Of a stretch of 32,490 nt of DNA, positions 1 to 32,490 are shown piece by piece (within the stretch, counting starts at the first letter, position 1; every line of letters starts with the position of its first letter). This DNA comes from Hydrogenobacter sp. (GTDB lineage: Bacteria > Aquificota > Aquificia > Aquificales > Aquificaceae): the NCBI GenBank assembly GCA_028276405.1, contig JAPYWJ010000015.1:1-32490 (forward strand), given 5' to 3'. The notes under the pieces were generated by a model. That model searched no databases. It was not told where the DNA came from and was given only the letters and a program-made list of their open reading frames with translations. Both the position numbers and the translations under genes were made by a program.

Positions 1-2286
<2,286 letters not shown>

Positions 2287-2329
2287 TTTTTTAGTATAAT
2301 ATACTTTTTAAAAAGAAAGGAGTTGAGAG

Positions 2330-2764
2330 ATGAAGACATACAGAGTTAGACCCCAAGATGTGGAAAGAGTATGGTGGGTTGTAGATGCGGAAGGTAAGAC
2401 CTTAGGAAGGCTTGCATCTGAGTTAGCAAAAGTTTTGAGAGGAAAACATAAGCCTTACTATCAACCCGATGTGGATTGCGGAGATTTTGTAATAGTGTTA
2501 AACGCAGGAAAGATAAAGGTGACAGGGAAAAAATTAGAGCAAAAAACTTACAGCTTTCACACCAACTATCCCGGAGGCTTAAAAGTATATTCTTTAAGGT
2601 GGATGCTTGAAAACAAGCCAGAAGAAGTTATAAGGCTTGCGGTTAAAAGGATGCTTCCCAAAAACAGGTTGGGACACAGGATGCTAAAAAGACTAAAAGT
2701 GTATAGTGGTAGTGAGCATCCACACACCGCACAGAAACCACAACCTTTGGAGGTTAAGGGATGA
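2330..2764 (+). CDS. rplM: 50S ribosomal protein L13
   Basis: A 144-residue large-subunit protein with the usual L13 blocks: [20 protein letters not shown] near residues 15-34, the central GDFVIVLNA, and the [13 protein letters not shown]...HPHTAQKP tail. Length is standard. A GAAAGGAG ribosome binding site precedes the ATG. The 43-nt gap after rph is AT-rich and holds TATAAT at 2295-2300, which could be a promoter -10 box, but I see no good -35, so this is weak. The gene overlaps rpsI by 4 bases (ATGA), giving the conserved rplM-rpsI pair. Confidence 0.98.
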
Positions 2765-3201
2765 TCACAAAACTAAAAGATTTTCGTATAGGCTTTGACA
2801 ACGCATACTACGGCACGGGTAGAAGAAAAGAAAGCATAGCGAGGGTTTGGCTTCTTAAAGACACCGATAAGATGATAGTCAAGGCAAAGGACAGTGGAAA
2901 AGAGTTTCTCATGAAGGACTATTTGCAGAGGGAAAGTTTATTCAACAAAGTACTTTATCCCCTCAAGCTTGCAGGTCTTAACGGTAAGTTCGGAATATAC
3001 GCAACCGTAGAAGGCGGAGGCATCTCTGGACAAGCAGAAGCCATTATGTACGGTATAGCAAAAGCCCTGCTTAAATACAATCCAGACCTTAGGCAAACCC
3101 TCAAAAAGGCTGGACTTCTCAAAAGGGACGCAAGAGAGAAAGAAAGAAAGAAGTACGGACTTATGAAAGCCAGAAAAGGCTACAGATGGAGCAAGCGTTA
3201 A
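2761..3201 (+). CDS. rpsI: 30S ribosomal protein S9
   Basis: A 146-residue small-subunit protein. The [16 protein letters not shown] segment (17-32) and the basic C-terminal tail ending in Ser-Lys-Arg, which reaches the P-site tRNA in the ribosome, identify S9. Compared with typical S9 of about 130 residues it carries a short N-terminal extension of roughly 15 residues. The ATG overlaps the rplM stop as ATGA, so translation is probably coupled. Its 3' end overlaps the argC start by 16 bases. Confidence 0.97.
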
Positions 3202-4208
3202 GAGTATGTGTTTATGGTGCTACGGGATACACAGGTATAGAACTCCTCAGATACCTATTCCAACACCCTTATGTAAAGGTGGTTTCTGTAACTTCAAGAA
3301 CTTATGCAGGAAAACATCTCTCTGATGTACTACCTTCTTTTTTTCATACTTACCTTTCAAAAATTCCTATCACCGAAGAACCTCAAGAGGACTTTGATGT
3401 GGCCTTTCTGTGTCTTCCTCACGAAGTATCCCTCAACCTGGTGCCTGAGCTAATAAAAAAGGGTAAAAAAGTTATAGATCTTTCTGGGGCTTACAGGATC
3501 AGTAAAAAAGAGCTTTATCCAGAGTTTTACGGATTTGAACACACACACGAAAACATCCTAAAGCTTGCGGTTTACGGCCTTCCAGAGATTTTCAGAGAAA
3601 GTGTAAAAGATACAACGCTTGTAGCTAATCCTGGATGCTACCCTACCGCTACACTTTTAGGACTTTACCCATTTCTTAAAGAAGGGATAAACTTAGACAG
3701 AGTTATAGTGGATGCCATCTCTGGTGTGTCTGGAGCAGGTAGAAAGACAGCACAACGCTTTCACTATCCTGAAATGGAGCAAAACATCATGGCATACTCT
3801 GTGGAGAAACACAGACATGTACCTGAAATGGAAGATGTTATAACAAAAATATCGGGAAAAAGTGTAAAGATAAGGTTTACTCCCAAAGTGGTACCTGCGT
3901 CAAGAGGCATGTTATGTAGCCTTTATGTACAGACATCAGAAAAACGCTTGAGAGATTTATTTGAGGAAACTTATCTTGGTGAGAAGTTTGTAAAAATTAT
4001 TCATGAACCTCCAGCAACCAAACATGTAATAGGGACAAACCTATGCCTTATCTATCCATACTACGAAGAAAGAACTCAGACGGCTGTTATCATAAGTGTT
4101 ATTGACAACCTTGGTAAGGGTGCATCATCACAGGCTATTCAAAACATGAACATTATGCTTGGAATGGACGAAGCTATAAGCATAGAAGGACCAGCACTCT
4201 TTCCTTAA
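3186..4208 (+). CDS. argC: N-acetyl-gamma-glutamyl-phosphate reductase
   Basis: A 340-residue NADPH-dependent reductase that converts N-acetylglutamyl-5-phosphate to the semialdehyde, the third step of arginine synthesis. The Rossmann motif GATGYTGIELLR (11-22), the catalytic-Cys motif VANPGCYPTA with Cys151, and the HRHVPE block (209-214) are all present. Length is that of the type 1 ArgC family. The ATG at 3186 lies inside the last codons of rpsI in another frame; no other in-frame start keeps the nucleotide-binding motif. The 3' end overlaps the convergent GTPase gene by 4 bases. Confidence 0.96.
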   Translation: MEQALRVCVYGATGYTGIELLRYLFQHPYVKVVSVTSRTYAGKHLSDVLPSFFHTYLSKIPITEEPQEDFDVAFLCLPHEVSLNLVPELIKKGKKVIDLSGAYRISKKELYPEFYGFEHTHENILKLAVYGLPEIFRESVKDTTLVANPGCYPTATLLGLYPFLKEGINLDRVIVDAISGVSGAGRKTAQRFHYPEMEQNIMAYSVEKHRHVPEMEDVITKISGKSVKIRFTPKVVPASRGMLCSLYVQTSEKRLRDLFEETYLGEKFVKIIHEPPATKHVIGTNLCLIYPYYEERTQTAVIISVIDNLGKGASSQAIQNMNIMLGMDEAISIEGPALFP

Positions 4209-4753
4209 TGTAAAAGTTCTTCCCTTATTATGTTCAAAAGGGTGAGTAGAGTGTTTTTAACGCTTTCTTTATCAATTGCGGAAACCCCAAGCACAGGAAT
4301 ACCCTCCTCCTCATCTATATCAAGGGCAGTCCTTACATCCTCTGGGGACCACGCGTTGGGAAGGTCTTGTTTGTTTGCACCTACCACCATAGGTACTGGA
4401 AACCTTGATTGGAAGAAGTTTATGATTCTCCTCGCTTCATGGAAAGTAGATGGGTCTGTACTGTCAACGAGAATAATAATTCCAAGAGCACCTTCACCCA
4501 GTATTTCCCACATAAAGTCAAACCTTGACTGCCCGGGTGTACCAAAAAGGTAAAGCTCGTGCTCGTCATCTATCCTAATCTTCCCAAAATCCATAGCTAC
4601 GGTGGTGTAGTCTTTTACATTCTTCTCCGCTATCGCTTGTGTCTTTCTCTCTGTCTTTACAGTCTTTATCTCGCTGACAGTGTTTATGAACTGTGTTTTC
4701 CCTGCTGCAAAAGGCCCAGCCACAACTATCTTTATCTTCCTTATGGGCTTCAT
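4205..4753 (-). CDS. small MglA-like GTPase
   Basis: A 182-residue Ras-like GTPase of the bacterial MglA/COG2229 type. G1 is GPFAAGKT (13-20), the switch I threonines lie near 50-51, G3 is FGTPGQ (70-75) with Thr in place of the usual Asp region, and G4 is NKQD (127-130). The TPGQ switch II lacks a classical catalytic Gln arrangement, so GTP hydrolysis probably depends on a partner; in this family the partners are Roadblock/LC7 proteins, and one is encoded two genes upstream. It starts at TAATG overlapping the DUF4388 stop by one base, so it is the last gene of a three-gene minus-strand run. The process it controls (polarity, motility, adhesion) is not visible from sequence. Confidence 0.88.
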   Translation of the reverse strand: MKPIRKIKIVVAGPFAAGKTQFINTVSEIKTVKTERKTQAIAEKNVKDYTTVAMDFGKIRIDDEHELYLFGTPGQSRFDFMWEILGEGALGIIILVDSTDPSTFHEARRIINFFQSRFPVPMVVGANKQDLPNAWSPEDVRTALDIDEEEGIPVLGVSAIDKESVKNTLLTLLNIIREELLH

Positions 4754-5445
4754 TACAGCTCCTTTATCCTCTCTATGATCTTTGCAAGTAGTTCAAGGGT
4801 TATGGAAGGCTTGTGTCTTTTTTCTCTCTTTTTTCTTTTTATAGCGCTCAGTGCCAAAAGTCCATAGAGGGTTCTGTCCACGGTTAAGTTGTCCAATCCT
4901 GATGTGCGTCTTATGTCCATAACGCTCTTCTCTCCGTCAACAAGCATAAGTACCTTTTCCTCATCCCTCGTTAGCTCAGCCTTGCGTATCTTTTCCATAT
5001 AGTCCTGAGATTTCTCAAAGGTCAAAAGCTCGTCTGATATTTTTCTTTCTACCTCTTCGGGTGTAAGCGTTCTTGATGCTATCATTATGAGTTTTTCTAT
5101 GGGATAATCAACGGGTATGTCCGAATTGTACCTTATAAATCCCGGTGTAAAGGAAAAAACACCTTCTTTACTACCGAGTTTGGTAATCAGAAAACGCTCT
5201 ATAGTTTTTGGTAGATTCTTTTTAGATATGCGCAACTTTTCTATAAGGTTGTCAAAATCCCTTTCCGCATAAACCCTAAAGACCCTATCAACAGGTCTTG
5301 CAAAGACTATCTCCCCTTCCTTGACATAGTAAGCCACAGTCATATCCTGCCACTCCACTAATAGGATACCGCTTCTTTTGTCTCTTGCAAGTATCTGGAA
5401 TATGTCTACAAAACTAAAAGTGCTTAAATCCCCTGTTAGTGCCAT
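4753..5445 (-). CDS. DUF4388 (PATAN) domain protein
   Basis: A 230-residue cytoplasmic protein. The N-terminal 100 residues (MALTGDLSTFSFVDIFQIL, then a GILLVEW strand, then YYVKEGEIVFARP) match the DUF4388/PATAN domain, found in bacterial signalling proteins, often with receiver domains or with GTPase/Roadblock partners. The C-terminal half is helical, with ERKISDELLTFEKSQDYMEK and a segment MLVDGEKSVMDIRRTSGL that resembles a winged-helix or tetrahelical wing element; the last 30 residues are strongly basic (KRKKREKRHKPS). There is no DNA-binding or catalytic motif I can name. It sits 10 nt after the Roadblock gene and overlaps the GTPase gene, so a signalling complex of the three is likely. 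Confidence 0.8.
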   Translation of the reverse strand: MALTGDLSTFSFVDIFQILARDKRSGILLVEWQDMTVAYYVKEGEIVFARPVDRVFRVYAERDFDNLIEKLRISKKNLPKTIERFLITKLGSKEGVFSFTPGFIRYNSDIPVDYPIEKLIMIASRTLTPEEVERKISDELLTFEKSQDYMEKIRKAELTRDEEKVLMLVDGEKSVMDIRRTSGLDNLTVDRTLYGLLALSAIKRKKREKRHKPSITLELLAKIIERIKEL

Positions 5446-5455
5446 AGTTCCCCTT

Positions 5456-5809
5456 TTATATGAGTGCCTTCAGTCTTTCTTGAGCCTTTTTTATCTCCAT
5501 TAACAAAAGTCCAAGTTTAGCGTTGTTGTCTGCGAGAACTACCATAACCGCATCATGACCTACACCCGTGAGTATAACATATCCACTTTCCCCCTTTATG
5601 GTTATCTGCTCAAGCCCTCCCTTTGCAAGCTCTTCTGATACCCTCTCGCCAAGAGACAGAATAGCTGCGCTCATAGCCGCTATCCTATCTTCTTCAAGAC
5701 CCGGCTTTAACACAGAAGATATGGGAAGACCATCTGCGGATACAAGCGAGGCACCTTCCAAACCAGTGTTTTTTATAAGTTCCTGAAGCACCTGCATGTA
5801 CTTATCCAT
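5456..5809 (-). CDS. Roadblock/LC7 domain protein (MglB-like)
   Basis: A 117-residue single-domain protein. LEGASLVSADGLPISS (about 18-33), the long central helix and the GYVILTGVGHDAVMVVLAD strands followed by a C-terminal helix form the Roadblock/LC7 fold. Such proteins dimerise and act as GTPase-activating or docking partners of MglA-type GTPases; the myxobacterial MglB-MglA pair is the known example. An AGGAGG lies just upstream of the ATG. It is the first of three tightly linked minus-strand genes. That it is the GAP for the GTPase at 4205-4753 is inferred from linkage. Confidence 0.88.
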   Translation of the reverse strand: MDKYMQVLQELIKNTGLEGASLVSADGLPISSVLKPGLEEDRIAAMSAAILSLGERVSEELAKGGLEQITIKGESGYVILTGVGHDAVMVVLADNNAKLGLLLMEIKKAQERLKALI

Positions 5810-5838
5810 ATTTCCCTCCTGTCTTTATAAGTATATCA

Positions 5839-6700
5839 CTAAAATAATAGATCAAATATAAAACCAAGTAAACTGGAAAAGATGAACCACGACAGAACAT
5901 ACACAAAAATTACTCTTATTGGCAAGAAACTTTTAACCGCAAAGATGGTAGGCAGACATATTCCACTGCTTGCAAGCATAAAGGTCAAAGTGTTGCCATG
6001 AGTAAAACCTATATGTGTGAGGGCTTTTGCTATGGGAACATCTTCGCCGGAGCAGACATAGACGGGTATGGATATAAGAGATATGAGTGGGTAAGATAAG
6101 GGACTGCCTGATAAATACCCTACCACCCAAACTGGGAAAAAGGTAGCTATTAAAGAAGCCACAAAAATACCTATTAATATGTATCTTCCTGTAGATAAAA
6201 GGTTATACTTAAAGGAATTTAAAAAGAACTGTAAGCTTTTTTGAGAAGTTTTCTGCTCAAAAGACCATCTTAAGCTTATTTTTTTCTTTTTTTTTAAAAA
6301 GTATATCCACAGTGTAGGCTACTACAAGTGCAAAAAGAAAAGCGCCTAAAACTCTAAAGATGGTCATGTAAAATCCGAGGACACCGTAAGTAAGTAAAAG
6401 GGTAATGGGTGAAACGATTGGGGCAATTATTAAAAAGGATATTACAGGAGCGTAAGTTTTAGATAGGCTGTTCATAAGCTGTGCCACTGGTATCATGGAG
6501 CAAGAACACAGAGGCATCAAAGCTCCAAAAAGACATGTAAAGAGAGGTGCAAGCTTATTCTTGCTTAAAATACTCATAAGCGCATTAAGGTTCAGGTAAG
6601 TCTGAATAAGAGAAGTTAAGAAGGATGCTAAGATAAAGTAAGGGAAGATGTCAAGGGTATACTGGTAGAAGGTATTTAGTAAACGGTAAATGTGTTCCAT
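5839..6700 (-). pseudogene. DUF318/ArsP-type permease, interrupted by a frameshift
   Basis: Two halves of one multi-spanning permease lie head to tail in different frames. The 5' half (6700 to 6257, 147 residues) has four hydrophobic segments and the hallmark PLCSCSMIPVAQL with FLIIAPIVSPITLLL. The 3' half (open from about 6295 down to 5839, GTG codon at 6162 being the first start-like codon) has VYVCSGEDVPIAKAL and GNTLTFMLASSGICLPTI, the matching second repeat of the family. The frames would join by losing one base or gaining two in the A9-G-A7 run at 6279-6295, giving a protein near 285-290 residues, about the family length. Relatives move organoarsenicals or have unknown substrates. It may be a true pseudogene, a sequencing error, or expressed by transcript slippage. 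Confidence 0.8.
6279..6295 (-). other. A9-G-A7 tract at permease frame break
   Basis: On the minus strand nine A, one G and seven A run across the point where the two permease halves change frame. The frame needed downstream is one base later, so a one-base deletion or a two-base gain restores the gene. Runs of nine A are known sites of RNA polymerase slippage in bacteria. A ribosomal -1 shift would give the wrong frame here. Confidence 0.6.
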
Positions 6701-6708
6701 AGGAGTAT

Positions 6709-6752
6709 ATAATAAATCATTAACTTGACACTATCTTATAAAAGCTTATAGT
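6709..6752. promoter_or_regulatory. divergent promoter region
   Basis: On plus, TTGACA (6725-6730) and TATAGT (6747-6752) are 16 nt apart, and the ATG at 6762 follows 9 nt after the -10, with no Shine-Dalgarno between. This predicts an almost leaderless transcript for the sulfite-oxidase-like gene. On minus, TATTAT (6714 to 6709) lies 8 nt before the permease ATG at 6700, again without a ribosome binding site, but I see no -35 for it. Confidence 0.55.
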
Positions 6753-6761
6753 TGTAAGACT

Positions 6762-7352
6762 ATGAAAAGGATAGTAAGCTCAATAAATTTGCGTCAAGAT
6801 AGACTTCCACCGGGACAAAGGTGGATAAGCTCTCCGGTGGTTTACGATATAGTAGAGCAAATTCCCGATTGGGATATGAACTCTTACAGATTCAAGGTTT
6901 GGGGGCTGGTGGAAAATCCTATTGAAATGACTTATGAGGAACTTTTAGGCTTGCCTTCTGTAGAACTCATTGCGGACTTTCATTGTGTGACCCGCTGGAG
7001 CGTCAAAGATATACTGTGGGAAGGTGTACCTACAGCATACATCCTTAATATAGTAAAACCAAAGGGAAAAGCCCATTTTGTGATGGTCCACTGTCTTGAA
7101 GGATACACTACTAACATGCCTATTGAGTATTTGCTTGAAGAAGACAGTATATTAGCTTACAAGATGAACGGGCAGACCATACCCAAAAGGCATGGATATC
7201 CTTTGAGGTTGGTAGTACCAAAGCTTTACGCGTGGAAAAGTGCCAAGTATGTTTGGGGTATAGAGCTCATAGAAAGGGATACGCCCGGCTTTTGGGAACA
7301 GAGAGGCTACAACATGCGCGGAGACCCATGGAAAGAGGAGCGTTATTGGTAA
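6762..7352 (+). CDS. sulfite-oxidase-like molybdopterin protein
   Basis: A 196-residue cytoplasmic protein of the small sulfite oxidase-like oxidoreductase group (COG2041). The block ADFHCVTRWSVKDILWEGV (71-89) contains Cys75 in the position that ligates molybdenum in sulfite oxidases and MsrP/YedY, followed by the conserved GYTTNMP and HGYPLRLVVP elements. There is no Tat signal, membrane segment or haem domain, so it differs from periplasmic MsrP and from true sulfite oxidase, and the redox partner and substrate are unknown. It starts directly behind a promoter without a Shine-Dalgarno. The 3' end overlaps the next gene by 7 bases. Confidence 0.88.
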   Translation: MKRIVSSINLRQDRLPPGQRWISSPVVYDIVEQIPDWDMNSYRFKVWGLVENPIEMTYEELLGLPSVELIADFHCVTRWSVKDILWEGVPTAYILNIVKPKGKAHFVMVHCLEGYTTNMPIEYLLEEDSILAYKMNGQTIPKRHGYPLRLVVPKLYAWKSAKYVWGIELIERDTPGFWEQRGYNMRGDPWKEERYW

Positions 7353-8074
7353 GACTCAACAGATTCATATCCATGTGTGGTATTACCTCAAGGAGAAAGG
7401 CAGAAGAGCTTATCAAAGCCGGTAGGGTGAAAGTAAACGGGCTTACCGTAAAGGAAATGGGCTACAGAGTAGACCCTCTAAAAGATGTGGTAGAAGTTGA
7501 TGGAATGCTTCTCAAACCACCCAAATACAGGTATGTGATCCTTAACAAACCTTGCTGTTATCTAACATCTTTGACCGAGGGTAAGGATGGTAAGAAAAGC
7601 ATAAAGGAGCTTATAAAGGACATTCCCGAAAGGCTATACCCTGCAGGTAGGCTTGACTACAATGCAGAGGGGCTTTTGATACTCACCAACGATGGACAGC
7701 TGGCAAATAGGATCATGCACCCCAAGTATAAACTTCCCAAAAAGTACATACTTTTAGTGGAAGGCAAAGTAGACACTGAAACGCTAAAAAAAATGAAAAA
7801 GGGTGCCCAACTTGAGGATGGCTTTGCAAAACCTGACAGTGTAAAGCTTATAAAGATAGAAAAGAATCAAACAACCTTAGAAGTAGTATTTCACGAGGGT
7901 AGGAAGCACATAGTAAAAAGGTTCATGGCGCACTTTGGACACAAAGTAAAAAAACTAAAAAGGATCGCTATAGGACCCATACAGCTTGGTAAACTTCCAC
8001 CCGGAAAGTGGAGAGACATGACCCAGCAAGAATTAAAAGCTTTAAAAAAAGCTCTAAACTTGACAGTATGTTAA
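7346..8074 (+). CDS. RsuA/RluB-family rRNA pseudouridine synthase
   Basis: A 242-residue protein with an N-terminal S4 RNA-binding domain (about 1-50, VRLNRFISMCGITSRRKAEE) and a pseudouridine synthase domain with the motif GRLDYNAEGLLILTNDG, catalytic Asp104, and the C-terminal EGRKHIVKRF and LKRIAIGPIQLGKL blocks. It isomerises a uridine in rRNA; RluB is the nearest guess by length and layout but RsuA or RluE cannot be excluded. I place the start at TTG 7346, which has GAGGAG (7335-7340) 5 nt upstream and puts the S4 domain at the N-terminus; a longer reading from 7232 or 7328 only adds unrelated residues overlapping the upstream gene. Confidence 0.9.
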   Translation: MVRLNRFISMCGITSRRKAEELIKAGRVKVNGLTVKEMGYRVDPLKDVVEVDGMLLKPPKYRYVILNKPCCYLTSLTEGKDGKKSIKELIKDIPERLYPAGRLDYNAEGLLILTNDGQLANRIMHPKYKLPKKYILLVEGKVDTETLKKMKKGAQLEDGFAKPDSVKLIKIEKNQTTLEVVFHEGRKHIVKRFMAHFGHKVKKLKRIAIGPIQLGKLPPGKWRDMTQQELKALKKALNLTVC

Positions 8075-8132
8075 AAGTTGTTAAATTCTATAACCATAAT
8101 GGGGCGGAAGATTAAAACAAAAAAAGTGTTCA

Positions 8133-8175
8133 CCCCCCCCCGATTGTAAGGGGCTTGACAGGCAAGGATTTTCCT
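8133..8175 (+). other. C9 tract and small hairpins before the EAL gene
   Basis: Upstream of the GGDEF/EAL gene lie nine consecutive C (8133-8141), then three short potential hairpins in a row: CCCC/GGGG (8138-8141 with 8150-8153), CTTG/CAAG (8154-8157 with 8163-8166) and AGGA/TCCT (8165-8168 with 8172-8175). The rest of the 117-nt gap holds no gene. This could be a regulatory leader or a degenerate repeat element; I do not recognise a known riboswitch in it. Confidence 0.35.
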
Positions 8176-8191
8176 GATGGGAGGGTAATCT

Positions 8192-10801
8192 ATGAAACTT
8201 CTTGATTTTTTTAGAAAATCCTCTGAACTGTATTCTTTGGAAGGGGAAGAGTTTGTAAAGGGACTTCTCAAACTGTGCGCTCAGTTTTTATCTGCCCAAA
8301 GAGTAAGCCTTTGGACTGTAAAAGAAGACATACTCTTTTGTGAATATATGTACCTTCAAAACGAAGATGGTTTTATAGGTGGACTTCTGGTAAGGAAAGA
8401 GAGTTGTGCTGGGTTTATGGATTACTTGCAAAAACAAATAGTGATAAGTGCAGAAAAACCCTTTGGCACAGAGATAAGCGCTTGCATGGGAGAGTATCTA
8501 GTCTTTAGAGATACCAAGTCCCTTTTGATGGCATCCCTAACAGACAGAGGAAAGCTTACTGACCTTATCATGTGTGAATATGACACAAAAAGAGCTCACA
8601 GCGAAGAAGACATCTGCATACTCCTTTTGTCAACGGTCTACCTAAGGGAACACCACGAAAGACAAAGGGCATTATTTACTGCAAACATGTACAATGTACT
8701 GTCTGCGGTAAATAATATCGTGCTAAATGTAAACAGTAAGGAAGAGATTTTCCAACAGCTCTGCCAGATAATGGTTCAAGTTGCAGGACTTAGGATGGTG
8801 TGGATAGGATTTCTTGATGATGAGGGAAACTTGAAACCTCACTACGCTTGCGGGTCCGTGGAGGGTTATTTAGATGAGGTAAAGATCAATATACACGACG
8901 AAAGGCTAAGCAAAGGGCTTTCTGCAAGAGCCATTTTAGAACAAAAGGTTCAAGTAAACAACGACACAGAAACTAATCCAGCTATACTCCCGTGGCGTGT
9001 GCAAATGCTAAAAAGAAAGTACCTTTCAAGCTGTGCTTATCCCATAATGTTGAAGGGTAAAGTCATAGGAACCATAAATCTCTACTCAGACAAAAAGGAC
9101 TTTTTCTCCCAGGAAGTTATCCGATTAGTGGAAGAAGTAGGAGAAAATGTTTCCTTTGCCTTAGAACACTTAGACACTCTGAAAAATGTACAGATACTGT
9201 ATAAGGCTGTTGAACAGTCTGAGGAGTGGACACTAATAACAGATGTTGAAGGTAAGATCCTTTACGCAAATCCAGCGGTAGAACGCATAAGCGGGTATAC
9301 CAGAGAAGAGCTTATAGGAAAAACTCCAAGAGTGTTTAAGTCAGGATTTCACGATAGGGAGTTTTATAAAAAACTTTGGGATACCATACTTTCAGGGGAG
9401 GAATTCCACGAGATTTTTATAAACAGGAGGAAAGATGGAAGTCTTTTTTATGTAGATCAGATAATAAGCCCCATAAAAGATGATAAAGGTAAGATAACAA
9501 ACTTTGTTTCTACTGCAAGGGACATAACCTTAATAAGGGAGATTGAAGAAAAAATGCACAAAATAATCAACTATGACCCGCTTACGAACCTATCTAGAAG
9601 GGATCACTTTCTGAAAGAACTGGAAAGAAACATAAAGGAAAAGAGGGACAGTACCCTAGTTATATTTCTGATGGATGTACACAACTTTTCTGCAGTAAAC
9701 GCCCTTTACGGTTATGAGTTTGGTGATAAGGTGCTCAGATCCTTTGCAGAAAGGCTTAGGACCTTACCGGGTTTTTGGGCACGGTATGGGGATGACGCCT
9801 TCATAGGGTTTAAGGAGTTAGACAGTAAAGAAGGGCTCTACAACTTATTGAAAGACATTTTCAAGGTGGGTGAGTTAAAGTTAGAAGACCTTAGCTACAG
9901 GCTTGGTCTTCATGTAGGCGTATCCATTTACCCTGATGATGCAAACAACGCTCAGGATCTTTTGCATGCTGTAGAGATAGCTCTTAGAAATGCACAAAAG
10001 AAAGCACCGGGAAGTTTTGAGCTCTATAATGAAGAAGAAAAAGAAAAACTTTTGGAAAGACTAAAACTCGCGGAAGAATTAAGGAGAGCTTTGCAGAAGG
10101 GTGAGTTTCTTGTGCACTTTCAACCCATTTACAGTTCCTTAGACCTAAAGCCTGTCATGGCAGAAGCACTTCTCAGGTGGAATTCAGAGAGGTTTGGGTT
10201 TTTGGAAGCAAGCAGTTTTATAAATATTCTTGAAGAGACGGAACTTATAGTGGATGTTGGTTACTATGTATTTGAACAGTGCGTAAGTGTGATAAAACAG
10301 TATAACTTAGAAATTCCCATATCCATAAATCTGTCGCCTGTGCAGATAAAGAGAGAAGACTTACCAGATAGGCTATTTGAGATTACCATGGGAGTACCCG
10401 CTGAGCGTATCCTTTTGGAAATAACAGAAGGCGTAATTATAGAGGATCTTCAGAAGGCATACAAGCTGTTAAAGGTACTAAAGGAACGCGGTTTCTCTAT
10501 CGTTCTTGACGATTTTGGAGTAAAGTACTCTTCTCTATCTTACCTTGCCAAACTTCCCATAGACTACATAAAGATAGACATGTCTTTTACTAGGGAGGTG
10601 GATGCTGATGAAAAGGTTCTGAATGTAGTAAAAGCTATAGTCGCCATAGCTAATACTCTTGGTCTAAAGACTGTTGTGGAAGGTATAGAAAGACCATCCC
10701 AGCTAGACATACTTAGAAAGGTAGGATGCCATTATCTACAGGGATTTTATCTTAGCAAGCCTATGGAAATTAGAGACTTCCTAAAGCTTCTACGCTCTTA
10801 A
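8192..10801 (+). CDS. GAF-GAF-PAS-GGDEF-EAL c-di-GMP phosphodiesterase
   Basis: An 869-residue soluble signalling protein without a signal peptide or membrane segment. Order: a divergent GAF-like region (about 15-150), a clear GAF domain (about 170-325), PAS with PAC (about 335-450), GGDEF (about 458-616) and EAL (about 631-865). The GGDEF signature reads RYGDDAF, so the second Gly and the Glu are lost and no RxxD inhibitory site precedes it: cyclase activity is unlikely. The EAL domain keeps EALLRW, INLSPVQ, LEITE, DDFG, IKID, VEGIE and QGFYLSKP, so c-di-GMP hydrolysis is predicted. GGGAGGG (8179-8185) is the ribosome binding site. It stands alone, with the fdh genes starting 100 nt later. 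Confidence 0.93.
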   Translation: MKLLDFFRKSSELYSLEGEEFVKGLLKLCAQFLSAQRVSLWTVKEDILFCEYMYLQNEDGFIGGLLVRKESCAGFMDYLQKQIVISAEKPFGTEISACMGEYLVFRDTKSLLMASLTDRGKLTDLIMCEYDTKRAHSEEDICILLLSTVYLREHHERQRALFTANMYNVLSAVNNIVLNVNSKEEIFQQLCQIMVQVAGLRMVWIGFLDDEGNLKPHYACGSVEGYLDEVKINIHDERLSKGLSARAILEQKVQVNNDTETNPAILPWRVQMLKRKYLSSCAYPIMLKGKVIGTINLYSDKKDFFSQEVIRLVEEVGENVSFALEHLDTLKNVQILYKAVEQSEEWTLITDVEGKILYANPAVERISGYTREELIGKTPRVFKSGFHDREFYKKLWDTILSGEEFHEIFINRRKDGSLFYVDQIISPIKDDKGKITNFVSTARDITLIREIEEKMHKIINYDPLTNLSRRDHFLKELERNIKEKRDSTLVIFLMDVHNFSAVNALYGYEFGDKVLRSFAERLRTLPGFWARYGDDAFIGFKELDSKEGLYNLLKDIFKVGELKLEDLSYRLGLHVGVSIYPDDANNAQDLLHAVEIALRNAQKKAPGSFELYNEEEKEKLLERLKLAEELRRALQKGEFLVHFQPIYSSLDLKPVMAEALLRWNSERFGFLEASSFINILEETELIVDVGYYVFEQCVSVIKQYNLEIPISINLSPVQIKREDLPDRLFEITMGVPAERILLEITEGVIIEDLQKAYKLLKVLKERGFSIVLDDFGVKYSSLSYLAKLPIDYIKIDMSFTREVDADEKVLNVVKAIVAIANTLGLKTVVEGIERPSQLDILRKVGCHYLQGFYLSKPMEIRDFLKLLRS

Positions 10802-10901
10802 GTATATCCTGATATTGATATGTTCAGCTTTTTCTTTTCGGAAATTTCAAATCAAAAGCTAAAGAAAGTCTTGTAAATTAATAGCTAAGGAGGTAAAAAA
10901 C

Positions 10902-13900
10902 ATGGAGCTCACAAGACGAAGTTTTTTGAAACTTTCGGGAGCCTCTGTAGGTGTTGGTATCGTTGGAGGTCTTGGTTTTGACCTCACACCAGCCTACGGG
11001 CGTGTTAGAGAGCTCAAAATAGCCAAAGCTAAGGTTGCTAAAAGTGTTTGCACTTATTGCTCCGTATCCTGCGGAGTTCTTGTATACAGTTTAACAGATG
11101 GTGCCATGAATGTAAAGCCGAGGGTGATACACATAGAAGGCGATCCAGATGATCCTGTAAACAGAGGTACCTTATGTCCTAAGGGGGCAACCCTAAGGGA
11201 CTTTGTGAACTCTCCTCAAAGAATAAAAAAGCCTCTTTACAGACCACCAGGAGCTAAGGATTGGCAAGAGATAAGCTGGGACGAAGCTTTAAACAGGATA
11301 GCCAAACTCATAAAGGATACGAGAGACAGAACATTTATAGAGAAGGATCAGGAGGGAAGGACAGTAAACAGATGTGAGAGTATTTTCTGGCTCATGGGGT
11401 GTACCATGGAAAATGAGCCAGGTTATCTTGGAGTAAAGCTGGGAAGACTGTTGGGTTTAGTGGCATTAGAAACACAAGCACGAGTGTGACACGCTCCAAC
11501 GGTGGCCAGTTTGGCCGCAAGATTTGGAAGAGGTGCCATGACCAACTCTTGGAATGACATAAAGAACGCAGACTTAATTTTTGTCATGGGAGGAAATCCT
11601 GCGGAGAACCATCCGTGCGGTTTCAAATGGGCTATAAAGGCAAGGCAGGAAAAGGGAACGAAGATAATAAGCGTAGATGTGAGGTATCATAGGACTGCTG
11701 CTGTGTCTGATATATTCGTACAGATAAGACCGGGTTCGGACATAGCCTTCATGGGAGGATTAATAAACTATGTTATACAGAATAAAAAGTACGATGAGGA
11801 ATACATAAAGTACTTCACCAACGCTACTTACATAGTAAAGGATACTTACAACTTTGACCCTACAACGGGTCTCTTCTCTGGTTATGATCCCGAAAAGAGA
11901 AAGTACGACACAAAACTCTGGGACTACGAAAGGGACGAGAAGGGGATGGTTAAGAAGGATATGACTATGGAACATCCCAGGTGTGTCTTCCAACTCCTTA
12001 AGCAGTTCTATTCAAGATACACGCCAGAGGTGGTGGAAAAGATCACAGGTGTTCCAAAAGAAAAGTTTCTTGAGGTTGCAAAACTTATAGCGGAAACTGG
12101 GGTGCCAGACAAGTCTATGACGCACCTGTATGCTCTTGGTTGGACGCATCACTCTTGGGGCACTCAGGTGATAGGCTCTATGGCCATACTTCAGCTACTG
12201 CTTGGAAACATAGGTGTGCCTGGTGGTGGCGTAAACGCTCTTAGAGGGCATGCCAACATACAGGGAATGACTGACCTTGCAGGAGAAGGTAGGTTCCTTC
12301 ACGGCTATCTTAAGCCACCCACTCCAGAACAGCAAACCCTTAAAGATTACATAGAAACCAACACGCCAAAGCCATGGGATGAAGGCTCTATGAATTACTG
12401 GTCTAACTACTCTAAGTTTATTGTCTCTTTGCTCAAGTCTTACTTTGGAGACAACGCAACGCCAGAAAACGAATTTTGCTACTCTTATCTTCCTAAACAG
12501 GACAAAATTATCTCTTGGGACGAGGCTGTGGACAGAATGTTCAGAGGCAAAATGGAAGGTGTGGTATCTATAGGTGTCAATCTGCTGGCAAACACTCCCA
12601 ATGCCAAAAAGACAGCGGTTGCTCTTTCTAACCTCAAGTGGATGGTGGTGATGGATCCCTTTGAAACTGAAATGGTTGCCTTTTGGAAACACGCAGAAAA
12701 CCCAGAGAGCATAAAAACGGAAGTGTTCCTGCTTCCTTCTGCGGTGTTTGCGGAAAAGGAAGGAACAAAAACAAACAGTGCCAGAACCCTAAAGTGGCAG
12801 TATAAGGCGGTAGAGCCACCAGAAGATGCAAAGGAAGAGCTTTGGTTTATCGGCAACCTTTACATGAAACTTAAGGAACTTTATCAGAAAGAGGGTGGTG
12901 TCTTTCCAGACCCCATACTAAAAGCAAGGTGGCCCTTCCAGAACCCGTACCATCCTACAGCAGAGGAAGTTTTAGCCCTTGAGATAAATGGTGTTGCTTT
13001 GGATGACATAAAGGATGACAAGGGCAACGTGGTGGTCAAAAAAGGTGAGAGATTGCCAAGCTTTATATACTTAAAAGACGATGGCACTACCTCCTGCGGT
13101 ATGTGGCTATACTGTGGAGTATTCCCTCAATCAGGCAATAGGGCAAAGTCAGCAGATTTAACGGATCCTTCGGGATTGGGCATATACCCTAACTACGGCT
13201 ATTCCTGGCCTGCCAACAGGAGAATACTCTATAACCGTGCTTCTGCTGGACCTGACGGAAATCCTAGGTCTCCTAAGAAAAAACTTGTGTGGTGGAACGC
13301 TAAAGAACAAAAGTGGGTGGGCTACGATGTGCCTGACATAAAACCAGACTTGCCTCCTGAGTACGGACCCTTTATCATGCTCCCAGAAGGTAGAGGTAGG
13401 CTTTATTCCCAGTTTTTAGTGGATGGTCCCTTCCCAGAACACTACGAGCCTTATGAGTCTCCTGTAGAAAACTTTTTGCACCCCAAAACGGACAAAAACC
13501 CCGTGGTAAAGGTATACAAGTCTGACCTTGACCTTTTGGGCAAGCCTGACAAGTATCCTTATGCTGCTGCAACTTATAGGGTTACAGAACACTTCCATTA
13601 CTGGACAAAACACATTTATGGCACATCTGTGCTGTTCCAAAAAATGTTTGTGGAGATACCCGAAGAGCTTGCTAAGGAGCTTGACATAAAAGAGGGTCAA
13701 AAGGTAAGGATAGTAACAGCCAGAGGTTCTGCAGAGGCTTACGCGTTGCCTACAAAGAGGATCAAACCTCTGACCGTAAACGGTAAAAAGGTATATACCG
13801 TTGGCATACCCATTCACTGGGGTTTTGAGGGAATAGTTAGAGGGTCGTTAGCAAACCTCACCACACCTTTTGTATGGGACCCTAATTCTCAGACGCCAGA

Positions 13901-13943
13901 GTTTAAGGGGTTCCTATGCAACATAGAAAAGGTAAAGGCTTAA
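10902..13943 (+). CDS. fdhA: formate dehydrogenase major subunit (selenoprotein)
   Basis: One 1013-residue gene with TGA at 11487-11489 read as selenocysteine, codon 196. Sequence around it is LETQARV-Sec-HAPTVASLAARFGRG, the exact context of the Mo/W-ligating Sec in FDH-N/FDH-O. The N-terminus has the Tat motif TRRSFLK (5-11) and a hydrophobic stretch, so the enzyme is exported folded. Cys50, 53, 57 and 92 bind a 4Fe-4S cluster, followed by the bis-MGD domains of the DMSO-reductase family. It oxidises formate to CO2 at the outer face and passes electrons to FdhB. AAGGAGG precedes the ATG. Reading it as two genes split by a stop would be wrong: frame and homology continue exactly across the TGA, a SECIS-type hairpin follows, and selC and selD are in this window. 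Confidence 0.97.
11490..11518 (+). promoter_or_regulatory. SECIS-type hairpin of fdhA
   Basis: Beginning 12 nt after the UGA, GTGGCC (11502-11507) pairs with GGCCGC (11513-11518), one pair being U-G, around the loop AGTTT. Bacterial SECIS elements sit directly 3' of the UGA inside the coding region and present a GU in the apical loop to SelB; this hairpin has the right distance, size and a GU in the loop. Confidence 0.8.
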
Positions 13944-13955
13944 AGGAGGTTAGAC

Positions 13956-14840
13956 ATGAGCACTGTTACCACAGAAGGAACCGTAGGGCTTGGTTTAAAG
14001 AGAGTTTCTGCTTCTAAGCTTCCTGACCCAAACATCAAAAGAGCGGATACTTTAGCCATACTTGTAGATATATCCAGCTGCATAGGTTGTAAAGGTTGTG
14101 AGGCAGCATGTACCCAGTGGCATGACCTTAAACCCCCACTTTTTAAAGAGGGACAGGACTTTGTAGGCTATCAATCATACCCAGACCTCATGCCAAGCCT
14201 GTTTATGATGATGAAGTTCAAGGAAGGAGAAACAGAAAAGGGGCTAACATGGTTTATAACCAAGTACCAGTGCATGCACTGTGGAGACCCGGGCTGTCTA
14301 AAAGCCTGTCCTTCCCCCGGAGCTATAATTCAGTACGAAAACGGTATAGTGGACTTTGACCACTCCAAATGTATAGGGTGTAAGTTCTGTCTTTCTGGGT
14401 GCCCCTTTGACATTCCAAGGTACGATTCAAACAATAAGCCTTGGAAGTGTAACTTTTGTGTAGACAGAGTTTCTGCAGGTTTAGAACCTGCGTGTGTTAA
14501 GGCGTGTCCCACAAACTGTTTGCACTTTGGTACAAAGGAGGATATGCTCTCAAGAGCTAAAAAGATAGTAGATCAGCTCAAAAGGAGAGGTTTTGAGAAG
14601 GCCATCATCTACGACCCACCCGGTGTGGGGGGAACGGGATACATATATGTTCTACCTCATGGAGACAAACCGCAGATGTACGGACTTCCCAAGGAGGCAA
14701 GCGTATCACCCTGGATAAGCCTCTGGAAGGGTCCTTTAAAGATCTTTGGTGCTGTAGTTCTTTGGGGTACATTGCTGGGAGCTTTCTTACAGCTCATACT
14801 TTTTGGACCCATAAAGGCAGGTAATAAAAAGGAGGATTAA
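13956..14840 (+). CDS. fdhB: formate dehydrogenase iron-sulfur subunit
   Basis: A 294-residue electron-transfer subunit, the same length as E. coli FdnH. It carries four ferredoxin-type cysteine clusters: CIGCKGCEAAC near residue 41-51, CMHCGDPGCLKACP near 106-119, CIGCKFCLSGCP near 139-150, and CNFC...CVKACP near 168-188. These take electrons from FdhA. The C-terminal region has one membrane segment (about 262-282, VVLWGTLLGAFLQLILF), which anchors the subunit with its bulk outside, exported together with FdhA by its Tat signal since it has none itself. AAAGGAGG lies between the fdhA stop and this ATG. Confidence 0.96.
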   Translation: MSTVTTEGTVGLGLKRVSASKLPDPNIKRADTLAILVDISSCIGCKGCEAACTQWHDLKPPLFKEGQDFVGYQSYPDLMPSLFMMMKFKEGETEKGLTWFITKYQCMHCGDPGCLKACPSPGAIIQYENGIVDFDHSKCIGCKFCLSGCPFDIPRYDSNNKPWKCNFCVDRVSAGLEPACVKACPTNCLHFGTKEDMLSRAKKIVDQLKRRGFEKAIIYDPPGVGGTGYIYVLPHGDKPQMYGLPKEASVSPWISLWKGPLKIFGAVVLWGTLLGAFLQLILFGPIKAGNKKED

Positions 14841-14842
14841 CC

Positions 14843-15475
14843 ATGGAAGAAACAAGACATATGGAGGATGTACAGATAGAAAGGTTCAGCAGGTTTGATA
14901 GGGTTGTTCACTGGCTTGTAGCTATAACTTTTCTTTATCTTTTCTTCTCTGGTCTTGGTATATACTCTCCTAAGTTTTCTTGGCTACTTACTCTGCTGGG
15001 AGGACTTGATTTTACAAGATGGCTTCACCCTTGGACAGGACTTTTATTTTCCGTAGGAGTGCTTCTTATGTTCTTAAGATGGTCAAAGGACTTCCTTCTT
15101 ACTTCCGATGATATGGTGTGGCTAAAGAATGTTAAGTATTATATAAAAAGCGAGGAGGAAAAATTACCAGAAGTAGGTAAGTACAACGCAGGGCAGAAAG
15201 TATTTGGTTGGCTTGTGTTTATAGGTTGTGTGGTGTTTTTGGCAAGTGGTGTACTCATGTGGTTTCCAGAAAGCTTCCCTATAAGTTTGGTTAGGCTTTC
15301 CATATTCCTTCACGATCTTGCTTTTATACTGGTAGGTGCGGGCTTTATAGTGCATGTGTATATGGGAACAGTAGGAGTTCCGGGCTCTCTGTCGGGTATG
15401 ATAACGGGGAAGGTTTCCGCTCTTTGGGCTATGAGACACCACCCTAAGTGGTTCAAAGAGGTGATGAGGAGGTGA
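14843..15475 (+). CDS. fdhC: formate dehydrogenase cytochrome b subunit
   Basis: A 210-residue integral membrane protein with four hydrophobic segments, the diheme cytochrome b of the FdnI type. Histidines expected to bind the hemes and contact quinone are seen in DRVVHWLVAITFLYLF, WLHPWTGLLF, and LHDLAFILVGAGFIVHVYMG near the fourth segment. It takes electrons from FdhB and reduces quinone, giving a formate:quinone respiratory link. It follows fdhB by 2 nt with GGAGG in the overlap region, and ends within the ribosome binding site of sodC. Confidence 0.94.
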   Translation: MEETRHMEDVQIERFSRFDRVVHWLVAITFLYLFFSGLGIYSPKFSWLLTLLGGLDFTRWLHPWTGLLFSVGVLLMFLRWSKDFLLTSDDMVWLKNVKYYIKSEEEKLPEVGKYNAGQKVFGWLVFIGCVVFLASGVLMWFPESFPISLVRLSIFLHDLAFILVGAGFIVHVYMGTVGVPGSLSGMITGKVSALWAMRHHPKWFKEVMRR

Positions 15476-15480
15476 GTGTC

Positions 15481-15996
15481 ATGGGGAGTGTTGTCAAGGC
15501 TCTGGCGCTCTGCGCCACCCTCTTTTCTTTCTCAATAGCTCAGGAATTAAAGGCGCATGCAGACCTTATAAATCAGAAGGGTGAGAAGATAGGCACAGCA
15601 GAATTTCTTCAGACGAACAGTGGTGTTCTTATAAAGCTTCGTGCGGTTGGACTTCCACCTGACTCAGAACTCGCTTTACACATACACGAAGTTGGGAGGT
15701 GCGACCCACCAGACTTTATGTCAGCAAAGGGACACTTCAATCCCTATAAAAAGAAGCATGGACTTTTAAACCCGGATGGACCACATGCAGGGGACATGCC
15801 TAATGTATTTACCGACTCTAAGGGGAGCCTAAAGGTGGATGTACTAAACACCCTTATAACCCTTGAACCTAACAAAGTAAACAGTCTTTTAAAAGAGGGT
15901 GGAACCGCTCTCATGATACACCATCACCGTGATGATTACAAAACAGACCCTGCAGGAGATGCTGGACCCAGAATAGCCTGCGGAGTAATAAGATGA
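15481..15996 (+). CDS. sodC: periplasmic Cu/Zn superoxide dismutase
   Basis: A 171-residue exported superoxide dismutase. A signal peptide occupies residues 1-20 (hydrophobic core, cut near SIAQE). Copper ligands are His67 and His69 in LHIHEVGRC, bridging His85 in KGHFNP and His147; zinc ligands are His85, His93, His102 and Asp105 (PHAGDMPN). Cys74 and Cys167 can form the usual disulfide, and the AGDAGPRIACGVI end is canonical. I chose ATG 15481 because AGGAGG (15467-15472) stands 8 nt before it and the signal peptide begins there; earlier codons from 15448 lie inside fdhC. Its place between fdhC and fdhE suggests protection of the oxygen-sensitive dehydrogenase. Confidence 0.95.
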   Translation: MGSVVKALALCATLFSFSIAQELKAHADLINQKGEKIGTAEFLQTNSGVLIKLRAVGLPPDSELALHIHEVGRCDPPDFMSAKGHFNPYKKKHGLLNPDGPHAGDMPNVFTDSKGSLKVDVLNTLITLEPNKVNSLLKEGGTALMIHHHRDDYKTDPAGDAGPRIACGVIR

Positions 15997-16742
15997 GGCT
16001 TTTTAAAGAGTACCATCTGGAGAGGTTAATGTCCCTTAAAGATAAACATGCGGAAGTCTCACACATACTGGACTTTTTGTATCATACTGAACTTTTTAAG
16101 AAGGAAATGTATGCTCAGATAAAAGATGTCCATTGGGAAAGGCACATAAAGAAGATTTACCATCTTTTTGATGTGTGTGATGCCCACGGTAGCCCATCAA
16201 TAAGGGAAACACTCCAAGAGCTAAAAAAACTTAGCAAGGAGGAATTAATCAGAAAGATGGAAAGATTCTTAAAAGAAAGGTCAGCACCTGACGAAGAGAG
16301 ATTCATATTTATTACCTTTCTTAACCCTTTCCTTTCCAAACTGTCCGAAAGCATGGACATTAAGAAAGACCAGTGGTTAAAAAACACCTGTCCTGTCTGC
16401 GGTTTTAAGCCAAGCGTTTCTTACATATCCGATACGGAAGAGATAGAAGGTGCAAGATACCTAAGTTGTGTTCTTTGCAACACAGCATGGCTATATAACA
16501 GGACCAAGTGTGTGAAGTGTGGAAACCATGAGGATGATGCTTTTGAGTATTACTACGACGAGAGAGAAAGGTATGCTCTTCTACAAGTTTGTAAAAAGTG
16601 CAACACCTACATAAAGATCATTGATATGAGGATTGACGGACTTGCTGTGCCTGAGTTTGATGATATTGCCACCCTTTCCCTTGATCTTTGGGCAAAAGAA
16701 AAGGGTTTTATAAAGTTTGAAAAAAACATCATAGGTTTATGA
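15993..16742 (+). CDS. fdhE: formate dehydrogenase accessory protein FdhE
   Basis: A 249-residue cytoplasmic maturation factor. The C-terminal half has the four rubredoxin-like cysteine pairs of FdhE: CPVC near 131-134, CVLC near 155-158, CVKC near 167-170 and CKKC near 196-199, which bind iron; the N-terminal half is helical. In E. coli FdhE is required for assembly of the Tat-exported formate dehydrogenases and interacts with their catalytic subunits. The N-terminal half is shorter than E. coli FdhE (309 residues). The ATG overlaps the sodC stop (ATGA), and its stop overlaps the next start (ATGA), which indicates one transcript. Confidence 0.93.
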   Translation: MRLFKEYHLERLMSLKDKHAEVSHILDFLYHTELFKKEMYAQIKDVHWERHIKKIYHLFDVCDAHGSPSIRETLQELKKLSKEELIRKMERFLKERSAPDEERFIFITFLNPFLSKLSESMDIKKDQWLKNTCPVCGFKPSVSYISDTEEIEGARYLSCVLCNTAWLYNRTKCVKCGNHEDDAFEYYYDERERYALLQVCKKCNTYIKIIDMRIDGLAVPEFDDIATLSLDLWAKEKGFIKFEKNIIGL

Positions 16743-17263
16743 TAAGTAGACGAGACATACTTAAGGTATTATTAAGTCTTTTTACTTTTTCGCTGGGTAA
16801 AAAAATGGAAGATATAGTGATAAAGGGTTGTGTTATAAAAAAAGATAGGCTCTATAGAGTAAACGAAGAGAGGATGATCTTTCAATGGGTAAAGGAGGAA
16901 GGGAAGGGAGTTTATTCGGTAGGCTTTATGCCTGTTATGTCTGCCTTAGCTTATCCTTTATATTCAGTAAAGATAAAACCTGTTGGCACAACGCTTGAAT
17001 ACGATGATAATTTAGCTGTTGTAGAAGCTGGAAAAAGGGTCTCCACCTTCCCCACACCTATAGGTGGTAGGATAGTTGAGGTGAATCACTCCTTGGAAAG
17101 GGATCCATCTGCACTGGTTAGCTCTCCCTACGAGGCATGGATGGTGAAGATAGCTTCTGATGACATGGACAGTCTCAAAAAGCTAAAGAGAGCACAGGAT
17201 ATACTAAAAACTGTAGAAGCTATAATTATCAGAGAAAATATAGAATGCTTTCCCAAAAGGTAG
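16739..17263 (+). CDS. GcvH-like lipoyl-domain protein with Tat-type signal
   Basis: A 174-residue protein. Residues about 40-140 match the glycine-cleavage H protein fold: RMIFQWVKEEGKGVYSVGF, PVGTTLEYDDNLAVVEAGKR, GGRIVEVNHSL and SSPYEAWMVKI. Lys99 in VVEAGKR aligns with the lipoyl-lysine of GcvH (VVESVKA). Unlike GcvH, it begins MISRRDILKVLLSLFTFSLG: twin arginines plus a short hydrophobic stretch, so Tat export is possible. A role in glycine cleavage is unlikely because no gcvT or gcvP is nearby; it lies in the fdh run directly after fdhE and before selC. It could carry a dithiol for redox work or for enzyme assembly. Aquificaceae are known to have several GcvH-like proteins, some linked to sulfur metabolism. 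Function unproven. Confidence 0.8.
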   Translation: MISRRDILKVLLSLFTFSLGKKMEDIVIKGCVIKKDRLYRVNEERMIFQWVKEEGKGVYSVGFMPVMSALAYPLYSVKIKPVGTTLEYDDNLAVVEAGKRVSTFPTPIGGRIVEVNHSLERDPSALVSSPYEAWMVKIASDDMDSLKKLKRAQDILKTVEAIIIRENIECFPKR

Positions 17264-17362
17264 GGAGAGTGTGGCTGGCTGGTGCCGCCCCGGGACTTCA
17301 AATCCCGTGGGGGGTCGCTGGATGCGGTCCCCGGAGGGTTCGATTCCCTTACTCTCCCGCCA
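17263..17362 (+). tRNA. selC: tRNA-Sec (anticodon TCA)
   Basis: A 100-nt tRNA that decodes UGA as selenocysteine. The acceptor stem has the 8 pairs typical of bacterial tRNA-Sec: GGGAGAGT (17263-17270) with ACTCTCCC (17351-17358), then discriminator G and encoded CCA. The anticodon arm is CGGGA (17291-17295), loop CTTCAAA, TCCCG (17303-17307), with anticodon TCA at 17298-17300; a long variable arm and the T arm with GGTTCGATTCC follow. The first base G17263 is also the last base of the TAG stop of the GcvH-like gene, so the RNA must be cut out of the fdh transcript or have its own promoter inside that gene. Confidence 0.97.
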
Positions 17363-17378
17363 AAATATGATATAAAAC

Positions 17379-17411
17379 AAGGTAGGTCCACCTTATAGGA
17401 TTTAATTTTTT
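17379..17411 (+). terminator. possible weak terminator after selC
   Basis: AAGGT (17379-17383) and ACCTT (17390-17394) can pair around a 6-nt loop; a run of seven T begins about 10 nt later. The stem is short and the T-run is not adjacent, so termination here would be partial at best and the next genes may be cotranscribed. Confidence 0.25.
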
Positions 17412-17437
17412 TCTAACAACGTATAAGGGGGTAAGCT

Positions 17438-18940
17438 ATGGAGGTTCTTGATTATAGAGCTTACAAGCCCAGACCTTTCACAAAAGAGGAAAAAGCAAAA
17501 ACCACTGTGCTTTTTGGAGGACTAACATGGAAGCACGAAAGGCTTATACAAGCAATGCTTGAAAACATGGGATACAAAGCTCAACCTCTTCCAGAAATAA
17601 GGAGGATGGACCTTGATATAGGTAAGGAGTTTATAGATGTAGGTGCATGCTGTCCTACCACCTTTACTGCAGGAAACCTTGCAAGAACCCTTATGGATAT
17701 AGAGAAAAGGGAAGGTAAGGAAGTAGTAAAAGACAGGTATGTGTTTGTAACCATAGGTGCGTGCGGACCTTGTAGGTTCGGGCAGTATCACGAATCTTAT
17801 GAAAGGGCGCTTGAAGGATTAAACCTGAGGGACTTTAGGCTATTTCTGTTAGACCTTCTTCAAATGGAGCAATCGGTAAACGGTGGAGGGCTTGAGATAA
17901 ACACGCCTCTTACCATAGGGCTTGTATACGCCATGTTTATTGGAGACCTTCTTACGGACCTTGAATACGCAACAAGACCTTACGAAGTGCAAAAAGGACA
18001 TACGGACAAGGTATTAAAGGATAGTGTAGAACTTCTTTACGAAAGGCTAAGAAATAGACCCATAAGGGGCAAAAAGTTTAGCTCTTTTGTGTGGCATCTA
18101 ACCACTGACTATTTTGTAAAAGCTCTAAAGGAGGTAAAGGAACTCTGGGATCATGTAGAGGTAGACAGGCTAAGGATAAAGCCTAAGGTGAAGATAACAG
18201 GGGAGTTTTGGCTTCAGACTCATGAAGGTGAAGGCAATTATAACATAAAAAGCTGGCTTGAACAGGAAGGCGCGGAGGTTATACCACCACCCATAGCTGT
18301 GTGGATGGACTACCTTATAAACATGGAACTCTTCAAACTGGAGGACAAGAAGGATTTTGTAAAGTTCTATCATCTCAAAAGGGCAATAGTTTTGCTTTTT
18401 GCAAAGCTTTACAGATACACATACAACAAACTTAGGAAGCCTCTGAACAACATACCTAATCCTCTGCCAGATCAGAGAACTTTAAAAGAACTTGCCAGAC
18501 CTTACTTTTATTACAGGTTAACAGGCGGTGAAGGACACATGCTCGTAGGAAAAGCCCTTTATGCTTACAAAAACAAGCAGGCACACATGGTATGTGAGCT
18601 TTCTCCTTACGGATGCCTTCCCAACACCATGTCCGTAGGAGCTATGGCAAAGGTCTTAGGAGATTATCCAGACTTACTTTACGCACCCATAGAGATAAAG
18701 GGAGATGCAGAAGTTCATGCCCTTTCAAGATGTCAGATGATCCTAACAGAAGCCAAAAGAAGAGCCAAGGAGGAGTTTGAACAAGTTCTTGAGAAAACAG
18801 GTCTTAGCATAGAAGACATAAGAAACTTTGAATTAGAAAGACCAGAGCTTAAAAAAGCAACATACAAAATACCTCATTACGGATACGCAGGCACCGCATC
18901 CAACTATGTGATGCACATAGCAAAGCTTATGGGGAGGTAA
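17438..18940 (+). CDS. HgdB-like / double-cubane-type reductase component
   Basis: A 500-residue protein of the 2-hydroxyglutaryl-CoA dehydratase component family (COG3581 type). Conserved cysteine blocks are GACCPTTFTAGN (Cys71, Cys72), IGACGPCRFGQY (Cys109, Cys112), and CELSPYGCLPNTM near residues 384-396; these resemble the cluster-binding positions of the family, including the double-cubane cluster proteins that reduce small molecules with ATP-driven electrons. No signal peptide. The activator ATPase follows 3 nt downstream. There are no acyl-CoA genes or CoA transferase nearby, so a fermentative dehydratase role is improbable. The substrate is unknown. GGGGG precedes the ATG. Confidence 0.82.
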   Translation: MEVLDYRAYKPRPFTKEEKAKTTVLFGGLTWKHERLIQAMLENMGYKAQPLPEIRRMDLDIGKEFIDVGACCPTTFTAGNLARTLMDIEKREGKEVVKDRYVFVTIGACGPCRFGQYHESYERALEGLNLRDFRLFLLDLLQMEQSVNGGGLEINTPLTIGLVYAMFIGDLLTDLEYATRPYEVQKGHTDKVLKDSVELLYERLRNRPIRGKKFSSFVWHLTTDYFVKALKEVKELWDHVEVDRLRIKPKVKITGEFWLQTHEGEGNYNIKSWLEQEGAEVIPPPIAVWMDYLINMELFKLEDKKDFVKFYHLKRAIVLLFAKLYRYTYNKLRKPLNNIPNPLPDQRTLKELARPYFYYRLTGGEGHMLVGKALYAYKNKQAHMVCELSPYGCLPNTMSVGAMAKVLGDYPDLLYAPIEIKGDAEVHALSRCQMILTEAKRRAKEEFEQVLEKTGLSIEDIRNFELERPELKKATYKIPHYGYAGTASNYVMHIAKLMGR

Positions 18941-18943
18941 GAC

Positions 18944-21100
18944 ATGTTTTTGGGTATAGATGTGGGGAGTACAACCTGTAAGTATGTCCTTACAGATGAA
19001 AGTGGAAAGATATTAGATAAAGTTTACGAAAGACACAACACAAAGCAAGCGGAAAAAGTGCTGGAATTTCTTACAAGGTTAGAAGAGTCCTTTGGCTTAA
19101 AGGCAGGGAGGGATAGGGTTTATCTGACGGGTTCGGGGGCTGGACTTGTTGCCAAGCTAATAGGTGGTAAGTTCCTTCAGGAGGTGGTGGCGGTAGCAAC
19201 AGCTGTCGAAAGATTACATCCTAAGGTGCGATTTGTCAGTGAGATAGGTGGTGAGGATATGAAGACCATCTTTATAAAGGAGGATGAAGGGAGGAGAAGC
19301 AGACAGGTGTTCATGCAAAATGTGTGTGCTGGTGGCACAGGTAGTTTTATTGAGAAGTCAGCCAGAAAGTTAGGAATAACTCAAGACCTTCTGTCGCGTA
19401 TGGGTTATAAGGGTTATACCCTTCACAAGATAAGTTCCAAGTGTGGCATCTTTGCTGAGGCGGATGTAAACTCCCTTCTGAAAGCAGGTGTTCCTACAGA
19501 AGAGATAATAGCTTCTCTTTTTGAAGCGGTAGTTTACCAAAACCTCTCTCAGCTCACAAAGGGCAACACACCTCTTCCAGAAGTATTACTCCTTGGAGGT
19601 CCAAACTTGTTCTTCAAGGGTCTGCAAGAAGCTTGGCGACACCATCTTAGAGAACTGTGGAAAGCAAGAGGTGTTGGAGAGTTTTCAGAGGAAGATATGG
19701 AAAGACTCGTTTATGTACCAGAATACTCTCTATTCTACGCATGTTTGGGCTGTGTATACACCGCAATGGAGGAAGAGGGCGGTGGGGTTTACATGGGAAG
19801 GGAAAAGTTAGAGTGGTGGGTCAGAGAAGGACAGTATCAAGAAAAGCTAAAGGAAGGGAAACGCGGGCTTGTAAACTCTCAGGAAGAACTAAGAGTTTTT
19901 TTAGAAAAATACGAGCGTGCAGTTTCTAACCAAGTGAACACAAAAAAGTCAAAAAGAGTAATCGTAGGCTGTGATTTTGGCTCTACAACCGCAAAGGCTG
20001 TATGCATAACACCCGAAAAGGAGATAGTCTTTTCCTGCTACAGTCTTAGTAAAGGCAATCCCATAGAAGACGCCAAACAAGTCTTCAGACAGATAAAGGA
20101 ATACTTAGAAGATGGAGAAGTTCTTGCTCTTGGTATCACCGGTTATGGAAAGGACTTACTTAAAGACATATTGGGTGCAGATGTAGCTGTTGTGGAAACC
20201 GTAGCCCATGCCACAGCCGGGCTTTATTTCTTTCCTGATGCGGACTGTATATGCGATGTAGGAGGAGTGGATGTTAAGATCATGATACTAAGACAAGGTT
20301 CTGTGGTGGATTTTAGGTTAAACTCTCAGTGCAGTTCAGGAAACGGCGCCTTTTTGCAAGGCGTTGCGGAGAGGTTCAATATACCCCTTAATCAGATAGC
20401 ACAAAAGGCTTTTTCAGCAAAAGCCATGCCTACATTCACGATGGGGTGCGGTGTTTTTCTTCAAAGCGACATAGTCAATCAGCAAAGAAAAGGTTGGCAA
20501 GCAGAAGAAATACTGGCAGGTCTTTGCTATGTGCTACCCCTGAATGTATGGATATACGCGGGAAACATAAACAACCTCTCCCAGGTAGGTAAAAAGTTTA
20601 TACTTCAGGGTGGAACCCACAGAAACCTTGCGGTAGTAAAAGCTCAGGTGGATTTTATCAAGTCAAAGGTTCCCGACGCAGAAGTGTATGTACATCCCTA
20701 CTCAGGTGAGGCAGGTGCCATAGGGTCTGCTTTGATTGCCTTAGAACAATGGCAAAAGCAGAAAACTACTAAGTTCAGAGGTTTTGACACTATAGAGAAG
20801 ATAGAATACAGAGCCATCACATCGCAAGACACGGTGTGCCACTGGTGTCCTATAAACTGCCAAAGGACTTTTATAGATGTTAAGCTACCAGAAGGAGAAG
20901 GGAGACCTTGGAGCAAAATACCCCTTGAAAAAGGCTGGGTAAGGCTTATAGTGAACAACTCCTGTCCCAAGGGTCTTGTAGAGGATGAAAGGGAGCTCAA
21001 GGTCATAAAAGAACAGATGGAAAAGATAAAGAAGAATTTCCCCAACATATCCCAAATAGTTAGGAAGTCTGCTTTTAGAAAGCTCAAGAGCGTGTTATAA
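18944..21100 (+). CDS. tandem-ASKHA activator ATPase (BadF/BcrA/HgdC type)
   Basis: A 718-residue protein with two HgdC-like ATPase domains in one chain. Domain 1: GIDVGSTTCKYVL (4-16), QNVCAGGTGSF with Cys128, ISSKCGIFAEADV with Cys167. Domain 2: GCDFGSTTAKAV (342-353), NSQCSSGNGAF with Cys463, TMGCGVFLQSD with Cys502. In HgdC homodimers two cysteines from each subunit hold one 4Fe-4S cluster; here the four cysteines could hold it within one chain. The C-terminal region adds VCHWCPINC (631-639) and NNSCPKG (671-677), a further cysteine site of the large-activator group (COG1924/COG3580-like). It would use ATP hydrolysis to send low-potential electrons to the upstream HgdB-like protein. Confidence 0.87.
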   Translation: MFLGIDVGSTTCKYVLTDESGKILDKVYERHNTKQAEKVLEFLTRLEESFGLKAGRDRVYLTGSGAGLVAKLIGGKFLQEVVAVATAVERLHPKVRFVSEIGGEDMKTIFIKEDEGRRSRQVFMQNVCAGGTGSFIEKSARKLGITQDLLSRMGYKGYTLHKISSKCGIFAEADVNSLLKAGVPTEEIIASLFEAVVYQNLSQLTKGNTPLPEVLLLGGPNLFFKGLQEAWRHHLRELWKARGVGEFSEEDMERLVYVPEYSLFYACLGCVYTAMEEEGGGVYMGREKLEWWVREGQYQEKLKEGKRGLVNSQEELRVFLEKYERAVSNQVNTKKSKRVIVGCDFGSTTAKAVCITPEKEIVFSCYSLSKGNPIEDAKQVFRQIKEYLEDGEVLALGITGYGKDLLKDILGADVAVVETVAHATAGLYFFPDADCICDVGGVDVKIMILRQGSVVDFRLNSQCSSGNGAFLQGVAERFNIPLNQIAQKAFSAKAMPTFTMGCGVFLQSDIVNQQRKGWQAEEILAGLCYVLPLNVWIYAGNINNLSQVGKKFILQGGTHRNLAVVKAQVDFIKSKVPDAEVYVHPYSGEAGAIGSALIALEQWQKQKTTKFRGFDTIEKIEYRAITSQDTVCHWCPINCQRTFIDVKLPEGEGRPWSKIPLEKGWVRLIVNNSCPKGLVEDERELKVIKEQMEKIKKNFPNISQIVRKSAFRKLKSVL

Positions 21101-21101
21101 T
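21096..21101 (+). promoter_or_regulatory. -10 box directly before lysA
   Basis: TATAAT overlaps the stop codon of the activator gene and lies 10 nt before the lysA ATG; a poor -35 (TTTTAG, 21073-21078) is 17 nt upstream. No Shine-Dalgarno is present before lysA, so the transcript would be nearly leaderless. Confidence 0.5.
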
Positions 21102-21111
21102 ATATCCCCTT

Positions 21112-22362
21112 ATGCTTAAGGATTACAACAAGTATCTTGAATACAGGAACGGAGAGCTGTATCTTGATGGAGTGTCCCTAAAGGCTTTAGCAGAGGAATT
21201 TGGTACTCCCCTCTATGTTTACAGTGCTTCTTACATAAGAGATAGAGTAAGGGCATACAGAGAAGCCTTCCCAGATGCCCTTATATGCTATGCTGTAAAG
21301 GCTAACTTCAATCCTGAGATTATAAAGCTTGTAAAAGAGGAGGGTGCAGGAGCGGACATAGTTTCTGGTGGTGAGCTTTACGCATCGATGCAAGCTGGTG
21401 TAGACCCTAAGAAAATAGTTTACGCTGGTGTAGGAAAAACTCTAAAAGAGATAGAGTACGCTATAAGTTGTGACATACTTATGTTCAATGTGGAGTCTCG
21501 TATGGAATTGGAGGTGCTCGAGCAAGTAGCAGAGCGTATGGGCAAAAAGGTAAGAATAGCTATAAGGGTAAACCCTGATGTGGACCCCAAAACACACCCC
21601 TACATATCAACGGGTATGAAAAAGAGCAAGTTTGGTGTGGATATAAAGCAAGCAAAAGAGGAGTACGAATATGCAAGGAATCTGAAAAATCTTGAAGTTG
21701 CAGGTATACACTGTCATATAGGCTCTCAGATACTTGATGTATCACCCTACATAGAAGCGGTGGAAAAGGTAGTTGAGCTTTACCATCACCTTATAAAAAG
21801 TGGCTTTAACATAAGCTATTTGGACATAGGAGGAGGATTAGGCATAAAGTATAAACCCGAACAATCAAGCCCGGAACCCAGCGACCTTGCAGATGCCATA
21901 GGTCCCATATTAAGAGATGTGAAGGCAAAGCTCATTCTTGAGCCGGGACGGTCCATAGTAGGAAACGCGGGTGTTTTAATAACGCGTGTGGAATTCCTAA
22001 AGGACAAAGGACATAAACACTTTGTTATAGTTGATGCAGGCATGAACGACCTTATCAGACCTGCCATTTACGACGCTTACCACCACATTGTGCCTGTTGA
22101 AAAAAGAGATGGGCGTTATATAAAAACAGACATAGTGGGTCCCATATGCGAAACTGGAGACTTTTTAGCCTTAGACAGAGATATACAGGAAGTAAGAAGA
22201 GGTGATTACTTAGCGGTGCTATCTGCAGGTGCTTATGGTTTTGCCATGTCATCTCACTACAATGTAAGACCAAGAGCCTGCGAACTTTTAGTGGATGGGG
22301 GAAATTACAGGATTATAAGGAACAGGGAGGATTATGCTTACATACTCTCTTTGAATTCTTAA
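21112..22362 (+). CDS. lysA: diaminopimelate decarboxylase
   Basis: A 416-residue PLP enzyme that converts meso-diaminopimelate to lysine, the final step of the pathway. The PLP lysine is Lys63 in CYAVKANFN; HCHIGSQI, DIGGGLGI, EPGRSIVGNAG and GPICETGD are the other fold-type III decarboxylase blocks, the last contributing to the substrate site. Length matches LysA. The start lacks a Shine-Dalgarno and follows a TATAAT by 10 nt. Nothing functionally related is adjacent. Confidence 0.97.
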   Translation: MLKDYNKYLEYRNGELYLDGVSLKALAEEFGTPLYVYSASYIRDRVRAYREAFPDALICYAVKANFNPEIIKLVKEEGAGADIVSGGELYASMQAGVDPKKIVYAGVGKTLKEIEYAISCDILMFNVESRMELEVLEQVAERMGKKVRIAIRVNPDVDPKTHPYISTGMKKSKFGVDIKQAKEEYEYARNLKNLEVAGIHCHIGSQILDVSPYIEAVEKVVELYHHLIKSGFNISYLDIGGGLGIKYKPEQSSPEPSDLADAIGPILRDVKAKLILEPGRSIVGNAGVLITRVEFLKDKGHKHFVIVDAGMNDLIRPAIYDAYHHIVPVEKRDGRYIKTDIVGPICETGDFLALDRDIQEVRRGDYLAVLSAGAYGFAMSSHYNVRPRACELLVDGGNYRIIRNREDYAYILSLNS

Positions 22363-22431
22363 AAGTTTCTGACTACTATTCTTTGAAATTATAGAAGGGA
22401 TAACCCTTTGAGTGTAATTAAACTTAATATC

Positions 22432-23448
22432 ATGGTGGAACTTTTAAAGCTCGTTAGGGCTTCTGGCTGAGCTGCAAAGGTAGGTCCGGCGGACCTAGAA
22501 CATCTTATAACTGGGCTGGACCTTTATTATGATGATGCTACCCTTTTGGGTGTGGGTGATGACGCAGGCGTCTACCTTTACCAAGGAAGCGTATTTGTTC
22601 ACACAGTGGACCTTATAACTCCTGTGGTCAACGACCCATACCTTTGGGGAGCCATATCCACGGCAAACTCCTTGAGCGATGTGTATGCTATGGGAGGTGT
22701 GCCTCTGAACGCTCTTGCTATAGTAGGGTTCAATAACTGCGAAATGCGTGTGGATACACTTAAAGAGGTTATGAAGGGATGTGCTGACAAACTCAGGGAG
22801 GCAAAAACTGTTCTTCTTGGTGGACACACCATAGATGACAAAGAACCTAAATTTGGTCTTGCAGTGATGGGTGTGTGTCCTGACGGTAGTTATCTCTCTC
22901 AAAAAGGTGCAAAGGCAGGAGATATATTGGCAATCACCAAGCCCATAGGTGTTGGCATACTCACAAAAGCCATAAAAGAAGGAAAGATAAGCGAAAAGGA
23001 CATAAGATCAGCGGTAGAAAACATGCTTACGCTTAACGACAGAGCAAGTCTTCTTGCCAAAAGGCTTACTGCTACTTCTTGTACTGATGTGACGGGCTTT
23101 GGACTTTTGGGACACGCTTACAATATAGCTAAAAAGTCAGAAGTTAGATTGACCATAAGGTTCTCTCAAGTTCCCGTATACGAAGCATCCGTATTTTTTG
23201 CAAAGCAGAAGATACACCCAAAAGGTGCCGTGGATAACTACAACTTTGTAAAGGAACAACTCATCAACGAAGGGCTCGATTGGTGGCAAATCCTTCTCCT
23301 TTCAGACCCTAACACTTCTGGTGGATTGCTCTTTACATTCCCAAAAGATGCGCTACCTTTTCTGGAAAAAGAAGCACAAGCGCTGGGTACAAAAGCTTGG
23401 ATCATAGGAGAGGTGGAAGAAGGTACGGGTATCAGACTTGTGGATTGA
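22432..23448 (+). CDS. selD: selenide, water dikinase (selenoprotein)
   Basis: A 338-residue enzyme that makes selenophosphate from selenide and ATP for Sec-tRNA synthesis. TGA at 22468-22470 is codon 13 and falls where homologues have catalytic Cys or Sec (VRASG-Sec-AAK, with the conserved Lys16). GVGDDAG (40-46), [12 protein letters not shown] and DPNTSGGLL are the ATP and metal sites of the SelD/PurM fold. I chose ATG 22432, giving the MVELLKLVR start like the Aquifex enzyme; TTG 22408, with AAGGGA 7 nt upstream, would add 8 residues and cannot be ruled out. An annotation starting at 22546 would lose the active site. It ends 1 nt from yidC, which converges. Confidence 0.95.
22471..22497 (+). 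promoter_or_regulatory. SECIS-type hairpin of selD
   Basis: Ten nt after the UGA, TAGGTCC (22481-22487) pairs perfectly with GGACCTA (22491-22497) over a GGC loop. Position and size suit a bacterial SECIS read by SelB. If the top C-G pairs open, the loop enlarges; the exact loop form is not clear. Confidence 0.75.
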
Positions 23449-23449
23449 G

Positions 23450-24949
23450 TCACTTGCCTTTCTTTTTGCTTTTTCTCTCCTTTTTATCTTTAAGAATAAC
23501 TTCTTTTATAAGATAGCTCTGGAAAATGTTAAGTATGTTGTTAAAGGTCCAATAAATTACAAGACCGGCGGGAAAGTTTGCAAACAAGAAGGTAAAAGCC
23601 ACAGAAGATACATACATCATAAAGTTCTGCGTTTTGTCAGGGTTCGGACTTATAAACTGCTGGGCTATCATGGTCAAACCCATCAGTATTGGCAGTATGT
23701 AATAGGGATCTTTTTGCGCTAAGCTGGGTATCCAAAGCATGGATGCAAGTTGAAGGTCTACGGTTATGGTAAGGACTTTGTAGAGAGCAAAGAAAACAGG
23801 TATCTGAAGGATCATGGGAAGACAACCAGACATGGGGTTAAAACCTACCTGAGAGTAGAGTTTCATGACCTCTTCTTGCATCTTGACGGGGTCATCCTTA
23901 TACCTTTCCCTTATCTCTTGCATCTTAGGTGCGAGTTCTGAAAGCTTCATCATGGAAAGACTACTTTTGTAGGTTAGTGGGAACATAAAAAGCCTGACAA
24001 TTAGGGTAAGAGCCAATATGGAAAATACCCAAGAATGAAGGTGTTGGTATATCCAATACATAAAGATAAACAGGGGCTTGACTAAAAGCTTTAGCGTTCC
24101 ATAGTCTATAACATCCGAAAGTCCTATTCGCTTTAGTATTGAATATTCCTTGGCACCTGCGTAGAAGATCAGGGGGCTATCTACCTCAACGAGGGTTATA
24201 GTACTGTTATCCTCAGCTCTATATATGACTACAGAGTTTATCTTACCAACAAAGCCTTTAAAGTAGTACCTGCTTTCCTCTCCTGCGAAGTTTATATTTC
24301 CCTTTATTACCTGCCTTCCCTTTATACTGTTTATGTCTATTCTTTCTATAGTACCTTCAAGGCTCACAATGGGTCCTGAATGTGTGTAAAATTCATCCCC
24401 TTTAGGGTGGCTCCCTACAACTACATAGATGGTAGAAGGTAAGTTTTTTGAAGTTACACGAAATCTAAAATATCCCTTTTCGTAGGTAAGCTCCTTTGTA
24501 AGGCTAATGTTCCCGTCTGAATAAGTCATGGTGATGGTGTTGCCATCCTTACTCAGTGTATAGGGAGAAAAGTTAAGCTTTTGGTCTATGTCTGGATTTC
24601 CCGTATATACTTCAAGAGGGTATATATTAAGCTTTCTTTCTGTATCCGTGATAAGGTCATAGGAGTACTTCTTGTCTATTATGCGTACCAATTTCCCACC
24701 CTCTAAAGACACAGAAATACTGTACTGTCCCACATCAAAGCTCTGAACATCTGTAGGTTTTTTAGATGCTCTAGTGCTTCCCAACATAAGCTGGGGCACC
24801 ATGGTGTTGGGCTCTTCTTTTTTAACCTGAGGGGTGGAACTCCCCTTGGGTGAAAAATAGTATGTATACATCTCAAAGGCAAACATAAACAGAGTTATGG
24901 CAAGCATTAGTATAAAAAGCCTCTTGAAGTCTATGTGGTCTTTCTCCAT
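23450..24949 (-). CDS. yidC: membrane protein insertase YidC
   Basis: A 499-residue inner-membrane insertase of the Gram-negative type: N-terminal membrane segment (about 9-28), a large periplasmic P1 domain (about 30-310), then five segments with the conserved LIVRLFMFPLTYKSS (hydrophilic-groove Arg), the coiled KMQEIRERYKDDPVKMQEEVMKLY hairpin and FANFPAGLVIYWTFNNIL, and a basic tail KERKSKKKGK. It inserts and folds membrane proteins with or without SecYEG, including subunit c encoded upstream. The ATG at 24949 overlaps the yidD stop (TGATG); a TTG one codon earlier is possible. The 3' end is 1 nt from selD. Confidence 0.95.
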   Translation of the reverse strand: MEKDHIDFKRLFILMLAITLFMFAFEMYTYYFSPKGSSTPQVKKEEPNTMVPQLMLGSTRASKKPTDVQSFDVGQYSISVSLEGGKLVRIIDKKYSYDLITDTERKLNIYPLEVYTGNPDIDQKLNFSPYTLSKDGNTITMTYSDGNISLTKELTYEKGYFRFRVTSKNLPSTIYVVVGSHPKGDEFYTHSGPIVSLEGTIERIDINSIKGRQVIKGNINFAGEESRYYFKGFVGKINSVVIYRAEDNSTITLVEVDSPLIFYAGAKEYSILKRIGLSDVIDYGTLKLLVKPLFIFMYWIYQHLHSWVFSILALTLIVRLFMFPLTYKSSLSMMKLSELAPKMQEIRERYKDDPVKMQEEVMKLYSQVGFNPMSGCLPMILQIPVFFALYKVLTITVDLQLASMLWIPSLAQKDPYYILPILMGLTMIAQQFISPNPDKTQNFMMYVSSVAFTFLFANFPAGLVIYWTFNNILNIFQSYLIKEVILKDKKERKSKKKGK

Positions 24950-25155
24950 CAAGGGTAATCAACACCTCCCTTTGAAAAAGGATTACACCTTATGAGTCGC
25001 CATAGAGCTTTGAGCGTTCCTTTTAGCGGACCGTACTTTTCAACAGCAAGGATAGCATACTCAGAACATGTAGGATGATACTTGCAGGAGGGTGGGTAAA
25101 GAGGGGAAATAACCCCCTGCCAAAATCTTAAGAGCAACACCAACGCTTTTCTCAA
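24949..25155 (-). CDS. yidD: membrane protein insertion efficiency factor YidD
   Basis: A 68-residue protein with the family pattern [25 protein letters not shown] and a C-terminal [13 protein letters not shown] block; Cys at CKYHPTC and RCNPF are the conserved ones. It helps YidC-dependent insertion at the inner membrane. It begins with TTG overlapping the rpmH TGA (TTGA). In most bacteria rnpA stands between rpmH and yidD; here nothing does. Confidence 0.93.
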
Positions 25156-25295
25156 GGTGCCAATCTCTTTCTACCCTTCTGCCTTCTTCTTTTTATTATC
25201 TTCCTTCCGCTTTTGGTAGACATCCTTGCAAGAAATCCGCTCTTGCGCTTTCTTTTGAGATTAGATGTTCTTGTTATGTTCCTCTGAGTTGCCAT
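25152..25295 (-). CDS. rpmH: 50S ribosomal protein L34
   Basis: A 47-residue, very basic protein, short enough to be missed by length cut-offs. It reads [20 protein letters not shown], then [20 protein letters not shown], then GRKRLAP, which follows the L34 pattern (SNLKRKR..GF.ARM.T..GRK...RRR.KGRKRL). The ATG at 25295 has GAGGAG 7 nt upstream. Its stop overlaps the yidD start. Neighbours rpmH-yidD-yidC are the conserved set, without rnpA. Confidence 0.96.
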
Positions 25296-25306
25296 CCATT
25301 AACTCC

Positions 25307-25645
<339 letters not shown>

Positions 25646-26290
25646 TTAGTGTCCCTCATGAGAAATTGCACCGGAAAGATAAACTACAGAAAGTATCATG
25701 AATATGTAAGACTGTATAAAAACCGCCAAGAACTTTATAGCTATGATAAACAAAAGTAGCAAAGGTGATACCGCCATGGTAAAGGGGTTTTTTACCACAA
25801 GGCTAACAAGGACCAAAAGCAACAAAGCTCCACCCTTCATGTTAGCAAAAAGCCTCAGAGTAAGAGTTATGGGTCTGGCAAGGTGAGAGATGATCTCTAT
25901 AAGGAAAAAAACGGGTGCAAGGTAAGGACTAGGTCCCATGAAGTGTTTGAGGTATCCTACTCCGTGATGCCTAAAACCTTCAAAGTTATAAAGCAAGAAA
26001 ACACAGAGAGCTAAAGCCAAGTTTGTATTAACATTTGCGGTTGGAGCTTCAAGCCCCGGTACCATGCCTAAAAGGTTGGAAAAAAACACAAAAAGCCCTA
26101 TACTGGCAATAAAAGGTGCGTACCTTAATCCTTCTTGCCCAGCATTTTCAAGAAGCATGTTTCTTACAAATCTCAAGTATCCTTCCCACAGAGCCTGAAA
26201 CTTAGTGGGTCTTAAGGAAGGTCTGCCTGCAAGCAAGATAAGCGTTAGCGATATTCCCATAGCAACTATACCAAAGTAAACATGCTCCAT
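25646..26290 (-). CDS. atpB: ATP synthase Fo subunit a
   Basis: A 214-residue membrane subunit forming the proton half-channels beside the c ring. The essential Arg is in the segment HLARPITLTLRLFANMKGG, and FFSNLLGMVPG and FIQSYIFMILSVVYLSGA are further conserved parts. I take ATG 26290 (MEHVYF) as start: a TATAAT on the minus strand (26305 to 26300) stands 9 nt before it, which excludes the in-frame ATG at 26317 from that transcript, and neither site has a Shine-Dalgarno. Subunit b genes are absent here and atpD is 24 kb away, so the synthase genes are dispersed. Confidence 0.94.
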   Translation of the reverse strand: MEHVYFGIVAMGISLTLILLAGRPSLRPTKFQALWEGYLRFVRNMLLENAGQEGLRYAPFIASIGLFVFFSNLLGMVPGLEAPTANVNTNLALALCVFLLYNFEGFRHHGVGYLKHFMGPSPYLAPVFFLIEIISHLARPITLTLRLFANMKGGALLLLVLVSLVVKNPFTMAVSPLLLLFIIAIKFLAVFIQSYIFMILSVVYLSGAISHEGH

Positions 26291-26299
26291 AACACCATC

Positions 26300-26305
26300 A
26301 TTATA
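26300..26305 (-). promoter_or_regulatory. -10 box directly before atpB
   Basis: Minus-strand TATAAT, 9 nt before the ATG at 26290. The region upstream is AT-rich with no clear -35. Spacing predicts a leader of about two or three bases. Confidence 0.5.
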
Positions 26306-26422
26306 ACACAAATTCATCAGTTCAGAAAAAGTTTATATAAGGCGTGCTTATACAAAAGGAATAAAGTTCTAATTGCATTAAAAAGGCTTGTTGGATACCT
26401 TAAAAGTGTAGGAGGTGGAAAG

Positions 26423-26890
26423 ATGAAAACAAGGTGGCTTTTTTTACTTCTTCTCCTTTTACCTTTAGTTTACGCTCAAGAGGATGATATACTTAAAACA
26501 CCTCTGACCAAAAGACTGGCTAATATGAATGTAAGCATAGGTGTGGTAAGCATTCAAGAGTTAAAAAGTACATTTCCTAGAGCTTACGAGCTCTTGGTGA
26601 AAAGTCATGGAGAGCCAAAGGCTTACGATACACACCACCTTGCGGTAGCCTTGTGGAGGGAGGAAAAGGATAATGTTAAGTATCTGTCTGACTATAAGGT
26701 TGAAGCGGAAGTCAGATCCCCTCTCCTAAGAGCGGAGAGGAAACCTCTTACCAAATACCCACACCAGTACGGAGATAACTACGGCGGATGGTTCCAAATG
26801 TCAGATAAAGGGTTATACTCTATCAATATATACATAAAAGATGACAAGGGGAAGGTTCTAAGGGTAAACTTTGACTACTTTATGCAGTGA
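26423..26890 (+). CDS. secreted protein of unknown function
   Basis: A 155-residue exported protein. Residues 1-17 form a signal peptide (MKTRWLFLLLLLLPLVYA, cut before QEDD). The mature part is hydrophilic, with no cysteine, and its C-terminal 45 residues alternate in the manner of a beta-sandwich edge: QYGDNYGGWFQMSDKG, then YSINIYIKDDKGK and LRVNFDYFMQ. I do not recognise the family. The start is set by AGGAGGTG (26410-26417); the longer frame from 26282 runs into the divergent atpB region. It is followed after 27 nt by the YyaL-like gene, so cotranscription is possible. Confidence 0.75.
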   Translation: MKTRWLFLLLLLLPLVYAQEDDILKTPLTKRLANMNVSIGVVSIQELKSTFPRAYELLVKSHGEPKAYDTHHLAVALWREEKDNVKYLSDYKVEAEVRSPLLRAERKPLTKYPHQYGDNYGGWFQMSDKGLYSINIYIKDDKGKVLRVNFDYFMQ

Positions 26891-26917
26891 AAACTAATTT
26901 GCTTAACTTATTAGATT

Positions 26918-28843
26918 ATGCCTAACAGATTAGTAAATGCCAGAAGTCCCTACCTGAAAAAGTCAGCACACCAGCCTGTGGATTGGTACGAGTGGTGCCA
27001 AGAGGCTTTTGAAAAAGCCAAAAGGGAGGACAAACCCATACTGCTCTCTGTAGGTGGTGTTTGGTGCCACTGGTGTCATGTGATGGCAAAGGAAAGCTTT
27101 GAAGATCCTCAAATAGCGCAGATAATAAACGAGCACTTTGTAGCCATAAAGGTTGACAGAGATGAGAGGCCAGATATAGACAGAAGGTATCAGGAAGTAG
27201 TTGTAGCTCTGACTGGCACGGGTGGCTGGCCACTGACGGTTTTTTTAACACCAGAAGGTAAAGCTTTCTTTGGTGGTACCTACTTCCCACCCGATGAGCG
27301 TTGGGGAAGACCCGGCTTTAAGTCCCTGCTTTTAAGAATAGCTCAGCTTTGGAAAGAGGATAGAGATCGGGTCGTCAGATCAGCAGAGCGCATCTTCAGA
27401 GAGCTTCAGGCTTTTAGTTCTACAAATTTTAAAGACTTTTTGGACGAGGACCTTCTTGAAAGGTCTATAGGTGCTTTGCTATCATCTATAGACTACCAAA
27501 AGGGTGGTATAGGTAATGCTCCAAAGTTTCACCACGCTAAGGCTTTTGAACTTCTCCTTTACCACCATCACTTTACTAAAGAAGAACTCGTAAAAAGAGC
27601 CATAAGCGTGTCCTTAGAAGCCATGGCAAAAGGTGGTGTGTATGATCACCTGTTGGGAGGTTTTTTCCGATACTCTACGGACGAAGATTGGCATATACCA
27701 CACTTTGAAAAGATGCTGTACGATAATGCAGAACTTCTCAGGCTTTATTCTTTAGCTTATCAAGTCTTTAGGGATGACCTTTACAGATACATCGCGGAAG
27801 GAATAGTAGAGTATTACAAAAGGTACGGTGCAGACCCAGAAGGTGGATTTTACGCATCTCAGGATGCGGACATAGGGCTTTTGGACGAAGGCGGATACTA
27901 TACCTTTACTGAGCAAGAAATAGAATCCATCTTAGGCTCAGAGGAGTTAAAGATAGCGAGGCTACACTTTGGAACCAAGAGTACGCATTCGGGTAAGATG
28001 GTGCTCTACATGAACCTAAGACCAGAGCAAGTGGCAAAAGCCTTAAATATATCCGAAGAGTATGTCAAAGATGTTATCAAAAGGTTGAAAACAAAGCTTC
28101 TTCATTACAGAGAAAGTAGAGAGATGCCTTATGTGGACAAAACCATTTACACCAACTGGAATGGACTTATGATAGACGCTTTGTGCGTGTATTACAAAGT
28201 TTTTTGGGATGATTGGGCTTTGAATGTGGCTAAAAAAACTGCGGACAGGTTGCTAAGAGAAAGATACCAAGAAGGTCTCCTTTTTCACGCAGAAGATGTG
28301 GAAGGCTACTCTGAGGACTACATCTTTCTGTCTTACGGACTTTTATCTCTCTTTGAGTTAACCCAAGAAGGTGCTTATTTGCAAGCATCCAAGGAACTTA
28401 TAGACAGAGCTATAGAGCTTTTTTGGGATGAGCAAGGATGGGGATTTTTTGACACGCAGAAAAAGGGAGAAGGATTTCTTGAAGTTAAAACCAAACCTTT
28501 GCAAGACACACCTACACAATCAGTAAACGGCACAGCACCCTATGTGCTTATGCTACTTGAGGCAATACTTGGTGATACCAAATACGGAGACCTTGCGGAA
28601 AAGAACTTGATGGCTTTTTCCAAATTCATCAGAGAGATCCCTATGGCATCTCCTTCTTATGTTCTTAGTTTGCAGGCTTTTCTAAGAGGCATTTTTAAAG
28701 TAGAGACCTCAGAATACTTTGAAAGAGCTCTGCGTGCTTTTAGACCTTTTAAAGTAGTTATTAAGAAGGAAGTAGATGGTCTTTTGGTGTGCGAGGGAAA
28801 GACTTGCAGAAAATACTCTTTGCCACAAGAAGCAGGGCTTTAA
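26918..28843 (+). CDS. YyaL/SSP411-family thioredoxin-fold protein
   Basis: A 641-residue soluble protein of the spermatogenesis-associated protein 20 / YyaL family (DUF255). The N-terminal third is a thioredoxin-like domain with the motif VWCHWCHVM (Cys50 and Cys53) and [13 protein letters not shown]; the remainder is an (alpha/alpha)6 barrel like that of glycan epimerases, with [14 protein letters not shown] and [12 protein letters not shown]. Length is near the family value (about 640-690). The biochemical role of the family is unsettled; disulfide chemistry or sugar-related activity has been suggested. No Shine-Dalgarno is visible before ATG 26918. No signal peptide. Confidence 0.92.
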
Positions 28844-28863
28844 AGACTTAGTGTGATAAAATT

Positions 28864-29709
28864 ATGCACATGTTAAAAACTTTTCTCTCCTTGCTCCTTG
28901 CCTTAAGCTTAGCCTTTTCAAGCAAGCTTGTAGCTACTACCTACCCTGTTTACTATCCTCTTAAATACATAGCTGGGGGTCTGCATAGTGTAGACCTCTT
29001 AATAAAGTCTCAGGCAGACCCGCATGAGTATGAGCTAACACCTAAAGACATGAAAAAGCTTGCGGATGCAAACTTAGTGTTTTCCTTAGGATTAGAAAAT
29101 TGGGAAAAGTATCTTCTTACGGAGCTTCCCAGGGGCAAGCTGGTTTTCTTAAACCAAGGGATAGGTTTGATAAAATACGGAAACTTTCCGGATCCACATG
29201 TATGGCTATCTCCCAAAAGGTACATGCTTGTTGTAAAGAACATAAATTCTACGCTTATAAACTTCGATCCCGCTTACAGGTCCCACTACGAGGATAAGTA
29301 CAACAGTTATGTGCAAAAACTCAAAGAGCTTGATAGAGAATACGAAAACACTTTAAAAAACTGTCAGCATAGGATCATTGTAACCACGCACAGGGCATGG
29401 GATTATCTGGCAAAAGATTATAATCTCAAAACTATCAGCTTGATGGGTGTTCATGCAGAGGAAGAACCAAAACCTTCCCAAATAAAACTCATAATACAAA
29501 CCATAAGGCACGAGGGTATAAAGTATATATTCGCAGAAATAGGACAGGATGAAAAGGTAGCGAATTTTATAGCAAGTCAGACGGGTGCTAAGGTGCTTTT
29601 CCTCAACTCTTCCCTTTTCCCCCAAGAACCTTCTGATGACTACTTTAGCATAATGGAAAGAAACCTTAGAAGCTTAAAAGAGGGACTACAATGCCATTCA
29701 AGGAAGTGA
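28864..29709 (+). CDS. znuA: zinc/manganese ABC transporter binding protein
   Basis: A 281-residue cluster A-I solute-binding protein with a signal peptide (about 1-19). Likely metal-binding His residues are in ADPHEYELTP, DPHVWLSP and THRAWDYL; a Glu lies in FAEIGQDEK. The position near the end where many homologues have Asp reads LNSSLFPQ. The His-rich acidic loop typical of ZnuA is absent, so the metal may be Zn, Mn or Fe. ATG 28864 or 28870 could start it, the latter giving MLKTFLSLLLA; neither has a good Shine-Dalgarno. The end overlaps znuC by 19 bases. Confidence 0.88.
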   Translation: MHMLKTFLSLLLALSLAFSSKLVATTYPVYYPLKYIAGGLHSVDLLIKSQADPHEYELTPKDMKKLADANLVFSLGLENWEKYLLTELPRGKLVFLNQGIGLIKYGNFPDPHVWLSPKRYMLVVKNINSTLINFDPAYRSHYEDKYNSYVQKLKELDREYENTLKNCQHRIIVTTHRAWDYLAKDYNLKTISLMGVHAEEEPKPSQIKLIIQTIRHEGIKYIFAEIGQDEKVANFIASQTGAKVLFLNSSLFPQEPSDDYFSIMERNLRSLKEGLQCHSRK

Positions 29710-30368
29710 TAAGGGTCAGCAACCTCACCTTTTACTACAGACGGGAAGAACCCATCATAGATAACCTTAGCTTTTCCGTTTTTGAAGGAGAGTTTTTTGG
29801 TATTCTGGGTCCCAACGGTTCTGGAAAAACAACTCTTCTTAGACTGGTACTTGGCTTTGTGAAACCCATAAGAGGCAAAGTAGAGCTCTTTGGGAAAGAC
29901 CTGAGAACCTTCAAAGACTGGAAAAGGGTTGGTTATGTGCCCCAAAAATTTTATGTAGAAAAAGCTTTTACAGGAACGGTAGGTGAGCTTTTTAAGGCTG
30001 TAGCTCCAAAAGAGAAAGTGGGTTGGGTTATAGCTTATCTTCACCTTGAGGATGTTCTAAAAAAGCAGTTTATAAAACTATCGGGTGGTCAGCAACAGCG
30101 GGTACTTCTTGCTCTTGCTCTTACTACAAACCCAGACCTTCTTCTTCTTGATGAACCCCTAACAGGACTTGATATACACGCTCAAGAACACATAGAAAAC
30201 ATATTAAGAGATATAAGCAAGAAGAAAACTGTAGTGGTAGTATCCCACGATGTGAGTTTTGTTCTTAGGAATGCAAACAGAGTCTTATGCTTGGGTATGC
30301 AAGAATGCAAACTGGTAGGAACTCAAGAGCTTAAAGGTATGCTAAAAGAACTCTACAGGCTTCACTGA
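29691..30368 (+). CDS. znuC: metal ABC transporter ATPase
   Basis: A 225-residue cytoplasmic ATPase. Walker A is GPNGSGKTT (40-48), the Q-loop is GYVPQK, the signature is LSGGQQQRV, Walker B is LLLLDEP and the switch His is in VVSHDV. It powers uptake through the membrane protein encoded next. It is shorter than E. coli ZnuC and lacks the C-terminal His-rich tail. It overlaps the binding-protein gene by 19 bases, so translation is probably coupled. Confidence 0.93.
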   Translation: MPFKEVIRVSNLTFYYRREEPIIDNLSFSVFEGEFFGILGPNGSGKTTLLRLVLGFVKPIRGKVELFGKDLRTFKDWKRVGYVPQKFYVEKAFTGTVGELFKAVAPKEKVGWVIAYLHLEDVLKKQFIKLSGGQQQRVLLALALTTNPDLLLLDEPLTGLDIHAQEHIENILRDISKKKTVVVVSHDVSFVLRNANRVLCLGMQECKLVGTQELKGMLKELYRLH

Positions 30369-30369
30369 C

Positions 30370-31197
30370 ATGGAATTTTTAGATTACGCTTTTCTGTGGA
30401 AAGGCATAGTAAGCGGTATTTTCATAAGTGTCTCCACATCGCTTGTAGGTGTTTTTTTGCTCATGAAGAGATTGTCTCTGCTGGGGGCGGGACTATCTCA
30501 CGCAGCTTTTGGAGGTATAGCTTTAGCCATCTTGTTTAACACAGACCCTATGGTATTTACTCTCCTTTATACTGTAATATCAGGCTTAGCTGTTGAGTTT
30601 CTCATAGAAAGGAAGGGATTACCCGCAGACACTGTCATATCGCTATTTTTTTCCTTAGGTGTGGCGCTGGCTATCATCATCTTGGGTATTACTCAAAATC
30701 TTGGAAGTAATATTTACTCGTATCTTTTTGGCAGCATACTGACCGTCTCCGATAGAGAGCTTTTGAGTTCAGTTTTGGTATGCCTGTTTAGTCTCATCTT
30801 TGTGTATGTCTATTACAGGGAACTGCTTCTTATCAGCTTCAACGAGGAGATAGCAGTTTTGAGGGGTGTTAAGGTCAGAACTTTGAATTACTTACTTATC
30901 GGAATAGCTTCTGCAAATATAGTATTTGCAATAAAAGCGGTAGGACTTATATTGGCTTCTTCCTTCATAGCCATACCACCCATGTCTGCCCTCCTTGTTT
31001 CCACTTCCTTCCTATCTACGCTTGTGATATCTGTGTGTGTTTCTCTCGTTGCTACTTTTGCAGGTATTTTTATATCCTTAGAGTTAGACATACCCCCAAG
31101 CGGTGCTGTGATCTTCTGCATGGTGATCTTATTTCTTCTCTTTGTTTTCTGGCGGCTTTTGGTCAGTCTAAGAAAAAAGTTTTTAGGAGCTTTTTAG
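30370..31197 (+). CDS. znuB: metal ABC transporter permease
   Basis: A 275-residue permease of the ABC-3 family with about eight hydrophobic segments. The opening FLWKGIVSGIFISVSTSLVG, the LSLLGAGLSHAAFGGIALA block (cytoplasmic coupling region) and AVGLILASSFIAIPPMSALL are typical of ZnuB/MntB. It starts 1 nt after the znuC stop codon. Its last 35 bases overlap the end of the convergent rnhC gene. Confidence 0.92.
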   Translation: MEFLDYAFLWKGIVSGIFISVSTSLVGVFLLMKRLSLLGAGLSHAAFGGIALAILFNTDPMVFTLLYTVISGLAVEFLIERKGLPADTVISLFFSLGVALAIIILGITQNLGSNIYSYLFGSILTVSDRELLSSVLVCLFSLIFVYVYYRELLLISFNEEIAVLRGVKVRTLNYLLIGIASANIVFAIKAVGLILASSFIAIPPMSALLVSTSFLSTLVISVCVSLVATFAGIFISLELDIPPSGAVIFCMVILFLLFVFWRLLVSLRKKFLGAF

Positions 31198-31933
31198 CAT
31201 TTTTTGGGTCTTTCTGAAACATCTCTTTGGCTACTTTCATAACTGATTTGCTGGCACCCTTTGGAAGGCCGTATCGCTTTAACCACTCCAAAAACTTAGC
31301 TCTTGCAAACATGCTCGCCACGGACACTGCTATGTCCCTTTCACCTTTGGGTTCAAAGATAACATTACTTCCAAAAGGGTTGCGCAAAGAATAGGCATCT
31401 ATGCGTATTTCCACACCCTGTCCCAAGCCTTTTATGAGCTCGCTGTAAGCTTTATCCAGTATCCTGTTTAAATTTTTAAGCGTTTGGTAAAGTTGGTTCA
31501 AAAGCTCTGGCTCGTAAATAACGCATCGTGCATCAACTAACCCAGAGAGACTCTTCACCTTTTTGTAGAGCTCTTCATCTTTGAGAAGTTTGCAATCTTT
31601 GGGACCTATGGAAAGCACTTTTTTATAAGAAGATGGGGATATTACTACACAACAAACCACTAAGGGTCCAAACACATCACCCTTTCCTGATTCATCACAG
31701 CCTATGATCACCTTATGAGGTGTTTTTATTAACGAAAGGATGAGGTCTGCAAGATGCTCGCTTTCTTCTCCTTGCAACAACAAAGCACCAGAAGGATAAA
31801 GAGTTGCACATGTGCCTTCTCTGCACACAGACCACAGAGCATACTGAACCTCCCGTTCCTGAAAACCTCTACCCATTAAGTACTCTTTGACTTGTTTGTA
31901 GTACTCTTCGGGAAGTCTTAGGCTTACATTCAA
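31163..31933 (-). CDS. rnhC: ribonuclease HIII
   Basis: A 256-residue enzyme that cleaves the RNA strand of RNA/DNA hybrids. The signature GCDESGKGDVFGPLVV (78-93) is of the HIII type, with acidic residues Asp80 and Glu81; RIDAY and FEPKGERDIAVSVASMFAR supply the others. The N-terminal 70 residues resemble the TBP-like domain of RNase HIII; a type HIII enzyme is known from A. aeolicus. I place the start at TTG 31933 because a TATAAT stands 9 nt upstream and the domain begins there; an in-frame TTG at 31978 would add 15 residues that overlap that promoter. Confidence 0.9.
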   Translation of the reverse strand: MNVSLRLPEEYYKQVKEYLMGRGFQEREVQYALWSVCREGTCATLYPSGALLLQGEESEHLADLILSLIKTPHKVIIGCDESGKGDVFGPLVVCCVVISPSSYKKVLSIGPKDCKLLKDEELYKKVKSLSGLVDARCVIYEPELLNQLYQTLKNLNRILDKAYSELIKGLGQGVEIRIDAYSLRNPFGSNVIFEPKGERDIAVSVASMFARAKFLEWLKRYGLPKGASKSVMKVAKEMFQKDPKNAKKLLKTFFLD

Positions 31934-31942
31934 AGTAATATA

Positions 31943-31948
31943 ATTATA
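31943..31948 (-). promoter_or_regulatory. -10 box directly before rnhC
   Basis: Minus-strand TATAAT, 9 nt before the TTG at 31933, the same arrangement as atpB. Just upstream lie inverted repeats CTTGA...TCAAG and CTCAC...GTGAG, which could be an operator, but this is speculative. Confidence 0.45.
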
Positions 31949-32030
31949 ATACCTCACCTTGAGTGAGAGATCAAGCAAAGAAGGTAGCTATTTACTACCA
32001 AAAACTAATTTCTCACCCAGCTTAGAATTT

Positions 32031-32058
32031 AAAACAAAAAGGGTCCCAAAAGGGACCC
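32031..32058 (-). terminator. intrinsic terminator of the surface-protein gene
   Basis: On the minus strand GGGTCCC (32058 to 32052), a TTTT loop and GGGACCC (32047 to 32041) form a perfect 7-bp stem, followed at once by TTTTTGTTTT. It begins 6 nt after the stop codon of the partial gene to the right and closes that transcript. No T-run follows on plus. Confidence 0.9.
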
Positions 32059-32064
32059 AAGGTT

Positions 32065-32490
32065 TTATCTCCTTCTTAGTCTCCTTACAAGGGCAAAGGC
32101 TGGTAGCAGTAGCCACCCAAGGGCATTTACACCAGATGCAGAACCACCCATAGAGCATCCACCTCCACCACCAGAGGAGCTAACACCAGCAGAACTTCCT
32201 CCAGAACCTCCACCAGAGCTTCCTCCTCCAGCAGAGCCTCCACCAGAGCTTCCTCCAGAACCTCCAGAGGGTGGTGCTTGCTGTTGGGATGTGCCTGTGC
32301 CTGTTATGTAGACCTTTACAGGAGAGGGCTGATTGTAGTAAACCTCAAGGTATGCTTGCTTTTTCCCTTCGGACTTGGGCTGGAAGATGACGCCTACTGT
32401 GCAGTAGCCTGCCAGGTTAAAGGATGTGCTACTGCAGGGTCTGTCTCCCGCGTTTGGGTCAAGTATGAAGTTGACCTCTTGCTCTTTGAG
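32065..32490 (-). CDS. surface protein with C-terminal sorting signal, 5' part missing
   Basis: The last 141 residues of a larger protein that begins beyond the window. Residues 1-75 read as an Ig-like choice-of-anchor D/ASH-type domain (SFNLAGYCTVGVIFQPKSEG, then AYLEVYYN and VYITGTG). A Gly/Ser linker of about 35 residues follows (repeats of SGGGSGGSS type). The end is SSGGGGGCSMGG, a hydrophobic stretch NALGWLLLPAFALV and RRLRRR. The Gly-Cys-Ser, membrane helix and Arg cluster form a tripartite C-terminal signal like MYXO-CTERM or related rhomboid/CPBP-processed tails. The Cys may be lipidated or be the cut site. Export and surface anchoring are inferred. Confidence 0.85.
   Translation of the reverse strand, partial: LKEQEVNFILDPNAGDRPCSSTSFNLAGYCTVGVIFQPKSEGKKQAYLEVYYNQPSPVKVYITGTGTSQQQAPPSGGSGGSSGGGSAGGGSSGGGSGGSSAGVSSSGGGGGCSMGGSASGVNALGWLLLPAFALVRRLRRR

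Follow-up and report, generated by a model that had tools for sequence, protein, structure and literature searches.

The window, by which we mean the whole 32,490-nucleotide stretch of Hydrogenobacter sp. DNA that was analysed, encodes a formate dehydrogenase (FDH) operon that includes, between fdhE and the gene for tRNA-Sec, a gene for a lipoate-binding protein to which we give the working name lbpX (Table 1). The in-frame TGA of fdhG lies at the same place in all 19 other loci that cover it. The initial annotation had already located the lipoyl-protein gene between fdhE and selC with no glycine cleavage genes nearby, and this placement holds: the ATG of lbpX shares bases with the fdhE stop codon (ATGA), and neither the open reading frames nor the Pfam matches revealed glycine cleavage genes within the window. 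Because the first base of selC belongs to the lbpX stop codon and selC comes after lbpX at 22 of the 23 loci at which we found the gene, the exception lying near a contig end, tRNA-Sec is probably co-transcribed with the selenocysteine FDH. The operon contains sodC at 14 of these 23 loci and lacks it at nine. Beyond selC (17438-21100) are two genes, the first encoding a 500-aa protein without a Pfam or NCBIfam match and the second a 718-aa acyl-CoA dehydratase activase-like protein (BcrAD_BadFG). Of the fetched loci, just those in the genus of the window gave matches to both at that place.

Table 1. Features of the fdh operon and of lbpX, with positions in the window.
Feature	Position	Strand	Basis
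fdhG, selenocysteine FDH catalytic subunit; TGA at 11487-11489; Tat signal MELTRRSFLK	10902..13943	+	1127 bits to E. coli Fdh-N 1kqf
fdhH, FDH iron-sulfur subunit	13956..14840	+	TIGR01582 over cut-off
fdhI, FDH cytochrome b subunit	14843..15475	+	TIGR01583 over cut-off
sodC, Cu/Zn superoxide dismutase; N-terminal signal-like stretch	15481..15996	+	Pfam Sod_Cu 4.5e-38
fdhE, FDH maturation/Tat-proofreading factor; stop overlaps lbpX start	15993..16742	+	Pfam FdhE_central, FdhE_C; co-occurs with lbpX 23/23
lbpX, Tat-like-tagged LbpA-type lipoate-binding protein, 174 aa	16739..17263	+	ORF; GCV_H match; 23 orthologues; own clade beside LbpA2
N-terminal tag, residues 1-22: MISRR, hydrophobic helix 4-16, basic KK before mature domain	16739..16804	+	R4 and R5 invariant in 23; hydrophobicity, basic residues; model helix
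Cys31 codon, N-terminal LbpA-type cysteine	16829..16831	+	23/23 invariant; LbpA hallmark (PMC6067878)
Lys99 codon, predicted lipoyl-lysine in E-A-G-K	17033..17035	+	23/23 invariant; aligned with E. coli H-protein lysine
Cys170 codon, C-terminal LbpA-type cysteine	17246..17248	+	23/23 invariant
selC, tRNA-Sec; first base is last base of lbpX stop codon	17263..17362	+	ARAGORN; Rfam RF01852

Residues 41-160 of LbpX match Pfam GCV_H at 1e-29, the only family found in the protein, and its AF2 model, with a mean pLDDT of 87.7, resembles H-proteins of known structure, the best match being 1onl (E 2.7e-10). These matches, together with the conservation of Lys99 in all 23 orthologues, bear out the H-protein fold and lipoyl-lysine position described in the initial annotation. 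That annotation had also called the protein GcvH-like and set it apart from LbpA, an assignment that we reverse. LbpX scores below the cut-offs of the GcvH equivalog models (58.2 bits vs 115.85 for TIGR00527; 72.4 vs 117 for NF002270), and it carries, previously overlooked, the hallmark of LbpA proteins, a conserved cysteine close to either terminus that GcvH does not have (PMC6067878). An alignment of LbpX from the 23 genomes contains 42 invariant columns, and R4, R5, Cys31, Lys99 and Cys170 are all invariant. In a maximum-likelihood tree of the 23 LbpX proteins with LbpA1, LbpA2, a stand-alone LbpA type and GcvH, LbpX forms a single clade (support 100/100) that joins beside LbpA2 (94/95) and away from GcvH, with an exact attachment point that is less sure because the stem is long. 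Within the clade, the tree broadly tracks genera. By these sequence criteria, LbpX is an LbpA-type variant and not GcvH, with a new partner and probably also a new location relative to LbpA. We file it as a variant rather than as an LbpA of sHdr because it lies in the fdh operon at all 23 loci and never in or beside an sHdr cluster. LbpX is predicted to be lipoylated on Lys99.

The host genome encodes other lipoyl-type proteins. Its true gcvH is on contig C36 (L066), with a putative gcvPA gene next in order, and its LbpA1 and LbpA2 belong to an sHdr cluster that also encodes LipS1 and LipS2 (contig C49, L064). A stand-alone LbpA-type gene also occurs outside the sHdr cluster (L065:8419-8865, on contig C9 of G000); it has related copies in other genera of the family, and these proteins group near LbpA1 in the tree. 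The possibility that LbpX is itself the glycine cleavage H protein was considered and is rejected on the grounds of the equivalog scores, the cysteine pair, the tree and the separate true GcvH.

LbpX begins with MISRRDILK, and its approximately 22 N-terminal residues are absent from other LbpAs. Within this tag, R4 and R5 are the only residues that are invariant among the 23 orthologues. Behind the arginine pair, every one of them has a hydrophobic segment, with a GRAVY of 1.2-2.4 across 13 residues, and then one or more basic residues ahead of Cys31. Cores typical of Tat signals, namely RRDFLK, RREFLK and RRSFIK, occur among the orthologues, and TatC is encoded in the host genome. The model places a helix at residues 4-16 and a low-confidence segment at 17-22 ahead of the H-protein domain. 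An AxA site is present in three of the 23 N-termini and missing from the other 20; hence the twin-arginine-type signal originally proposed can be called Tat-like only. Uncleaved Tat anchors exist, and because AxA is found in only 3/23, an anchor that stays uncleaved is as likely as a released LbpX. We consider Tat targeting and export of LbpX likely.

We also considered whether the tag could be an artefact of a wrong start codon. In each of the 23 orthologues the 27-30 codons ahead of the first cysteine read through without a stop, and the arginine codons differ among orthologues (AGA, AGG, CGA, CGT, CGC, CGG) while the arginine pair stays, which together argue that the tag is not due to chance. 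About half of the orthologues write the pair as AGGAGG or AGGAGA. These hexamers look like a ribosome site, but the residues remain constant while their codons differ. Some orthologues have no internal ATG, but GTG or TTG codons remain, which makes this feature unusable as proof of the start site. The codon differences indicate a weaker constraint on the tag than on the mature part, which is expected of a signal but is not decisive. We therefore reject a wrong start as the main reading, given that the arginine pair, the frame and the hydrophobicity are kept in 23/23 and that the ATG overlaps the fdhE stop. The charge of the mature domain is basic in three genera and near neutral or acidic in two, and because its sign differs among genera, it is uninformative about the location of LbpX.

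In a sample of 64 genomes from the family of the window (Aquificaceae), LbpX, FdhE and the FDH-N beta subunit occur in exactly the same 23 genomes and are all absent from the other 41, and lbpX lies immediately 3' of fdhE at every one of the 23 loci. The initial annotation had made its proposal depend on whether homologues keep both the arginine pair and Lys99 and flank fdhE; since all three features hold in 23/23, no orthologue contradicts it on these points. Both the presence and the absence of the lbpX-FDH combination are found within each of five genera, which indicates that the association outlived several losses or gains, events that are not independent in number. Two genomes without FDH retain remnants of lbpX only, broken in G048 (L062) and 5'-truncated in G041 (L063), both beside selC. 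The selC gene itself persists in these genomes (95 bases in G048 and 96 bases in G041). A wider scan that covered one genome per species for 84,980 species, using two peptide patterns that could miss distant relatives, returned just 11 loci. Ten of these are titled Aquificota or Aquificaceae, and the remaining one, titled Acidobacteria, is on a contig of length 15,254, the same as contig C18 of G039. The sequence evidence for a link between LbpX and FDH is strong, with the caveat that the sampled family is one lineage in which the operon may come and go as a unit. We conclude that LbpX is very probably a dedicated LbpA-type accessory of FDH, whatever its chemistry.

A candidate for that chemistry comes from the distribution of FdhD, which passes sulfur to the FDH cofactor; FDH is inactive without its sulfido ligand, and some FDH-bearing organisms have no fdhD (PMC10609526). 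We found no FdhD in 21 of the 23 LbpX genomes, a point that the initial annotation had missed. In the other two, G027 and G028, gene order and families place fdhD beside a soluble NAD-type FDH. These soluble FDH clusters (L061 in G027 and L060 in G028) share their genomes with the periplasmic FDH-LbpX system. In family f5 of the same class, two genomes encode FdhE and FdhD without LbpX. In one of them, G133, fdhG (with TGA) and fdhH are succeeded by a pair of small genes, the latter a weak match to fdhI, and then by fdhE and fdhD; the FdhG of this operon is about 50% identical to that of the window. Its fdhD thus occupies the slot after fdhE that lbpX holds in the window. This exchange, seen in a comparison outside the family that comprises the two f5 genomes, is the strongest pointer to LbpX function. 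Because FdhD is missing, FDH assembly or maintenance is the role that fits best. Among the roles originally offered, FDH assembly survives and can be sharpened to replacement of FdhD, whereas an electron route found no support.

Our preferred reading, proposed tentatively, is that an LbpA-type protein acquired a Tat-like signal and, as an exported or membrane-held sulfur carrier, installs or restores the sulfido ligand of FDH in place of FdhD. LbpX would fold in the cytoplasm, where Lys99 would be lipoylated by the LbpA-type lipoylation machinery of the host, and the twin-arginine segment would bring the folded, lipoate-bearing protein to or across the inner membrane, where a possibly uncleaved helix may tether it close to FDH. 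The dihydrolipoyl arm together with Cys31 and Cys170 would then carry sulfur and reducing power, and LbpX would install or restore the Mo/W sulfido ligand, a job done elsewhere by FdhD. LbpA has been proposed as a sulfur carrier for sHdr, and dihydrolipoate is a known acceptor of sulfane sulfur (PMC6067878); sulfur transfer from LbpX to FDH is a hypothesis. The sulfido ligand of FDH is lost in oxygen, and sulfide with a strong reductant restores it on folded FDH without a chaperone (PMC12140954). An exported carrier would suit repair or late loading of a periplasmic FDH in a microaerophile. The more specific claim, in which an exported, lipoylated LbpA-type protein replaces FdhD and (re)installs the Mo-sulfido ligand of the periplasmic selenocysteine FDH, we regard as doubtful. 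Since FdhD acts in the cytoplasm before export, a periplasmic replacement implies that sulfuration occurs late. We know of no in vivo precedent for sulfuration of FDH after export. Two sequence features weigh against the mechanism: no Mo cofactor binding site is evident in LbpX, and the AxA cleavage site is missing from most orthologues (20/23). The compartment is its weak point, and the same chemistry could take place on the cytoplasmic side if the tag is merely a device for docking to the membrane or to FdhE.

That alternative places the same FDH-dedicated LbpA-type carrier in the cytoplasm, with an N-terminus that serves as a membrane anchor or as a mimic of a Tat signal at FdhE, TatC or the membrane, and with sulfuration of FDH before export. 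It would agree with the cytoplasmic site at which FdhD performs sulfuration and with NarG, whose non-exporting Tat remnant is bound by its chaperone (PMC10609526). The general lack of a cleavage site and the coupling of lbpX to fdhE, whose product is a cytoplasmic factor, also favour it, yet a simple anchor would make the invariant arginine pair and the Tat-typical cores superfluous, and we consider it unlikely. Less probable still is that exported LbpX acts in a microaerophile as a dithiol guard that, beside SodC, maintains the reduced state of FDH at its selenocysteine, cysteines or clusters, without sulfur transfer. LbpX has the lipoyl lysine and two cysteines that such a guard could use and shares 14 of 23 operons with sodC; however, lbpX is kept at the nine loci without an operon sodC, and a guard leaves unexplained both the absence of FdhD and the presence of fdhD in the same slot of relatives. 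It is very improbable that lbpX is a passenger, an LbpA2 duplicate carried in the fdh operon by chance: its linkage could reflect inheritance as a block, and its tree broadly follows genera, but the 42 invariant columns across 23 genomes, the decay of lbpX where FDH was lost although selC remains, and its persistence in operons without sodC argue otherwise. Finally, a role in glycine cleavage, or in formate assimilation through a reversed glycine cleavage system, is hardly credible, since the H-protein fold, the adjoining formate enzyme and the annotation of the Aquifex aeolicus copy as gcvH1 (PMC10052474) are set against a GcvH equivalog score of 58 with a cut-off of 116, the LbpA cysteines, a separate true GcvH and an export-type N-terminus.

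The history of that annotation may bear on why LbpX went unnoticed. The A. aeolicus gene gcvH1 (aq_1052, O67151) is numbered just past fdoGHI (aq_1039-aq_1049), and its product, listed at 16.2 kDa, went undetected among the soluble proteins (PMC10052474). In our set, the full lbpX reading frame of genome G001 encodes 19.9 kDa, and translation from a TTG at codon 33 would yield 16,181 Da. G001 is probably A. aeolicus. The gene gcvH1 is probably an lbpX orthologue that was annotated from a downstream start. Because 16.2 kDa matches the TTG start, both the tag and the first cysteine are very probably missing from the publicly annotated protein, a loss that may explain why the protein escaped attention.

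Lipoate is known to serve as a swinging arm in the cytoplasm, both in sHdr sulfur oxidation and in a few complexes of central metabolism. In the open-access literature, we found no paper that assigns lbpX a function for FDH or describes its product as an exported lipoyl protein, and no relevant paper on periplasmic lipoylated proteins. LbpX is a lipoyl-type protein with an export-type signal and is tied one-to-one to a molybdenum/selenium enzyme. If the proposed mechanism is correct, it would be, to our knowledge, both the first lipoyl carrier that acts outside the bacterial cytoplasm and the first protein-assisted, FdhD-independent route to active FDH. The LbpX proteins of Aquificaceae are a concrete, testable candidate for the replacement of FdhD, and they suggest a new way to make or repair the FDH active site. 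A natural carrier for loading or repair would be of practical use because FDHs matter for CO2 reduction and oxygen strips their sulfido ligand (PMC12140954).

LbpX can be compared with four known proteins. The LbpA2 of sHdr, its nearest clade, likewise has the H-protein fold, a lipoyl lysine in E-[SA]-G-K and a cysteine near each end, but the two are about 33% identical, and the arginine-hydrophobic tag and the fdh operon are particular to LbpX whereas LbpA2 belongs to the shdr cluster. GcvH has the fold and the lysine position in common with LbpX but has neither the cysteine pair nor the tag, and it falls elsewhere in the tree. The gcvH1 of A. aeolicus differs in how it is annotated: it is assigned to glycine cleavage, and its annotated sequence very probably starts beyond the tag and the first cysteine. 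FdhD resembles LbpX in its position after fdhE in a homologous operon of another family, in its strict tie to FDH and in its likely job; in contrast, its sequence and fold are unrelated, LbpX being outside the FdhD-NarQ family, and FdhD is a cytoplasmic protein that binds the Mo cofactor (PMC10609526).
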